In this document: in pieces, positions 1-64,000 of the stretch
Numbering within the stretch: the first letter of the stretch is position 1
Layout: every line of letters begins with the position of its first letter
Assembly: GCA_937958885.1 (NCBI GenBank)
Contig: CALGMT010000013.1
Span: 1 to 64,000 of the forward strand
Origin: an uncultured bacterium
GTDB lineage: Bacteria; Verrucomicrobiota; Kiritimatiellia; CAIVKH01
DNA length: 64,000 bases
Direction of reading: 5' to 3'
Made by a program: the position numbers and the translations under genes
The notes under the pieces: generated by a model
What the model was told of the DNA's origin: nothing
The model's database searches: none
Seen by the model: only the letters and a program-made list of their open reading frames with translations

Positions 1-1016
1 TGGTGAAGACGGCGCGCACCGGCGGCGCGACGCTCGATGTCTTGCGGGCGCAGCAGGTCTTCAGCCGGGTAAAGCCCTGACATCGCTCCGCATTCGGTAT
101 GGATCCCAGCCTCTTCGATCGCCGCGATCAGATTCATGCCCGCTGGTACTGCTATTCCTACGCGGCCGGGCGGAACCGGTATGCCGAGTAACGGACGGCC
201 CGGCCTGCCCACCGCGATCGGACGGCCGAGCCCCATGCGGTCAAGATGGCCAATAAGACGCTCCGCAAGCGGCAACGCAACGGCGGGGATTTCGCGAAAT
301 CCGGCCAGCAGCGCGCCGTTCCCGGAGCGAAGAGCGGCCAACACGCCGGTCAGTCGCGCGCGGATCAGTAAAACGGCAGGATCAAGGGTCGACCCGTCAT
401 AGTGTATCCAATGCGAAAACCGAATCGGCGTATGTTCGCGGATGTCGAGCAGGCCGGAAAAACGAGCCTGCACCGGAATGCCGGCGGCGCGAAGGACGCC
501 GTTCAGGGTCACGTTGCAGACCGTACCGAGCAGGATATGCCCGTACGGCGCGGCGATGCCGCAAAGCGACTCGCCCTCGAGCGCGAGCGCGACGTTCCGC
601 GCGATGCCGTGGCGCGCTTGCCCGATCTCGCGTACGAGCGCAGCCGCGTCGCGGGCGCGCTCCGCCGGAAGCCGCGCAAGGTTGAGAATGATCCGGCCCC
701 GCTTTCTTATAGGATCGATGTCCACGCGAAAGGCCAAGTCGTCAAGCCGCACGCCGGAAAGGCTCATCCGCTCGGCCATACCGATGCGGTTCAATTCCTC
801 GATGCCCGCCGCGGTCAGGCGGCGACCCTGCCGGCCCATGTTCTCTGTCCAACCGCGCGCGTCCATCCACGCGAGGTAATTCCGCACCATGCGCGGGCGC
901 AGCTCAATGCCCTCGACGGCCAACTCGCTCGCGAGTCGACTCGCGCCAAATGCGCGCCCATACTGACCCAGAAGCCGGAGCAGTACTGCGGGCACTCGAT
1001 CATCCAGCTTTCGCAT
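1..1016 (-). CDS. nrpR: NrpR-like transcriptional repressor (winged HTH_12 + DUF128/NRD), C-terminus cut by window edge
   Basis: Hand translation of the reverse strand from ATG at 1016 is open to the window edge: MRKLDDRVPAVLLRLLGQYGRAFGASRLASELAVEGIELRPRMVRNYLAWMDARGWTENMGRQGRRLTAAGIEEL... (winged HTH), then ...PAGMNLIAAIEEAGIHTECGAMSGLYPAEDLL (DUF128-like). Absent from the ORF track because there is no stop in the window. Confidence 0.8.
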   Translation of the reverse strand, partial: MRKLDDRVPAVLLRLLGQYGRAFGASRLASELAVEGIELRPRMVRNYLAWMDARGWTENMGRQGRRLTAAGIEELNRIGMAERMSLSGVRLDDLAFRVDIDPIRKRGRIILNLARLPAERARDAAALVREIGQARHGIARNVALALEGESLCGIAAPYGHILLGTVCNVTLNGVLRAAGIPVQARFSGLLDIREHTPIRFSHWIHYDGSTLDPAVLLIRARLTGVLAALRSGNGALLAGFREIPAVALPLAERLIGHLDRMGLGRPIAVGRPGRPLLGIPVPPGRVGIAVPAGMNLIAAIEEAGIHTECGAMSGLYPAEDLLRPQDIERRAAGARRLH

Positions 1017-1080
1017 ATAGGCAATAGTGCCTTAATATTTGTGCGAATAATAGATTTTTATCCCATATAAAAGGCAATAG
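1014..1080. promoter_or_regulatory. Candidate operator pair in the nrpR/gdh intergenic region: AGGCAATAG at 1019-1027 and 1072-1080
   Basis: Exact 9-bp direct repeat 53 bp apart, each preceded by CATATA (1014, 1064). First copy is part of the palindrome AGGCA-ATAG-TGCCT (1019-1032). Confidence 0.5.
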
Positions 1081-1147
1081 CGTCTGCTTATGCGGAACGT
1101 GCGCCCGCGTTTCGCCAAAACAGACTGGGCGATATTGGAGCAGATGC

Positions 1148-2398
1148 ATGAGCGAGACGACCAATCCCTTCCTGATTGCGCAAAAACAGTTCGATGAAGC
1201 GGCGGAGATGTTGCAGCTGGACGCGGGTATGCGCGCGTTTCTGCGATGGCCGATGCGGGAGTTCAAGTTCACGATCCCGGTGAAGATGGACGACGGAAAG
1301 ACGCAGGTGTTCCACGGCTACCGTGTCCAATACAACGACGCGCGCGGCCCGAACAAGGGCGGGCTGCGCTGGCACCCGGATGAAACGATCGACACCGTCC
1401 GCGCGCTCGCCGCGTGGATGACGTGGAAGACGTCTGTCATGGATCTTCCGCTGGGCGGGGGGAAGGGCGGGGTCACGTGCGATCCGAAGAAGCTGTCCGA
1501 GGGGGAGAAGGAGCGCCTTGCGCGCGGGTGGATGCGCGTCGCCGCGCGGCAGTTGGGCGAGCATCGCGATTGCCCCGCGCCGGACGTGTATACGACGCCG
1601 CAGATCATGGCGTGGATGATGGATGAATACGAGACCATCACGGGTCGTTCCGAGCCGGCGGTCATCACAGGCAAGCCGCTGCCGTTGGGCGGTTCGAAGG
1701 GGCGCAACGATGCGACCGCGCGTGGCGGGGTGTACGCGGTGCGCGAGGCATGCGCCCGCATCGGCGTCAATCCGCACGGAACGTTCGCCATACAAGGATT
1801 CGGAAACGCCGGCCAATACGCGGCGTTGTTGCATCCGGAGATTTTGGGCGGCGGCAAACTGGTCGCAGTGTCGGACACCAGCGGCGGCGTGTACAACCCG
1901 AAGGGCATCGATCCGAAGGCGATCGTCGAGCACAAGCTCAAGACCGGCCGCGTGGCGGGGTTCCCCAACACGGAGCCGATTGTGAACGACCAGTTGCTCG
2001 AGATGAACGTGGAGGTGCTGTATCCGTCGGCGTTGGAGAATGTGCTGACCTCGCACAATGCGGGCCGCGTCCGCGCGAAGATCATCTGCGAGCTCGCCAA
2101 CGGGCCCACCACGCCGGAGGCCGACGCGATCCTGCACGAAAACGGCGTGCACGTGATCCCTGATTTCCTCGCGAACGCCGGCGGTGTGACCGTCAGCTAT
2201 TTCGAGCAGGTCCAGGGCCACTACAATTACTTCTGGCCGATTGAAGAAGTCTATCGCCAGCTCGACGCCCGCATGACCAAGTCTTATGCGGACGTGTACG
2301 AAATGGCCCAGAAGCGCAAGGTTCACATGCGCCTCGCGGCGTACCTGGTCGCCGTCGCTCGCGTCGCGGAGGCGGTGCGCCTCCGCGGTTGGGCCTGA
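1148..2398 (+). CDS. gdhA: Glu/Leu/Phe/Val dehydrogenase (glutamate dehydrogenase)
   Basis: Motifs [63 protein letters not shown]. Confidence 0.95.
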
Positions 2399-2482
2399 GG
2401 CAAATCGGTCGCGCCGCGCGTTTGCGCCGGCGCGGCCGGCCAGGGGCGCTGTGCGTCATCCGCACGGCGCGCGCTTGGGAAT

Positions 2483-3259
2483 TCAGGCGCGGGCGATGAA
2501 GTACGGATTGAGGACGTCCGGTTTGCCGTAGGCGAGGCGCGCGCCATCGAGGGTGCGGACGACGCCGCCGGCGGCCTCGACAATCGCTTGGGCGGCGGCG
2601 GTGTCCCATTCGCAGGTCGGGGCGAGGCGCGGGTAGAGATCGGCGCGGCCCTCGGCGATCCGGCAAAACTTCAGCGAACTGCCCGCCTGAACCAGTTCGT
2701 GCGGGCCTAGCGCGTCGATGAACGCGCGCGTGCGTTCGTCTAGATGGCTCTTGCTGGCGACGACGCGTGTGGGGCGGTCTTTTACGACGCCCGCTGCGCG
2801 AATCGGCGCGACGCCTGATCGATCTTCGCGGTACGCGCCGCGTCCGGGTTCGCTCCAGTAGAGCAGGTCGAGCGCGGGCGCGTAGACGACGCCGAGTTCG
2901 GGATAGCCGCTGCGGACGAGCGCGATGTTGACGGTGAACTCGCCAGTGCGCGCGACGAACTCCTTCGTGCCGTCGAGCGGATCGATTAGCCAGAACCGGC
3001 CCTCTGCCCGGCGAAAGGCGTGCGAGGCGGTGTCTTCTTCGGAGACGACGGGGATGTCGGGCGCGAGGGCGGACAACCCGCGCGCGAGGATCGCGTGGGC
3101 GGCCAGGTCCGCCTCGGTCAACGGGCTGGCGTCCGCTTTTTGCCGGACCGCGATTTCGCGTTGATACACCGCCATGATCGCCTCGCCCGCCTCGCGCGCG
3201 AGCGCGCGAATGGGCGCTAGCGGAGGCCATTCTTCAGAATCTGTGCGGTCCTCGTTCAT
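2483..3259 (-). CDS. cysQ: 3'(2'),5'-bisphosphate nucleotidase / inositol monophosphatase family
   Basis: IMPase motifs SEED, WLIDPLDGTKEFV, EWDTAAAQAIVEAAGG. Confidence 0.9.
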   Translation of the reverse strand: MNEDRTDSEEWPPLAPIRALAREAGEAIMAVYQREIAVRQKADASPLTEADLAAHAILARGLSALAPDIPVVSEEDTASHAFRRAEGRFWLIDPLDGTKEFVARTGEFTVNIALVRSGYPELGVVYAPALDLLYWSEPGRGAYREDRSGVAPIRAAGVVKDRPTRVVASKSHLDERTRAFIDALGPHELVQAGSSLKFCRIAEGRADLYPRLAPTCEWDTAAAQAIVEAAGGVVRTLDGARLAYGKPDVLNPYFIARA

Positions 3260-3334
3260 GTGTACGGATTATTTGATCTGCCGCCGGTTCGGCTCTCATG
3301 GCCGGCGGCTATGCGGCGTTTCGCGTTGAAGAGG

Positions 3335-5266
3335 TCAGGCGGACGGATCCTCCTCGCCTTCGCGGATGAGTCGAGCGCTGTTGAAGACGACGATGATCGA
3401 CCCGGCGTTGTGCGTGAGCGCGGCGAGGATCGGGTGCATCCAGCCCAACCCGGACAATGTGAGGCCGGCGATGATAAACAGACCGCCGATGGCGAGGTTC
3501 TGATAGACGACACTTCGCGCGGCGCGGGACAGGCGGATCAGGAATGGGAGGCGGCGCAGGTCGTTGCTCATCAGCGCGACGGTCGCGCTGTGAATGGCGA
3601 CATCGCGCCCGGCGGCGCCCATCGCGATGCCGGTATCGCTGGCGGCGAGGGCGGGGGCGTCGTTGACGCCGTCGCCGATGAAGGCGACGCGGTAGCCCTC
3701 GGCCTTCACGGCATTGACGAACTCGACTTTTTGCGCCGGCAGGCATTCGGCGCGCCACTCGATGGCGCCCGCGCTGCGCCCGATCTGCTCGGCGAGCTGG
3801 CGCGCGACGGCCTCGCGGTCGCCGGTGACCATCGCCATGCGGCGCACGCCGGGTGTCGCGGCGAGTTCCGCGAGCGCGGCCATCGCTTCCGGCCTCGGCT
3901 GATCGCGCAGTCCGATCCAGCCGAGATATCGGCCGCGGCGCGCGACGAAGATGACGCTCAAGGACTCCCCGCCCGCGCGGTCGTCCGCGTCGAGCGCGGG
4001 ATCGTCGATGCCGTTTGCGCGCAGCCATGCGGCTCGGCCGCAGATCAGCGCCTCGCCGTTTTCGGATGCGCGCACGCCGCGGCCGGGTTCTTCGTGGAAA
4101 TCCGACGGAGCGGGGGCGGACACGCCGGTGCGCTGCGCGAGATCGACAATCGCGCGAGCGGCGGGGTGCTGGCTCGGCTGCTCGGCGACGGCGGCCGCGC
4201 GCAGCAATTCGGCGGGCTCCACGCCTTCGCGCGGCGCGAGGCGCACGACGCCGAGTTCGCCGGTGGTCAGCGTGCCGGTCTTGTCGAACACCAGCGCATC
4301 GAGCCGCGCCGCGGCTTCGAGGTCCGCAACGTTTTTGACGAGGATGCCGCGCCGCGCGGCAGCGGAGAGCGCAGCGACCATTGCCGTCGGCATGGCGAGG
4401 ATGAACGCGCAGGGGCAGGAAATGACGAGAAGCGCCACCACGCGATCCCAGTCGTTTGTGAAGAACCAAACTAGCGCGACGAGCATGAGGACGGCGGGCG
4501 TGTAGTAGCCGACGTAGCGGTCCATGATGCGCATGACGGGCAGGCGGGTTTTTTCCGCGGCGAGAATCAGCTCGCGCACGCGGCCGATTGTGGTGTCTTC
4601 GCCCGCGCGGGTGACCTCGACCTCGATGGCGCCGGTGAGGTTTTGCGTGCCTGCGAAGACGTTATCTCCGGGCTCCCGATCCACAGGAAGGGACTCGCCG
4701 GTGATGGCCGATTCGTTCAGCGACGTGCGCCCGGCGCGGATGATGCCGTCCGCGGCGACATTATCGCCGGGCCGAATGCGGATGCGATCGCCGGGTTGCA
4801 ATCTAAAGGCCGGGACATCTTCTTCCGCTCCATCGGCTTTGACGCGCCGCGCCGTGGCGGGCGTGAGGCGGATCAGGCTTTCGATGGCGCGATGCGCGCC
4901 TTCGGCGGTGCGGGTCTCGATCACCAGCGAGAGCAGCATGAAAAAGGCGACGACGCCTGCGGTGCGGAAATCGCCCTGCGCCATAGCGGCGAGCACTGCG
5001 AGGGCAACGAGTTCGTCCATGTGCAGGTGCCCGCGCAGCAGGTCGCGGATCGCCGCCCAGAAGATCGGCAGCGCGAGGACGATCGCGCCGATCGCAGCGC
5101 TGATATCCGCGGCGAGCGGGTTGTCCGGATACACCCAGTCCGCGATATACGCGTTCACCACGAGCGCGGCGCCGGCGAGGAGCCAGCCGATGCGCACGGT
5201 GTGGTGCGCGTGATTCGCGCCCGGCGCGCCGCATCCACAGCCGGCTTGTTGGTCGGTGGCGCTCAT
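3335..5266 (-). CDS. P1B-type heavy-metal translocating ATPase
   Basis: SCPCAF, DKTGTLTTGE, QHPAA, GDGVNDAPALAASDTGIAMG; Cys/His-rich N-terminus CGCGAPGANHAHH. Start set at MSATDQQ (ATG 5266), overlapping the upstream stop by 4 nt. Confidence 0.93.
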   Translation of the reverse strand: MSATDQQAGCGCGAPGANHAHHTVRIGWLLAGAALVVNAYIADWVYPDNPLAADISAAIGAIVLALPIFWAAIRDLLRGHLHMDELVALAVLAAMAQGDFRTAGVVAFFMLLSLVIETRTAEGAHRAIESLIRLTPATARRVKADGAEEDVPAFRLQPGDRIRIRPGDNVAADGIIRAGRTSLNESAITGESLPVDREPGDNVFAGTQNLTGAIEVEVTRAGEDTTIGRVRELILAAEKTRLPVMRIMDRYVGYYTPAVLMLVALVWFFTNDWDRVVALLVISCPCAFILAMPTAMVAALSAAARRGILVKNVADLEAAARLDALVFDKTGTLTTGELGVVRLAPREGVEPAELLRAAAVAEQPSQHPAARAIVDLAQRTGVSAPAPSDFHEEPGRGVRASENGEALICGRAAWLRANGIDDPALDADDRAGGESLSVIFVARRGRYLGWIGLRDQPRPEAMAALAELAATPGVRRMAMVTGDREAVARQLAEQIGRSAGAIEWRAECLPAQKVEFVNAVKAEGYRVAFIGDGVNDAPALAASDTGIAMGAAGRDVAIHSATVALMSNDLRRLPFLIRLSRAARSVVYQNLAIGGLFIIAGLTLSGLGWMHPILAALTHNAGSIIVVFNSARLIREGEEDPSA

Positions 5267-6300
5267 TCGTGCGCCTCCGGGATCCAGCGCGGCGGCGCGC
5301 CGAAGTTGAGGCGGAGTTCCAGGCCTGCGTCGCGGTCGGGAACGAGCAGTTTGCGGCCCGCCCGCGCGAGCGCGTCGCGCAGCGCATCCTGGCGGAGAGT
5401 GTGCTCGACGAGGGCGGGATGTCGTCTCCACGCGTCGCGCAGCGCGGCGAAGGCGTCCGCCCGCGCGGCGACGGCGGACACGCGGCGCTGGCGGTCGGCG
5501 CTGCCCGCGGCGATGCGGCGGTCGGCCTCGGCTTCCGCTTCATTGGCTGTGCGCACTGCGAAGGCGCGCGCGTCGCTGATGAGCTGGTCGCGTTGCTGTG
5601 CGGATTGCGTGACCCTATCGAAGGCGGAAGCGACAGGCATCGGCGGGGCGATGCCGAGCAGGTCGACGCCTTGCAGACGCACGCCGAGATCGAGCGCGGT
5701 CAGACGCTCGCGCAGTTCCGATTCGACGGCGTCGCGGAAGGCGGCGACATCGGTGCGCAGCGCGCGGTCGATCGGGAATCGCGCGCTGACGCGGATCACG
5801 GCGCGGTCCAGTTCGTCGAGCAGCGTCTGCTCGGGCTGCGCGTAGCCGAAGATGTAGCGGTACGGATCGGAGACATTGTATCGCACGGCCCATCGGTGAT
5901 GCAGCAGGTTCGCGTCGCCGGTGAGCGCATAGCCGTCCTCGCCGGGGCGCAGTGAGCCGTGGTCCTCCGGCATGTCCTGAAATGGACTGGCGCGCCCATA
6001 CCAAAAGCGCCGGCTGGCGACCGATTGCACGCGTTCGGTCGGCACGCGAACGATTTCCGTGAATGGACGCGGCCAGCTCCAGTGCAGGCCCGGTCCTTTC
6101 ACGCGATCCGCGCCGACGCCGACGGGGCGTCCGAAGCGCAGCACAAAGGCGCGTTCGTGCTGGGGCACGATGAACACGCCGGAGGCGAGATAGGCGAGAA
6201 CAGCGAGCAGCAGGACGACGCGGAGCAGCCGGAACGTGAGGCGCAGCGCATCGCCGAGCGCTGCCGCGCCGGGGTCGGGGGTGGGGGGCGCCGCGCTCAC
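5263..6300 (-). CDS. SPFH/Band-7 protein, HflK-like
   Basis: One N-terminal TM then VPQHERAFVLRFGRPVG...GPGLHWSWPRPFTEI, A/E/R-rich coiled coil. GTG start, 4-nt overlap. Confidence 0.85.
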   Translation of the reverse strand: MSAAPPTPDPGAAALGDALRLTFRLLRVVLLLAVLAYLASGVFIVPQHERAFVLRFGRPVGVGADRVKGPGLHWSWPRPFTEIVRVPTERVQSVASRRFWYGRASPFQDMPEDHGSLRPGEDGYALTGDANLLHHRWAVRYNVSDPYRYIFGYAQPEQTLLDELDRAVIRVSARFPIDRALRTDVAAFRDAVESELRERLTALDLGVRLQGVDLLGIAPPMPVASAFDRVTQSAQQRDQLISDARAFAVRTANEAEAEADRRIAAGSADRQRRVSAVAARADAFAALRDAWRRHPALVEHTLRQDALRDALARAGRKLLVPDRDAGLELRLNFGAPPRWIPEAHE

Positions 6301-7217
6301 CGCTTGCGCTCCGGTGCGGGGGGCTGGGCTGCGGCCGGCGCGGCGGGCGCGAGTAAGAGATCAAACGGTTCCGTATCGGCGCTTAGCACGAGCGTGGCCT
6401 GATCGCCGATCGTGTCGCGCAGTGCGTCGAGCTTGCGGAGGAAGAGCGCGAGTTCGGGGTCCTGCGCGAAGACCTGGTAGTGCGCGGCGGCCTCCGCTTC
6501 GCCTTCCGCGCGAAGCCGGCGGGCCTCCGCGTCGGCGCGCGCGAGGAGTTGATCTCGCTCGCTCTCGGCGCGCGCGCGAATGCGGACGGCCTCGCCCTCG
6601 CCTTCCGAGCGGTAGCGCTCGGCGATCTCCTGCCGTTCGGCGCGCATGCGTTCGAATACGGATTGCGCAATCGATTCGGGCAGACCGAGCTGCCGTATGC
6701 CGACAAAGGCGACCTCGATGCCGTAACGGCGGAGGGCCTCCGGCCGAATGGCCTCGAACACGCGCTGCTCGATCTCATCGTGTTTCAGCGCGGACGCTTC
6801 GACGTTGACGAGTTGCGCGAACGCGATTTTGCCGAGCGCGGCGTTTTTGTGCGTGCGCATCAGACCATCGAGGCTGATCTCCGCTTGCTGCACCGTGCCG
6901 AGGCGCTCGAGGAACAGCACCGGGTCCGCGATGCGCCAACCGCAATACAGCGCGACGAGCACGTTCTTGCCATCTGCGGTAAGTGTTTCCTCGAAGGCGC
7001 CCTGTAGCGTGTGGAGGCGCGCGTCGAAGCGATGGATCCGCTGGATCGGCCAGGGAATACGCGTGTAGAGGCCGGCCTCGGTCAGTGTGCGCTCGGGGCG
7101 TCCGAGCCGGGTGACGACCGCCGCTTCGCCTTCGCGCACGATGAACACCACCTGCAACGCGGCGAAGAGCAGCGCGAGGGCCAGGCCTACGATCAGCGGG
7201 GTACGTTTCGCATTCAT
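6297..7217 (-). CDS. SPFH/Band-7 protein, HflC-like
   Basis: MNAKRTPLIVGLALALLFAALQVVFIVREGEAAVVTRLGRPERTLTEAGLYTRIPWPIQRIHRFDAR; coiled coil EAVRIRARAESERDQLLARADAEARRL. Confidence 0.87.
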   Translation of the reverse strand: MNAKRTPLIVGLALALLFAALQVVFIVREGEAAVVTRLGRPERTLTEAGLYTRIPWPIQRIHRFDARLHTLQGAFEETLTADGKNVLVALYCGWRIADPVLFLERLGTVQQAEISLDGLMRTHKNAALGKIAFAQLVNVEASALKHDEIEQRVFEAIRPEALRRYGIEVAFVGIRQLGLPESIAQSVFERMRAERQEIAERYRSEGEGEAVRIRARAESERDQLLARADAEARRLRAEGEAEAAAHYQVFAQDPELALFLRKLDALRDTIGDQATLVLSADTEPFDLLLAPAAPAAAQPPAPERKR

Positions 7218-9067
7218 GGGTGCAGGTCTCCAGGCGATAGCGGGGCCAGCTCGTACAATTCCGGGAAGGCGGATTTCTTCAGGTCGAAATACATCACCTG
7301 CTTCGCGCCGCGATGGGCGACGATTGTGAACGAGCGGCGGTCGAGCGCCTCTGCGAGCGCAGTGAGCTGCAAATCCTGGCGCAGGACGAACGGGGCGGTT
7401 GCGTGCGCCTCGCGCAAGCGGGCGAACAATTGCGCCTCCGCGCCGGCGCGTTCGCGCAGCTCCGTCCGGGCCGCTTCCGCGTCCATGCGGCGGCGTTCGG
7501 CTTCTGCGGCGGCGCGCGGGCCGATCGAAGCGGCGTAGGCGCGCGCGCCGAGCGCGTTCGCCTCTTTCATCTCGAGCGCGCCGATGACGGATTGGAACGC
7601 CTCGGCGACGGTCACGGGCGGGTGAATGCCCTGCCCGCCGACGAAGAGGATTTCGACGCCGAGCGCGTGGCGGTCGGCCTCCGCTTGGAGCGCGGCGCGG
7701 ATCGAGTCGCCGAACGCGATGCGCTCGCCGCCGAGCAAGTCCAGCAGGTCGCGTTGCGCGAGTGTGCGCGTCACCGTGCGGTACGCGCAGTCGCGCAGCA
7801 GCGCGGCAGGTTCGCGATGGCGGTAGGCGTGGTCCAGCAGGTTCGTGATGCGATACTCGATCGGCATGTTGAGCGAGACGAGGCTGACAGATACTGCCTC
7901 GCGGTCGTCGCGCGACCCCGCGGCGCGCGCCGCCGTCACGAACACGTCCTCGTCCGCGTAGTGCGGCACGTTCCACAGGATCGTGTCGGGCCGCATCTCG
8001 CGCGGATCCGGGCGAAAGCCGACGTCAATGCGCTGGATGCGTTTTGCGGGCAGGCGCTTGATCGATTCGAACGGCCACGGCGCTTTCAGGTGAAAACCGC
8101 TTTCCATCAACCACGCGCCATCGAGCGGGCGTCCCCAGCGCTCGCGAATGCCGGCTTCATGCGGCGCGATGAAGACGAGGCACGAGAGCGCATACATCAG
8201 CAACGCCTGGAGCAAGAGCATCGGCAGCAGCGCGCGGCGCAGGAAGCGGCGCATCGCCTCGTGGCCGGCCTGCACGCCGAATTGATAATCGAGCGACGAG
8301 GCGATGGTGCGGGTCCACGCCGCAGGATCGGTCAACCACGCTGCGAGGCGGCTTTCGATCGCGGGCGCGCGGCGGCGAGCGGGCACATATAGACCCGCGA
8401 TCACGAGCGCGAGTTGCTCGGCGGCGAGGAGTGCGAGCAGGCCGATCAACACGCGAGACCAGACGCGGTCCGGCATGCTCCAACCGAGATGCGCGGCGAT
8501 CGCAACGGCCGCGCCGGCGAAGGCGGCGAGCGCGAAAATGCCCAGCGCGATGCCGGGCGCGCGCGCGTACGCGGCTTCGCCTATCCGCGCGAGGCCGATC
8601 AGATAGCGGCTCAACAGGAAAAGAACGAACGCTTCGCCGAGCAGGAACGCCGCGGCCGGCAAGGGGTGCTCCGGCGCCGGCGCAAGCGCGAGATCGGCGC
8701 GGGCGAGGAACCACGCCCATGCGCCCAGCCCCGCCGCGAGGAGGAGCGCGAGCGCGGGAAGCGCGAAGCGCTCGAATTGTTCGGCGGATCGCGCGGCGGA
8801 AAACGGTTCGGTTTCACCCTGCGCGAAGAGGGCCGCATCGCTGCGCGCCGATGCGCGGGTGCGGTCCTGCTCCTCCTCGCGCGCGCGGTGCGCAAGGTTC
8901 GCGCGGATCAGCGCCGCAATGGCCAGCACGGCGCTCCACGCGGCGAACGGCGCGAGCGCGTCGAGAAACGTCAGTTCGGTGCGCGCCGCGAGCAGCGCGT
9001 TCACCCCGCCGAAGAGGCCGGCGATCGCGCCCGCGGCAAGCAGTATGTTTTCGGAGGCCGACTTCAT
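7214..9067 (-). CDS. SPFH/Band-7 protein with an additional multi-TM N-terminal region
   Basis: Start MKSASENILL (ATG 9067). Several hydrophobic segments over about 300 residues, then IAPHEAGIRERWGRPLDGAWLMESGFHLKAPWPFESIKRLPAKRIQRIDVGF (SPFH). Confidence 0.8.
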   Translation of the reverse strand: MKSASENILLAAGAIAGLFGGVNALLAARTELTFLDALAPFAAWSAVLAIAALIRANLAHRAREEEQDRTRASARSDAALFAQGETEPFSAARSAEQFERFALPALALLLAAGLGAWAWFLARADLALAPAPEHPLPAAAFLLGEAFVLFLLSRYLIGLARIGEAAYARAPGIALGIFALAAFAGAAVAIAAHLGWSMPDRVWSRVLIGLLALLAAEQLALVIAGLYVPARRRAPAIESRLAAWLTDPAAWTRTIASSLDYQFGVQAGHEAMRRFLRRALLPMLLLQALLMYALSCLVFIAPHEAGIRERWGRPLDGAWLMESGFHLKAPWPFESIKRLPAKRIQRIDVGFRPDPREMRPDTILWNVPHYADEDVFVTAARAAGSRDDREAVSVSLVSLNMPIEYRITNLLDHAYRHREPAALLRDCAYRTVTRTLAQRDLLDLLGGERIAFGDSIRAALQAEADRHALGVEILFVGGQGIHPPVTVAEAFQSVIGALEMKEANALGARAYAASIGPRAAAEAERRRMDAEAARTELRERAGAEAQLFARLREAHATAPFVLRQDLQLTALAEALDRRSFTIVAHRGAKQVMYFDLKKSAFPELYELAPLSPGDLHP

Positions 9068-10029
9068 CCGCGCAGTTCCATGCGGCGAAACGCGAATATA
9101 CCGATGGACAGGATGCCGGCCAAGTAGAACACCGTGTAGGTTCCGACGCGCGCGACATAGGACCACGGGACGCCATCCCCGGCGAGCGCGTCGGCCGCCC
9201 AGAAATGTTGGAAGTTCGGGGTGATGCCATCAAGCAGCGCGTACACCGGGCTGTGCGCCGCCTGGCGGCCGAACAGGTAATCCGACATCAAGCCCGCCAT
9301 CAGGATCACGCTGCTGACGACGAGCGCGGGCACGATATCGAGCCGGGTCGCCAGCGCGAGGGCCAGGCCGGCCAGCAGCAGAATCGCCAGCGCGAGCAGC
9401 GCGCCGGCGGGCACGATGCCGAGCGGCAGCGAGGCGCCCCACGTGTCGGGGTCGCCTTCCGCCGGAAACGCGCCCGATACTGCGACGGCCGCGGGCGCGA
9501 GCACGAGGAGGGCGCCAAAGGTCTGCGACGCGAAGGGGCGGCGGAAGAAAAAGTTTTGCGCGCCGCCCGCTGCGAGCGCGAGCACGACCGCTATGAATAG
9601 AGGACCGGAACCCATCAGATCATACACGAAGGGCACGGCCGCCGTCCGGGTGGCCAGGAGGGCCGCGCACGTCATCATCAGCGAAAAGGCTGCCATTACG
9701 AAGGCGATACCGGCAAACTTGCCGATAAAGAAAATCGTGCGGGGCACCGGTTTGGACAGAACGGCGGACGCCGTACCCCCGCGCAATTCTGCGCGTAGCG
9801 CAGTGCAGGCCGTCAGCACGCCCAGCACGAGGCCGAGGACAAAGTGCAGCGCGAGCGCGCTGTCGCGCACCAGCCGGTCCGCGTCGTTGAGCGTGTGGGT
9901 GAAGAGAAACGGCATCAGGCCAACGAATACAAGCGCCGACGCGGTTAGCAATGCGGCAATTGGCTGGCGCATAGCTTCCAGCGCGGTCAATCCCGCAATC
10001 GTCATGCCCTGTCGAACCATCAAGCGCAT
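9064..10029 (-). CDS. ABC-2-type transporter permease-like membrane protein
   Basis: About six TM segments; FVLGLVLGVLTACTALRAELRGGTASAVLSKPVPRTIFFIGKFAG resembles ABC-2 permeases. No ATPase adjacent. Confidence 0.65.
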   Translation of the reverse strand: MRLMVRQGMTIAGLTALEAMRQPIAALLTASALVFVGLMPFLFTHTLNDADRLVRDSALALHFVLGLVLGVLTACTALRAELRGGTASAVLSKPVPRTIFFIGKFAGIAFVMAAFSLMMTCAALLATRTAAVPFVYDLMGSGPLFIAVVLALAAGGAQNFFFRRPFASQTFGALLVLAPAAVAVSGAFPAEGDPDTWGASLPLGIVPAGALLALAILLLAGLALALATRLDIVPALVVSSVILMAGLMSDYLFGRQAAHSPVYALLDGITPNFQHFWAADALAGDGVPWSYVARVGTYTVFYLAGILSIGIFAFRRMELRG

Positions 10030-10065
10030 CGAGCGAGCATACCCCGCTTCCCCCCGCGTTTCATC

Positions 10066-10095
10066 ATCGAAATCGCAATCGGTATCGCTATCGAA
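10066..10095. repeat. Five tandem degenerate ATCGNN hexamers
   Basis: ATCGAA ATCGCA ATCGGT ATCGCT ATCGAA read directly, between two divergent operons. Confidence 0.6.
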
Positions 10096-10253
10096 CTCCT
10101 CTTCCCGTGGCGCCCGCTTGCGAACGTCCGCGTCAGTCGGTGATCACGCATGGAAAAGTGCAACGGGGTGCGCCTTGACGGGGGCGGGCGTGAATGGCAG
10201 CATCTCCACTCCGGTGTGCGGCGGAAAGAGCGCCCGCCCGGGCGGACGCGCGC

Positions 10254-11420
10254 ATGTCTATTCGGGCATTTCTGGAACGGTCCGAGGCGTATATTCTCGG
10301 AGTCATCGAGGATCGCCTCCACGGCTTCTGGGCCGGCGTCCTGCGGGTGTTTCTTCGGGCGCTTTCCCTGATCTTTCACGTACTCGTCCAGTTCCGCCTG
10401 TGGCTCTATCGCACCGGCATTTTTCGACCGCACGCGCTCGGCTGCCAGGTGATCAGCATCGGAAACCTCACGGTCGGCGGAACGGGAAAAACCCCCATCG
10501 TCGAAGTTTTCGCCCGCACCTTGCAACAGAGCGGACGCAAGGTGGCCATCTTGAGCCGCGGCTACCGCAAGGAGGAGGATCCGTTTCTCACGCGCCTCTG
10601 GCGTCGGCTCACATTCGACGTGCAGGAAAGCCCGCCGCGCGTGGTCTCGGACGGCAGGCATCTGCTGCTGGATTCGGCGATGAGCGGCGACGAGCCGTTC
10701 ATGCTCGCGCAAAATCTACCGGAGGTGGCCGTGATCGTGGACGCGAACCGCGTGAAGGCGGGAAAATATGCGGTCAAAAAACTCGGCTGCGACACGCTGA
10801 TCCTCGACGACGGGTTCCAATACCTGCATCTGAAGCACCGGCTCGATATCGTGCTGGTGGACCGGACGAATCCGTTCGGCAATCGACGGCTCCTGCCGCG
10901 CGGCATCCTGCGCGAGCCGATCTCCAACATCAACCGCGCGGGTTTTATTTTCATCACGAAGTCCAACGGCGACGGCGCCGCCGAACTCAAGCAGACGCTG
11001 CGCCGCCACAATCCGCATGCGGAAATCTCAGAGTGCCGCCATTCCGCGAAGTATTTGCAGGACATCTACACGAAGGAGCGCGCGCCCCTCGACTATCTCA
11101 AGGGCTTGCCCGTTGCGGCGGTTTCCGGCATTGCGTCCCCGAAGGGCTTCGAAGACGAGCTGGTCCGGCTTGGCGCGCGCGTCCTCTATCACAAACGCTA
11201 CGCGGATCATCACCGCTACACGCAGCTCGAAATCATCGATGTGATCAACAAGGGGCTTCAGCGCGGCGCGAAAATCGTCGTCACGACGGAGAAAGACGCG
11301 GTGCGCTTTCCGATGCTGGAACGCCGCGACTTGCCGCTATATTTTCTGCGTGTGGAAATCGAAATGCTGACCGGCGCCGAGGAGTTCCGTGCCTGGATCA
11401 ACCGCATCTGCTTCAAGTGA
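10254..11420 (+). CDS. lpxK: Tetraacyldisaccharide 4'-kinase
   Basis: [52 protein letters not shown]. Confidence 0.93.
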
Positions 11421-12396
11421 CGGCCCGCTGCTGGTCGTCGGCGTCAACTGGATCGGCGATGCGATCATGAGCATGCCGGCCCTGCAGGCATGGCGTCGCG
11501 CGCACCCCGCCGCGCGGCTCGTGCTGCTGACCAAGCGCGCGCTCGCGCCGCTTTGGGCGCTGCATCGCGCGCCGGACGAGGTGCTGACCTACGACAATCC
11601 GCTGCCGGCGATTCGCGCAGCCGCCCGCGAGATCGCGCGACGCGCGTGTGCGCGCGCGGTGGTCCTGCCGAATTCCTTCCGATCGGCGCTGCCGCCCTTC
11701 CTCGCGCGCGTGCCGGAGCGCGTGGGCCGCGCGGGTCATTGGCGGCGTCTGTTGCTCACGCGCGCATTGCCCGCGCCCGCCCCGGGCCATCAGGCGCTGG
11801 AGGCGTTCGAGTTGTTCGATCTTCCGCGCCCTGCCGGGGCGATCGAAGCGCCGCAGATCGAAGTGCCGCCCGACGCGGCGGACGCGGCAAGGCGGAGGCT
11901 CGCCGCGCTTCCGCGCCCGATCCTCGGTGTAATGCCGGGCGCTGCGCGCGGTCCGGCCAAGCGTTGGCCCGCCGCCCATTTCAGCGCCGTGGCCAAGCGT
12001 TGGGCCGCCGGGACGGGCGGCGGCGTCCTGGCGATGGGCGGCGCCGGCGATCGCGCGGCAGCCGAGGAGGCGCTTGTGGACGTGCCGCGCGCGTTGAATT
12101 GCGCGGGCGAAACGTCGTTGGTCGAATGGGCGGCGCTGCTGCAGGCGTGCGACGCGGTCGTGTGCAACGACAGCGGCGGCATGCATCTCGCCGCCGCGAT
12201 CGGACGTCCGGTTGTGGCTGTATTCGGCGCGACGGATCCCGCGGTCACCGGTCCGATCGGACCGCGCGCGCGCGTAGTGGCCGATGCGGGCGCGCGATCT
12301 CGCGCGATTGCGCGGAATGACGCAGAGGCCGAGAAAAGACTCGCGGCAATTTTGCCCGAGCGGGTATATGCTGCTCTGTTCGAATTGATGAAATGA
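11389..12396 (+). CDS. waaF: Glycosyltransferase family 9 (ADP-heptose:LPS heptosyltransferase II type)
   Basis: VGVNWIGDAIMSMPALQAWRR, LPNSFRSALPPFLA, GVMPGAARGPAKRWP, CNDSGGMHLAAAIGRPVVAVFGATDP. Confidence 0.88.
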   Translation: MPGSTASASSDGPLLVVGVNWIGDAIMSMPALQAWRRAHPAARLVLLTKRALAPLWALHRAPDEVLTYDNPLPAIRAAAREIARRACARAVVLPNSFRSALPPFLARVPERVGRAGHWRRLLLTRALPAPAPGHQALEAFELFDLPRPAGAIEAPQIEVPPDAADAARRRLAALPRPILGVMPGAARGPAKRWPAAHFSAVAKRWAAGTGGGVLAMGGAGDRAAAEEALVDVPRALNCAGETSLVEWAALLQACDAVVCNDSGGMHLAAAIGRPVVAVFGATDPAVTGPIGPRARVVADAGARSRAIARNDAEAEKRLAAILPERVYAALFELMK

Positions 12397-13172
12397 GCGC
12401 TGTGCCCAAAATCTCCGCCTGTGTCACGACCTTCAACGAGGAGCATAACATCCGGCGTTGCCTCGACAGCGTGCGCTGGTGCGACGAGATCGTGGTGGTG
12501 GACAGCTTCAGCAGCGATCGAACCGTCGACATCTGCAAGGAATATACCGATCGAGTCTATCAGCACGAGTGGCTCGGCTACATCGGGCAGAAGAATCTGT
12601 GCCGGAAGCTCGCCTCGCACGAGTGGATTTTTTTCATCGACGCGGACGAGGAGGTGTCGCCGGAACTGCGCGAGGAAATCCTGCGCGAGTTGGCCGCCAA
12701 CAACGGGCGTTATGCGGGCTATCGTTTTCCGCGCATGGTAAACTACATCGGGCGCTGGATTCGCCATGGCGAGTGGTATCCCGACATCAAACTGCGGCTT
12801 TTTATGAAAGCGCGCGGGCGCAGCGGCGGCACCGAGCCGCACGACCAGGTATTCGTCGACGGCGACGTCAAAACGCTCCGCGGCAAATTATACCACTACA
12901 CCTACGACGATTTGCATGACCACCTTGAGACGATGAACCGGTTTTCGAGCATTACCGCGCAGGAGAAGTTCCGGCTCCATGCGCGCTTTGCCTGGAGCGA
13001 TTTTCTCTTTCGTCCGGCCTTCCGCTTCTTCAAAGCCTACCTCCTGCGCGGCGGCTTTCTCGACGGTCGGCGCGGCTTCCTGATCGCGCTCGTCAGCGCA
13101 TTCGGCGTCTGCATGAAATACGCCAAGCTGTGGGAGCTGGAATATCGACGCGACTCGACGGCGAAGTCATAG
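12393..13172 (+). CDS. Glycosyltransferase family 2 (WaaE/KdtX-like)
   Basis: ISACVTTFNEEHNIRRCLDSVRWCDEIVVVDSFSSD, WIFFIDADEEVSPEL, KLYHYTYDDLHDHLETMNRFSS. Confidence 0.88.
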   Translation: MSAVPKISACVTTFNEEHNIRRCLDSVRWCDEIVVVDSFSSDRTVDICKEYTDRVYQHEWLGYIGQKNLCRKLASHEWIFFIDADEEVSPELREEILRELAANNGRYAGYRFPRMVNYIGRWIRHGEWYPDIKLRLFMKARGRSGGTEPHDQVFVDGDVKTLRGKLYHYTYDDLHDHLETMNRFSSITAQEKFRLHARFAWSDFLFRPAFRFFKAYLLRGGFLDGRRGFLIALVSAFGVCMKYAKLWELEYRRDSTAKS

Positions 13173-13173
13173 C

Positions 13174-14241
13174 ATGGCCGGCGGAAACAATCTCTTGTTT
13201 CTGGAAAAGGCATTCCTGCGTCCGCCGCCGGAGCCGCTGCGCGGCGTCGAATTGTTTAATCTTGAACTGATCGAGGAGATGATTGCGGCGGGTTGGTCGC
13301 TTACAATCCCGGCGCACGCGGCATGGCGACCGCACTTCGAGGCGCGCGCGCCGATGCGCGCCGCCCGCTGTGTCTTTTTTCGCTCGCGCGGCGTTTGGGT
13401 CTTGTGGCGATGGCGGAGGATGTTGAGCGGCGAACGCTATCGCGCGCTGTTCCTGGCCAATGTCGGGAACGGGCTGATTCCGCTTCTCCACCTGCTGAAA
13501 TGGAGCGCGGCGGCAGATCGGCTGGTCCTGCTTGCGCATCGGACAGCCACGCCGCGGTTCTTGCGCGCGCTGCGCGCATGGCCCTCGTGGATTGTCGCGG
13601 TCAATCGGGTCATCGCGCGGCAATTTCGGGATGCCGGCTATCGGCGCGTGGCCGTGGATTACGGCGTCATGAAGGCGGAGCGCTATTTCCCGGCCAATCG
13701 ACCCGCGCGCGATCGCATCCGGTTCGTCGTGCTCGGCGCACTGGATATCGCGTGGAAAGGCGCGGATACGGCCATCGCAGCATTTCAGCGATTGCCGCCG
13801 GACCTTCGAACCCGTTGCGAATTACACCTGGCCTCCTACGTGCAGCCGCCCCAGATTGGCGTCGATGGCGTGATCGCGCACGCGTGGAAACCCGATGAGT
13901 CCATCCCTGCGTTTCTTCGCGAAATGGATGTCATGATCTGTCCCTCCCGCGACGAGCACATCATGCGCGAGACCTTTTCGCAGGCGATCGTGAAAGGGAT
14001 GTTGACCGGACTTCCGATTGTGGCCAGCGATCTGCCCATCTATCGCGAAAAACTGGATGCGGGCGGCGGGCTCCTGTTTGCCGACGTCGGCAATCTTGCT
14101 GAAAAAATGGCGCGCATGGCCTCCGATCCGGCGGCGCGCGCAGAAATGGGCGCGGCAGGGCGCGCGACTGCGCTGGCACGCTATTGCTGGGACACGCGCC
14201 AGTTTTTGAAGCGCTACGTAGAGGCGCCGCTGGAATCGTGA
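13174..14241 (+). CDS. Glycosyltransferase, GT4-like
   Basis: GALDIAWKGADTAIAAFQRLPPD, ICPSRDEHIMRETFSQAIVKGMLTGLPIVASDLPIYRE. Confidence 0.8.
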   Translation: MAGGNNLLFLEKAFLRPPPEPLRGVELFNLELIEEMIAAGWSLTIPAHAAWRPHFEARAPMRAARCVFFRSRGVWVLWRWRRMLSGERYRALFLANVGNGLIPLLHLLKWSAAADRLVLLAHRTATPRFLRALRAWPSWIVAVNRVIARQFRDAGYRRVAVDYGVMKAERYFPANRPARDRIRFVVLGALDIAWKGADTAIAAFQRLPPDLRTRCELHLASYVQPPQIGVDGVIAHAWKPDESIPAFLREMDVMICPSRDEHIMRETFSQAIVKGMLTGLPIVASDLPIYREKLDAGGGLLFADVGNLAEKMARMASDPAARAEMGAAGRATALARYCWDTRQFLKRYVEAPLES

Positions 14242-16415
14242 GACGCTTTGCCCAGATGATCGGCCCGTATGCCGGCGCGGTTGCGCCCGCTTTTGACGAT
14301 GCCGAGCTGCGAGAATGGCTCGGCGCGATCCGGGCGCATACGGCGAACGCGCCGTCGGCTGTCGCGCATGCGGGTTCGCGGATCGTTGCGCTCGACGCGC
14401 CGCGCGCAGGTGGCGTTGTGCCGTTGCTGATTCGCGTCGGCGCGCCGCTGGCGGGCATCGCCGCGTGGGGCATGAAGTGGAAAGGCACGTCGGAAGCGCG
14501 CGCGTGGCGCGCGGCGCGCCGACTTTCCGATCGAGGCGCGCCGACGCCCGCGCCGGTCGCCTGGCTGGAGCGCTGGGAGGGCGGGCGATGCCCGGAGCGC
14601 TACTTCATCACGCGCCGCATCGAACCGGTGACCACCATGCGGGACGCGCTCCGGCATCTGCTTGAGCACGATCCGGATTGCGGGCGTATCATCGCGTTGC
14701 TGGAGACGATTGCGCCCGCCGTGCGCGCCATGCACGAGGCCGGCGTGCTGCATCGCGATTTGGGCAATCAGAACATCCTGCTTTCGCCCGACGGCGCCGG
14801 CGGATGGCGGGATCCCGCCATTATTGATTTGAGTCGGGCCCGCCTGCTGGATGCGCCGCCGGACGCCGCGTCGCGCGGGCGCGATTTGGGGCGGCTCTGG
14901 CTTCCGACCGATTTGCTGCGCGTGTTTTGCGAGATGTATTTTGCAGGTCGACCGCCGCCGGCATTCGCGAAGGCTCTGCGCGCCGCGCGCCGGCGATATG
15001 CCGTCCACGCATGGTCCCGCGCGATCCGCCATCCCATTCGAGAGGCGCGGGTGCGCCGCGACCCCGCGCGCCGGCAGGTCTATCCGCCGCCGCGCGAGAT
15101 TTGGATTTGGGACGAAAAATCCGCACAGCCGATCAACGCATGGGCGAGCCGAGAGCGGAACCGAATGCACCCGTTCTCCAACCACCTCCGTGCCGCGCGC
15201 GCCACGCTCGCCCATCTCCCCGGCATCCTGCGTTCCTATTCTGCGCTGCGGAGCGGCGCATTTCTCCAGCCGCTTGCGCTGCGCGGCGCATGGGGCATTG
15301 CGGTCGAGCCGCGCCCCGAAAGTTGGGAGATTGAGCGGGCGTGGATCCCTGCGATTCCGGGGTTGCCTGTGTTGATTCGTCTGTATCACCACAAGGGGCC
15401 GACGCAATGGACCTTCGCCGCGGACGCGGGCCGCCGGTTGCACGAGAGCGGCCATCGCGTGAGTTTTGCGCTTTGCCAGGACCGTCGCGCAGTGCGGGAC
15501 CCCGCCTCGTGGGCGGCGATGTGCGAACAGGCGGCGGGCGCGATCGGCGATTTCGCCGAGTGGATCGAAGTCGGGCACGCGGTCAATCGCGTGAAATGGG
15601 GCATTTGGAATATGCGCGATTACGGCGCGCTGGTCGCGCCTATCGCGCGCCTGGCTCCCCGTTACCCCGCCGTTCGCTGGATGGGCCCCGCGGGGATCGA
15701 TTTCGAATATCCGAAAGTTTTGTCCGCATTGTCGGCGATGCCGGAGGGGTTCCGGTTTCACGCGTTGTCGCATCACCTGTATGTCGATCGGCGAGGCGCG
15801 CCCGAAAATCCGCAGGCCGTCTTCGCAACGATTGAGAAACTTGCCCTCGCGCGCGCGATGGCCCGCGCTTCGCAGCGCTGCGAGGATCGATTGATTGTGT
15901 CGGAAGTGAACTGGCCCCTGCTCGACACCGGCGTGTATTCGCCGGTCGGCTCCCCGTATACCCATCCCGGGCAGGCGCTGGGCGCGCCGAACGTGTCCGA
16001 AGACGTCTATGCCCGCTACATGATTCGATATCTGCTCCAGGCCGCGTGCAGCGGGTTGGTCGAACGCGTGTACTGGTGGCGGCTGGCCGCGCACGGATTC
16101 GGCTTGGTGGACGAGCGCGCGACGCCGTGGCGCCCGCGTCCGGCCTATCGCGCGTGGGGTCGGCTGCTGGAGCTGTTGGGCGATGCTGTTTTCGAACGCA
16201 ACGCGTCCACGGGCGAGGGGGCCTATCTCCATCTCTTCCGGCGTCCAGACGGCGAGCGGATGGCCGTCGGCTACGCATGGATACCCGGCGGCGCGCCGTT
16301 CGATCTGCGGTGCGCGCGCGCCGAGGACATGGAGGGCCGCGCGCTCGACCGTATGCCCGATCGGCTGGGCGACGCGCCGGTCTATTTCCGCTCGGTAGAC
16401 GCGGCGCCTTCCTGA
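14238..16415 (+). CDS. WaaP/InaA-like LPS kinase fused to a C-terminal glycosidase-like (TIM-barrel-like) domain
   Basis: N-term kinase: MKWKGTSEARAWRAARRL, MHEAGVLHRDLGNQNILL, IIDLSRARLL. C-term: RWMGPAGIDFEYPKVLSAL, LIVSEVNWPLLDTGVYSP, VYWWRLAAHGFGLVDE...WRPRPAYRAWGRLLELLG. GTG start at 14238 overlaps the upstream stop by 4 nt. Confidence 0.7.
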   Translation: MRRFAQMIGPYAGAVAPAFDDAELREWLGAIRAHTANAPSAVAHAGSRIVALDAPRAGGVVPLLIRVGAPLAGIAAWGMKWKGTSEARAWRAARRLSDRGAPTPAPVAWLERWEGGRCPERYFITRRIEPVTTMRDALRHLLEHDPDCGRIIALLETIAPAVRAMHEAGVLHRDLGNQNILLSPDGAGGWRDPAIIDLSRARLLDAPPDAASRGRDLGRLWLPTDLLRVFCEMYFAGRPPPAFAKALRAARRRYAVHAWSRAIRHPIREARVRRDPARRQVYPPPREIWIWDEKSAQPINAWASRERNRMHPFSNHLRAARATLAHLPGILRSYSALRSGAFLQPLALRGAWGIAVEPRPESWEIERAWIPAIPGLPVLIRLYHHKGPTQWTFAADAGRRLHESGHRVSFALCQDRRAVRDPASWAAMCEQAAGAIGDFAEWIEVGHAVNRVKWGIWNMRDYGALVAPIARLAPRYPAVRWMGPAGIDFEYPKVLSALSAMPEGFRFHALSHHLYVDRRGAPENPQAVFATIEKLALARAMARASQRCEDRLIVSEVNWPLLDTGVYSPVGSPYTHPGQALGAPNVSEDVYARYMIRYLLQAACSGLVERVYWWRLAAHGFGLVDERATPWRPRPAYRAWGRLLELLGDAVFERNASTGEGAYLHLFRRPDGERMAVGYAWIPGGAPFDLRCARAEDMEGRALDRMPDRLGDAPVYFRSVDAAPS

Positions 16416-17287
16416 TCCGCCGGTGGGCGCGTGCGCCAGCGTTTGTGGATCCAGGTCCATTGATCGGGGTGCGCGCGAATGATCCGCTCCAGGATGGCTG
16501 TATAGCGCTGCGTATAGACGCGGATCGTGTCTTCGCTGCGGTCCGGCGGCGGCTCGACCGGCGACTCGATGTGCAGCGTGTGCCGACCGTTCGGCGCGCG
16601 GATCATGTAGACCGGAAGCACCGGGGTCCGCGCGACGCCGGACAGGTACGCGAGGCCCGGCGTGGTGCAGGCCGGCTGTCCGAAGAAATCGACAAAAATG
16701 CCGCGATGCCGCCGCATGTTCTGATCCAGAATCAGGGCCACCACCTCGCGGCGGCGCAGCGCCTTGATGCAGTCGCGCATCGCATCGTCGCGCGGCAGCA
16801 GATGCAGCCCCATGCGCTCGCGCGAGGCGCGCCAGTAGGCGTCGAGCCCAGAGCCGCCGAGCGATTTGACCACGACGTGGACCGGCCGCCAGATCGCGGC
16901 GGCGACCAGCCCCATCAACTCCCAATTCCCGATGTGTCCCATCAGAACCAGCGCGCCGCCGCCCCGCGCGCGAACGGCCTCGACATGCTCGCGGCCCACG
17001 ATGTCCACCCGCTCGACGAACGCATGCGCGCGGCTACCCGAAAAATGCAGGCACTCCGCGATCAACAGGCCAAAGTGCCGATACATCGCGTCCGCGATCT
17101 GCGGCGCTTCCGCCGCGCGTTCCGGCAGGCATCGCGCAAGTGTGTGCAACACCAACGCACGCCGATGGCGAATGACGCGGCCGAGCAGGAACCCGATCCC
17201 GCGGCCGAACCCGAGCGCCGCGCGCGTGGGCAGCGCGCGAAAAGCCGCCTCCAGGCCGCGCAACAAAAGCACCGTGGGTTTCGGCAT
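16382..17287 (-). CDS. Lipid A acyltransferase (LpxL/HtrB family)
   Basis: LVLMGHIGNWELMGL, LILDQNMRRHRGIFVDFFGQPACTTPGLAYLS, HPDQWTWIHKRWRTR. Confidence 0.88.
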   Translation of the reverse strand: MPKPTVLLLRGLEAAFRALPTRAALGFGRGIGFLLGRVIRHRRALVLHTLARCLPERAAEAPQIADAMYRHFGLLIAECLHFSGSRAHAFVERVDIVGREHVEAVRARGGGALVLMGHIGNWELMGLVAAAIWRPVHVVVKSLGGSGLDAYWRASRERMGLHLLPRDDAMRDCIKALRRREVVALILDQNMRRHRGIFVDFFGQPACTTPGLAYLSGVARTPVLPVYMIRAPNGRHTLHIESPVEPPPDRSEDTIRVYTQRYTAILERIIRAHPDQWTWIHKRWRTRPPADQEGAASTERK

Positions 17288-17387
17288 GGACCTATTCGCG
17301 CCACAGTCCGCACGATTGTCAATCGGAACCCCGCGGCATTCCTCGCTTGAATCTCGCCATGCCGGGAACTAGCGTTCGTATCGCGTT

Positions 17388-18287
17388 ATGAAGATCAGCG
17401 GGTTCTCCTTCTGCCGAAACGCCGACAAGCTGTATTATCCGGTGGTGGAATCCATTCGCTCCGCGCTGCCGATTTGCGATGAATTCATCGTCGCCGTCGG
17501 CAAAGGCGACGAAGACGATCGCACGCGAGCGTTGATCGCGGGCATCGGCGACCCGAAAATTCGCATTATCGACACCGAGTGGACGGACCGCGACCGACTC
17601 AAGGGGTGGACGCACAGCCAGCAAACCAATATCGCGCTCAACGCCTGCACCGGCGACTGGTGCCTCTATCTCCAGTCGGACGAGGTGCTTCACGAACGCG
17701 ACTTGCCGGTGATCCGCGCCCGAGCGGAACAGGTGGCGGGCGATGCGCGCGTCGAGGGCCTCGTTTTTTCGTATCTTCATTTCTGGGGCGACTACCGGCA
17801 TGTGCACCGCAGCCATGCCTGGTATCCGCGCGAAATCCGCATGATCCGCAACGGCGTCGGCATCCAATCGTATCGCTCCGCGCAATCCTTCCGGCGGGAC
17901 GGGAAAAAACTGCGCTGCGCGCTGGTGGATGCGACGATCTACCATTACGGATGGGTGCGTCCGCCCGCGCTGATGACGCGCAAGCGAGTCGAGATGACCC
18001 GCACGCACCAGGGCGCGGAGGAAGCGGAGCGCATCCGCGCGGAGCAGCAATTCGACTATGGCGATTTGAACAAGATTCCTCTTTTCGAAGGCACGCACCC
18101 CGCCGTGATGCGAGACTGGATAGCGCGATTCGACTGGGGCGATCAATTGAATTACGGCCGGCCGACGTCGGCGCGCCATCGCCACGATCGGCTCAAATAC
18201 CGGATTCTAACCGAAATCGAACAACGACTTTTCGGAGGCCGTATCAAGCTCGGAGCCTCGTCATTCCGGCGCGTGCGCGGCGTTTGA
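17388..18287 (+). CDS. Glycosyltransferase family 2-like protein
   Basis: ISGFSFCRNADKLYYPVVESIRSALPICDEFIVAVGKGDEDD; CTGDWCLYLQSDEVLHE. Confidence 0.78.
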   Translation: MKISGFSFCRNADKLYYPVVESIRSALPICDEFIVAVGKGDEDDRTRALIAGIGDPKIRIIDTEWTDRDRLKGWTHSQQTNIALNACTGDWCLYLQSDEVLHERDLPVIRARAEQVAGDARVEGLVFSYLHFWGDYRHVHRSHAWYPREIRMIRNGVGIQSYRSAQSFRRDGKKLRCALVDATIYHYGWVRPPALMTRKRVEMTRTHQGAEEAERIRAEQQFDYGDLNKIPLFEGTHPAVMRDWIARFDWGDQLNYGRPTSARHRHDRLKYRILTEIEQRLFGGRIKLGASSFRRVRGV

Positions 18288-18321
18288 TCGCGCGTTCGCT
18301 TCGCGGGATGGCCGCAATCCC

Positions 18322-19392
18322 ATGAAAGTATTGTTTATCACCAAGGACAGCGATCTGCCGGAGGCGCACTTAATTGCAGGTTTGGCCGCCGCCGGATTCG
18401 AAGTGCGCGTGCTCGGCAATCTGCTGCCGCCAATCGCGCGCATGTTCGACGAGCGCGGCGTCGACCGCGAAGGACTGACGATTCGATCCCGCCTCGACCG
18501 CGAGGCCATCCGGCGCGTTCGCGCGGCGGTGCGCGCGTTCACGCCCGATATCGTACAATGTTTCACCTCCCGCGCATTGACGTGCGCGATTCGAGCGCGC
18601 CTGCCGCGCAGTGTGCGCCTGGTCGGCTATCGCGGCGCGATCGGACGCTTGACCCGGGTTGATCCATCCAATCTGTTCGGTGTGCTCCATATCCGCGTGA
18701 ACGCCATTCTTTGCCTGTCGGACTCCATTCGAAACGCGCTCCGCGCCGCAGGCGTGCCGTCGAGAAAGTTGTTCAAAGTTTACAAAGGGCATCATCCGGA
18801 CTGGTACCGAAGCGCGGCGAACCGGCCTTCGCGTCCCGCGGGCGATACGACATTTGTCGTGGGCTTCATCGGCAATATGCGGCGCGTGAAAGGCGCGCAT
18901 GTGCTGCTGGAGGCGCTGCGCTTGATCAATCCCAGTATTCCGATTCGCGCCGTGCTGGTGGGCGAGGTGCTCGACTCGCGTGTGCGAATCATGCTGCGGG
19001 CCCCGGATCTGGCCGGACGTATTGAGGTGCGCGGATTTCAGCAGAATGCCGCCGCGATGATTCCCGAGTTCGACCTGCTCGTGGTGCCGTCGCTGGAGGG
19101 AGAGGGGCTTTCCAAAGCTGCCATTGAGGCCATGGCGCAGCGCGTGCCGGTCGTGGCGAGCGCATCCGGCGGACTGGTGGAATTGATTGAAGATGGCGTC
19201 TCCGGCCGTTTGGTTCCGCCGGGCGACGCGGCGGCGCTGGCGAAGGCGCTGGAGGAGGCGTGGCGTAATCCGGACGCGCGCGCGCGGCATGCCGAGTCGG
19301 CATACGCGCGGATGCTGACGACTTTTCACATCGACCGGACTGTCGAACAGGTAGCGGAGATCTACCGGTCGTTGGTCAACGAGGCTCGATAA
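18322..19392 (+). CDS. Glycosyltransferase family 4
   Basis: VVGFIGNMRRVKGAHVLLEALRL, VVPSLEGEGLSKAAIEAMAQRVPVVASASGGLVELIEDGVSGRLVPPGD. Confidence 0.9.
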   Translation: MKVLFITKDSDLPEAHLIAGLAAAGFEVRVLGNLLPPIARMFDERGVDREGLTIRSRLDREAIRRVRAAVRAFTPDIVQCFTSRALTCAIRARLPRSVRLVGYRGAIGRLTRVDPSNLFGVLHIRVNAILCLSDSIRNALRAAGVPSRKLFKVYKGHHPDWYRSAANRPSRPAGDTTFVVGFIGNMRRVKGAHVLLEALRLINPSIPIRAVLVGEVLDSRVRIMLRAPDLAGRIEVRGFQQNAAAMIPEFDLLVVPSLEGEGLSKAAIEAMAQRVPVVASASGGLVELIEDGVSGRLVPPGDAAALAKALEEAWRNPDARARHAESAYARMLTTFHIDRTVEQVAEIYRSLVNEAR

Positions 19393-21041
19393 AGACGGCG
19401 CGGCAAATTGCCGTCATCGAACTCCAGCACGGGGCGCCATCCGGCCTCTTCCAGTTCGCGGTTCAACCCGTCGTGGCGCGCGGCCATGAGAAATCCGGAA
19501 GGCGGTCCGTCTGCTCGCGTCCACAAGGGGATGATGCGCCGCGCATACATCAACATTTTGCCGTCCGGCACTTCGGCATAGTCGGGCAATTCCGGCGACT
19601 CGGCATATCTCAACGGATCGCTCTTCACGATGCGCATCACCTGCTCCACCTCGGCGCGACGCTGATAGCGACCGTGGTGCGTGTGCGAATAGTCGAACAA
19701 CAAGGGCGTGGACGCCAGCGTCATCCAAGCCGCCGTCAAAGCGGCCATCGATTCGAGCGCATCCTTCCGCGCCGCGCGCAGGACAGCGCGCGCGACATAT
19801 ACAAGCAGCGCGGCGAGCAGAGCCAGACTCCAAGGCGGCAAAAGGGCGATTTCAGGTCGCTTCAGCGCCCCGATCTCCAGCAGCCACGGATGCAGGAGGC
19901 CGAAAACGCCGATCAAGGCGGATGCCGCGACGAGAATCCCGCCGTGTATCCGTGCGAGTCGCGGCAGCCATGGCGCGCGCGTGCGCGCGCCAATGGACAG
20001 AATCGCGGACGCCATCAAAAGACCCGCTGCGGGTAGGATCGGGACGATGTAGCGCTGCTGCTTGGCCGCCGGGATGGACATGATGATGAAAATCGCGAGA
20101 AACCAGCCCGCGCCGATCCGGATGGCAGGCGAACCCCAATCGAGCCGCCGCCGAATCGCATGGGCCCAGAAGGCGGGCAACCAGAGCGACCACGGCGCGA
20201 CCAGCGATACGAGTCCGAAATAATACCACGGAGGCTGGAACTCGGAGCGCGCCGCTTTGTATTCGACGCCGAGCACGCGCGCCGCGGCCGGGATCTCGCG
20301 CAATACATGGAGATACCACGGCGCCGTGAGCGCCGCGGCTCCAAGCAGCGCCAGCGCTAGTCCTGGAAGCTGCGTCCGCCAACTGCGCATGCACGCAATG
20401 AAGCAGAGAGCGGGAATTAACGTCATTACGAGAGAGATCGGGCCTTTCGTGAGATAAGCAGCAGCGCTCGCCAGTCCGAACACGGTCCAGCCGATCGTTC
20501 GGGTGCGCAGCGGCGGAGTTCTCTGTTCATTCGGTCGAATGGCATGCAGCGCGCCGGCTGCTGCACAAGTGGAAAAAACGAGCAAATAGGTGTCGTAGGT
20601 GGCAATCCGCGCGGTGCGGAGAAATAGCAGGCTCGTGCCCACCACCACGGCAGCGAGCCAGCCGAATCGCTCGTCATATAATCGCGCGCCGATACTCCAA
20701 ACGGCAAATAGCGCGAGAAATGTCAGGCCCGCAGCGGCCATGCGCGCGCGCATCACCAACTCGTCAACGTTCGCTGTGGCGGGATCGATGCCGCTCCACA
20801 AGATCGCGTTAATCCAAACGGTCAGCGGCGGTTTGTTCACGCGCGGCGCGCCGTTCCACGAGGGGATGAGCCACGCGTCCGGATCGGACTGCATCCGCAT
20901 CCAGGTCTCCTGCGAGGAGGCGAGCGTCATCACTTCCATGTGGTATTCACAATCCGCCGCGCCCAGTCCGGCCAAAAGCGGCGGCATGACGAGCAGGATC
21001 AGAAGCGCGGTGCGCGCCAGGAATGAATTCGGAACTTCCAT
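19362..21041 (-). CDS. GT39 / ArnT-like polyprenyl-phosphate-sugar glycosyltransferase
   Basis: NGAPRVNKPPLTVWINA, RLYDERFGWLAAVVVGTSLLFLRTARIATYDTYLL, AAYLTKGPISLVMTLIP, multi-TM. Confidence 0.85.
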   Translation of the reverse strand: MEVPNSFLARTALLILLVMPPLLAGLGAADCEYHMEVMTLASSQETWMRMQSDPDAWLIPSWNGAPRVNKPPLTVWINAILWSGIDPATANVDELVMRARMAAAGLTFLALFAVWSIGARLYDERFGWLAAVVVGTSLLFLRTARIATYDTYLLVFSTCAAAGALHAIRPNEQRTPPLRTRTIGWTVFGLASAAAYLTKGPISLVMTLIPALCFIACMRSWRTQLPGLALALLGAAALTAPWYLHVLREIPAAARVLGVEYKAARSEFQPPWYYFGLVSLVAPWSLWLPAFWAHAIRRRLDWGSPAIRIGAGWFLAIFIIMSIPAAKQQRYIVPILPAAGLLMASAILSIGARTRAPWLPRLARIHGGILVAASALIGVFGLLHPWLLEIGALKRPEIALLPPWSLALLAALLVYVARAVLRAARKDALESMAALTAAWMTLASTPLLFDYSHTHHGRYQRRAEVEQVMRIVKSDPLRYAESPELPDYAEVPDGKMLMYARRIIPLWTRADGPPSGFLMAARHDGLNRELEEAGWRPVLEFDDGNLPRRLYRASLTNDR

Positions 21042-21141
21042 ATCGCGCCGCCGTTATAGCCGGAAAGGGGAAAAAAACGAGCGCGCTTGCGACAGTCATT
21101 TCTTCGTTTTACACCGCCGCCTGGTGCGGCATGCTCGACGC

Positions 21142-22767
21142 GTGGAAAACAACCGGGTCATTCGCTCAGCCTTCAAGGTCGGCGGGTTCACCTCCTTGAG
21201 CCGCGTGCTAGGGCTCATTCGCGATGTGCTGACCGCGAATGTGTTCGGCGTCAGCGCGGTGATGTCGGACTTCGTCGTCGCGTTCCGGCTGCCCAACTTG
21301 TTCCGCGCGCTATTTGGCGAGGGCGCGCTCTCGTCGGCCTTTGTGCCGGTGTTTATGGCAACCCGGAAGGAGGAGGGCGTCGCGGCCGCGTGGATGGTCG
21401 CGCGCAAGACGGCCACCCTCGTCGCGACATTTTTGCTGCTGCTCGTGATCGCGCTGATTCTGGCGACCATCGCGATCGAGCGGCTGAATCCCGACCTCGC
21501 CGCGCGCGCGCCGCATCTGCTCCCGCTGATGCGGATCATGATGCCGTACATCCTGTTCATCTGCCTGGCGGGGTTGTGCATGGCGATGCTGAACGCGTGC
21601 CATCGCTTCTCGCTGCCCGCTTTTACGCCGAGTCTGCTGAATATCGTGTGGATCGGTTTTGTGCTGCTGGTCTGCCCGCGCCTCGGCGCGGCGCCCGAGC
21701 AACAAATCTACGGCGTCGCTGCGGCGGTTTTTGTCGCGGGCTTGGTCCAGATGGGCGTCCAGCTCCCGGCGCTGATTCGGCTCGGCTTTCGGCCGGGGTT
21801 CACCTGGGATCTCGCCGACGCGCGCGTACGGCGCGTGTTCGCGCTGATGGGGCCGACCGCGCTCGGCCAGTCCGTTACGCAGGTGAACGTGATGGTCAAC
21901 GCCCTGCTGGCCCGCTGGGCGGCGCCGTGGGCGCCGGCCTCGCTGTTTTATGCGGAGCGCCTGCTCTACTTTCCGCAGGGCTTGCTCGCCACGGCGATGA
22001 GCACGGTGCTGCTGCCCGTCTTCTCCGGCCACGCGGCGCGCGGCGACACGGCGGAACTGCGGAACACGCTCAACCACGCGCTGCGCACCCTGCTGTTTGT
22101 GATGATCCCCGCGTCGGTCGGCTTGCTCGTGCTGGCCGGACCGATCGTCGGCATGATTTTCGGATCGGGCCGTTTCGACGCGGCCGCGGTTTCGCACACC
22201 GCGATCGCGCTTCGCTTCTACGCGCCGGGACTGATGGTGTTCTGCCTCGCGAAGGTTTTTGTGCCGGCCTTCTACGCGCTGCAGGACACGCGCACGCCGT
22301 TCCGCATCGGACTTCGCGCGGTTGCCTTGAACTTCGCGCTCAACGTCGTGTTCGTGCTCACCTGGCCGTTGGACTACAAGCACGCGGGACTCGCGTTCGC
22401 GACCGTGCTGTCCGAGGGCATGAACGGGATCACGCTCGCTGTGCTGTTGCGCCGCCGCCTCGGCGCGATGGGCTGGCCGGAGATCTTCGCCGCCGCCGCG
22501 CGCGCGCTGGCGTGTTCCGCGGTAATGGCGCTCGCCCTGCTGGCCGCGCATCCGCTCCTCGTTCGCGGGTTGCACGCGGCGGCGTTGCCCGGCAAAGCGG
22601 TCGAAATCGGATCGGTATTCGGCGCCATTGCGGCGGGCATGGCCGTCTATTTTGCCGCCGCGCGCGTCGCCCGCGCCCCGGAACTGGGCTTCGCGATCGA
22701 CGCGATTCGGAAACGGCGATCAGCGGCGGCGATGCGAGAAAAAAGTCCACAAGCCGGCGGTGGCTGA
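21142..22767 (+). CDS. murJ: Lipid II flippase MurJ
   Basis: GTG start; VIRSAFKVGGFTSLSRVLGLIRDVLTANVFG, FVVAFRLPNLFRALFGEGALSSAFVPVF, FYALQDTRTPFRIGL. Confidence 0.92.
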   Translation: MENNRVIRSAFKVGGFTSLSRVLGLIRDVLTANVFGVSAVMSDFVVAFRLPNLFRALFGEGALSSAFVPVFMATRKEEGVAAAWMVARKTATLVATFLLLLVIALILATIAIERLNPDLAARAPHLLPLMRIMMPYILFICLAGLCMAMLNACHRFSLPAFTPSLLNIVWIGFVLLVCPRLGAAPEQQIYGVAAAVFVAGLVQMGVQLPALIRLGFRPGFTWDLADARVRRVFALMGPTALGQSVTQVNVMVNALLARWAAPWAPASLFYAERLLYFPQGLLATAMSTVLLPVFSGHAARGDTAELRNTLNHALRTLLFVMIPASVGLLVLAGPIVGMIFGSGRFDAAAVSHTAIALRFYAPGLMVFCLAKVFVPAFYALQDTRTPFRIGLRAVALNFALNVVFVLTWPLDYKHAGLAFATVLSEGMNGITLAVLLRRRLGAMGWPEIFAAAARALACSAVMALALLAAHPLLVRGLHAAALPGKAVEIGSVFGAIAAGMAVYFAAARVARAPELGFAIDAIRKRRSAAAMREKSPQAGGG

Positions 22768-23586
22768 TACCCGGTCGCACGTCTGACCAACGATGGACTC
22801 GGGCAGCAGGCGATGCCCGCCCGGCCATACATGCCCGCATTGCTCGACGGCCACAAAGTGTACCTCGCGCGGATCACCGGACTCGCCCCAAATTTCCCAT
22901 GTCGCTCCGTCACGTCGCTCCACGCGTGGCGATGACGTGATGCCATTGCGACGCGCCCACGCCTCTGCCGACTGGCGCGCGGGCGGACGCCATTCGGCCT
23001 TGCCCCACGGAAGCTCCACCATGCCGCCGTCGAACGGACTCAGCGGGTCGTTGCGTCCGAAATAGTGGGCGAGAGGAACAGGCGTGCCTACTGCGTCGCC
23101 GCCGGAGCGAAAATGCCCGGCAACCGTGCCGATGGCAGCGAGGCGATGCCCTGATTCTGCTGCGAAGCGAAAGGTCATCGAAGCGCCATTCGAGAACCCG
23201 CACATGTAGATCCGCGCGGGGTCCGCGCCGCGATTGATGAGGTCGTCCAACACGGTGTGTAGAAACGCGACATCGTCCACCGCCGGGCGCTCCGCGTCCG
23301 AGCTGCCGATACCGGCGTTCCACATCTGCGGATTGTCCAGAAAATGTAGCGGGCCCGTCGGATTGATCCGCGTCGCCTCCGGATACGCCGCGAGAAATCC
23401 GTGCGCATCGGCGCATGCGCTCCATCCCGTGCTTTTCATCGCCGTCCACGGCGTGCCGCCGCGTCCGTCGAGCATGATGACGGCGGGATGCCGCGCGTTC
23501 GGCGCGCACGCGGGCGGACGGTGCAGCACGTAGCGCCGCCGCCCTTCCTTCGTTTCGACGTAGATCACTTCGTCGTTCGCGCTCAT
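22720..23586 (-). CDS. PHB-depolymerase / CE1-like esterase
   Basis: AVIMLDGRGGTPWTAM, IYMCGFSNGASMTFRFAAES (G-x-S-x-G), CGHVWPGG. Confidence 0.85.
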   Translation of the reverse strand: MSANDEVIYVETKEGRRRYVLHRPPACAPNARHPAVIMLDGRGGTPWTAMKSTGWSACADAHGFLAAYPEATRINPTGPLHFLDNPQMWNAGIGSSDAERPAVDDVAFLHTVLDDLINRGADPARIYMCGFSNGASMTFRFAAESGHRLAAIGTVAGHFRSGGDAVGTPVPLAHYFGRNDPLSPFDGGMVELPWGKAEWRPPARQSAEAWARRNGITSSPRVERRDGATWEIWGESGDPREVHFVAVEQCGHVWPGGHRLLPESIVGQTCDRVSATAGLWTFFSHRRR

Positions 23587-23834
23587 GACCGGGCGAAAAA
23601 ATGCCAGAGCGCGAGCGCAACCGCAATGACACCCTCGATCACAGCGATCCACCCAAGCCGACGCGGCGGGATGATGGGGGCGAACCGCCGCGCGTTCCAG
23701 AGCCCGATTCCCGCATCCAACAACAGAACAATCGCCACCCAAATTCGCCAACTTTGCATACCGGTCCAATCCTTTGCACGAAGCCGATCGAGCTCTAACA
23801 ATCTTCTAGCCTGGGTGAAATAGTGCGCGAACAC
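23583..23834 (-). CDS. Small membrane protein of unknown function
   Basis: 83 aa with two hydrophobic segments; 4-nt overlap with the downstream esterase. Confidence 0.5.
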   Translation of the reverse strand: MFAHYFTQARRLLELDRLRAKDWTGMQSWRIWVAIVLLLDAGIGLWNARRFAPIIPPRRLGWIAVIEGVIAVALALWHFFARS

Positions 23835-23878
23835 GACAAAACAATAGATGACGCATTATCACGGGAGGATTTTTTCCT

Positions 23879-24631
23879 ATGTCTACTAGAACTATCAAAT
23901 TCTATCTCATCGCTACGTTGCTTTCTGCAGCTTCTATCACGCGCGGTGACATTGTTGCTCAATGGACGTTCGAAAACACGAACAACTTGCTTGCCGCCAT
24001 CGGTTCCGGAGTTGCCTCGAATGTCGGAGGCACCACCACGGCGTTCGCAGGTGGGCAGAACAGTACGTACGCCTGGAATACGTCCCAGTATCCTGCGCAG
24101 GGTAATGGATCCGGCACTGCCGGCGTTTCGTTCTACGTGGATACGACAGGCTATCAGGACATCATCTTTTCATACAACCATCGCGCGTCGGGGGCCGCCT
24201 CGCGCTGGGCGCAAATCGACTACACGCTCGACGGCGGCGCGAACTGGGTGACGGGTTACTGGACCAACAGCGGGGCGCTCTCTCCCCACGACACCTTTTA
24301 CTCCAATAACGTCAGCTTCGTTTCCGTGACCGGCGCGAACAACAATCCCAATTTCGGCGTGCGCGTGGTGTCCATTTTCTCGCCGGTGCCATTCGATCAA
24401 AATGCCACGCTGCCCGATTACGGCGCGAATGAAGCCTATATGCGCGCGAACGCGCAGGCGAGCTATACGCCGGGCGGCGGAACCGGCACCGGCGACTACA
24501 GCTCGAATGGCACGTGGCGCTTTGACAATGTGACCTTTAACGGCAGCGTGGTTCCCGAGCCGGGCACGGCGCTGCTCTTCCTCGGCGGTCTGGCGCTTTG
24601 CGGCTGGGCGCGGCGGCGCAGCCAGAACTGA
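23879..24631 (+). CDS. PEP-CTERM sorting domain-containing secreted protein
   Basis: Signal peptide; C-terminus VVPEPGTALLFLGGLALCGWARRRSQN. Confidence 0.9.
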   Translation: MSTRTIKFYLIATLLSAASITRGDIVAQWTFENTNNLLAAIGSGVASNVGGTTTAFAGGQNSTYAWNTSQYPAQGNGSGTAGVSFYVDTTGYQDIIFSYNHRASGAASRWAQIDYTLDGGANWVTGYWTNSGALSPHDTFYSNNVSFVSVTGANNNPNFGVRVVSIFSPVPFDQNATLPDYGANEAYMRANAQASYTPGGGTGTGDYSSNGTWRFDNVTFNGSVVPEPGTALLFLGGLALCGWARRRSQN

Positions 24632-24655
24632 TTCCCATTTCGAGAGGATCGTCGG

Positions 24656-25417
24656 ATGGATGCCCCAACCAAGGGCTATCGCGGATTCACGCTGATCGAG
24701 CTGCTGGTGGTCATTGCGATCATCAGCGTGCTCGCGGCGTTAATCTTTCCGACCGTCGGCGCTGCGCTGGCGCGCGGACGCGCGACCTCCAGTCTGTCGA
24801 ATTTGCGCCAGTGGGGCATGGCGATTCACCTTGCGCTGGCGGATCGGGACGACCAGCTCCTGCCGTGGGATGGACCCGACAACGTGTCGGGCGCTATGAC
24901 CAACATGACGTGGTGGGCCAACATGCTGCCTCCGTATGTCGGCCAAAAGACGTATCTCGACATCAACAAGGATTCGATGGGCCAGAAAGTGCCGCTCCCG
25001 CCTGAGAAAAGCATTTTCATCGATTCCTACGCCAAGCGTCCCGCCAACGCCCCGCACAAATCGGGACAATTCTCGTTCTTCTTTTGCTATGTCATCAACT
25101 CCAAGTTGAACCAATCGCTACCGCCCGGCCAGCGCGTATGGATCGGCAGCATCCCGCGTCCGTCCCAAACGGCGGTCATGGTCGAGATGCGTACTGTTCC
25201 CGAAGAGCTGCCCGCCGGCGACCCGCACCGCAGCGCATCGCTCGATCGGGCGAAGGCCGATTGGCAGCGTTTCGCTGCGCGCCATCGCAACGGCGGTCAT
25301 ATTGCGATGGCCGACGGCTCCGCGCGCCACTTTGAAAACAAGTATGTCACGACCCCCGTGGGCGGAAACTACAACAAGGACGACATCGTCTGGAACCCGC
25401 TCGGAACAGCCAATTAA
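24656..25417 (+). CDS. Type II secretion pseudopilin-like protein
   Basis: N-terminal [24 protein letters not shown] prepilin motif; C-terminal [23 protein letters not shown]. Confidence 0.9.
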
Positions 25418-25432
25418 CAAGGAGCTCCCGCT

Positions 25433-27838
25433 ATGAAACGCCTCGCCCTCATCCTCGCCCTTTCAATGGTCGGCCTGTCGGCCCGTTCCGCGACGATTAC
25501 CGAGTGGAATTTTGATGCCACGAACCTGGTTGCCAACATTGGAAGCGGAACTGCGACGAATATCGGCGGGACTTCGACGGCCTTCGCGTCCGGCAATCCG
25601 GGGCAGGGCTGGAACACGTCATCGTATCAACCGCAGTTCACCAACTCCGGAACGGCCGGCGTCGTGTTCTATGTGAGCACCGTGGGCTTTTCAAATATTG
25701 CCGTTCGCTTCGACCACCGCGCCTCGGGCACCGCGTCGCGCTGGGCCCGATTGGAATACACGACGGACGGCGGCGGAACCTGGGTACCGTTCTGGACCAA
25801 TAACGGCGCCCTCTCGCCGCACGACACCTTCGTGAGTTTCACCAATATTTCGTTCGCCGCCGTGCCATCGGTGAATGACAATAGCGAATTCGGGTTCCGC
25901 ATCGTTTCCATCTTCTCGCCGGTCCCGTTCACCGATGAGTTCGCGGGCAGCCAGCCGGCGGATACCGCATATCACCGCGCGCGGGTCAGCGGCGGCTCCA
26001 CATATGGAACAGCCGGCACTTGGCGCTTCGACAACGTGCGGATCACGGGCGATGCGATTTCCTCCGGTCCCTCCCTCTACGCCACCAACAGCGCAGTTCT
26101 CATCAACGAGGTGCTCGCCAATCCGATCGGCACCGACGACTCGCGCGAATATATCGAACTCATCGGCCCGCCCGGCGCGTCGCTCAATGGGTTGACGATT
26201 CTCGAGGTTAGCGGCAACGGCACCAACATCGGGAAAGTCTTCCTGGCGCGCGATCTCACCGGCGCGTCGCTCGGCGCGAACGGCCTGCTGCTGATCGGAG
26301 AAAACTACCAAAGCTTCTGGCCCGCCTGGACTTCTGTGCCGCCGGCGACCGCGCTGCTCGATATGAACCACCCGCGCGGCCGGATCGACAATGACACGAC
26401 GACCTTCCTGCTGGTCACCAACTTCACCGGCGCCGCATTCGATGACCTCGATACGAACGACGACGGCACGTTCGACACGACGCCGTTCGACCTGATCCTC
26501 GACAGCGTCGGCTGGCTCGACGGTTCTACGGGCGATCGCGTCTATTCGCCCGCGTCACTGACGCAGTCCTCCGGCACGCCGGATGCCGCGACCCGCATCC
26601 CGACCAACGGCGCGCCGAACGCGCTCGCCGCCTGGTACAACGGCGACCTGATGACCAATGTTATGGACACCGCCGGCATCACCTACAATCCATTCAAAGC
26701 GTCCGTCCTTCCGCTGGGCGCAAAGTTGACGCCCGGCGAAACCAATCACTGGAGCACCGCAAGGCAGCCGCCGCTCATCGCGCCGCTGGCCGATCGCGTG
26801 GTCAAACTCAGCAATACCGTGGTCGTTTCCGTCAATGCGCTGGCGACGGACGGCGATCCTGTCACGCTCGCGCTACAAAGCGGGCCGTCGGGCGCATCGT
26901 TCGGCTCGACTGGAACCGTCGGCGCGATGACGTGGTTCGCGGCTCCGACCGGCGTGTACACCGCCGTCTTCACGGCGACGGACGTCGATGGCGTTTCGAC
27001 CGCCTCCATGCAGATCATTGTGCAGACCGCCGCGGTCGCCACGATTCGCATCACGGAGGCTATGTCCAAGAGCCAGCATCCGGCGAATCGCGATTGGTTC
27101 GAGATCTACAACTACGGCAATGAGCCGGTCGATCTAACCGACCTCTCGTGGGACGACGACAGCAACCTCCCCGGCAGTGCGCACTTCAATGGCTATATAA
27201 TTCCGCCGGGCGGCACCTACGTGATTTCCGCGCGCCTGGTGGGTACGGAGGACATCTTCCGCCAGGAGTGGGGACTTCCCGCCACGGCGGCGGTGTGGTG
27301 CGCCGGCAGCGCCGTGTTTCAAAACTTCAGCTCCGCAGGCGACATGATTTACATCTACGACGCCTACGGCCTCGAAATCACCAGCGTCGTAATTCCTCCG
27401 GCGACAGTCGGCTTCTCCTTCGAATGGGCGGGCGACGGGTCCAGCCTCGGCTTGAGCGTCGCCGGCGAAAACGGCGCGTATGTCGCGCCCGACGACGGCA
27501 CGGGCAACCCCGGCATCGATGTCGCGTCGCCGGGTTTCGCATTGCCGGCGCATCCGACCAACGACAGCGACGGCGACGGCATGACCGATCTGGAAGAGTG
27601 GATCGCCGGCACCGATCCCAACGATCCGAACGATTACTTCCGTTGGTACGGCGTCGGCGGCGTCCCCTCCGTCGGCTTGGTCAGCGGCCGCTGGTATGAA
27701 GTCCAGAGTACGACGAATCTTCCGTCCGGCGCGTGGAATACCGTGACCAATTTCATCGCGCCGTCTAATCTCCTGTGGCAATCGGTCGGCGGGACGAACA
27801 ACCTGGAAATGCTACGTATTCGCGTCTCCCGGCCGTAA
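25433..27838 (+). CDS. Secreted protein with lamin-tail-like (LTD) domains and an N-terminal domain paralogous to the PEP-CTERM protein
   Basis: VLINEVLANPIGTDDSREYIELIGPPGASLNGL and RITEAMSKSQHPANRDWFEIYNYGNEPVDLTDLSW; Ca-binding type DSDGDGMTDLEEWIAGTDPNDPND. Confidence 0.85.
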   Translation: MKRLALILALSMVGLSARSATITEWNFDATNLVANIGSGTATNIGGTSTAFASGNPGQGWNTSSYQPQFTNSGTAGVVFYVSTVGFSNIAVRFDHRASGTASRWARLEYTTDGGGTWVPFWTNNGALSPHDTFVSFTNISFAAVPSVNDNSEFGFRIVSIFSPVPFTDEFAGSQPADTAYHRARVSGGSTYGTAGTWRFDNVRITGDAISSGPSLYATNSAVLINEVLANPIGTDDSREYIELIGPPGASLNGLTILEVSGNGTNIGKVFLARDLTGASLGANGLLLIGENYQSFWPAWTSVPPATALLDMNHPRGRIDNDTTTFLLVTNFTGAAFDDLDTNDDGTFDTTPFDLILDSVGWLDGSTGDRVYSPASLTQSSGTPDAATRIPTNGAPNALAAWYNGDLMTNVMDTAGITYNPFKASVLPLGAKLTPGETNHWSTARQPPLIAPLADRVVKLSNTVVVSVNALATDGDPVTLALQSGPSGASFGSTGTVGAMTWFAAPTGVYTAVFTATDVDGVSTASMQIIVQTAAVATIRITEAMSKSQHPANRDWFEIYNYGNEPVDLTDLSWDDDSNLPGSAHFNGYIIPPGGTYVISARLVGTEDIFRQEWGLPATAAVWCAGSAVFQNFSSAGDMIYIYDAYGLEITSVVIPPATVGFSFEWAGDGSSLGLSVAGENGAYVAPDDGTGNPGIDVASPGFALPAHPTNDSDGDGMTDLEEWIAGTDPNDPNDYFRWYGVGGVPSVGLVSGRWYEVQSTTNLPSGAWNTVTNFIAPSNLLWQSVGGTNNLEMLRIRVSRP

Positions 27839-27845
27839 CGTCGGG

Positions 27846-28889
27846 ATGGCGAGTTTTCTTCAGATCGACGAGGCCGCGGTTTCGTTCGGCGCAACGCCCG
27901 TGTTGCGCGGCGTCACGGTCTCGCTCGATCAGGGGAAATGCCTCGTCTTGCTCGGCCCGTCCGGCTGCGGCAAAACGACCTTGCTGAATGTCGTGGCCGG
28001 GCTCTGCGCGCTCGATAACGGCAAATGCGTCTGCGAGGGGACCACGCTCGACGACCCGGCCGCGCGTATCTTCGTACCGCTGCGCGAGCGCGGGTTCGCG
28101 ACGGTGTTTCAGGATTTCAGCCTCTGGCCCCACATGACCGTCGCGGAGAACGTGGCCTTCGGGTTGCGCGTCCGCGGCGTGTCCGCGGCCGAATGCGCGC
28201 GACGCGTAGCGGCGGCGCTGGAGAAAGTCCGGATGTCGGCATTTGCCGACCGATACCCCGCGTCGCTATCCGGCGGCCAACAACAGCGCGTGTCCATCGC
28301 GCGCGCGCTGGTCGTGCAGCCGCGCATTTTGCTGCTCGATGAACCGCTGAGCGCGCTCGACGCGCGCTTGCGCGAGGAGCTGCGCGTCGAGCTGTCGCGC
28401 CTGTTGCGAGAAGAGGGGCAGACCGCGATTTACGTCACCCACGACCAGGCCGAGGCCTTCGCGCTGGGCGACATCGTAGCCGTGATGCGCGAAGGCCGCA
28501 TCGAACAGATGGACGCGCCGGAGGCGCTCTACCGCGCGCCGCGCACGCGCTTTGTCGCCGAATTCATCGGATCCGCAAATGTATTTTCGTTTGAGCAGCG
28601 GAACGGCGCGGTACTCCTCGGCGGACGCCTGCAAATCCCCGCGCGCGCCGATTGGCCCGCGCGCGGGCGCTGCTTCGTGCGCCGCGAGGGCGTGCGTATC
28701 GTCCCGAACCCGGAGGGTGTGGCCACGTGCATAAATCGCCAATTTCTCGGCGGGCACATCGAGGCCGCTGCGGGTTGGCCGGACGAACTTGTCATCGTTG
28801 GGGAAGCGGAAGGTCCGGTCGCGCCCGGCGCGCGGGTGAGCATCGATATCGATCCCGCGTGCGCCGGTTTGCTCGCGGAGGATGCGTGA
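27846..28889 (+). CDS. ABC transporter ATP-binding protein (FbpC/PotA-like)
   Basis: LLGPSGCGKTTLLN, LSGGQQQRVSIARAL, LLLDEPLSALD, YVTHDQAEAFAL. Confidence 0.95.
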   Translation: MASFLQIDEAAVSFGATPVLRGVTVSLDQGKCLVLLGPSGCGKTTLLNVVAGLCALDNGKCVCEGTTLDDPAARIFVPLRERGFATVFQDFSLWPHMTVAENVAFGLRVRGVSAAECARRVAAALEKVRMSAFADRYPASLSGGQQQRVSIARALVVQPRILLLDEPLSALDARLREELRVELSRLLREEGQTAIYVTHDQAEAFALGDIVAVMREGRIEQMDAPEALYRAPRTRFVAEFIGSANVFSFEQRNGAVLLGGRLQIPARADWPARGRCFVRREGVRIVPNPEGVATCINRQFLGGHIEAAAGWPDELVIVGEAEGPVAPGARVSIDIDPACAGLLAEDA

Positions 28890-29917
28890 GCCGCGCGCTG
28901 CTGACGCTTGCGCTCGCGCTGGGGGCCGCGCTGTCCGGCTGCGCCCCGCGCGATGACGCAGAAAGCGGCCGCCTGGTCGTGTACTCCGCCGGTCCTCGCC
29001 CGCTTGCCGAAGCGGTCTGCGCGTCATTCACCGAAGCGACCGGCGTGCCGGTCGATCTCTTCCAAGCCACGACCGGCCAGCTCATGGCGCGGCTCGAGGC
29101 GGAAAAATATCGGCCGCGCGCCGATGTCGTCCTCTTCGCGAGCGAGGTGGCCGCGGCCGCGCTCAAGCAGCAGAACCGCCTGCTCCGCCATCGCCCCGAA
29201 GCCGCGTCGGCGCTGCGGGACGGGTGGTCCGATCCGGACGAAACCTATTGGGCGTCCGGCGCGGCGCTCGTCGGCGTCGCGCTGCGCCGCGAGTTCGAAT
29301 CCCGCGCGCCGACGCGCTGGTCCGACTGGTTTGCCCTCTCCGACGCGCGCCGCGTGGTGATGCCGTCGCCCTCGCGGTCCGGCGCGACGGGCGACTTCCT
29401 CGTCGGTCTCGCGCTGGAATTGGGCGCGCCGGTGTTTCCCGGGTTCGCGCGCCTCCGCCTCGCCGGCATGGACTTCGCCGCGGCCAACAGCCAGGCGCTC
29501 GGCGGGCTCCAGATGGGCGTGTATGACGCGCTGATCGGCGCCGTGGATTATCTGATATATCAACAGATCGCGCGCGGCGAGGAGCTGGTCATGCAGTATC
29601 CGGAAGAAGGCGCCGTGCTCGTCGTGCGTCCGATCGCGATCCTCGCCGGTACGCCGCGGCCTGACGCCGCGCGCGCGTTTGTCGATTTTTACTTGAGCCC
29701 TGCGGTCCAGGCGCGCGTCGCGAACGCGCATCTCGCGCCCGCGCGCGCCGATGTGCCGACAAGCGCGCTGCGCGGCGAGCAGTGGCCGCGCGTATTGCGC
29801 GCCGACCCCGCGCTGGCGGTGCAGCGGCAGACGCAGTTGTTGCGGCGGTTCCAACTCGAGATCGAACGCGCGGTCACGCCGCGCGCGCTAAAGCGCGCGG
29901 CGGGGGAGGGCGCATGA
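28886..29917 (+). CDS. ABC transporter substrate-binding lipoprotein (Fe3+-type family)
   Basis: GTG start; LALALGAALSGCAP lipobox; LVVYSAGPRPLAEAVCASFTEATGVPVDLF. Confidence 0.88.
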   Translation: MSRALLTLALALGAALSGCAPRDDAESGRLVVYSAGPRPLAEAVCASFTEATGVPVDLFQATTGQLMARLEAEKYRPRADVVLFASEVAAAALKQQNRLLRHRPEAASALRDGWSDPDETYWASGAALVGVALRREFESRAPTRWSDWFALSDARRVVMPSPSRSGATGDFLVGLALELGAPVFPGFARLRLAGMDFAAANSQALGGLQMGVYDALIGAVDYLIYQQIARGEELVMQYPEEGAVLVVRPIAILAGTPRPDAARAFVDFYLSPAVQARVANAHLAPARADVPTSALRGEQWPRVLRADPALAVQRQTQLLRRFQLEIERAVTPRALKRAAGEGA

Positions 29918-31605
29918 CCCGGCGCGAGGCGCGATCTGCCGGCGGAGGCCCCGGCGCGCCGAGCGTTATGCTGGCGCTCGCGTTTCTTGCAGTCGCGTGC
30001 GCATACCCGCTGATCCTGCTGTTTGCGCAAAGCGTATTCCCCAATGTGCTCGGCGGCGATTGGAGCGGATTTCTTGCGCCCTATCGCCGACTGATCGCGA
30101 CGCCGGATCTCGCGCAAATGCTCGGCAACTCGCTCGCGTGGGCCGGCGCGACCACGTTGGTCTCGTGGCTGTTCGGCATCCCGTGCGGCTTCATCCTCGC
30201 GCGTTGCGACCTGCCCGGCAAAGGATTCGCCCGCCTGACGATGCTCGCGCCGGTGATGACTCCGCCGTATATCGCGGCGCTGTCCTACATCACGATTTTG
30301 CAACCCGGCGGCTTCGGCGATGCGTTGGTCGGCGTGCCGGAGTTCGTGCGCGAGTGGTTTTTCTCGTTTCACGGCGTGACGCTCGTGATGGCGCTCGCCT
30401 CGTTCGGCTACGTCGCGCTCGGCATCGAGGCTGCGCTGCTGCGCTTGCCGAATCGCCTCGAAGACGCTGCGCTGCAACTCGGCGCCACGCGCGCGCGTTT
30501 GTGGCGCGCGGTGCTGATTCCGCTGTTGCTGCCGGCGATCCTCAACACCGGGCTGTTGGTCTTTCTGGATGCGCTCTCCAATTTCGGCGTGCCCGCCGTG
30601 CTCGGCACGCGCGCGAACCTCGCGCTGTTGCCGGCCGAAATTTACAACCTGTTGACTAGCTGGCCGATCGATTTGCCCGCCGCGACCGCGCTTTCGACGC
30701 TGCTCTGTGTCTTCGCACTCGTGTCGATGCAAGTCAGCGCGCGGCTGACTCGCAAAGGCATCGCCGCGGGCGGCCGCGCTGCGGGCACGCGGCTGATTCC
30801 GCTGACCGCGCCGCGCGCGGTTCTCGCGTGGCTGTGGATCGGCGGATTGTTCGTGTTGAGCACGCTGCTGCCGTTTGCGGCGATGATCGCGATGAGCTTC
30901 GTCGAGCGCTGGGCCGACGGCGCGCCGGTGTGGACCGCGCGCCACTACGCCGCGCTCTTCGCGCCCGGCTCCGGCGGGCGCGCGGCGCTGTTCACCAGCC
31001 TTGGCCTCGCGGTCGCCGCGGCGACGATCTGCGCCGGGGCGGGCGGCTTCATCGCGTATGTCGCCGCGCGCGCTGCGCCCGCCGCGCGCCGCGCGATCGA
31101 GGCGCTCGCGGTGCTCCCGCGCGCGCTGCCGAAGATCGTAATGGCGGTCGGCCTGATCCTCGCATGGAACGCGCCGTGGGTGCATGTCCAGGTATATGGG
31201 ACCGTTTGGATGCTGTTGTTGGCCTACGTGGTCTGCTACATCTCCGACGCGCTCGCGTATGCCGGATCCGCGCTGCGCCGGATGAACGCGCGGCTGGAAA
31301 TCGCCGCCGCGCAGCTCGGCGCGGGGCGTGCGGCGGTGTTCAGTCGCGTCGTCGCCCCGCAGCTCGGACCGGCGCTCGCGGCGGCGTGGCTGACGACCTT
31401 CATCGTGTGCGTGCGCGAGTTGGTCTGCTCGCTGTTGCTGCTGCCGCCCGGTGTGGAGACGACTGCGACATTTATTTTCAACCAATTTGAGCAAGGCGAG
31501 CTTGCCGCTGCGATGGCGATGGCGACTGTGACCATCGGCGCGACGACGGTCGTCTTGCTGGCGCTGCAACAAACCCCGTTATTCAAATCAAAGGAGACCG
31601 CATGA
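29914..31605 (+). CDS. ABC transporter permease, FbpB-like
   Basis: Two permease halves, e.g. ALQLGATRARLWRAVLIPLLLPAILNTGLLVFLDALSNFGVPAVLG and AAQLGAGRAAVFSRVVAPQLGPALAAAWLTTFIVCVREL. Confidence 0.92.
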   Translation: MTRREARSAGGGPGAPSVMLALAFLAVACAYPLILLFAQSVFPNVLGGDWSGFLAPYRRLIATPDLAQMLGNSLAWAGATTLVSWLFGIPCGFILARCDLPGKGFARLTMLAPVMTPPYIAALSYITILQPGGFGDALVGVPEFVREWFFSFHGVTLVMALASFGYVALGIEAALLRLPNRLEDAALQLGATRARLWRAVLIPLLLPAILNTGLLVFLDALSNFGVPAVLGTRANLALLPAEIYNLLTSWPIDLPAATALSTLLCVFALVSMQVSARLTRKGIAAGGRAAGTRLIPLTAPRAVLAWLWIGGLFVLSTLLPFAAMIAMSFVERWADGAPVWTARHYAALFAPGSGGRAALFTSLGLAVAAATICAGAGGFIAYVAARAAPAARRAIEALAVLPRALPKIVMAVGLILAWNAPWVHVQVYGTVWMLLLAYVVCYISDALAYAGSALRRMNARLEIAAAQLGAGRAAVFSRVVAPQLGPALAAAWLTTFIVCVRELVCSLLLLPPGVETTATFIFNQFEQGELAAAMAMATVTIGATTVVLLALQQTPLFKSKETA

Positions 31606-32933
31606 AAAAAGTTTTTACAGAGCATGGAAGTTTTAAAAAAAGTTTTTACAGAGCATGGAAATTTCTCGCCGCCGCGTGGCTGCTTCTCGGCGTGTGGAGC
31701 GCGGGCGCGGCGGAGATCTTCTTCAGCTTCCGCGCCGGCGAGGGCGGGGGACTGGGTCGCATCGAACTCGAAGATGCGACCGGCGCGTTAATCGCGCAGG
31801 AGGCGGTGTACACGGCGCCGACGGCGCGCGAGGCGTACAAGGTGGCGCAGTCGCCCGAGGGCTACGCCGCGATGTCGATCAATGCGGAGGGGCCGGACAA
31901 CCTGGTGATCCGCGCACCGGACGGACGCGTGCGCGCGCTGACCATTCCGGACAAACTCGATGAAATCCGCATCGAAGGCCGTCGCGCGGTCGTGGGCGGC
32001 GAGGAGGGCGGCGTATTTCTCGTGGATCTGGAGAAGGCGGAGATTGCGCGAACGTGGAGTCTGAAGGACGCGCTGAACCCGCCGGGGCGTCGGCCGGAGG
32101 ACATCCGCATGGAAACGGGCGGACGCCGCGCGTGGGTGTCGCTGCAGAAGGACAACAAGAGCGGCAAGCGCGAGGGGAATCGCGTGGTCTATCTCGATTT
32201 GGAGAGCGGGAACGTGCTGGCTGATTTGCGGCTGCCGCGCGATCGCGAATCGCTGCACTACGGGCGCGAGGGTGATTTCCGCCAGCGCGGGCCGGGGCCG
32301 GAGATCGTGATGCCGGTCGATTCGGCGAATACGCTGCTCGTCACGCTCGATTTGTACGGCGCAATCGGGTTTGCCGATCTTGCGGCCGCGCGCGCAGGGA
32401 AGTTGTCGAGCTGGTCCGTCCAATCGACCGCGCTGGATGAATCGTGGGGCACGGCGTTTCCCGATCGACTGGTTCCCTTTCGCGCGGGCGATCGCGATTT
32501 TGCGTTGGTGGTGAACGCCGGTGCGGCGGGCGGGGCGGCGGTGGTGGATGTGCAAAAGCGCTTGATTGCGCAGCGGATTCCCGCGCCGCATGGATTGTCC
32601 ACGCCGGCGTTCATTCCCGCCGCGCGCGCGATCGCAACAGCGAGCGGAGGCAAGCTGAAGGAGCGCGGATCGGAAGATGTCGAGAAGACCTATCAGCCGC
32701 GTTCAGAGGTCGTGGTGTTCGACGTGTCCGCCGACGGCGGGCCGCTGGCGATGCGGACGATTTCGACAGATGCACCGACTCATGCGCTGCGCGCGCTCGC
32801 GCCGGAGAAGAACGCCCTCGTGTTGGTCAGCGCCGGGGAACAGGCGGATGGGTGGCTCGTGGTGGATATCGCGGAATCGCGCATCGCGCATCGCTTCGAT
32901 GCGATCGGCCGCGTGATACGGATCGCGCCGTGA
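31602..32933 (+). CDS. Secreted protein, possible beta-propeller, unknown function
   Basis: Signal-peptide-like WKFLAAAWLLLGVWSAGAAE; strand-rich repeats; ATGA-coupled to the permease. Confidence 0.6.
   Translation: MKKVFTEHGSFKKSFYRAWKFLAAAWLLLGVWSAGAAEIFFSFRAGEGGGLGRIELEDATGALIAQEAVYTAPTAREAYKVAQSPEGYAAMSINAEGPDNLVIRAPDGRVRALTIPDKLDEIRIEGRRAVVGGEEGGVFLVDLEKAEIARTWSLKDALNPPGRRPEDIRMETGGRRAWVSLQKDNKSGKREGNRVVYLDLESGNVLADLRLPRDRESLHYGREGDFRQRGPGPEIVMPVDSANTLLVTLDLYGAIGFADLAAARAGKLSSWSVQSTALDESWGTAFPDRLVPFRAGDRDFALVVNAGAAGGAAVVDVQKRLIAQRIPAPHGLSTPAFIPAARAIATASGGKLKERGSEDVEKTYQPRSEVVVFDVSADGGPLAMRTISTDAPTHALRALAPEKNALVLVSAGEQADGWLVVDIAESRIAHRFDAIGRVIRIAP
31605..31660. repeat. Tandem repeat, two identical 25-mers AAAAAAGTTTTTACAGAGCATGGAA, 31-bp period
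   Basis: Copies 31605-31629 and 31636-31660, core TTTTTACAGAGCATGGAA at 31612 and 31643. Confidence 0.95.
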
Positions 32934-32955
32934 CGCGCGCGCCGCGCGAAATAGA

Positions 32956-33849
32956 TCAGCGCCAGAGGAAGAGCGCCAGCACCGTCGCGCCGTAGAGCGC
33001 GAGGTTGATCAATAGCGGAGGGTCAGTGAGCAGCAACTGCTCGGGACGTCCGCCTTCTTCGCGCCGATACACGAGGTCGAGATAGCGGAACAGGCCAAAG
33101 ACGACGAAGGGGATCGTGAAGCCGAGTTTGTGCGAGCCGAATTTCGCGACTGTGTCCGGCCAGAGTGTGTACAGGCTGTAGGCCAGCAGCGTCGCCGCGG
33201 CGATCATCGGGATCAGCACATCGAGCAGACGCTGGTCGTATCCGCGGAGGCTCGGACGCGACGCGCCGTCGGCGATGCCGAGCGCGACGAGTTCGTGCCG
33301 GCGTTTGCAGAGGGCGAGAAAAAGCGCGAGCAGCAGGGTGCACAGCAGCAGCCAGGGCGAGATGGCGACATGAATCACGACCGCGCCTGCCAGTGCGCGC
33401 AGGACGAAGCCGATTGCGATAACAAGAATGTCCACCAGCGCGACGCGCTTCAGCGCGAGAGAATACAACGCTTGCAGCAGCACGTAGCCGGTGACGACGC
33501 CCGCGAATGCGCGATCGAGGGCGAACGCGAGCGCAAGGCCGCCTGTCAACAGGACACCCGCCATCATCGCGCCTATGCGCGTCGATAGCGCGCCGGACGC
33601 AAAGGGGCGGAGGCGTTTGACGGGATGCGCGCGGTCGAGTTCGAGATCGCGAAGATCGTTCAAAATGTAGATTCCGCTCGAAACAAGGCAAAAAATGCCC
33701 GCGGCGGCGAACGCGGCGAGCGCGGAGGCCGCGTTCACCTGTTGCGCCGGATCGCCGAGCGCGAAGATCAGGGGCGCGAGGACGACCGCATTCTTGATCC
33801 ACTGCTTCGGGCGCAGCGCGCGGAGCCCGCTGGCGAGCGCCGCGCTCAT
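32956..33849 (-). CDS. UbiA-family prenyltransferase, decaprenyl-phosphate phosphoribosyltransferase-like
   Basis: LRPKQWIKNAVVLAPLIFA, GIYILNDLRDLELDRAHPVKRLRPFASG, DILVIAIGFVLRALAGA. Confidence 0.87.
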   Translation of the reverse strand: MSAALASGLRALRPKQWIKNAVVLAPLIFALGDPAQQVNAASALAAFAAAGIFCLVSSGIYILNDLRDLELDRAHPVKRLRPFASGALSTRIGAMMAGVLLTGGLALAFALDRAFAGVVTGYVLLQALYSLALKRVALVDILVIAIGFVLRALAGAVVIHVAISPWLLLCTLLLALFLALCKRRHELVALGIADGASRPSLRGYDQRLLDVLIPMIAAATLLAYSLYTLWPDTVAKFGSHKLGFTIPFVVFGLFRYLDLVYRREEGGRPEQLLLTDPPLLINLALYGATVLALFLWR

Positions 33850-34613
33850 GCGGGAGACAGATGGGCCGCAACGCTGCGCGGGTGAGGATCACGCGGCGGC
33901 GAGCGGCGGAGTCTGCTGCGCAGCAGAAGTTTCCAGACCATCCACAGCGCCTCCTTGACGATTGCGCCGCTCATTTTCGACGCGCCCGATCGCCGCTCCT
34001 CAAACGTGATCGGCACTTCGGCGATGCGGAAGCCGTGCATCCACGCGTGATGCGTCATCTCGATCTGGAACGAGTAGCCGTTGGATTTGATCGCATCGAG
34101 ATTGATGGTTTCCAGGACGGCGCGCCGGAAACATTTGAACCCGCCGGTGGGATCGGTGAACGGCATGCCGGAAATAATGTTCACATACACGGCGGCGCCT
34201 TTGCTTAAGATCAACCGGCCCAGCGGCCAGTTAATGACGCGGATGCCGCCTTTGTAGCGCGTGCCGAGCACGAGGTCGGCCTGTTGGGCGGCGTCGCGAA
34301 ACTTGGGAATGTCAGCGGGGTTGTGCGAGAAATCGCAGTCCATCTCGCCAATGAATTCATAGTTCCGGGCCAGCGCCCACTTGAAGCCGGCAATATAGGC
34401 TCGGCCGAGGCCCTGTTTTTGCTCGCGGTGCAGCACGTGGATGCGCGGGTCGGCCTCCGCCATGCGATCCAGCAATCGGCCGGTGCCGTCGGGCGAATTA
34501 TCGTCCACAAACAGGATGTCAGCCCACGGCGCGTGCTGATGCACCGCGAGCGCCAGTTCCCGAACGTTTTCGATCTCGTTGTATGTGGGGACGATGACCA
34601 GGTAATCGTTCAT
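33846..34613 (-). CDS. Polyprenol monophosphomannose synthase (Dpm1-like GT2)
   Basis: IVPTYNEIENVRELALAV, FVDDNSPDGTGRLLD, FIGEMDCDFSHNPADIP, DPTGGFKCFRR, FEERRSGASKM. Confidence 0.93.
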   Translation of the reverse strand: MNDYLVIVPTYNEIENVRELALAVHQHAPWADILFVDDNSPDGTGRLLDRMAEADPRIHVLHREQKQGLGRAYIAGFKWALARNYEFIGEMDCDFSHNPADIPKFRDAAQQADLVLGTRYKGGIRVINWPLGRLILSKGAAVYVNIISGMPFTDPTGGFKCFRRAVLETINLDAIKSNGYSFQIEMTHHAWMHGFRIAEVPITFEERRSGASKMSGAIVKEALWMVWKLLLRSRLRRSPPRDPHPRSVAAHLSPA

Positions 34614-34703
34614 GTGCGCGCAACTCTAGGGCGCGCCTGACGGCGGAGCAAGCGCGCAGGATGATTGTACCCCGTTTGCTACGACGATATAGTCCGTTCC
34701 TGC

Positions 34704-35264
34704 ATGAAGTTGGAACTGCGAACCTATGGCGATCCTGTCCTTCGCGCGCCGACCGCGCGGATCGCCGCGCCGGACGAGTCGGTGCGCCGGCTGATCGCTG
34801 ACATGATGGAGACGATGCACGCGGCGCAGGGCATCGGCTTGGCTGCGCCTCAGGTTGGACAGTCGCTCGCGCTGTGCGTCATTGATCTGCCCGCGGACTA
34901 CGACACCACCGAGGACGGGCGTCGCTTGAATCCGGACGTCGCGATGCCGCTCGTGCTGCTGAACCCGGAAGTCGTGTCGGCCTCGAAGAAGATGAACGAG
35001 CACGAAGAGGGCTGCTTGAGCTTTCCGGGGCTGCGCGGGAATATCGAGCGCCCGCTGGAGATTGTCCTGCGCTACATGGATGAGTCCGGGGCGACGCACG
35101 AGAAGACGTTCGTCGATTTTCTCGCCCGCGTGATCCAGCACGAAGTGGATCACTTGAACGGCGTGCTGTTCATCGATCGGATGTCCATCGCGAAGCGATT
35201 CGCGATCAAAAGCAAGTTGAAGCGGTTGGAGCAGGAGACGAAGGAACGCCTCGGCTTGGCGTGA
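34704..35264 (+). CDS. def: Peptide deformylase
   Basis: GIGLAAPQVG, EEGCLSFPG, QHEVDHLNGVLFIDRM. Confidence 0.95.
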   Translation: MKLELRTYGDPVLRAPTARIAAPDESVRRLIADMMETMHAAQGIGLAAPQVGQSLALCVIDLPADYDTTEDGRRLNPDVAMPLVLLNPEVVSASKKMNEHEEGCLSFPGLRGNIERPLEIVLRYMDESGATHEKTFVDFLARVIQHEVDHLNGVLFIDRMSIAKRFAIKSKLKRLEQETKERLGLA

Positions 35265-35270
35265 GCGCGG

Positions 35271-37814
35271 TCATCGCCATTCGTGTTTCGGATACTTTCG
35301 CTGCAGCTCCTGCTTGATGCGCGGGTAATGGTCGCGCCAGAACCCTGCGAGATCCTGCGTGATTTGGACCGGGCGCTGGCTCGGCGCGAGGATGTGCGCG
35401 GTCAACGCCACGCGGCCCATCGCGATTTTCGGAGACTCGTTCATTCCGTACAACTGCTGAATGGTCGCGGAGAAGTAGGGAGGCGTTTCGCCGGAGTACA
35501 CGATGCGCGCGCTGCGTCCATTCGGCAGTGCGATGCGCTCCGGGGCGTGGCGATCCAGCAGTGCGCGCTGCTCGGGCGTCAGCCAGTCATGAACGATCGG
35601 GCGCACCTCGCGCTCTTTGATGTCCTTGTAGCTGACCGCGCCGTCGCACACGTGCGCGATGAGCAGGCGGCGATCCTCCGCGGTGACGATGGGAATGCCC
35701 AGCTCCGGGCACCAGGCGGCGAGACAGTTGACGCGAGTCAGCCACTGCTCGATCTGCTCATCCCACTTCTTAAGCGTCAATTCACCGCTCAGCACGCGTT
35801 CAGCGAGCAACTCGGCCGCTGCGTCGGCAGGCGGCTGTTCCGATCGCGAGGCGGACAACACGAGATCGCGAAACAGCGTGCGTTTTTCGGCATAGACGCG
35901 GCGCGCGGCGTCGTCCCACACGGCGACGGTTTCCTCGCGAAAGCCGTTGGGGAACAGTTCGCGCAGCCATTCCGGCTCGACTGCGGTGGCGAGCGAGAGC
36001 TGCACCTCGACCTCGCGCCCCTCGATCTCGTTGACCTCGGCTGCGACAAAGAGCGGCTTCTTCTGCACCACGCTGGAGCGCGCGAGCGCGCCGCGCCGGT
36101 TGTGGACGAGTTGGCAGCGCAGGGTCCCGCCGTCGAGGCGGCGCGCGAGGTGATCGGCGAAGCCGGTCAGCACGCACTTTTGGACCGCGCTGTCATCGGC
36201 CGGCGGGCCGTCGATCGGCAGGCCCTGTGCGGCGGCCATGCGGAGGAACGCATCGTAGAGCGGGCGCACCTGCCGCGCCGCCTGTGCGTTGATGCCGACG
36301 CGACGGCAGGCGTCCGGCGAAAATCGATTCTTTTCCGCATAGGACCAGGCGCGCATCAGGACGAAGAAGTCGGAGTCGGCGCGCTCGCCGAACAGGTCGT
36401 CGCGCCGCTCGCCGGCGTCGCGGTCGGTTCGGCGCACGAGGATGTCGCGCCCCTGCGTGAGCGCGGCGATCAGCGCGACTTGCCGCGCGCCGCCGTAGGT
36501 TTCGGCGGCGACGAGCATCCGCGCGTAGCGCGGGTGCACGGGGAAGGCCAGCATGCGGCGGCCGAGTTCCGTAATGGCGCCGGTCTGTTCGTCCGCCGCG
36601 CCGAGGTCGCGCAGCAGGACTTCGGCGCGCGCCAGCGATTTCGGATCGGGCCGCTCGACCCAGGGAAAGGCGGCAAGGTCGGTGTAGCCCGCGGCCTTCA
36701 GCGTGAGGGCGATCTCCGAGAGATCGAGGCGGCGCACCTCGGGCAATTCCTGAACGGGCCGCGCGCGGTGTTCGAGCTCGCTCCACAGCCGGATGCAGCA
36801 GCCGGGCGCGGTGCGCCCCGCGCGGCCGGCGCGCTGGTCGGCGGACGCGCGGCTGATGCGCTCGATCAGCAGGGTGTTGATGCCGCGATGCGGATCGTAG
36901 CGGGGAATCCGCGCGAGGCCGGAGTCGATTACGATGCGTATGCCGTCGATGGTGAGCGACGTTTCCGCCACATTGGTGGCGACGATGATCTTCCGTCGGT
37001 TCTGGCGCGCGACGGCCTGATCCTGCTGATCGGGCGGCAGGTCGCCGTGCAGCGGAAGGATCGCGCAATCGGCGGCCTCCGGGCGGGTCTGCAATTCGGC
37101 GATCGTGCGCGCGATTTCGTATGCGCCCGGCATAAAGATCAGCGCATCGCCGGGCCGTCCGGCGCGCGCGGCCTCCGCGAAGGCGGATGCGGCCTGCTCC
37201 CATACCGGCACATCGTCGCGCGGGCGCGCGGCGGGCGGGGTGGGGCGGTAGCGGATGTCGACAGGAAACATCCGCCCCCGTGATTCGAGCACGTCGCAGG
37301 GGCGCAGGTAATCCTCGACCAAGCCGAGATCGAGCGTGGCGGACATCACGATCAGCCCGAGATCGGGGCGCGACTCACGCTGGAGCGCGCGCGCCCGCGC
37401 GAGGGTGATGTCGCCGTAGAGATGCCGCTCATGGAATTCGTCGAACACGATGCACGCGACGCCGCGCAGCGACGGGTCGGAGAGCATTTGCCGCAGCAGG
37501 ATGCCCTCGGTCACGTAGCGGATGCGCGTCGCAGCGGAGGTGACGTCTTCAAAGCGGATTTGATAGCCGACCTCGCGGCCGAGCGGCACGCCGCATTCCT
37601 GCGCCACGCGCGCCGCGAGCATGCGCGCGGCGATGCGGCGCGGCTGCAGCACAACGATCTGCCCGTCGCCGAGCGCGCCGCCGCGCAGCAGCATTTGGGG
37701 AACCTGGGTGGATTTGCCCGATCCGGTCGGCGCCTGGATCAGCAGGCGTCGGTTGCGCGGATAGGCCGCGAGGAGGGCGGACTCCAGTTCGTAAATGGGC
37801 AGGCGTTCCGACAT
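35271..37814 (-). CDS. hrpB: ATP-dependent helicase HrpB
   Basis: APTGSGKSTQVPQMLL, FDEFHERHL, VATNVAETSLTIDGI, RAGRAGRTAPGCCIRLW. Confidence 0.94.
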   Translation of the reverse strand: MSERLPIYELESALLAAYPRNRRLLIQAPTGSGKSTQVPQMLLRGGALGDGQIVVLQPRRIAARMLAARVAQECGVPLGREVGYQIRFEDVTSAATRIRYVTEGILLRQMLSDPSLRGVACIVFDEFHERHLYGDITLARARALQRESRPDLGLIVMSATLDLGLVEDYLRPCDVLESRGRMFPVDIRYRPTPPAARPRDDVPVWEQAASAFAEAARAGRPGDALIFMPGAYEIARTIAELQTRPEAADCAILPLHGDLPPDQQDQAVARQNRRKIIVATNVAETSLTIDGIRIVIDSGLARIPRYDPHRGINTLLIERISRASADQRAGRAGRTAPGCCIRLWSELEHRARPVQELPEVRRLDLSEIALTLKAAGYTDLAAFPWVERPDPKSLARAEVLLRDLGAADEQTGAITELGRRMLAFPVHPRYARMLVAAETYGGARQVALIAALTQGRDILVRRTDRDAGERRDDLFGERADSDFFVLMRAWSYAEKNRFSPDACRRVGINAQAARQVRPLYDAFLRMAAAQGLPIDGPPADDSAVQKCVLTGFADHLARRLDGGTLRCQLVHNRRGALARSSVVQKKPLFVAAEVNEIEGREVEVQLSLATAVEPEWLRELFPNGFREETVAVWDDAARRVYAEKRTLFRDLVLSASRSEQPPADAAAELLAERVLSGELTLKKWDEQIEQWLTRVNCLAAWCPELGIPIVTAEDRRLLIAHVCDGAVSYKDIKEREVRPIVHDWLTPEQRALLDRHAPERIALPNGRSARIVYSGETPPYFSATIQQLYGMNESPKIAMGRVALTAHILAPSQRPVQITQDLAGFWRDHYPRIKQELQRKYPKHEWR

Positions 37815-37830
37815 GCGCTCGCGCCCTCGA

Positions 37831-39171
37831 TTATTTCCGCTCGTGACTGGAGCGATACTCCACGACGATCGGCGCGCCTTCAAACCCCGCCGCCTCGCGG
37901 AGCGCGGCGATCAGATAGGCTTGGTAGGACGGCACGCACAGATCCGGTTGATTCACAAAAAAGCGGAACCGCAGCGGGCGCACGCCGGTTTGCGCGGCGT
38001 AATAGAATTTGAGACGTTTGCCGCCCGTGCGGGGAGGGGCGACGCGCTTGACCGCGTCGTGCAGCACCTTGTTCAGCGTGCTGGTCGGCAGCGTGGTGGA
38101 GATTTGGCCGGCGACGTAGTCGATCGTCTCGACGGCTTTCCGCACATTCAACCCGGACTGCGCGGAGACGAAGACGACCGGCACATACGAGAGGAAATAC
38201 AGATCACGCCGCAGGGCCTTTTCATACTCGCGTTGCGTGACCTTCGTTTCGGCGGTCGCGAGATCCCACTTGTTGACGAGCAGCACACAGCCCTTGCGCG
38301 CGTCGAGGATCAAGCCGGCGATTTTCTTGTCCTGTTCGGTCGGCCCCTGCGCGGCGTCGATCATCAGGACGACGACATCCGCGTCTTCGATGCTCTTTTG
38401 CGCGCGCATCACGCTCCAGCGTTCGACCGCGTCTTCCGCGCGGCGCAGCTTGCGCAGGCCCGCGGTGTCGATGAGCCGGTAGTGGCGCGCCTGCGGACCG
38501 GATCCGATGGTGAAGGGGATTTCGATGCTGTCGCGCGTCGTGCCGGGAATGGGCGAAACGATGACCCGATCGCTGCGCAAGACGCGGTTCACGAAGGATG
38601 ATTTGCCCGCGTTCGGCTTCCCGACGATCGCGACGCGTAGCGGGTTTTCGACTGTCGGCGATTCGCCGGGCGGCAGACGTTCCAGCACGGCGGAAAGCAG
38701 CGCGTCGAACCCGCGGTTGTGCAGTGCAGCGACCGGGAAGACCGGGAAACCGAGCGCGGCGAACTCGGACGCTTGAGTGTCGAGTCCTTCATGGTCGGCC
38801 TTGTTCGCCGCGAGCAGGACGGGGCGGCCGGAGGCGCGCAGCAGCGCGGCGACCTCGCGGTCGAGCGGCGTCACGCCGTCCGTGACGTCGGTGGCCAGGA
38901 TAATGACCGACGCATCGGCAATCGCGACTTCGGCTTGTGCGCGCGTGCCGGCGGACAACACATCTTTAGCCGCCTCCCCGTCGATGAAGCCCAATCCGCC
39001 GGTGTCGATCAGCTCGAACCGCTCGCCGCGCCAGCGGGCCTCCGCCGACAGACGATCGCGCGTGACGCCGGGCTGGTCGTGCACGATGGCGATGCGGCGG
39101 CCGACGATCCGGTTGAACAGGGCCGATTTCCCGACATTGGGCCGGCCCACGATGGCGACGATTCGATTCAT
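37831..39171 (-). CDS. der: Ribosome biogenesis GTPase Der
   Basis: Two G domains: VGRPNVGKSALFNRIVGRRIAIV and VGKPNAGKSSFVNRVLRSDRVIV. Confidence 0.96.
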   Translation of the reverse strand: MNRIVAIVGRPNVGKSALFNRIVGRRIAIVHDQPGVTRDRLSAEARWRGERFELIDTGGLGFIDGEAAKDVLSAGTRAQAEVAIADASVIILATDVTDGVTPLDREVAALLRASGRPVLLAANKADHEGLDTQASEFAALGFPVFPVAALHNRGFDALLSAVLERLPPGESPTVENPLRVAIVGKPNAGKSSFVNRVLRSDRVIVSPIPGTTRDSIEIPFTIGSGPQARHYRLIDTAGLRKLRRAEDAVERWSVMRAQKSIEDADVVVLMIDAAQGPTEQDKKIAGLILDARKGCVLLVNKWDLATAETKVTQREYEKALRRDLYFLSYVPVVFVSAQSGLNVRKAVETIDYVAGQISTTLPTSTLNKVLHDAVKRVAPPRTGGKRLKFYYAAQTGVRPLRFRFFVNQPDLCVPSYQAYLIAALREAAGFEGAPIVVEYRSSHERK

Positions 39172-39272
39172 GCGTGCGCGTTATGCCTCGAAACGCGGCG
39201 GGTCACAAGCGAACTCTGTACAAGACCCTCAAGCGCGGGTAAATTCGCGGCCAGGTACGGTCGGGGCTCTTC

Positions 39273-39530
39273 ATGATATATGTAGGAAATCTATCGTTTC
39301 AGTGCGGAGAGGATGCGTTGCGCGAGGCCTTTTCGCCCTGCGGCGAGGTCGCATCCGTTCGCATCATTCGCCATCCGTCCACTGGGCGTTCCCTCGGATT
39401 CGCATTTGTGGAGATGAAGGACGAAGCGTCCGCCGATCGAGCGTGCCGCGAATTGCATCATCGACAACTCGGCGGCCGCGCCATCCGCGTGGCCGCCATG
39501 CGCCCGCGCGGCGACCGCGCAAGGATTTAA
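39273..39530 (+). CDS. RRM-type RNA-binding protein
   Basis: MIYVGNLSF (RNP2) and SLGFAFVEM (RNP1). Confidence 0.92.
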   Translation: MIYVGNLSFQCGEDALREAFSPCGEVASVRIIRHPSTGRSLGFAFVEMKDEASADRACRELHHRQLGGRAIRVAAMRPRGDRARI

Positions 39531-39533
39531 CGC

Positions 39534-39797
39534 ATGAGCATTTTCGGCCGATTCAGAAGAAAGAAACACGCGTCGCCTCCCGCGGAGTTGAATGGGACGC
39601 CCCCCGCGGGTGAAACCGCGCCGGGCGTACGCGCAATCAGAGACCTCTGGGCGATCGAGCCGCGCCCGCCGGTCGAGCGCGTTGAGGGCGAGGTCGTGAC
39701 CGATATCTATGCGACTCAGCGGCCGAACGGGATGCCGCGTCGCCGCCACCAGCGCCGCACCCCAAACGAGTCGGACGAATTCACTCCGCCATTCTAA
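39534..39797 (+). CDS. Small hypothetical protein
   Basis: 87-aa ORF placed between RRM protein and serpin with short gaps. Confidence 0.5.
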   Translation: MSIFGRFRRKKHASPPAELNGTPPAGETAPGVRAIRDLWAIEPRPPVERVEGEVVTDIYATQRPNGMPRRRHQRRTPNESDEFTPPF

Positions 39798-39811
39798 CGC
39801 GAGGACCGAAA

Positions 39812-41065
39812 ATGCGCCTGCGATTCGCTTCAATCCTGCTGTCTGCCCTGCTGGCCGCGTCTGCTCGCGCGGAAGACCCGGGCGTCGCGGCGATCAACCG
39901 GCTGGGCCTCGAGTTGCTCGCCGTGTCCCGCGGTCTGAACGAGACGGCGCTGCTCTCGCCCTTTTCAATCCAGAGCGCGCTGGCGATGGCGTATGCGGGG
40001 GCGTCGGGCGCGACCCGCGAGGAGATGCGGCGCGTCTTGCACTATCCGGAGGACGAGTCCGCGCTGGTCCGGTCCCTCGCCGGGCTGCGCGCGGAGCTCG
40101 ATCGAATCGCGCGCGATTCGGAACGATTTTCTACCGAGCAGGCGCGCTATGGCGGGCCGCGCGATCCCCTCGCGCTGTCGATCGCGAACCGGCTGTTCGG
40201 CCAGCAGGGCTATCCGTTTCGTCCGGAGTTTCTCTCGTACCTCGCAGAGGCCTATCAGGCCCCGTTCGAAACATGCGATTTTCGCGAAAACCATGAAGCA
40301 GAACGGCATCGGATCAACCTTTGGGTCGAAGAGCAAACGCGCGAGCGCATCCGCGATTTGATTCCCGGCGGCGGGCTCACCGAGGAGACGCGGCTCGTGC
40401 TCGTGAACGCGATCTATCTCAAAACGCCGTGGATGGAACCGTTCCCTGAATACGCCACCCAGCCGCGACCCTTCTGGGTGCGCGGTGTCGAAGAGCGCGA
40501 GACGCCGACGATGAGCCGGACCGGCGATTTCCGCGTCAAAAAGGGCAATGGCTACACCGCCGTCGGCGTTCCGATGGATAGAGGCGATTTGCTTTTCATT
40601 GCGGTGGTCCCAGACGAACGGACGGGATTGGATGCGGTGGAATCCGCACTGAGCGCCGACGAACTGGCGGCGCTGGCCTCCGCGCCGATGGCCGAGGCGA
40701 TCGTGTATCTGCCGAAATTCAAAATCGAGCCGCCGGTGATGGCGCTGGGAACCGCTCTCAAGCAGCTCGGCATGCGGATGGCATTTGACGTTCCGCCCGG
40801 CAGCGCCGATTTCGACGGCATCGCGCCGCGCCGGCCCAACGACTATCTTTATATCGACGAAGTGTTCCACAAGACATTCCTCGCACTGGACGAGAAGGGG
40901 GTAGAGGCCGCCGCTGCCACGGCCGTGGTGATGATGCGGGCGACGGCGATGCCGATCGAAAAACCCAAGCCGATCGAGATCCGCGTGGATCGTCCGTTTC
41001 TATTCGCCATTCAGCATCGCGGCGGCGCATGCCTGTTCATTGGGCGCGTCGTGGATCCGCGCTGA
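39812..41065 (+). CDS. Secreted serpin
   Basis: Signal peptide; LLSPFSIQSALAMAYAGASGATREEMRRVL, LVLVNAIYLKTPW, hinge EKGVEAAAATAVVMMRATAMPIEKP, DRPFLFAIQH. Confidence 0.94.
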   Translation: MRLRFASILLSALLAASARAEDPGVAAINRLGLELLAVSRGLNETALLSPFSIQSALAMAYAGASGATREEMRRVLHYPEDESALVRSLAGLRAELDRIARDSERFSTEQARYGGPRDPLALSIANRLFGQQGYPFRPEFLSYLAEAYQAPFETCDFRENHEAERHRINLWVEEQTRERIRDLIPGGGLTEETRLVLVNAIYLKTPWMEPFPEYATQPRPFWVRGVEERETPTMSRTGDFRVKKGNGYTAVGVPMDRGDLLFIAVVPDERTGLDAVESALSADELAALASAPMAEAIVYLPKFKIEPPVMALGTALKQLGMRMAFDVPPGSADFDGIAPRRPNDYLYIDEVFHKTFLALDEKGVEAAAATAVVMMRATAMPIEKPKPIEIRVDRPFLFAIQHRGGACLFIGRVVDPR

Positions 41066-41079
41066 TTGCGGAGAGAAGT

Positions 41080-42177
41080 TTATTCCTCTTCGACTGCTTC
41101 ATCCGAATTGACCGGAATCTCCGGCCGGTCCCAGCGCCGGATGACGCCGGTCCACGCCGGACTCGGCGTGAATGCGTCAATCCAGCCTTGTGTCGCCCAC
41201 GCTTCCATCGGTTGACGGTCCGGAATCACGAGCGCCTCGCAGTCGGGAAACTCGTTGAGCAGAGACGTGCCTTCCTCCACGCCGAGCACGATCAGGGCGT
41301 GCGCGAGCGCGTGGGCCATCAGGCAGGTCGGCGCGCGCACCGCGGCGAGCGCGGTGTCTTCCGCGGGCCGAGCGGTGCGAGGATCGATGACGTCGCCATA
41401 CTCGCGGCCTTCGATGGTCACGGTGCGATCGCGCAGGCCGATCACCGCGAGCGCGGGCGCTGCGGCATCAAGGGCAATTTCACCGAGCGGAGCCGAGTCA
41501 AATGGGTTGCGGATCGGATGCCGCCACGGCGTGTCGGGAGCGAGCCGGCCGAGCGCGCGCGCGTAGCGATCCCACGTCACAAACGCGCGGTCGATCTCCT
41601 GGCGGCGCAGTTCGACGATGGCAAGGTCCACACCGTAGGCGTAGGCGAGACTGCCGGGTGCGATGCGCGCGCCCGGCGAAACGAGCGCGATAGCGCCCTG
41701 CTCGGCGAGTTGGATGTGGCGAAGCCCGATCAGTTCCATCAGCGCGGCGAGCTCCTCATCGCTTGGTGGCGATTCTGGAATCGGGCCGGCGAAGCCCCAC
41801 GCCTCGAGCGCGGGCAAGACGGTCAAATCGTAAGCGCCGCCGGTCAACTGACTGTAGTAGTGCGCCAGGTCGATGGCGCGAAACGTATTGAACGAAACCT
41901 GAAGGCGATACGTTCCGGCGACGCGGTTGATCTTCGCGATGTCGCTGCGCGGGTCGTTGAGATTGAATTCGCTCCACGCGATTTGGAACTGTCGGCGCAC
42001 GATCTCGCTCGACGCAGACAATTGGCCGGCGAGATCGGGCGGCATGATGAGCGCGCCGGCCCGGTCGCCAACCGCGATGGCGGCCTGGCGCGGGGCCGCA
42101 TCCCGGCAGCCCGCGCCGACGAAGAGTACCGCGCAGGCGAGCGCCGCGGCGCATGTGACGGGGACGCTATTCCTCAT
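41080..42177 (-). CDS. apbE: FAD:protein FMN transferase (ApbE family)
   Basis: Lipobox-like VLFVGAGC; FNLNDPRSDIAKINR, GAYDLTVLPALEAWGF, GREYGDVIDPRTARPAE. Confidence 0.85.
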   Translation of the reverse strand: MRNSVPVTCAAALACAVLFVGAGCRDAAPRQAAIAVGDRAGALIMPPDLAGQLSASSEIVRRQFQIAWSEFNLNDPRSDIAKINRVAGTYRLQVSFNTFRAIDLAHYYSQLTGGAYDLTVLPALEAWGFAGPIPESPPSDEELAALMELIGLRHIQLAEQGAIALVSPGARIAPGSLAYAYGVDLAIVELRRQEIDRAFVTWDRYARALGRLAPDTPWRHPIRNPFDSAPLGEIALDAAAPALAVIGLRDRTVTIEGREYGDVIDPRTARPAEDTALAAVRAPTCLMAHALAHALIVLGVEEGTSLLNEFPDCEALVIPDRQPMEAWATQGWIDAFTPSPAWTGVIRRWDRPEIPVNSDEAVEEE

Positions 42178-42853
42178 GACGATAATAATACGCCTCGGTG
42201 AAGAGCGCGTCGGGCCGAATCCCGCGCGCGGTGAGCAAATCGCGCATCTCGTAGAACATTTCGTTCGCGCCGCAGAGATAAAAATGCGCATCGGACGGGA
42301 AGTCGAAGGTCCGGCTGAAGTCCGTGACACGCCCGTGGAATGCGCCGGGCGCACCCGCGCTCACACAGGGGAAATATGGGCGGCCCGCAAATTCTTCGCG
42401 ATAGAACAAATCTTCAGCGGTGCGCACGCCGTGGAGGACGGTCATGTCGAGTTCCGGATACGTGCGGAGATAGGCTCTGCACGGAGCGATGCCGGTTCCG
42501 GTGGCGACAAAAACGATCGGCCGCGCGCGGTCGCGCAAAACAAACTCGCCGCAGGGCGCTGAAATTTCAACATACTCGCCTTCCGCCTTCCCGGCGAGAT
42601 GCGGCGTCAGAACGCCACTCGGAATCAGGCGGTAGAGTACGCGCAGCTCGTTGTCGTTTTCGCCGCTGGCGATGGTGTAGTTCCGATCTTCGGTCAGCGC
42701 GCGTCCGTGGATGACGAGCAATTGTCCCGCGCGAAAGTCGAGGCCGTCGCGAGAGAGGGAGAGCTCGTAGGCGGTCGGGGACAGTTGGCGATGGCGCAGT
42801 ATCCGCGCTTTCCAACGGCGCATCATGGGCGGGCTTGAGGGGGCCGTGGTCAT
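42167..42853 (-). CDS. Ferredoxin-NADP reductase-type FAD oxidoreductase
   Basis: RNYTIASGEND, IVFVATGTGIAPCRAYLR, FYLCGANEMFYEMRDLL. Confidence 0.88.
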   Translation of the reverse strand: MTTAPSSPPMMRRWKARILRHRQLSPTAYELSLSRDGLDFRAGQLLVIHGRALTEDRNYTIASGENDNELRVLYRLIPSGVLTPHLAGKAEGEYVEISAPCGEFVLRDRARPIVFVATGTGIAPCRAYLRTYPELDMTVLHGVRTAEDLFYREEFAGRPYFPCVSAGAPGAFHGRVTDFSRTFDFPSDAHFYLCGANEMFYEMRDLLTARGIRPDALFTEAYYYRHEE

Positions 42854-42868
42854 GGCGTGCGTTTATAT

Positions 42869-43597
42869 TCAACGATTGAGCGCCGGGTCGGGGATGCCCA
42901 GTTCACGGAAGCCTTTTGCCCGCAGCAGGCACGCGTCGCACCGCCCGCAGGGACGGCCGCCGGGGCCGGGGTCGTAGCAGGAAAGGGTTATGCCGTAATC
43001 GACACCGAGCGCGAGGCCGGCGCGGATGATCTCGGCCTTGTTCCATTTCATCAGCGGCGCGTGGATGCGGAAGCGTCCGCCCTCGGCGCCGATGCGGGTC
43101 GCGCGGTCGGCGAGGCGCTGGAACGCGCGGATGAAGGCCGGACGGCAATCGGGATAGCCGCTGAAATCGAGCGCATTCACGCCGATAAAAATATCGCGCG
43201 CGCCGAGGACCTCCGCCCACGCGAGGGCGAAGGAGAGAAACACGGTGTTGCGCGCGGGCACGTAGGTGATCGGAATGCCGCGCTCCATCTCGCGGGTCGA
43301 ACGGTTTTTCGGAACGGGGATATCCGCGGTCAGCGCCGAGCCGCCGAACGCGCGGAGGTCGATGCGCACGGTCTTGTGCGCGACCGCGCCGAGCGCGCGC
43401 GCGATGCGGCGCGCCGCGCCGAGTTCCGCGCGGTGGTGCTGGCCGTAGCGGAACGAAAGCGCGTGGCACGCAAACCCGCGCGCGCGCGCGATGGCGAGAA
43501 CGGTGGCGGAGTCGAGGCCGCAGCTCAGGAGGACCACGGCCTTGCGCGCTTCGGACGCGGGGGCGTTGGGGTGTTTTGCTTGTGCGGATCGGATCAC
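42869..43597 (-). CDS. queC: 7-cyano-7-deazaguanine synthase
   Basis: GTG start; [63 protein letters not shown]. Confidence 0.94.
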
Positions 43598-44391
43598 AGT
43601 TGGTTCATCATCTTGTGGGTTTGCGGAATGACGCGGACATTCGGGATGTGCGCAAGGCAGCGCGCCTGCCAGTCGAGCAGTTGGTGCGGCGCGGGCGCGC
43701 GGCGCGCCTCGCCGAAGGGGGTCATCGGCTGCAGGATCAACATCGTCTGCGGCGCGACGTCTCGAATGACCGCGCATGCGGCGTCGAGATCGGCCGGGTC
43801 CGTGTCGGCGCTCACGACCGCCTTGGCGAACACATCGACTTCATTCTCAACGCAGCGCGCGAGGAATTTGCGATGCCCGCCCCATGCAGCTTCGTTCAAG
43901 GTCACGCTGGGCAATTTGATATCCATCGCGGCGAAGTCGAGCCAGGGGAGCAGCGCATCGAGTTGCGTGTAGAGATCGCCCGCCGTTTCGAGATAGGTCT
44001 TCAGCCCGAAATGTTCGATGCGGGGCAGCAGGGCGCGCAAATAGTCGGGATAAAGCAGCGGTTCGCCGCCGGTGAGGGAGACGGCGTGATGCGGGCCGAA
44101 CTGTCGGTCGAGCGCGCGAATCCAGTCGAGCAGGGTTTCAACGGGCAGCGGATTCGGCATCTCGATAAAATCGCGGCGGCCGGGCGTTTGCTCCACGCGG
44201 CAGCGCGGCGGCTGATACCCGGGCGGCTGCCACGCGGTGACGGTTTCCGGCGAATCGCAGAAGGCGCAGCGGCGATGGCATCCATAAAAGCGCACGAAGA
44301 GTTGCCGCGCGCCCACGCAGGGGCCTTCGCCCTGGACCGAGCTGAAAATTTCCGTGATCGGCGCGGTCAGGCTGGGCGGATTGTCGGTCAC
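43594..44391 (-). CDS. queE: 7-carboxy-7-deazaguanine synthase
   Basis: GTG start; [52 protein letters not shown]. Confidence 0.93.
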
Positions 44392-44395
44392 GCGA

Positions 44396-45241
44396 TCAGA
44401 GGGTCTCCATGCCCAGCGAGAATCGGCGTTGAAAGCGCCGGACGAAGCCCGCCTCCTCGATGACGTTTTGTCCCGCGGTGGAGCGGACGAACCGGATAAA
44501 TTCGGACGCGGCTTTCGATTCGGTTTTGGCGTTCGTGTAGAAGCGGAGCATCCGCGCGAACGGGTAGAGATTGTCGGACACGGCGAATGGGGTGGGCGCA
44601 ATGCCGTTGATCGATACCGCGCGAACCGGCAGGCCCGCGGCGAACGGCAGCGCGATGAAGCCGATGGCGCGAGGGTCGGTGGCGACCGCCTTTCCAATGT
44701 CCGAATAAGTGCCGTGGCGAATCGCCGTCTCGCTGTAGGGGCGTCGCTCCAGCGCGAGTTCCTGAAACCCGAAATGCGTGCCGGCCGACTCGCCGATGAT
44801 ATGGACGGCGATCGGCGAGCTGCGCCCGCCAATCGCCTGCCAGTTGTCGATCGCGCCGGTGAAGATATCGCGCACCTGGTGATCCGCGAGATTCTTTACA
44901 GGATTGTCCGGATGCACAATCACCGCGATGCCGTAGTAGCCGATGGTGTGGGTGCGCAGTTTGATGCCCCGCGAGCGGGCGAGCCGCGCTTCGTCCTCGT
45001 TGATGGGACGCGAGGACGCGGCGATGTCGCATTCGCCGTCCAACAGCGCGAGGATGCCGAATCCGGAGTGCCGGGCCTCCAAGTCGATGCGCCAATCCGG
45101 GCGCGTGCGCGTGAACGCCGAAATCAAGCGCGGACCCAATTCCTCTCCGAAGGTATTGGACCCCTTGATGGAAAGGGTTTCCGCGAACGCGTGCGCGGTC
45201 AATGCGCCTGCCGCGATGATACTGATGAGGGTTGTTTTCAC
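44396..45241 (-). CDS. PstS-like phosphate-binding protein
   Basis: Signal peptide; SIKGSNTFGEELGPRLISAF, CDIAASSRPINEDE, GYYGIAVIVHPDNPVKNL. Confidence 0.88.
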   Translation of the reverse strand: MKTTLISIIAAGALTAHAFAETLSIKGSNTFGEELGPRLISAFTRTRPDWRIDLEARHSGFGILALLDGECDIAASSRPINEDEARLARSRGIKLRTHTIGYYGIAVIVHPDNPVKNLADHQVRDIFTGAIDNWQAIGGRSSPIAVHIIGESAGTHFGFQELALERRPYSETAIRHGTYSDIGKAVATDPRAIGFIALPFAAGLPVRAVSINGIAPTPFAVSDNLYPFARMLRFYTNAKTESKAASEFIRFVRSTAGQNVIEEAGFVRRFQRRFSLGMETL

Positions 45242-45300
45242 GGGTTGGTTCTCCGCCTGGTGTCGCTACGCCGCCAGTCAACACCCGTTTGCGGCGCGGG

Positions 45301-48039
45301 TCAAGCGGGAGGCGCGGGCTGGTCGAGCACCTTGCGAATGGTTTTCAGCAGGTTGTCGAGCGGGTAGGGCTTTTGGAGGAAGGGATAGCCGCGCTCGCGG
45401 ATCACCGGCCAGCGCGATTTTTCGTCCATGTAGCCGCTGGTCAGCAGAAGCCGCAAGTCCGGCCGCTTGCGGCGCAGCGCGTCGGCCAGTTCAAGGCCCG
45501 TCTGGTCCGGTAGCACAACGTCGGTGAACAAGAGGTCGACCTGGCCGTTGATTTGTTCAAACACCTGCGCCGCTGCTGCCGCGTTTTCCGCAACGATGGG
45601 GTGGTAGCCGTACTTCCGGAGAGCGGAGACGGTAAAGTCGCGAACGCCCTGCTCGTCCTCCACCAGCAGGATTCGTTCGTATTTCCCGCGCGGCAAGTCG
45701 GGCGCCAATTTCGGTTCTGAATGAGCGTCCGGCGAAACGGATTGCTCGACGCTGACCGGCAGATAGATGCGGAATGTCGTGCCGCGTCCGGGTTCGCTGT
45801 AGACGTGAATCATGCCTTCGTGTTGCTGCACAATGCCGTACACCACGGAGAGGCCCAGCCCCGTGCCGCGGCCCGGTCCTTTTGTCGTGAAGAACGGCTC
45901 AAAAATGCGATCGCGCACCTCGGGCTTCATGCCCTGTCCTGTGTCCGTCACATCGAGCACGACAAAGCGGCCATGCCGCCGATCGGGCGAAAACAGGTCG
46001 TCCTCCTTGAGCAGGACAATCGAGCTGGTGGCGATCACAAGACGGCCGCCGGCGGGCATCGCATCCCGTGCGTTCACGGCCAGATTGACCAGCACCTGCT
46101 CGATTTGGCCCGGATCGATGTGCACGGGATCGAGATTGGGCTCCAGCTCCAGCACGAGCTGGATGTCCTCGCCGATGAGCCTGCGCAGCATCTTCTGCGT
46201 GCCGTCAACGAGCGAATTCAAATCGACCGTCCGCGTTTCGATCAGTTGCTTGCGGCTGAAGGCAAGCAGTTGCCGGGTCAAATCGGCGGCGCGCCGCGCC
46301 GCTTTGTCGATCTCCAGCACATCGTCGCGATACGGGTTCTGCGCCTCCATGTGATCGAGCAGCAGGTGGCTGAACCCTGTGATGGCTTGCAGCAGGTTGT
46401 TGAAATCGTGTGCGATTCCGCCGGCGAGGCGTCCGATGGTCTCCATCTTCTGCGATTCGAACATGCGCTGCTGCATCACGCGGCGCTCGGTGATGTCCTG
46501 CTTGATCGCGACGAAGTGCGTCGGCGTGCCGTCCGCGCCCAGCACCGGTGTCACCGTCAGTTCTTCCACATAGATGGAGCCGTCCTTTCGGCGGTTGAAC
46601 AGCTCGCCGCGCCAGAGATTGCCCGCGAGCACGGTGTTCCACAGATCGGCGTAAAATGCCGCGTCGTGTCGTCCGGACTTGAGAATGCTCGGCGACTTCC
46701 CGACCGCCTCTTCGAGGGAATAGCCGGTCAATTCCGTGAAGGCCTTGTTGACCCATGTGATGACGCCGGTCCGATCGACCAACATGATGCCGTTGGCGGC
46801 CGATTCCAGGGCGGCGCTTTGCAGGCGGATGAGTTCGTTCGCGCGCCGCTGCTCTGTCACGTCGATAAAATTGACCGCAAATTGGCCCTCGCGCGGCCTG
46901 AAGGCGATAACCGAGAAATATTTCTTCAGTGCACCGGAGTACATTTCGAACGCGACCGGCCTGCCGGTTCGCGTGACTTCGCCATAGCGTCGAATCCACT
47001 CCGGTTCGGTCCCTGGGAAGACCTCGGTCACGCGCTTTCCGATCACTTCGTTCCGCCGTTTGCCGGTCATCGCCGTAAAGGCGGGATTCACATCCAAAAA
47101 ACGGTAGTCGATCGGTTCGCCCTTTTCGTCATAGATCATCTCGTGCAGCGCGAATCCGGTGATCAGCGTGTTGAACAACGATTGATAGTGCTGCTCGCTT
47201 TCGCGCAGGCGCTCCTCGGCGAGCTTTCGGGCCGTGATGTCGCTGGCTGCCGTGATGATACGCCGCGTGCCGTCGGGCAGTGTGATCGCGCGCTCGCGGA
47301 GCTCGACCCACCGGGAGGACCCGTCCTTGCGTCGATTCTCGACCTCGTGGGACAGCGTCTGCCCGTCGAGCAGACGTGCGATGTCCTCGCGGATGCGGTC
47401 GTGAAAACGCGGGTCGGCCAATATCTGGATCGGCTGCCCGATGAGCTCCTCGCGCGTGTAGCCCACGATGTCGCAAAGGGACTGGTTGACGTCGAGGATA
47501 ACGCCTTCGTCCGATTCCATCACGATGCCGATCGGCGCCAGCTCGTGCAGGGTGCGGTAGATGCGTTCGCGCTCCGCGGCTGTGCGTTCCTCTTCGATTC
47601 GGCGCATGGCGTCTTCCGCCAACGCCCGCTTGCTGGCGTTCAGTTCCTCAGTGCGATAAGAGACGAGCTTTTCCAGATCGGCGTGCATCTGTTGCAGGCG
47701 CGCATGCGCGTGATCGAGGGTGGACAGCAGCCCGTTGATTTCGCCCGTCAGTTCCAGAAATTCCGGAGAAACGCCCGGTTCGATCCGCGCCTTGAAATCG
47801 GCAAGGGCCCGCGTTTCTCGGATGGCCTCGCTCAGTCGGCGTACGCGCCGGCCGATCACCGCGTCCATCGTAAAGATGAGGGCGATGCCGCCCAGGGCGC
47901 ACACGATCGTGATCCGGGCCGCCTCGGATAGCGGCGCCCCCCAATCCCAACGGGCTGCGAACACCCCAGCCAATACCAGCGCGCACCAGAGCAGCGCGGC
48001 CAGGGCCAGCAGCCTCGGTCGTGATAGAAAACGGCTCAT
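45301..48039 (-). CDS. Multi-PAS hybrid sensor histidine kinase with C-terminal receiver domain
   Basis: PAS/PAC blocks, GGIAHDFNNLLQAITGFS, VLDVTDTGQGM, GRGTGLGLSVVYGIV, REC ILLVEDEQGVRDF...LLFTDVVLPDQTG. Confidence 0.93.
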   Translation of the reverse strand: MSRFLSRPRLLALAALLWCALVLAGVFAARWDWGAPLSEAARITIVCALGGIALIFTMDAVIGRRVRRLSEAIRETRALADFKARIEPGVSPEFLELTGEINGLLSTLDHAHARLQQMHADLEKLVSYRTEELNASKRALAEDAMRRIEEERTAAERERIYRTLHELAPIGIVMESDEGVILDVNQSLCDIVGYTREELIGQPIQILADPRFHDRIREDIARLLDGQTLSHEVENRRKDGSSRWVELRERAITLPDGTRRIITAASDITARKLAEERLRESEQHYQSLFNTLITGFALHEMIYDEKGEPIDYRFLDVNPAFTAMTGKRRNEVIGKRVTEVFPGTEPEWIRRYGEVTRTGRPVAFEMYSGALKKYFSVIAFRPREGQFAVNFIDVTEQRRANELIRLQSAALESAANGIMLVDRTGVITWVNKAFTELTGYSLEEAVGKSPSILKSGRHDAAFYADLWNTVLAGNLWRGELFNRRKDGSIYVEELTVTPVLGADGTPTHFVAIKQDITERRVMQQRMFESQKMETIGRLAGGIAHDFNNLLQAITGFSHLLLDHMEAQNPYRDDVLEIDKAARRAADLTRQLLAFSRKQLIETRTVDLNSLVDGTQKMLRRLIGEDIQLVLELEPNLDPVHIDPGQIEQVLVNLAVNARDAMPAGGRLVIATSSIVLLKEDDLFSPDRRHGRFVVLDVTDTGQGMKPEVRDRIFEPFFTTKGPGRGTGLGLSVVYGIVQQHEGMIHVYSEPGRGTTFRIYLPVSVEQSVSPDAHSEPKLAPDLPRGKYERILLVEDEQGVRDFTVSALRKYGYHPIVAENAAAAAQVFEQINGQVDLLFTDVVLPDQTGLELADALRRKRPDLRLLLTSGYMDEKSRWPVIRERGYPFLQKPYPLDNLLKTIRKVLDQPAPPA

Positions 48040-48128
48040 TCTGGAGCCTGTCAGTATAAGAAAAGGGTCGATGCGGGGCGAGCCGGATTTCAACCCCGCA
48101 CACGATCCGTCGACCGCCACCGCGCCGA

Positions 48129-48512
48129 TCAGCGCATTTCCTGCCCGCCGGTCACGTTGATGGCATGGCCGGTCATGTAGCTGGATTGATCGGACGCGAG
48201 GAACACCACCCCGTTGGCGACGTCCTCATACCGGCATCCGCGCCGCATCGGGACCTGGGCGACAAAAAAATCGCGCACGTCGTCCAGCGTCTTCGCGCCG
48301 GGCACTTTGCCCGCGTTGAAGTATTGCACGAACAGGTCGCGCTGCGGGTCGGTCCACAACGGCGAGTCGAGCAGATTGCCCGGACACACCGCGTTCACGC
48401 GGATGCCGAGCGGGGCCATTTCGAGCGCGACGCTCTGCACGAGGCCGATGCCGCCGAACTTGCTCGCCGCATACGCGGAATTCGCCGCGCTGCCTTTCTT
48501 GCCCGACCCGTT
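48129..48512 (-). pseudogene. Truncated C-terminal fragment of an SDR-family (sorbitol-6-phosphate-dehydrogenase-like) gene
   Basis: In-frame ...NGSGKKGSAANSAYAASKFGGIGLVQSVALEMAPLGIRVNAVCPGNLLDSPLWTDPQRDLF...DQSSYMTGHAINVTGGQEMR; the Rossmann half is missing and an in-frame TGA (48534-48536) closes the frame upstream. Confidence 0.85.
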
Positions 48513-48698
48513 CCGGCGAATGGGATGCCGCCGTCAAAAAGTTCAAAGAAATAAAACAGCGTAGCGCGGGATGGCGCTCTCGTGAGAATCGCGCGCGGAC
48601 GAGAGAACCGCGCTGATTCCCGTCTTGGATGGAGTTATTATTCTGCGAGGCGCTGCGCTTGGCGTGAGGGTTGGCCGTACTTGCGCACAGGCTCCTCG

Positions 48699-49673
48699 TC
48701 AGTTGTTTTGAGAGCTAGTCCCCGTGTTGGCGTCCGGCAACAGGTGGGCGTAGAATGGAAAGTCCTCTTCGCGCGAGCCGGTTGGGCGATATTTCCAGCG
48801 CTTGTAGCTCCAGACCCAGGCCTCGGGGTGCGCGCGGATTAATGCGGATAACTCGTCCGCGATTCTCGCGGTCACTGTTCGCACCACAGCATCCGAACCG
48901 TCGCAATCCGATGGCAGGGGCACTTGAACCATAGGCAGGGTGCGATAGCGGCCGTCGGGTGTAGGCAGCGCGACGCCGATCACGATGGGCGCGCCGGTGC
49001 GCAGCGCGAGCAGCGCGGGCGCAGTGGACATGGTTGCGGGACGGCCGAGGAAATCCACAAAGATCCCGCCTTCGGCGGGTATCGTATTCTGATCCATCAC
49101 CAACGCGATCTTGCGTCCGCTGCGCAACGTCTTGAGCAGCTCGCGCACGGCTCCCTTTCGCGGTATAATCCTCTGTCCGGTGACCCGACGCAGATGGACG
49201 AACAGCTCGTTCACCCGCCGGTTCTTGATCGTCGCCGCAACACTCGCAAGCGGTTCCCCCGTTCGATGGCTTATGGCCATGCCGAGCGCCTCCCAATTGC
49301 CCATGTGCGCGGTCACGCAGATCATGGGACCGGGCTTTAGGACCGGATCGAATGTCGGGTCGAGTTCGACGAGCGATTCGATTTTTTGTGCGGCGTCGCG
49401 CGAGAGCCAGAAGACATCGAGCATCGAGAGCGCGAAGGTGCAGAGCGATTGTTTGAGAATGCCGCGGCGTTCGGATTCGCTGCTGTCGGCGAGCGCGAGC
49501 GCTAGATTCGCCTGGGCTATGCGGCGAGTGCGCGTGCCGCCGAAGTGATAGGCCGCGCTGCCGAGCGCGCGCGCAAGCCGCATCAGCGTAGGGCGGGAAA
49601 GCCGCGGCACAACCCGCAGAGCCAGGCGCGCGAGCCACAACTCTGGACCGGCTCTTAACCTTCGGCGGATCAT
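48699..49673 (-). CDS. Lipid A acyltransferase (LpxL/HtrB family), second copy
   Basis: MICVTAHMGNWEALGMA, LVMDQNTIPAEGGIFVDFLGRPATMSTAPALLA, HPEAWVWSYKRWKYRP. The ORF-track start at 49739 lies inside a tRNA; ATG at 49673 used. Confidence 0.88.
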   Translation of the reverse strand: MIRRRLRAGPELWLARLALRVVPRLSRPTLMRLARALGSAAYHFGGTRTRRIAQANLALALADSSESERRGILKQSLCTFALSMLDVFWLSRDAAQKIESLVELDPTFDPVLKPGPMICVTAHMGNWEALGMAISHRTGEPLASVAATIKNRRVNELFVHLRRVTGQRIIPRKGAVRELLKTLRSGRKIALVMDQNTIPAEGGIFVDFLGRPATMSTAPALLALRTGAPIVIGVALPTPDGRYRTLPMVQVPLPSDCDGSDAVVRTVTARIADELSALIRAHPEAWVWSYKRWKYRPTGSREEDFPFYAHLLPDANTGTSSQNN

Positions 49674-49678
49674 GGGAG

Positions 49679-49754
49679 TGGTGAGCCGGGAGGGAATCGA
49701 ACCCTCGACCACAAGATTAAAAGTCTCGTGCTCTACCAACTGAGCTACCGGCCC
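49679..49754 (-). tRNA. tRNA-Lys (anticodon TTT), CCA encoded
   Basis: GGGCCGG TA GCTC AGTTGGTA GAGC A CGAGA CTTTTAA TCTTG TGGTC GAGGG TTCGATT CCCTC CCGGCTC ACCA; all four stems pair. Confidence 0.97.
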
Positions 49755-50125
49755 GGAAGCGCATTCGGACTGAAAGAGTAGGGGATGCGGGGGCGCTTGT
49801 CAAAAATACCCGCCGGCTTTCTTGACGACTGGAGCAAGACCGATCGGATCATCGGCCTGCATCTCCCTTGCAACGGCGCATCGCGGATGCCGCAGCCTGC
49901 GTGGAAATGAAACATCGAAAATGAACTGGCAGGGCGGGGCCTCCGGAACCGCCGAATCAAAACCGACGCGGTGATCGCCGCGCCGTCAGCCTCCGCCTCT
50001 CCCGCCCGCACATTCGGATTGAATCGCAACACACCTCGGCATTCGCTTGCGGGCGGCGCGCGGTTCGGTATAGTAACGCAATCCTAACATGCAAGGCTCG
50101 CGCGGCGCGGGCCGGAACGAATGAC

Positions 50126-50794
50126 GTGAAGCTCGCAAAAGGTTTTTGGTCCCATACAGGCGTGGTGCTGGCGGCGGGGGGCGGAGTATCCGCCCTTTTT
50201 GCTTGGCTCGGCATGTCCTTCGCCCTTCAAATCGCGGCGGCCGTGACCGCGGCGCTCGTGCTCTTTCTTGTGTATTTTTTCCGCGATCCGGATCGGCCGT
50301 CGCTGGCGGACCCGGGGGTCGTGGTATCGGGCGCGGACGGCTGGGTCCGTTGCATTGAAGAGATGCCCGAGACTAAATTTCTCAAGACCGACTGTGTGCG
50401 GGTCAGCACCTTCCTGACGCCGTTCGACGTGCACGTCAACCGCGCGCCGATCGCGGGCTCCGTGACCGCGCTCGATTACACTCCGGGCAAGCATTTGCTC
50501 ACCATCCAACAAGCGGCCTCAGAATACAACGAACACAGTTCGATTGTAATTGAAGGGCGCCGGACGCGATGTTTGGTCAGGCAGATCGTGGGGCCGATTG
50601 TCCGCCGAGTCGTGTATTGGCTCAAGGAGGGCCAGCCGCTGGAGGCGGGCGAGCGGATCGGGATGATGAAGTTCGGTTCGCGGTTGGATGTGTATCTGCC
50701 CGCGGCGGATGTCGAGGTGCTGGTGAAAAAGGGCGACCGCGTATTCGCAGGCGTGACCGCGATCGCGCGGATCAAGAAGGGACAGGCATCATGA
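50126..50794 (+). CDS. psd: Phosphatidylserine decarboxylase proenzyme
   Basis: GTG start; FFRDPDR, FLTPFDVHVNRAPIAG, GMMKFGSRLDVYLP (F/L-G-S processing site). Confidence 0.92.
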   Translation: MKLAKGFWSHTGVVLAAGGGVSALFAWLGMSFALQIAAAVTAALVLFLVYFFRDPDRPSLADPGVVVSGADGWVRCIEEMPETKFLKTDCVRVSTFLTPFDVHVNRAPIAGSVTALDYTPGKHLLTIQQAASEYNEHSSIVIEGRRTRCLVRQIVGPIVRRVVYWLKEGQPLEAGERIGMMKFGSRLDVYLPAADVEVLVKKGDRVFAGVTAIARIKKGQAS

Positions 50795-51564
50795 TGTGGC
50801 GCAAAATCATTCCGAATCTGCTGACGCTCGGCGCGCTCGCGTGCGCAATGATGAGCCTGATCAAGGCACTGGAAGGAGAGTTTGTCGCCTCGGCCCAGTT
50901 CATCATGCTGTGCCTGGCGCTCGACGGGTTGGACGGCAACGTCGCGCGTTGGTGCCGCGGCTCGACCAAGTTCGGCGCGGAACTGGATACGTTCGTGGAT
51001 GTGATCGGCTACGGCGTCGCCCCGGCCATTCTCGCCTATACGCTGGTGATGAAGGATCATGGCCTGTGGGGCTTGGCGTTTGTCTGCTTCACGCCGATGT
51101 CCGGCGCGCTGCGTCTCGCGCGGTTCCGCGTGGTCGATCCCTTCCGCGGCCAGCAGGGCTATCTCGGGTTGCCGATCACCGTGAACGCCGGGTGGGTCGC
51201 GATGTTCGTGTTCATCACGCAGAGCGGGCTGTTGCGCGAGGACATTTTCACCCTCCAGGGAGGTCCGCTCGCGGCGCTGGTCTGGACCATTTCGACCGTG
51301 ATGCTCGTCTTGCAGGTCTCCACGCTGAAGTATGCGAAGCCGACGAAGGCGCCGTTGTTTTTCTTTGCCGGCATCGCGATGGTGTTGATGTTGTTCCTTC
51401 AAGCGGAGGTGGCGCTGGTTTCTGCGTTGGCCATGTGCGCGTACGGCGTCTTTTACGCCTTCGTCAGTCCCTTCCTGCCGCGTCACGCCGCGCTGGTTGA
51501 AAAGGCCGCCGTTGTGCCGGAGACGGAAGAAGAGGAAGATCCAGTTCGTTTCCGCCCTTCGTAA
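50791..51564 (+). CDS. pssA: CDP-diacylglycerol--serine O-phosphatidyltransferase
   Basis: IPNLLTLGALACAMMSL, LDGLDGNVARWCRGSTKFGAELDTFVDVIGYGVAPA (CDP-alcohol signature). Confidence 0.94.
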   Translation: MMWRKIIPNLLTLGALACAMMSLIKALEGEFVASAQFIMLCLALDGLDGNVARWCRGSTKFGAELDTFVDVIGYGVAPAILAYTLVMKDHGLWGLAFVCFTPMSGALRLARFRVVDPFRGQQGYLGLPITVNAGWVAMFVFITQSGLLREDIFTLQGGPLAALVWTISTVMLVLQVSTLKYAKPTKAPLFFFAGIAMVLMLFLQAEVALVSALAMCAYGVFYAFVSPFLPRHAALVEKAAVVPETEEEEDPVRFRPS

Positions 51565-51579
51565 TCCGGCTTGACCGGA

Positions 51580-52923
51580 TTATCCCGACGCCAGCACAAC
51601 GCGGCCTTTCGCCACGATGCCGGGTCCAAATCGAATGTCGCCCTCCACCGTGAACGATTCGCATTCGATCAGCGACGGCGCACCGGCGGGAAAGCGGGCG
51701 GCGAAATCGGGCCAGAGTTTGTAGAATTTCGGATCGAGCTTGACCGTCGGCGGCGCGCCGTTGCGGCGCGGGTCCAGCGACAGGCGCGCGTCCGCGCCCA
51801 GCACGTACGCATCCGACCAGAGCGCGAGCAGATCGTCCGTTGTTTTGACCGGCGCGAACCGCGTGCGCGGCACATCGAGAGCCGTCGCGCCGGGCAACAC
51901 AGCCAGCGCCGCGCCCATCGCGGTTTCGAGTTGCAGCACGGGCGTGGAATTGGGGTCCCGCGGATCGACGGTCTTTCGGTTCACGATCACCGGCAGGTCC
52001 GGCGGCCCGCCGGCTGCCTCCATAAAACGGGCCAGCGCGTCGAGGTCGATCCACAGATTGTTGGTATTGAAATAGCGGTGGCGCGCGATGTCCTGGAACT
52101 GCGCCGTCTCCTCCGGCGGGCACTGCGCGGACTCGCGCAGGAGCAGGCCGCCGTCTTTGCGACGCGCGAGATGTCCGCCCTTGCGATCCGCCGGGGTGCG
52201 CGCGGTGACCTCCATGAGGAAGGATGCGCCCGTCGCCGCGAGATAGCCGAGGATGTCCGGATCCAGACCCGCGCCGAGATTGTCCGCGTTGGAGACGAAC
52301 GCGTAGCGGATGCCCGCCGCGCGCAAGCGTTCCAGCATGCCGGAACCCGCGAGCGCGGCGTAGAGATCGCCGTGTCCCGGCGGGCACCATTCCTTCTCGG
52401 GGTCGGCCGGCCATTCGACCGGCGCAAGGGTATCCGCCCGCAGCTTGGGAATCCGATTCTGTCGGAACGACAGGGGAACTGCTTGGTCGGCCAGCGCGGG
52501 GTAATTTGCGAGGGCGGCGAGGGTGTCGGCCTCGGTGCTGAAGCTGTTCATCAGCAGGAGCGGCAGGGCGATGCCGTAGGCCTCGCGCAGATGCAGCACC
52601 TGCCGCGCGATCAAATCGAGAAACGTCAGTCCGTTCTTGACCGGCAATAAGGATTTTGCCTTGTCGAGGCCCATGCTGGTTCCGAGGCCGCCGTTGAGCT
52701 TGATCACCACCGCATGGGCGAGCGCCTCGCGCCCGCGCGCGCGGTGGGCGGCGGCATCGGCCATGCCGGGCAGTGTCGGCACAGGCGTCAGATCAGCCTC
52801 GAAGAGTAGTCCGGACTCGCCGGCGGCCACGCGCGCAAAGGCGCGGCGGAAGGCGGATTCCAGCGCCGGAGATGCGCCGTCGCGCCTCAATTTTTCGATC
52901 GCGGTTTCCAGTGCGGAATTCAT
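51580..52923 (-). CDS. UTP--glucose-1-phosphate uridylyltransferase, eukaryotic-like UDPGP family
   Basis: VVIKLNGGLGTSMGLDKAKSLLPVKNGLTFLDLI, PPGHGDLYAALAGSGML, FVSNADNLGAGLD, FNTNNLWIDL. Confidence 0.92.
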   Translation of the reverse strand: MNSALETAIEKLRRDGASPALESAFRRAFARVAAGESGLLFEADLTPVPTLPGMADAAAHRARGREALAHAVVIKLNGGLGTSMGLDKAKSLLPVKNGLTFLDLIARQVLHLREAYGIALPLLLMNSFSTEADTLAALANYPALADQAVPLSFRQNRIPKLRADTLAPVEWPADPEKEWCPPGHGDLYAALAGSGMLERLRAAGIRYAFVSNADNLGAGLDPDILGYLAATGASFLMEVTARTPADRKGGHLARRKDGGLLLRESAQCPPEETAQFQDIARHRYFNTNNLWIDLDALARFMEAAGGPPDLPVIVNRKTVDPRDPNSTPVLQLETAMGAALAVLPGATALDVPRTRFAPVKTTDDLLALWSDAYVLGADARLSLDPRRNGAPPTVKLDPKFYKLWPDFAARFPAGAPSLIECESFTVEGDIRFGPGIVAKGRVVLASG

Positions 52924-53007
52924 GCGCGGAAGATAGACTGCTCAAGCTTCGGGTGTCATGTTTAAGATTTGTTGAAAGGATCTGACCGATCCGACCGATA
53001 TCGTAGC

Positions 53008-53661
53008 GTGAAATCGACTGAACAAATTCTCGACGACCTCCGGCATCTGGAAGAGGCCCACTACTACAGCGAGGACTTTCAGTGGCTCTCCTCGGTGCGG
53101 GCTTATCGCGACGAATTGAGCGCTGAAGAGCAGGCGGCGCTGGCCTCCGTCATCCTGCAGCGCCTGTTGCGGGACGGCTCCATGACGGACATTTTATTGT
53201 GCTCCATTGTGGAGGTGCCCGGCGCCGGCTCGGTCCTCGCGGCGAAACTCGACCGCGAGTCGACGCCGTCCCAACTGACGCGCGCGCTGATTACTGCGTT
53301 GGAGCGCTATCGCGGGGACGATGTGTTCCGCGCGGTGGCGCGCTTTGTCGATTCCGATCAGGAAAATGAGGCGCTGCGCGCCCTCGCGCGCATCGATTTC
53401 ATACGCGCGCTCCCCTTCGTCGCCCGCGCATTACAAAAAGAGCATCAGGCCGACCTCGTCCTGCATATTCTTCACGATCGGGCGAAGTCGAGAGCCGGGC
53501 TTGACCTGTTGGCTGTCGAATTACGCGCATTCGCCTCCGGCTGGAACGATCAAGACCTCCTGCCTCGCATCGTCCGGGCTTTGCACGGCAAGGCGGAGCC
53601 CTATAATCCCTTTTCACCGGCGGAGTTGAAGCGCCTGGAGGACGCCATGACGAGCGGTTAG
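53008..53661 (+). CDS. Hypothetical helical-repeat-like protein
   Basis: Alpha-helical ORF with DSDQENEALRALARIDFIRALPFVARALQ; no recognised family. Start codon uncertain (52969 or 53008). Confidence 0.5.
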   Translation: MKSTEQILDDLRHLEEAHYYSEDFQWLSSVRAYRDELSAEEQAALASVILQRLLRDGSMTDILLCSIVEVPGAGSVLAAKLDRESTPSQLTRALITALERYRGDDVFRAVARFVDSDQENEALRALARIDFIRALPFVARALQKEHQADLVLHILHDRAKSRAGLDLLAVELRAFASGWNDQDLLPRIVRALHGKAEPYNPFSPAELKRLEDAMTSG

Positions 53662-53743
53662 GCTCGCTACAAGAGGAAGGTTGTTTGATCAAGGGTGAAC
53701 AGTGTCGGATAACGCATGTCAAAGGAAACACAGGAGGAACAAC

Positions 53744-54328
53744 ATGAAGAAATTAATGATCGCAGTATTGGCAGCCGGTCTATCGACCGGCGTTATACAG
53801 GCCGCAAATTATAGCATCGACGTTTCGCACTCGCACATTGGGTTCGCGGTCCGCCACATGGTCGTGACCACAGTCCGCGGCAACTTCAACGAATTCGAGG
53901 GTCAGTTCACATACGACCCCGAAAATCCCACCGCGTTCACCGCATCGGCGGTGATCAAGACCGAGAGCATCGACACGCGCAACAAGAAGCGCGACGATCA
54001 CCTGCGCAACGAAGATTTCTTCGATGCGCCCAACCATCCGGAAATTCGGTTCGAGACGATCTCGTCCGAGATGGTGGACGGCAAACTGCATGTGCGCGGC
54101 AACCTGACGATGCGCGGTGTCACGCGCGAAATCACCCTTCCGCTCACCTTCAGCGAAACCATTACCGACCCGTGGGGCAACGTCCGCATTGGGTTCGAGG
54201 GATCCACCACCATTAATCGCCAGGATTGGGGCATTTCATGGAGCAAGCAACTAGATACCGGCGGATTGGTAGTGGCAAATAACGTGACGATCGAAGTGAA
54301 CATCGAGGGAATATTGAACAAGGAGTAA
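53744..54328 (+). CDS. YceI family periplasmic protein
   Basis: Signal peptide; YSIDVSHSHIGFAVRHMVVTTVRGNFNEFEG, DDHLRNEDFFDAPNHPEIRFE. Confidence 0.95.
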   Translation: MKKLMIAVLAAGLSTGVIQAANYSIDVSHSHIGFAVRHMVVTTVRGNFNEFEGQFTYDPENPTAFTASAVIKTESIDTRNKKRDDHLRNEDFFDAPNHPEIRFETISSEMVDGKLHVRGNLTMRGVTREITLPLTFSETITDPWGNVRIGFEGSTTINRQDWGISWSKQLDTGGLVVANNVTIEVNIEGILNKE

Positions 54329-54352
54329 GCCTCCAAGGCGTTGACCGGAAGG

Positions 54353-54386
54353 CAGGTCCCGCGGGTTCGCGGGACCTGTTTCCTTT
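54353..54386. terminator. Rho-independent-like terminator after yceI
   Basis: CAGGTCCCGCG-GGTT-CGCGGGACCTG (11-bp perfect stem), then TTTCCTTTT. Confidence 0.85.
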
Positions 54387-54392
54387 TAATGT

Positions 54393-55196
54393 TCAGACGG
54401 CGTGGCGGGCACGTCGCCAGGCGCAAAAACGATCGATCGCGCCTCGGATGCGGATTCGCATGTTGCGGATGCCGCGTTTCGCCTTGCGGAATAGCGCAAG
54501 GCAGATCAGAAAAATCAATATATTGATCGCCAGTGCGGCAAACGGGCTGAAGGCGTAGACCGCGATGAGGCTCGCGCAAATGGATTTGTTCGCCGCTTCG
54601 AAGATGGCGTCAAGCAGCGGAATCGGCGAGAGCCAGACCAGCAGTTCGAAAAAGAAGCGCACGGTCTGGATCACGAGAACATTGACGATCGAGAGGGCCG
54701 CCAACAATGCTTCGATCGGGATGCCCGCGATTCCCGCCGCGACGACGGGCGCGCCGCTTTCCGGCGCTTCCAGCAGCTTGTTGACCAGTTGCACTGCAAT
54801 GACCGCGACGAGGCCTGCATACGTCTCCATCGTGTCACAGAGCAGCGCGACCGGTTTGCTGACTTTGGTAAGGCGGGGCAGGGAGGTGAACAGCGCGAGG
54901 GCCAGGAAGAGGAAGAAAAATGCCGGATGTGTGAGCACCGGGTGCGCATGGAGGAACGCGTTCTCCGGCAGCGCGCCCTTGGTCACGAGGATGGAAAGAC
55001 CGGACAGGCACGCCATGCCGAAAAACGGCGACAGCGCCACGGGCGCGAGCGGTCCGAGGAGCTCCGCCCACGGCGCTTGATCGCGCAGCGCCCCGCTCGC
55101 CGCCAAATCCCCCGCCGCCTGCGCCGCGCCATAGCCGAACGCCAGCAAAGGGCTTGCAATCAGCAGCGCGACACAAAGCAGCGCGCGTTTATTCAT
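54393..55196 (-). CDS. Multi-TM membrane protein of unknown function
   Basis: Signal peptide and several hydrophobic segments; 4-nt overlap with upstream Topo VI A. Confidence 0.65.
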   Translation of the reverse strand: MNKRALLCVALLIASPLLAFGYGAAQAAGDLAASGALRDQAPWAELLGPLAPVALSPFFGMACLSGLSILVTKGALPENAFLHAHPVLTHPAFFFLFLALALFTSLPRLTKVSKPVALLCDTMETYAGLVAVIAVQLVNKLLEAPESGAPVVAAGIAGIPIEALLAALSIVNVLVIQTVRFFFELLVWLSPIPLLDAIFEAANKSICASLIAVYAFSPFAALAINILIFLICLALFRKAKRGIRNMRIRIRGAIDRFCAWRRARHAV

Positions 55197-56314
55197 GGCA
55201 GGAACTTGGCTTTTTTCAATTTTTCCGGGAGGTAATGCTCAAGCACGAAGTTCAAGCCGTGCTTGGCAAAGGCTTGTTGCTCGATGCGGACGCCCATTTT
55301 CAACATCTGCTCCAGAGCCTGCTGCCACTCTTTGTAGTGCTTGATGAAGGGGTCGTTTTTCAACGCGTCTTTCGCGCGCTTGATGTCGGCTTCTTCCAGC
55401 GGATGGGTCGCGTCTTCGAGGTCGTAGTCGATGATGTCCTGCGGCGTGACGCCGAGGTAGTGGCAGGTCGGCACGCAGAAGTAGCGGTTGATGTGCGCGG
55501 CCTGGCCGGAGCCGACTTTCAATGTGCGGTAGATGTTGCAGTAGCCGTAGGGATCGCCGTCGGTGAAGGCCAGGACCGGAATCTTCTGATCGTCCGCCAA
55601 GCGCCGAATGAAGCGCCGGCACGCGCGCGTGGGCACGCCGCTCATCGAGATCAAAATGCAGTTGGCCTTGGCGTAGTAGCGATGGTGGACGAGGCGCTGA
55701 AAAAGCGAGGCCGTCTCGACGGCGAGCACGAATTTCGCTTTTGTTTGAAAGCGCAAATGCTCGACGCGGGACGGGATGCTCCACGCGCCGGTGCCGAGCT
55801 TGGTGCAGTCGATCTTGATGTCCTTGCCCGTGTCCGGGTCGCGGTCGATGACGACGATCGGTCCGCACACTTCGCCTCCGCGCTCTTCCGGGATGTAGCC
55901 GAGCTGCTCGCGGTTGATCGCGAGCATGGCCTCGATGTCGTCGAGCAACGTGTCGGATTCGGACTGTTCGTCGAACCGGCACTCGCCCCAGCTTTTGGAG
56001 TTGTAGTAAATCTCGCGCTTGCCGGCGATGTCGTCCTTGTCGAGCAGGTCGTTCTTCGTCGTCGCGAGCAGGCGCATCGACTGCGCGAAGGTTTTGACGG
56101 TGTTGTAGGACAGCGTGCGGGTCGCGGTCTTGTTGAGGATTTCGAAATGCCCGCGCTTCGCGTCGTATTTGACATTCGCGAGCGAGCGGATGGGGAAGCG
56201 CAGCGAAGGTTTTCGGTGTTTCTTGACGACGTCGGTGTGGACCTCGCCTGCGACGTCGACGATCTTGCGCGCGGCGGCTTGTTTGCTGACGATCTGGATG
56301 CTGGTTTCGCTCAT
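55193..56314 (-). CDS. top6A: DNA topoisomerase VI subunit A (Spo11/Top6A family)
   Basis: KREIYYNSKSW (catalytic Tyr region, candidate Y104), Toprim FVLAVETASLFQRLV and VLAFTDGDPYGYCN. Confidence 0.9.
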   Translation of the reverse strand: MSETSIQIVSKQAAARKIVDVAGEVHTDVVKKHRKPSLRFPIRSLANVKYDAKRGHFEILNKTATRTLSYNTVKTFAQSMRLLATTKNDLLDKDDIAGKREIYYNSKSWGECRFDEQSESDTLLDDIEAMLAINREQLGYIPEERGGEVCGPIVVIDRDPDTGKDIKIDCTKLGTGAWSIPSRVEHLRFQTKAKFVLAVETASLFQRLVHHRYYAKANCILISMSGVPTRACRRFIRRLADDQKIPVLAFTDGDPYGYCNIYRTLKVGSGQAAHINRYFCVPTCHYLGVTPQDIIDYDLEDATHPLEEADIKRAKDALKNDPFIKHYKEWQQALEQMLKMGVRIEQQAFAKHGLNFVLEHYLPEKLKKAKFLP

Positions 56315-56440
56315 GGGAGTGGCCTGTTGCGACGTGTTGGTGAATGTCTGCGAGTGGAGCGGCGCGCCTTCAGGGTGCAGCTCGCATCACTGGGTTGGAG
56401 ATGGGTGATCAAGACCGAATTCGGAGCAGGCCCGGTCGCG

Positions 56441-58372
56441 TTATTGAGCGGGAGGGGCTTGGCGGGTGATGAGCAAATCCCTCTCGAAGGATTTGGCGAG
56501 GGCGGGGTTGAGGCGCCGTCCTTTTTGTTTCATGCGATCCGCGCGCGCGGTATCGCCAAGCGCTTCGTAGGCCTTGGCGAGCCACAGGTGGGTCAGGGCG
56601 TCCTTGGGCCGGCGTCGAACCGTCCGTTCCAGCGCGCGCGCGGCCGGTTCGGGCTGGCCGAGGTTGAAATATGCGATGCCGAGCTGTTGGCGCGCCGTGA
56701 TATGCGTCGGCGATCCGGCGACGACCAATTCTAAAACGGTGCGGGCTTCGAGGAAGCGCCACAGCGAGAAGTAAATCGTTCCCGCGCCGATCAGGCGCGG
56801 ATGATTGCGCGCGGGGAAGATGGAAGCGAGTTCGCGCTGGTAATCGCGGCGCGCGGATTCGAGTTCGATCAGTCCGCTGCGCTGCATCTCAAAGTCGGCG
56901 AGCATGCGCGCGTTCTCGCGCGTGCGCCGCAGCAGGACCATCGTGGTGCCGTCAAAATAAGCAGGCGCCCAATCGCCAAGGTCCACGAGCCGGCGTGTGG
57001 TCTGGCCTGCCCCCGGCCATGAGCAGGGCAGGATAATGGCGCCGGGATCGAAGCGATCGAGAAGGCGCGCGAGCTGTTCGTTGTCCGTCAGCAGCGCGCG
57101 GCCGAGGCCCTGATAAAACGCCGCGCCGTAAACCGGCGTCCGCATGTCGGTGAAGATTTTCCGGTTCGGCAGCGCCCATGCGAGATAGCCGCCGTCCTGC
57201 GCGAGGTTGATGGCGCGGGCGGGGAAGTCCGGCCGCGCGAGAATGCGTTCGCAGGCGCGCTGCGGGAAGAGATCGTGGGCGATCCCCAGCCCAAAGGCGG
57301 ACGCGCTTCCGATTCGGTTAAAGTAATAGCCGCTGCTGACGAGCAGGAGCGTCAGCGCGGCGGCGCCCGCGATCAGGCTGCGTCCGGTCGGCTCCCACAT
57401 GGGGGTGCCGATCCGCCGTGTGATCCACCGCGCCGCGCCTTGCAAGCTCATCGCGGCAAATGGAAATACAAACAGCCCCGCGAAGAGTGAATAGCGCGGC
57501 GACAACACCAGCAGAAATGCGCCCGCCACGCCGAGTGTGGTCAGGCCCATCGGAAGCCGTCCCGGGATGCTGACGAAGCCGCCCGCGACGGTCAGCAGCA
57601 GCAGCGTTTGAGCAAAGCGCGCGGCGAATGGCGCGAATTCGGCATGAAACGGCGAAATCCATTCGAGCAGAGCGCCGGTGTTGGGATTGATCGCGCTGGA
57701 AATGGCCAACCGGTGGACGCTGAATCCGTACGGATTCACCAAGGTCGCCGCGAGCAGCGCGAAGGGCAGCCAGTTCGGCAGCCGATTGGAGGGATCGGCG
57801 CGCCGCTCGTAGGTCATCAACGCCGCGATTAGGGGACCGAGCAGGAACGACGCGTGCATGTTCGCCCAGATGACTTGAATCGGCAACAGACACAGCAGGA
57901 CGCTCCGCGCCGGCAGCGTCGCCAGCGCGCGCAAAAAAATAGCCGCGAGCAACAGACCGACGCCGTGCGGCCCGACGGACATGGCGGGCGCGATCAGCCA
58001 CGCGACCAGCAGCAGGGCCAACGCCTGGGTGGCGTCGCTCGCGAGGTCCCGGACCAGCGGTCGCAGGAAAACGAAGGCGCCGACCACGCAAACCGCGAAG
58101 GCGAGGATGACGCCATAGGAGCCGCCCGCTTGCCAGAGCCGGTAGAGCACGGCGTCGTAGAGCCACGTGGTATTCACCCAGCTTCGGGACGCATCCGTGG
58201 TGAAAGAGAACGGGTCCGCGCGAATCCAACCCTGCTCGGCGAGCAGCCGACCGGTCGCCAGGTGAATCCAGAAATCGGAGTTCGAGAGCGTCCGCAACCC
58301 GAAGAACGCGAGCGCCGCCAGCGCCATCCACCACAGATAGCCGGCGCGCGGCATGTTCGATTGATCACTCAT
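56441..58372 (-). CDS. Multi-TM protein with C-terminal TPR-like repeats
   Basis: DFWIHLATGRLLAEQGWIRADPFSFT, long TM region, C-term ARQQLGIAYFNLGQPEPAARALERTVRRRPKDALTHLWLAKAYEALGD. Confidence 0.7.
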   Translation of the reverse strand: MSDQSNMPRAGYLWWMALAALAFFGLRTLSNSDFWIHLATGRLLAEQGWIRADPFSFTTDASRSWVNTTWLYDAVLYRLWQAGGSYGVILAFAVCVVGAFVFLRPLVRDLASDATQALALLLVAWLIAPAMSVGPHGVGLLLAAIFLRALATLPARSVLLCLLPIQVIWANMHASFLLGPLIAALMTYERRADPSNRLPNWLPFALLAATLVNPYGFSVHRLAISSAINPNTGALLEWISPFHAEFAPFAARFAQTLLLLTVAGGFVSIPGRLPMGLTTLGVAGAFLLVLSPRYSLFAGLFVFPFAAMSLQGAARWITRRIGTPMWEPTGRSLIAGAAALTLLLVSSGYYFNRIGSASAFGLGIAHDLFPQRACERILARPDFPARAINLAQDGGYLAWALPNRKIFTDMRTPVYGAAFYQGLGRALLTDNEQLARLLDRFDPGAIILPCSWPGAGQTTRRLVDLGDWAPAYFDGTTMVLLRRTRENARMLADFEMQRSGLIELESARRDYQRELASIFPARNHPRLIGAGTIYFSLWRFLEARTVLELVVAGSPTHITARQQLGIAYFNLGQPEPAARALERTVRRRPKDALTHLWLAKAYEALGDTARADRMKQKGRRLNPALAKSFERDLLITRQAPPAQ

Positions 58373-58415
58373 GTGTCGTCAAACGCGATCAGCATTCCGG
58401 CGTTCTCGTCTCGCG

Positions 58416-59210
58416 TCAAGGTTCTTCTGGCAGCAGGTCGCTCACGGGGGTCAGATCTTCGCCGACGAGATGCTCCACCTCGTGGACCACGCCCGTGGGC
58501 GGGCGAATGCGGTCGATGAGCCGTTGCATGACTTCCCGCCGCATGAATATCGATCTGTCGAGCGTGTCCATGTCGGGGCTGAACGGGGAGAGGACCAGCA
58601 GCGGCACATCCGGTTCGACCGGTTGCGCCGGGGTCCATTCGACGCGGGGCCGAACGCCCATGGCGCGGGCGACATCCCGGTCGGCGGGCACGCCCAATTC
58701 GCGCATCAGCGCCATCCAGTCGCTCGATCCTCGCGCCCACAGCGCGTCGAACGACGTGCGCGTGACCCAGTAGGCTCGCTCTTCGACGTTGACTGACGCC
58801 AGTCCGCGCCGCAGCCAGCCGATGGCGATGGTCTCGGTCGCCGCGGTCGAGTGGAGCGCCGCGAGCGCGGACGCGGTGGCGGGCGTTGCGCCCGCCTGGC
58901 GGAATGCCATGACCAGCCAGCGCGCGGCCACCGCGCGTTCGCCGATGCCCCACGCGGCCAGGGCCGCCTGATGCCGGACCGCCGCGTCGTCCGGGCACAC
59001 GGTGAGCAAATTGCTCAACAGGTGCGCTGCTTCGCCGTATCGGCGCCCCTCCAGCGCCGCGAGCGCCTCGCGCCACGCGGGATGAAGCGTCTCGTCGCGC
59101 TCGATGCATGCGCCGGGCGCGAACAGCCTGTAATCGGGAATATCCGGCGCGCCGCGTGCAATGGCCGCGTACAGCAGGATTCCCGCGATTATTCGCGCGC
59201 AGTGCTTCAT
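58416..59210 (-). CDS. Secreted hypothetical protein with TPR-like helices
   Basis: Signal peptide MKHCARIIAGILLYAAIARGAP; AALEGRRYGEAAHLLSNLLTVCPDDAAVRHQAALAAWGIGE. Confidence 0.55.
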   Translation of the reverse strand: MKHCARIIAGILLYAAIARGAPDIPDYRLFAPGACIERDETLHPAWREALAALEGRRYGEAAHLLSNLLTVCPDDAAVRHQAALAAWGIGERAVAARWLVMAFRQAGATPATASALAALHSTAATETIAIGWLRRGLASVNVEERAYWVTRTSFDALWARGSSDWMALMRELGVPADRDVARAMGVRPRVEWTPAQPVEPDVPLLVLSPFSPDMDTLDRSIFMRREVMQRLIDRIRPPTGVVHEVEHLVGEDLTPVSDLLPEEP

Positions 59211-59314
59211 GCAAGCACGGTGAACGCGTCGGTCGAAAGCGTCAAGCGCGCGGAGTACGCGTGTGTGAGAGCGAGAACCCATTCCCATCGCGCGCAGTAG
59301 CGCGTCGAACAAAA

Positions 59315-59363
59315 TTTTTACAGAGCATGGAAGTTTTAAAATAATTTTTTACAGAGCATGGAA
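59315..59363. repeat. Second locus of the TTTTTACAGAGCATGGAA tandem repeat, 31-bp period
   Basis: Cores at 59315-59332 and 59346-59363, followed by CTTTTCGCCGCC as at the first locus (ATTTCTCGCCGCC). Confidence 0.95.
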
Positions 59364-59656
59364 CTTTTCGCCGCCCCGCGTTCTTTTGCGCGCGGGCGAT
59401 GACGGCTCTGACGCGCAGTAGTGCCGCCGCTCTGTCCGCGGAATGGAAAGGACCGCGTTTTACCCCGAACCACGGATTTCTTGAGCGCGGGGGAAGGGGA
59501 GAGGGAGGTTGAGGGAGAGAAGGAGGGGGCGATTCAGCGGGTTCGTCTAATCCTGGCAGGGCGCGGCGTCTCGACGAGACGCGCGAGCGGGATTGACGAT
59601 GTGTGCCGGATTCGGCTTGCGATGTCGCGAGACCGCGCATACGCTCGCGGCTCTTC

Positions 59657-60805
59657 ATGAAAATCCACGAGTACCAAGGTAAAGAGTTGTTCCGACGCTA
59701 CGGCATTCGCGCCCAGGACGGCGAAGTGGCGGAGACGCCCGAGGCGGTCGCGCGGATCGCCGAATCGTTCGGACGAACGGTCGTCGTCAAGGCGCAGGTG
59801 CATGCCGGCGGGCGCGGCAAGGCCGGCGGCGTGAAGCTCGCAAAAAGCCCGGAAGAGGCGGCACAAAAGGCGTCCGCGATTCTCGGTATGAACATCAAGG
59901 GCAGCCGCGTGCGGAAGGTGCTCGTGGCCGACGCCGTGGACATCGCGCGCGAGGTGTACCTGGCGATCATCCTCGACCGCAGTGCGCGCGGCATTCTTTT
60001 CATGGCCAGCGCGGAAGGCGGCATGGAGATCGAGGAGCTCGCGGTCACCGCGCCGGAGAAAATTCACCGCTTCCACGCGCTGTCCCGCGAATTTCCCGAG
60101 GCCGAGGCGTCGCGCGTCGCCCCGCTGCTCTTCGGACCCGAACAGGCGGCCACGGTGCTCGACATCATGCGGAAACTGTTCCGCATGTTCATCGAACTCG
60201 ATTGCTCGCTGGTGGAGATCAATCCCCTCGTGCTGACGCCCGGCGGCGAGATCATCGCGGTGGACGGCAAGGTCAATTTCGACGACAACGCGCTGTTCCG
60301 CCATCCGGACGTCGAGGCGCTGCGCGACCTCGCGGAGGAAAATGCCAACGAGGTCGAGGCGAAGGCGCGCGGGTTGAGTTACGTGGAGCTCGAAGGCGAC
60401 ATCGGCTGCATGGTGAACGGCGCGGGTCTCGCAATGGCGACGATGGACATGATCAAGCTGTTCGGCGGGCGGCCCGCGAATTTTCTCGATGTCGGCGGCA
60501 GCTCGAACCCCGACAAGGTCGTACACGCGTTCCGCATTATTTTGAGCCGGCCCGGCATCAAGGCTGTATTGATCAATATCTTCGGCGGCATTACGCGCTG
60601 CGACGACATCGCGCAGGGCATCCTTGAAGCCTTCCAGCGGATGTCGATCGACATCCCGGTTGTCGTCCGGCTGACCGGCACGAATGCGGCGGAGGGGCTC
60701 GCGCTGCTCGAGGGCAGCTCCCTGATCCCGGCAGCGACCTTCGCCGACGCGGTCAAAAAAGTCATTGAAGCGGCAGGCGGCCCCAACGTGGAAGACGAAG
60801 CATGA
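59657..60805 (+). CDS. sucC: Succinyl-CoA synthetase, beta subunit
   Basis: [67 protein letters not shown]. Confidence 0.97.
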
Positions 60806-61674
60806 GCATTTTGGTCAATAGCGATACCCGCGTCCTCGTCCAGGGCATCACCGGCCGCGACGGCTCGTTTCACGCGAAGGGCATGCTCGACTACGGCACC
60901 AGGGTGGTTGGCGGCGTCACGCCCGGGAAAGGCGGCGAACAGGTCCATGGCGTCCCCGTGTTCAACACGGTGAAGGAAGCGGTCTCCGCGACCGGAGCAA
61001 ACGCGACGGTGATTTACGTGCCCGCAAAATTCGCCCCCGCCGCGATGCGCGAGGCGATGGACGCGGCGATCCCGCTGATCGTGACGATTACTGAAGGCGT
61101 GCCGACGCTCGACATGATGGACATCTATCACGAGGTCCGCGCGCGCGGGCTTCGGATGATCGGCCCGAACTGCCCCGGCGTCATTACGCCCGGCCAGTGC
61201 AAGATCGGCATCATGCCGGGCCACATTCACAAGCCCGGACGGGTCGGCGTCATTTCCAGAAGCGGCACACTGACGTATGAGATTGTGTATGCGCTGACCA
61301 ATCTGGGCGTCGGCCAGTCCACCTGCATCGGGATTGGCGGCGACCCGATCGTCGGGTCCGGCCCGATGGACCTGCTGCCGCTATTCGAGGCAGATTCCGG
61401 CACAGACGCGATCGTGTTGGTGGGCGAGATCGGCGGCGACGAAGAGGAACGCACCGCCGCCTTCATTCGCGAGCATATCAAGAAGCCCGTCTTCGCGTTT
61501 ATCGTTGGCCACACGGCGCCGGAGGGGAAGCGTATGGGCCATGCCGGCGCGATCGTATCCGGCGGCGCCGGAACCGCGGCCTCGAAGCTCAAAGCCTTTT
61601 CTCACGCAGGCGTTCCGGTCGCCAATACGATCGACGAGCTCGCCGAGATGGTGGCCGCTGCGATGCGCCGCTGA
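60802..61674 (+). CDS. sucD: Succinyl-CoA synthetase, alpha subunit
   Basis: [70 protein letters not shown]. Confidence 0.97.
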
Positions 61675-61743
61675 GGCGCACGCGCGCTGTCGATTGCTCC
61701 GCAAAAGTCATCCCGGCGTCGCCGTGTGCGCGGCTGCGGAATG

Positions 61744-61789
61744 AGTGTCACAAAGCTTTGCGAAAGGGTATAAACCCTATGGTGACACT
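61744..61789. promoter_or_regulatory. Nested inverted repeats immediately upstream of the aldehyde dehydrogenase ATG
   Basis: Outer arms AGTGTCAC (61744-61751) / GTGACACT (61782-61789); inner AGGGT-ATAA-ACCCT (61765-61778). Confidence 0.65.
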
Positions 61790-63217
61790 ATGAAGAATAT
61801 GTATCCGCTGTTTCTGGCAAATCGCGCGGAGGCCCCTAATTCCGATCTGGAAGTGCGCGATAAGTATTCCGGCGCGCTCGTCGCGCGGGTCGCTCAGGCC
61901 GACGCGACCATGATCCGCGAGGCGATCGCCCGCGCGGAGGGCGCCGTCGAACCGCTGCGCGCCTGGCCGGCCTACAAACGACAGGCCGTGCTCGACCATC
62001 TCGTGCGCCGCGTGCGCGAGCGCGCCGACGAATTCGCGCAATTGCTCTGCGCCGAGGCGGGCAAGCCGATCAAGGACAGCCGCGGCGAAGTCGCCCGGCT
62101 GATCGACACCTTGCGGATCTCCGCCGAGGAGTCCGTGCGTATGACCGGCGAAGTGATGCCGCTCGATATCTCTCCGCGCACGGCCGCCTACGCCGGAATG
62201 TGGAAGCGCGTGCCGATCGGCGTTTGCTCGTTCATCTCGCCGTTCAATTTCCCCCTCAACCTCGTCGCGCATAAAATCGGCCCCGCGCTTGCGGTCGGCT
62301 GCCCATTCGTCCTGAAGCCCGCCAGCTTGACCCCGCTGGGCGCGCTCGCGCTGGGTGAGATTCTGGCGGAAACCGATCTGCCGGAAGGCGCGTTTTCCAT
62401 CCTGCCGTGCCCGCGCGACGGCGCGGATTTGTTCACCACCGACGAGCGCATCAAGCTGCTCTCGTTCACCGGCTCACCCGACGTCGGATGGGCGCTCAAG
62501 GCCAAGGCCGGCAAGAAAAAGGTCGTGCTCGAACTCGGCGGCAACGCGGCGGTCGTGGTGGACGCCGACGCGGACCTGAAGGACGCGGTCGATCGCATCA
62601 TCATCGGCGCGTTCTACCAGTCGGGCCAGAGTTGCATCAGCGTCCAGCGCGTGATCGCGCACGAATCGGTGTATGCAGACCTGCGCGACCGCCTCGTCGC
62701 GGCCGCGCGCGCGCTTAAGGCGGGTGATCCGCGAGACGAGGCGACCTTCATCGGCCCGATCATTTCCGCGAAAGAGGCGGATCGCATCGAGGCGTGGATG
62801 GCGTCGTCGGTCCAGCGCGGCGCGCGCGTCCTCTGCGGAGGCACACGCGAGGGAAACGTTATCCAAGCGACCGTCCTGGAAAATGTGCCGCGCGACGAAA
62901 AGCTTTATGCGGAGGAGGTCTTCGGTCCCGTCGTCATCCTCGAATCCGCGCCGGATTTCAACGCCGCCCTCGCGCGCGTCAACGACAGCCGCTACGGTCT
63001 TCAAGCCGGCGTGTTCACGCGCGACATCCAAAAAGCCTGGCGCGCATGGGACGCGCTGGACGTGGGCGGCGTCCTGATTAACGAAGTCCCCTCCTGGCGC
63101 GTGGACCACATGCCTTACGGCGGCGTCAAAGAAAGCGGACTGGGCCGAGAAGGCGTCCGCTTCGCGATGGAAGACATGACGGAAATTCGGATGTTCGTGT
63201 TGCGCCGCAACGTGTGA
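61790..63217 (+). CDS. NAD(P)-dependent aldehyde dehydrogenase
   Basis: ISPFNFPLNLVAHKIGPALAVGCPFVLKPA, LSFTGSPDVGWALKAKAGKKKVVLELGGNAAVVV, FYQSGQSCISVQRV, EVFGPVV. Confidence 0.95.
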   Translation: MKNMYPLFLANRAEAPNSDLEVRDKYSGALVARVAQADATMIREAIARAEGAVEPLRAWPAYKRQAVLDHLVRRVRERADEFAQLLCAEAGKPIKDSRGEVARLIDTLRISAEESVRMTGEVMPLDISPRTAAYAGMWKRVPIGVCSFISPFNFPLNLVAHKIGPALAVGCPFVLKPASLTPLGALALGEILAETDLPEGAFSILPCPRDGADLFTTDERIKLLSFTGSPDVGWALKAKAGKKKVVLELGGNAAVVVDADADLKDAVDRIIIGAFYQSGQSCISVQRVIAHESVYADLRDRLVAAARALKAGDPRDEATFIGPIISAKEADRIEAWMASSVQRGARVLCGGTREGNVIQATVLENVPRDEKLYAEEVFGPVVILESAPDFNAALARVNDSRYGLQAGVFTRDIQKAWRAWDALDVGGVLINEVPSWRVDHMPYGGVKESGLGREGVRFAMEDMTEIRMFVLRRNV

Positions 63218-63769
63218 TCAGCGGCGCCGCCCGGTCAATGCAGCGTGAAAGTCCCGATAGTCCGTGCGCGGGTCGAGCCAGATGCCGAAATAGGGTCCTG
63301 CAAAATCCGCGCCGGGGATCACGCCGAGCGGATCGCCGTTGAACGCCAGTTCGCTGCCGACACCGGGCACATATGTTAAGGTGTATCGGTCGCCCGGGCG
63401 CACGTCGCGGTAGAGTCGATTGATTTCATCCACACGCGACTGGATTGCGGCGAGCTCATCCGGTTTCAAATGCCGCCGGAGCATGTCGTCGCCCGCCTTG
63501 ATCAGATCGGCTGCGGAAATAGTGCGGAGATACACAATGTCCAGCCGCTTCGGCACGTCGTCCAGGACCGATTCGGTCGGCACTCCTTCGCCGACGTGGA
63601 GCGCGGCCCAATACACGCGAAAAATATACCCGACCCGCAGCAGTGCTTCGCCCCGCAGCGTCATCCTTGCGCCGTGCGCCTCGACAACAGCCGGGAAAAC
63701 CGGCTTTGATGCCGCGGCGGCGATGAGCGGCAGCGCGAGCAGGGCAAACAGGATGATAATTTTGCGCAT
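63218..63769 (-). CDS. Chalcone isomerase-like secreted protein
   Basis: Signal peptide MRKIIILFALLALPLIAAAASK; LRGEALLRVGYIFRVYWAALHVGEG, KRLDIVYLRTISAADLIKA. Confidence 0.75.
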   Translation of the reverse strand: MRKIIILFALLALPLIAAAASKPVFPAVVEAHGARMTLRGEALLRVGYIFRVYWAALHVGEGVPTESVLDDVPKRLDIVYLRTISAADLIKAGDDMLRRHLKPDELAAIQSRVDEINRLYRDVRPGDRYTLTYVPGVGSELAFNGDPLGVIPGADFAGPYFGIWLDPRTDYRDFHAALTGRRR

Positions 63770-63875
63770 AAACGTACATCGCGCTGCAGCAATTTCCCTT
63801 ACACCCCCCGCGCGAATCGGTTGACTCTGGTGCCGGTTTCCGTAGGCTGTCAACCTTTCAAGGAGAACCCGTATC

Positions 63876-64000
63876 GTGGCGCAGGTTTCGAAGACGATGA
63901 ATACATGGCCCTGGCAGGGCCTCGGCAAGGCTCCGCCGGAGAAGAAGCCCATGCCGATCCGGCTGAAGGCGACGATTCAGGCCGCGGCCATGACCGCGAT
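63876..64000 (+). CDS. Start of an unidentified ORF running off the right edge
   Basis: aaggag then GTG: VAQVSKTMNTWPWQGLGKAPPEKKPMPIRLKATIQAAAMTA. Confidence 0.4.
   Translation, partial: MAQVSKTMNTWPWQGLGKAPPEKKPMPIRLKATIQAAAMTA

Follow-up and report, generated by a model that had tools for sequence, protein, structure and literature searches.

Organization of the Operon

The question raised by this locus is what three SPFH proteins of the HflK/HflC type could be doing in one operon with a metal-transporting ATPase. HflK/HflC cages are known chiefly as housings of the FtsH protease. The window analyzed here (64,000 nucleotides of contig CALGMT010000013.1, from an uncultured member of the Kiritimatiellia) carries five ORFs on its minus strand, from 10029 to 3335, and each of the four junctions between them (ctgcgcggATGAagtc, ctgcacccATGAatgc, cgcaagcgGTGAgcgc and gcgcacgaATGAgcgc) is a 4-nt stop/start overlap of the ATGA/GTGA type (Table 1). 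Both the coordinates and the junction letters confirm the five-gene operon described in the sequence-only reading and support tight coupling. The family matches also agree with its description as three distinct HflK/C-type proteins and a metal ATPase without FtsH: no FtsH gene is present among the five genes, and the one FtsH of this genome is encoded on a different contig. No NfeD partner gene was detected with Pfam/NCBIfam among the operon genes and cysQ. The latter gene (3259-2483) lies on the same strand, 75 nt downstream, and is probably outside the operon unit.

Table 1. Genes of the operon and their junctions.
Feature	Coordinates	Strand	Evidence
PERM, NosY-like ABC-2 permease, 321 aa, ~8 TM	9064..10029	-	weak Pfam, AF2 + Foldseek
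S1, HflK-like SPFH, 617 aa, seven predicted TM helices	7214..9067	-	Band_7, HflK model below cut-off, AF2
S2, HflC-like SPFH, 306 aa, one TM	6297..7217	-	TIGR01932 above cut-off
S3, HflK-like SPFH, 345 aa, one TM	5263..6300	-	TIGR01933 below cut-off
P1B metal-transporting ATPase, 643 aa	3335..5266	-	TIGR01525, clade, motifs
PERM/S1 overlap, 4-nt ATGA	9064..9067	-	
S1/S2 overlap, 4-nt ATGA	7214..7217	-	
S2/S3 overlap, 4-nt GTGA	6297..6300	-	
S3/ATPase overlap, 4-nt ATGA	5263..5266	-	

All three SPFH proteins match the Pfam family Band_7 (S1 at 3e-9, S2 at 5e-26 and S3 at 2e-20). S2 scores 171.6 bits with the HflC model TIGR01932, above the cut-off of 134.4, and matches HflC in the PDB at 1e-36. 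S1 (93.2 bits, 1.8e-26) and S3 (122.1 bits with TIGR01933) both fall below the HflK cut-off of 159.4; the S1 profile matches PDB HflK at 3.7e-45 and S3 does so at 2.5e-21, and the best structural match to the AF2 model of S1 is HflK (7vhq_E). The trio thus resembles the HflK-HflC-FtsH system of E. coli in sequence and predicted fold, S1 and S3 being akin to HflK and S2 to HflC. However, it comprises three proteins, one of them with seven TM helices, its partner is the ATPase, with FtsH located elsewhere, and the hfq-hflX context is missing. The clades are also separate, as the S2 clade (UFB 93) and the S3 clade (UFB 99) each contain members from both phyla, with E. coli HflC and HflK, respectively, placed outside. 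A search of the window genome for a second HflK/C pair beyond the operon found none; an SPFH pair on contig C56 was rejected as canonical HflKC, having no HflK/HflC match.

Conservation of the SPFH-ATPase Module

The sequence-only reading had named a neighborhood confined to this genome as grounds for rejecting its view; the neighborhood is clearly conserved elsewhere. Among 51 loci sampled from the phylum of the window, S1, S2, S3 and the ATPase are collinear in 46, two more show the order ATPase-S1-S2-S3, and two others are cut by contig ends; the ATPase adjoins the trio in 48 of the 51, and FtsH lies near just one. Of the 80 named Lentisphaeria/Kiritimatiellota loci, 67 show the same collinear order. 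So do, outside the phylum of the window, where sampling covered plasmid loci, cassettes carried by Klebsiella, Rhizobium, Paraburkholderia and Burkholderia plasmids. Taking the 80 named loci together with five plasmid loci, 72 are complete and 8 are cut by contig ends. Five rumen loci contain S1 alone, locus L066 contains the trio without the ATPase, and a few ATPases of the module clade (for example, L212) have no SPFH neighbors. No relative was found in the E. coli genomes searched with the Klebsiella cassette, or in a scan of genome contigs with the window S1 as the only query, although a narrower alignment query did recover relatives. Dozens of genomes share this gene order, so the operon is not a chance assembly; in different phyla and on plasmids alike, the three SPFH genes are tied to a single P1B clade.

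The last gene of the operon encodes a heavy-metal P1B ATPase (TIGR01525, 524.7 bits against a cut-off of 346) with the motifs DKTGT, CPC in TM4, HP and HNAGS in TM8, and with a Cys/His-rich N-terminus (CGCG..HAHH). The ATPases of the module form a single clade in the IQ-TREE analysis (UFB 100), apart from ZntA, CopA and P1B-4; this clade includes plasmid relatives with the same layout as the PA2435 locus of Pseudomonas aeruginosa. Members of the clade carry CPC in TM4 and His in TM8 where ZntA carries Asp714 (THNAGS in the window protein, ADTGAT in ZntA). The P1B architecture and CPC motif are shared with the ZntA/CadA-type P1B-2 ATPases; however, the window ATPase lacks their TM7 Lys, besides the replacement of Asp by His and the separate clade. 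The His at the TM8 position is reminiscent of the P1B-4 (SPC/HEGST) type, from which it differs in having CPC rather than SPC, in lacking the HEG(G/S)T motif and in phylogenetic placement. It also falls outside the CopA (P1B-1) grouping and does not have the TM7/TM8 motifs in common with it.

An in-frame fusion of an ATPase to an HflK-like protein (about 1000 aa), followed by S2- and S3-like genes, occurs in four genomes of one genus (57-76% identity). Both trees put this fusion system outside the canonical module, and the ATPase-SPFH pairing may therefore have arisen twice. A FastTree placement of the fusion within the main ATPase clade was rejected; the fuller IQ-TREE analysis assigns it to another lineage, with modest support (63). 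The earlier proposal that these genes form a functional unit is supported by gene order conserved across phyla and by the ATPase::SPFH fusion in four related genomes.

Relationship with the hmtA Locus and Metal-Uptake Context

The sequence-only reading knew of no described system with such a layout, which proved wrong, as the published hmtA locus of P. aeruginosa matches it. That locus begins with PA2439 (PMC8531726) and has the order PA2439-PA2438-PA2437-PA2436-hmtA(PA2435)-PA2434 (PMC4542158, Table 2), with HflK-like, HflC-like and third SPFH proteins and a P1B ATPase in matching order; its SPFH trio has been named PaFlo5-7 (PMC13086221). The window lacks counterparts of PA2436 and PA2434 and adds a NosY-like permease upstream. 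For the hmtA locus, membership of a zinc-starvation regulon and import of Zn/Cu have been reported. Zinc starvation raises PA2437-2439 and hmtA (PMC4542158), the PA2439 promoter is shifted by Zur (PMC8531726), raised hmtA-locus proteins have been reported (PMC11761036), and zinc addition caused no decrease in hmtA mRNA (PMC8531726). HmtA is reported to be a Zn/Cu importer (PMC8456098), a direction that derives from overexpression and has been termed unconfirmed (PMC10393844). A PA14 paFlo5-7 mutant reportedly had no marked phenotype in tests that did not evidently include zinc limitation (PMC13086221). Based on synteny, the window ATPase is a putative ortholog of HmtA.

Metal-uptake genes also accompany some modules. 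In L080, a relative of the window genome, COG0523, WD40, ZnuA, ZnuC, ZnuB, PERM and S1 form one run on the same strand; in L072, znuABC is divergent from the ATPase; in L060, three COG0523 genes and MerC are nearby; and the Paraburkholderia cassette is close to a zinc ABC transporter and PCuAC. Zinc-uptake genes were counted near only 3 of the 51 phylum loci, a number close to the 1-1.4 roughly estimated for chance. Neighbor counts were drawn from ZnuB, CobW, MerC and FtsH searches together with Pfam; the ZnuA search was excluded because the L221-L223 longest-ORF seeds matched the ATPase or ABC ATPases. A scan with the Zur consensus of gammaproteobacteria, which may not be that of this phylum, found no box scoring above shuffles upstream of the window operon and nothing convincing upstream of the 51 phylum and five plasmid loci.

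Proposed Role of the SPFH Trio

With moderate confidence, we read the operon as encoding an SPFH cage or scaffold that is dedicated to a P1B ATPase of the HmtA type, one that takes up zinc and/or copper. The three SPFH proteins would form a ring- or cage-like structure at the periplasmic side of the inner membrane, with S1 and S3 in the places of HflK and S2 in that of HflC; the ATPase may be enclosed or docked there, probably via the seven TM helices of S1. When metal is scarce, this cage would support the import of periplasmic zinc (and/or copper) at the expense of ATP. For this organism, we infer the geometry of the cage and its physical contact with the ATPase and, likewise, the metal identity, transport direction and regulation of the ATPase.

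The idea of SPFH proteins organizing a metal exporter, put forward in the sequence-only reading, is strengthened as regards an SPFH assembly around a metal ATPase, but export is probably the wrong direction, because HmtA is a reported importer and znuABC and COG0523 lie immediately upstream in L080. An exporter on the same scaffold that confers resistance by removing Zn/Cd/Cu from the cytoplasm would accord with most characterized P1B ATPases, which export, with the best models of the window ATPase (cadmium/zinc and copper families), and with the CPC motif and Cys/His-rich N-termini common among exporters. It nevertheless appears rather unlikely, given that the sole studied locus with this layout is zinc-starvation-induced and its ATPase is a reported importer (PMC4542158, PMC8456098), and that the module clade stands apart from ZntA, CopA and P1B-4, without the TM7 Lys and TM8 Asp of ZntA.

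More doubtful still is a reading in which the trio is primarily an FtsH regulator that stands in for HflKC and shares a transcript with a metal ATPase; it might, for example, tune the zinc protease FtsH when cells are under metal stress. The closeness of S1-S3 to HflK/HflC would fit this role, as would the absence of another HflK/C pair from a genome that has FtsH and the fact that, of 24 module genomes, about half have S2 as their sole clear HflC. However, a clearly separate strong HflC is present in three of these 24, the S2 and S3 clades are distinct from HflC and HflK, the trio neighbors the ATPase far more often than FtsH (48 loci and one, respectively), and the fusion partner of SPFH is the ATPase rather than FtsH. 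PA2437-2439 have been termed FtsH modulators (PMC9431628), but P. aeruginosa has both the trio and canonical HflKC (PMC13086221). The trio may have an accessory role with FtsH, and the view that PA2437-2439 do no more than modulate FtsH is called into question. That the genes form only a co-regulated metal-starvation operon without a single complex is very improbable: 4-nt overlaps, common in bacterial operons, may reflect compact packing, and junctions in other genomes often lack them (S1/S2 in 33 of 51, S3/ATPase in 33 of 48), but the order is fixed over two phyla and plasmids and an ATPase::SPFH fusion exists.

The linkage of the trio to a P1B ATPase, together with a separate natural fusion, suggests that transporters are also housed in SPFH cages, and the core common to very different bacteria points to certain metal pumps operating within a protein cage of their own. 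HmtA is an unusual P-type metal importer, still disputed, and a transporter-housing SPFH cage may account for its unusual behavior. More tentatively, an HflKC-like cage that serves a transport ATPase rather than a protease could be a general mechanism, in which the trio would enclose the P1B ATPase and provide a private periplasmic compartment for scarce-metal uptake, the pairing having evolved at least two times, once by direct fusion. Work on the conserved module can turn to cultured organisms, Victivallis vadensis among them.

The NosY-Like Permease

The first gene of the operon, PERM, matches ABC-2 permease families weakly (Pfam ABC2_membrane_4/2, 2.5e-4, below cut-off). Its AF2 model (pLDDT 88, pTM 0.88) has a predicted fold of the ABC-2 permease type, with NosY of NosDFY as the best Foldseek match (E 1.7e-3, TM 0.57/0.71, probability 1.00). 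This likeness recalls the NosDFY copper-site maturation transporter; however, the operon has no ABC ATPase, NosD or NosL, and sequence similarity is weak. PERM is found upstream of S1 within the class of the window, adjoining S1 in 16 loci, and may be a lineage-specific accessory whose ATP-binding partner could be an ABC ATPase from another part of the genome. On contig C4, the window genome carries an ABC ATPase-permease-c2 cluster.

Organization and Conservation of the Module

The sequence-only reading had placed five ORFs with overlapping junctions; both their positions, on the minus strand, and the 4 nt stop/start overlaps at all four junctions (ATGA, ATGA, GTGA, and ATGA) were confirmed. 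The operon is flanked by cysQ, 75 nt downstream, and by the divergent lpxK upstream. S2 passed the curated HflC cut-off, S1 and S3 were HflK-like yet fell under the HflK cut-off, and family models identified the product of the final gene as a heavy-metal P1B ATPase. Among solved structures, the best match was HflK for S1 and S3 and HflC for S2. The N-terminal part of the S1 model (pLDDT 80) is long and helical, with seven predicted transmembrane (TM) helices; the SPFH domain and a coiled coil come after it, and the top structural match of the model was E. coli HflK (7vhq_E). The product of the first gene, PERM, was modelled well (pLDDT 88), with a fold like that of NosY, which is the ABC-2 permease in the NosDFY system. 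The draft window genome (completeness 88%) also carries an SPFH pair and a P1B-4-like locus, on contigs C56 and C75 (see table).

A search with S1 matched 148 of 289 genomes, the weak matches including ordinary SPFH proteins. The exact order S1-S2-S3-ATPase on a single strand was found in 46 of the 51 loci read from the window's phylum, to which the Lentisphaeria also belong; two others were ATPase-S1-S2-S3, two were truncated at contig ends, and one lacked the ATPase. Across 80 named and five plasmid loci, 72 were complete, eight were truncated at contig ends, and five rumen loci had S1 only; in these rumen Lentisphaerae (L171, L173-L176), S2, S3, and the ATPase were not adjacent. The module is patchy even inside the genus of the window, since the S1 search gave no match in one of its genomes (G074).

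PERM upstream of S1 is typical for the class of the window. In most Lentisphaeria the module is followed by c0 (ABC ATPase), c1 (ABC-2-like permease), and c2, a 540-aa membrane protein with no match in Pfam, and a few genomes (L078, L083) have both arrangements. The c1 of the window genome is a distant homologue of PERM.

Phylogeny and the hmtA Locus

Searches of plasmids by tblastn revealed the four-gene cassette in other phyla, annotated as 'protease modulator HflK', 'HflC', 'SPFH/HflK', and 'cation-translocating P-type ATPase'. In IQ-TREE analysis, the module ATPases of both phyla formed a single clade (UFB 100), apart from E. coli ZntA, CopA, and the SPC/HEGST (P1B-4-like) group. They are marked by a CPC motif in TM4 and, in nearly every member, by a TM8 His at the position of ZntA Asp714 (two class relatives, L195 and L196, do not have this His); unlike ZntA, they lack the TM7 Lys. 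The S2 (UFB 93) and S3 (UFB 99) clades each span both phyla and exclude E. coli HflC/HflK, whereas the SPFH tree did not resolve the placement of S1.

The known counterpart is the P. aeruginosa hmtA locus, whose SPFH trio corresponds to PaFlo5-7 (PA14_33070/33080/33110; PMC13086221, with the cross-walk in PMC9431628). According to PMC13086221, this trio is conserved among Pseudomonadales and occurs elsewhere in only a limited set of species; the present survey shows it to be widespread in a second phylum, that of the window. In a znuA mutant, PA2439 (HflK family), PA2438 (HflC), PA2437 (HflC family), and PA2435 (HmtA) were raised 5.6-14.4-fold (PMC4542158), and the proteins of the locus increase upon zinc depletion (PMC11761036). 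The promoter of PA2439, the first gene, is shifted by Zur; hmtA mRNA itself was unresponsive to zinc addition (PMC8531726). PMC8456098, citing Lewinson et al. 2009, states that HmtA reportedly takes up zinc and copper but neither silver nor cadmium; a later review says that this needs confirmation (PMC10393844).

Possible Function

The simplest reading of these sequences is that the SPFH products would form an HflK/HflC-type cage or scaffold dedicated to the ATPase. An additional role with FtsH may exist, because about half of the 24 genomes with the module that were compared have no clear HflC other than S2; FtsH was close to the module in one of 51 loci. For the ATPase, uptake is favoured over export as the probable direction, because of the HmtA locus and the zinc genes of L080, a locus from the window genome's family where COG0523-WD40-ZnuA-ZnuC-ZnuB lie immediately 5' of PERM-S1 on the same strand. 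Furthermore, znuABC is divergent from the ATPase in L072, and three COG0523 genes and MerC surround the module in L060. Zinc genes were close to the module in 3 of 51 loci, a modest enrichment, and no Zur box was recognised upstream of the window operon with the gammaproteobacterial consensus, which may not be that of this phylum.

ATPase-SPFH Fusions

Four genomes from one genus of the window's class encode an in-frame fusion of an ATPase with an HflK-like domain. The fusion ORFs measure about 1000 aa, are uninterrupted by stop codons, and share 57-76% identity with the query member; S2- and S3-like (HflC-/HflK-like) genes come next. Three of the four genomes (G007, G020, and G053) also have the unfused module. 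The SPFH-P1B pairing may have arisen twice, as both trees put the fusion system outside the main module, with modest supports: its ATPase groups with other ATPases (UFB 63) and its SPFH domain with canonical HflK (UFB 93/76).

Location of the module genes and related loci (L, locus; G, genome; C, contig)
Feature	Location	Remarks
PERM	window 9064-10029	minus strand
S1	window 7214-9067	minus strand
S2	window 6297-7217	minus strand
S3	window 5263-6300	minus strand
ATPase	window 3335-5266	minus strand
Adjacent SPFH pair	C56 (L058:9183-12433)	572 and 511 aa; Band_7, HflK/HflC match absent
ZnuA-type binding protein gene	C75:7281-10182 (L229)	divergent from SPC + HEGST ATPase (P1B-4-like)
COG0523 GTPase, WD40 protein, ZnuA, ZnuC, ZnuB	L080:2602-8122	lead straight into PERM-S1-S2-S3-ATPase
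Metal island	L060:1733-19900	also FeoB-like GTPase, ABC transporter with FtsX/MacB-like permease
c0-c1-c2	L087:14989-19251	after module
c0-c1-c2	C4:80015-83918 (= L266:6016-9919)	window genome, unlinked to module
Four-gene cassette	Klebsiella aerogenes	conjugative plasmid
Four-gene cassette	Rhizobium tumorigenes	two plasmids
Four-gene cassette	Paraburkholderia sprentiae	plasmid; adjoins zinc ABC transporter, DUF2946, PCuAC
Four-gene cassette	Burkholderia ubonensis	conjugative plasmid
Fusion ORF	L215:9440-12454 (G007:C31)	
Fusion ORFs	L235 (G020), L236 (G053), L237 (G318)

Follow-up and report, generated by a model that had tools for sequence, protein, structure and literature searches.

An open reading frame of 725 codons in the 64,000-nucleotide stretch of DNA analyzed here (the window), from a Kiritimatiellota-type bacterium, encodes a protein in which a WaaP/Kdo-type kinase domain is followed by a TIM barrel of clan GH-A. 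We propose, at about even odds (a probability of roughly 0.5), that this fusion is a cytoplasmic LPS-core modification protein, in which a WaaP/Kdo-family sugar kinase is joined to a clan GH-A barrel that has been repurposed to recognize or position the nascent core.

A single reading frame with two domains in an LPS gene cluster

The first-pass annotation of this DNA had described a single kinase-barrel fusion inside an LPS cluster, and this description holds: the frame runs for 725 codons without a stop, and genes for LpxK, WaaF, GT2 and GT4 glycosyltransferases, and an LpxL-type acyltransferase adjoin it (Table 1). The start codon of the frame, a GTG, and the stop codon of the preceding GT4 gene lie in a 4-nt overlap (GTGA); an in-frame TTG lies further upstream at 14184, and the alignment of relatives begins at the GTG. 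At the other end, the LpxL-type gene and the fusion overlap by 34 nt. The motifs quoted in the annotation are present in the translation: HRDLGNQNILL at residues 172 to 182, DLSRARLL at 197 to 204, LIVSEVNWP at 552 to 560, YWWRLAAHGFGLVDE at 612 to 626, and PRPAYRAW. No signal peptide is evident by eye, as had also been noted, nor is a hydrophobic N-terminus.

An AlphaFold model of the fusion, computed with an alignment of 64 sequences, reached a pLDDT of 93.7 and a pTM of 0.91. It places a WaaP-like kinase at residues ~46 to 300 and a clan GH-A TIM barrel with a C-terminal beta-sandwich at ~346 to 720, and the helical linker between them agrees with the domain boundary proposed earlier (residues 290 to 340). 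Pfam annotation reveals the kinase half alone, as no Pfam family covers the C-terminal half of either the window protein or the 64 relatives scanned.

Table 1. Coordinates of the fusion gene, its domains and the adjoining LPS genes in the window
Feature	Coordinates	Strand	Basis
LpxK (tetraacyldisaccharide 4'-kinase)	10194..11420	+	PF02606, E=4e-84
Heptosyltransferase II (WaaF, GT9)	11389..12396	+	TIGR02195, above cut-off
GT2 glycosyltransferase	12393..13172	+	PF00535
GT4 glycosyltransferase, overlaps fusion gene	13174..14241	+	PF13692/PF00534
Whole fused ORF, 725 aa	14238..16415	+	GTG start, 4-nt overlap with upstream GT4 stop; full-length relatives
WaaP/Kdo-type kinase domain, ~residues 46-300	14373..15137	+	PF06293, Foldseek 6dfl, alignment columns
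Helical linker, ~residues 301-345	15138..15272	+	AlphaFold secondary structure
Clan GH-A TIM barrel + C-terminal beta-sandwich, ~residues 346-720	15273..16397	+	AlphaFold, Foldseek, alignment columns
Barrel beta-4: GHAVNRVKWG (H447, A448, N450, R451, K453)			
Barrel beta-5: GPAGIDFE (D488, E490)			
Barrel beta-6: LYVDRRGAPE (Y515, D517, R518, E523)			
Barrel beta-7: SEVNWP (E556); beta-8: YWWRL			
LpxL-type lipid A acyltransferase, convergent, downstream	16382..17287	-	PF03279, E=3e-56

LPS genes also accompany the fusion outside the window. Glycosyltransferase or LPS assembly/export genes lie near it in 46 of 80 relatives' loci, many of which are short contigs. The family of the GT2 gene is present in 20 relatives' loci, directly 5′ of the fusion in 10; LptF/LptG genes occur at four gammaproteobacterial fusion loci, and MsbA-like genes are found near the fusion in some other relatives. 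The gene for the Kdo transferase WaaA lies in another part of the window's genome. Together, the five LPS genes of the window, the genomic WaaA and the LPS genes near relatives' fusions support a role in the LPS core.

Sixteen relatives' loci contain a CPBP/Rce1-like gene, which lies immediately 5′ of the kinase-barrel gene in 13, and two loci encode a CPBP/Rce1-like membrane protease that is itself fused to a Kdo/WaaP kinase domain (L106:1628-3514, plus strand; L107:5292-7121, minus strand, the latter confirmed by Pfam). Elsewhere in the window, three SPFH/Band 7 proteins are encoded in succession (5263-9166, minus strand) beside a P-type ATPase (3335-5431) and an ABC-2-like permease (9064-10029), and genes for a PEP-CTERM protein, a prepilin-like ORF and a large lamin-tail-domain protein follow one another at 23879-27838 on the plus strand.

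The barrel keeps most of a clan GH-A active site and lacks the acid/base Glu

Foldseek searches of the C-terminal half against the PDB recovered clan-A enzymes of GH30, GH53 and GH51, identifying a (beta/alpha)8 barrel of clan-A type, in line with the earlier expectation of a TIM-barrel fold. Because no solved structure matches the barrel sequence better than E=1.4, its assignment to the clan relies on this fold comparison and on profile matches that lead to secreted glycosidases. Secreted relatives from the same phylum match the C-terminal part of the barrel over 135 columns (E=3.4e-16); they carry YWEVWNEAN or a near variant at beta-4, and three of the four have TEFSWP or TEVGWS at beta-7. 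Strand ends in the barrel were read off the predicted secondary structure.

The Glu of LIVSEVNWP, singled out earlier as a candidate catalytic residue, is E556, which sits at the end of beta-7 in the nucleophile position and is invariant in all 64 aligned members. Equally invariant (64/64) are N558-W559-P560, R381, H447, Y515, W613 and W614, as well as the basic and acidic pocket residues, and residues 346 to 650 hold 36 invariant positions in all. The beta-4 Glu that acts as acid/base in clan-A enzymes (the E of "NE") is absent from every family member with a readable motif. Position 447 is His in 64 of 64 aligned members, and position 448 is Ala in 60 and Glu in none; of 96 distinct kinase-barrel ORFs, 87 have HA at the two positions (87/92 readable), three have HV, one has HG and one has HT, with four unreadable. 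More distant fusions with reversed domain order have S/A-T at this pair and have also lost the beta-7 Glu, which is replaced by His or another residue; the residue equivalent to 447 is S or A in these proteins and Q where the two domains are encoded by a split gene pair. Both the window group and the reversed barrels share N450-R451-x-K/R453-W454, D488-F-E490 and D/E517-R518.

Profile alignment places EIGSTCN of the reversed barrels opposite EVWNEAN of the secreted glycosidases, and, because the window group aligns in turn with the reversed barrels, H447-A448 occupies the place of NE in true clan-A enzymes. Since the acid/base Glu is missing, the sequences make a classical retaining hydrolase unlikely. 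A pocket lined with new conserved residues suggests that the barrel was recruited for a new ligand, which could plausibly be an acidic or phosphorylated core sugar.

The kinase half is less constrained than the barrel

PF06293 (Kdo/WaaP) matches the window protein at residues 84 to 220 (E=5e-13; 49.4 bits against a curated cut-off of 21.3) and matches all 64 family members scanned (E<=0.1). Among PDB folds, the N-terminal half matches WaaP (6dfl; Foldseek E=2.5e-11, probability 1.00), PRPK and Rio1; the score against NF011703, the equivalog model of WaaP heptose(I) kinase, is 41.9 bits, below its cut-off of 170. Catalytic residues present in the window protein are HRD at 172 to 174 (D174), N179 and the DFG-like Asp D197.

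The ATP-anchoring Lys of beta-3 is replaced by R66 in the window protein and is Lys in the other 63 of the 64 aligned members; L003 also carries Arg there. D174 is replaced in three of 64 relatives (L060, L065 and L098), all of one clade and all retaining the barrel residues. Mean identity to the window protein is 50.8% for the barrel versus 40.5% for the kinase, the barrel being higher in 63 of 63 comparisons. Judged from these alignments, constraint on the kinase half is weaker than on the barrel, and its catalytic residues appear to erode in places. In Pseudomonas aeruginosa WaaP, neither K51A, at the Lys equivalent to residue 66, nor D163A supported growth (PMC6147952). No second PF06293 domain that might compensate for R66 was found in the window's genome, which is ~88% complete. 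The earlier suggestion that this half could phosphorylate the core is thus borne out as far as the WaaP fold, D174 and D197 go and is not assured in this genome: with R66 and no second domain found, activity is likely by fold and uncertain in fact. Phosphorylation of a core sugar is the predicted role of the fusion kinase.

The two domains are paired across phyla and in two orders

A search for the same fusion in relatives, proposed in the first-pass annotation, recovered it over most of its length in 22 of 58 related genomes, and a scan limited to a single genome for each species returned 229 encoding stretches. The best 80 of these belong to Kiritimatiellota, Lentisphaerota, Verrucomicrobiota (including Akkermansiaceae), Gammaproteobacteria (Cellvibrio, Marinimicrobium and other Pseudomonadales) and a small number of bins whose label is uncertain; the reading frame is uninterrupted in most, and a few have an internal stop. 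Overall, 96 distinct kinase-barrel ORFs were collected from Kiritimatiellota, Lentisphaerota, Verrucomicrobiota and Gammaproteobacteria. Two separate proteobacterial sets are nested in the tree among Verrucomicrobiota and Kiritimatiellota rows, a placement that would fit lateral transfer but is not proof of it.

Seven more distant ORFs (L101, L102, L103, L104, L146, L147 and L151) have the reversed order, with the barrel first and the kinase last, and the two barrel types match in a profile comparison over 348 columns (E=5e-33). In L141 and L142, closely related genomes whose DNA is 92% identical, kinase and barrel are two separate, overlapping genes, the barrel gene having a plausible TTG start within the overlap with the kinase stop and AAGGAG ahead of it. 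The existence of two fusion orders and of an overlapping gene pair argues that the pairing is under selection and that the two activities would work together.

Other arrangements were also observed. The kinase-barrel proteins at L149:3082-4989 and L152:4531-6639 (both on the minus strand) lack E556 and most pocket residues and form a decayed third group. In one genome, a kinase of the fusion subfamily stands alone (L108:2321-3208, plus strand), and another contig encodes a reversed-type barrel in an ORF of 600 aa with no detectable kinase (L145:6967-8769, plus strand).

Possible functions of the fusion

Under the explanation that we favor, a conserved pocket of the barrel, predicted to comprise N450, R451, K453, D488, E490, D517, R518 and E556, would capture and position either a sugar precursor or the growing lipid A-core oligosaccharide, and the kinase would then phosphorylate a core sugar brought to it in this way. 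Where the kinase is eroded, possibly also in the lineage of the window, the barrel would carry the main function. The barrel is probably a module for sugar recognition or unusual chemistry and not an ordinary glycosidase. Several observations count against this explanation. WaaP and KdkA function without any barrel. The invariance of E556 and the 36 invariant positions look more like catalysis than binding. By analogy with K51A, which abolishes growth of P. aeruginosa (PMC6147952), R66 in the window protein also speaks against a working kinase.

In a less likely alternative, the barrel would be an active enzyme of non-classical chemistry with E556 as its nucleophile and would glycosylate or remodel the core sugar that the kinase phosphorylates. 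A good leaving group (sugar phosphate, nucleotide or lipid phosphate) could make the Glu acid dispensable, or H447, D488 or D517 could act as acid/base. Retention of most of the clan-A active site and the consistently higher conservation of the barrel would agree with such an enzyme. However, the NR.[KR]W, DFE and [DE]R pocket survives in the reversed fusions, which have lost the beta-7 Glu, so E556 would not be needed for the function common to both clades, and H447 is likewise replaced in the split pair and the reversed fusions. We consider it rather unlikely that the barrel represents an LPS-core enzyme of a new type, namely a cytoplasmic clan GH-A fold without the Glu acid/base whose E556 attacks an activated or phosphorylated sugar, in one chain with the kinase that makes or reads that phosphate.

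The first-pass annotation had instead envisaged a bifunctional protein, a kinase plus a glycosidase that could trim or proofread the nascent core. Its two folds were recovered, with a Glu in the nucleophile position, and in a related genome a GH2 enzyme that retains its NE and E motifs is fused to an LPS-kinase domain (L105, 1328-4426). Ordinary trimming or proofreading is nevertheless improbable, given that the acid/base Glu is missing familywide while homologous secreted glycosidases retain it. The separate overlapping genes of one distant lineage (L141/L142) might hint that two genes were joined here by assembly error or frameshift, but such an artifact has next to no probability: 96 distinct ORFs from several phyla are mostly without internal stops, and open full-length relatives in tens of genomes, with no frameshift, rule it out.

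Core LPS assembly is usually viewed as the work of glycosyltransferases and stand-alone kinases, and no earlier description of such a kinase-barrel fusion was found in the open-licence literature. A kinase joined to a glycosidase-derived barrel, kept across phyla and in both orders, would suggest that LPS biosynthesis in the PVC group and some Gammaproteobacteria includes a step, or a control of specificity, that has yet to be described. Carriers include, by record title, Cellvibrio sp., Marinimicrobium sp. ABcell2 and Kiritimatiellota bacterium B12222, in which the fusion may be testable in culture.

Comparison with known systems

The window protein resembles the LPS core heptose(I) kinase WaaP/RfaP (PF06293; PDB 6dfl) in its kinase fold, its HRD and DFG-like Asp motifs and its LPS cluster. 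It differs in carrying a fused barrel, in the Arg at the place of the beta-3 Lys, and in the Mg-binding Asn (N179), which WaaP lacks; the alpha-C Glu of P. aeruginosa WaaP (E78) appears opposite a non-Glu position in the fusion.

With retaining glycosidases of clan GH-A (GH30 Xyn30D/XynC, GH53 and GH51), the fusion shares the (beta/alpha)8 barrel, the beta-7 nucleophile Glu, the C-terminal beta-sandwich, and Arg on beta-2, Tyr on beta-6 and Trp on beta-8; by sequence, it is linked to GH39/GH42-like proteins of the same phylum. Unlike these enzymes, it has HA for the acid/base NE on beta-4, a new conserved set (NR.KW, DFE and VDRRGAPE), and a cytoplasmic kinase at its N-terminus in place of a signal peptide. 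Myrosinases (GH1, with Gln as acid/base) and the pseudo-glycosidase Klotho are also clan GH-A folds with an altered catalytic Glu, but they belong to unrelated families and contexts and have no kinase.

Six loci besides L105 have GH2 genes that lack a kinase close to the fusion. At L105:1328-4426 (minus strand), a GH2 beta-galactosidase-like enzyme carries a Kdo/WaaP kinase domain at its C-terminus (assigned by Pfam as GH2 and PF06293), and the adjoining gene encodes a reversed-type barrel that is truncated at the end of the contig. Like the window protein, the L105 fusion joins a PF06293 kinase to a glycosidase TIM barrel; unlike it, the barrel is a GH2 enzyme with NES and SEC motifs, and the kinase is C-terminal.
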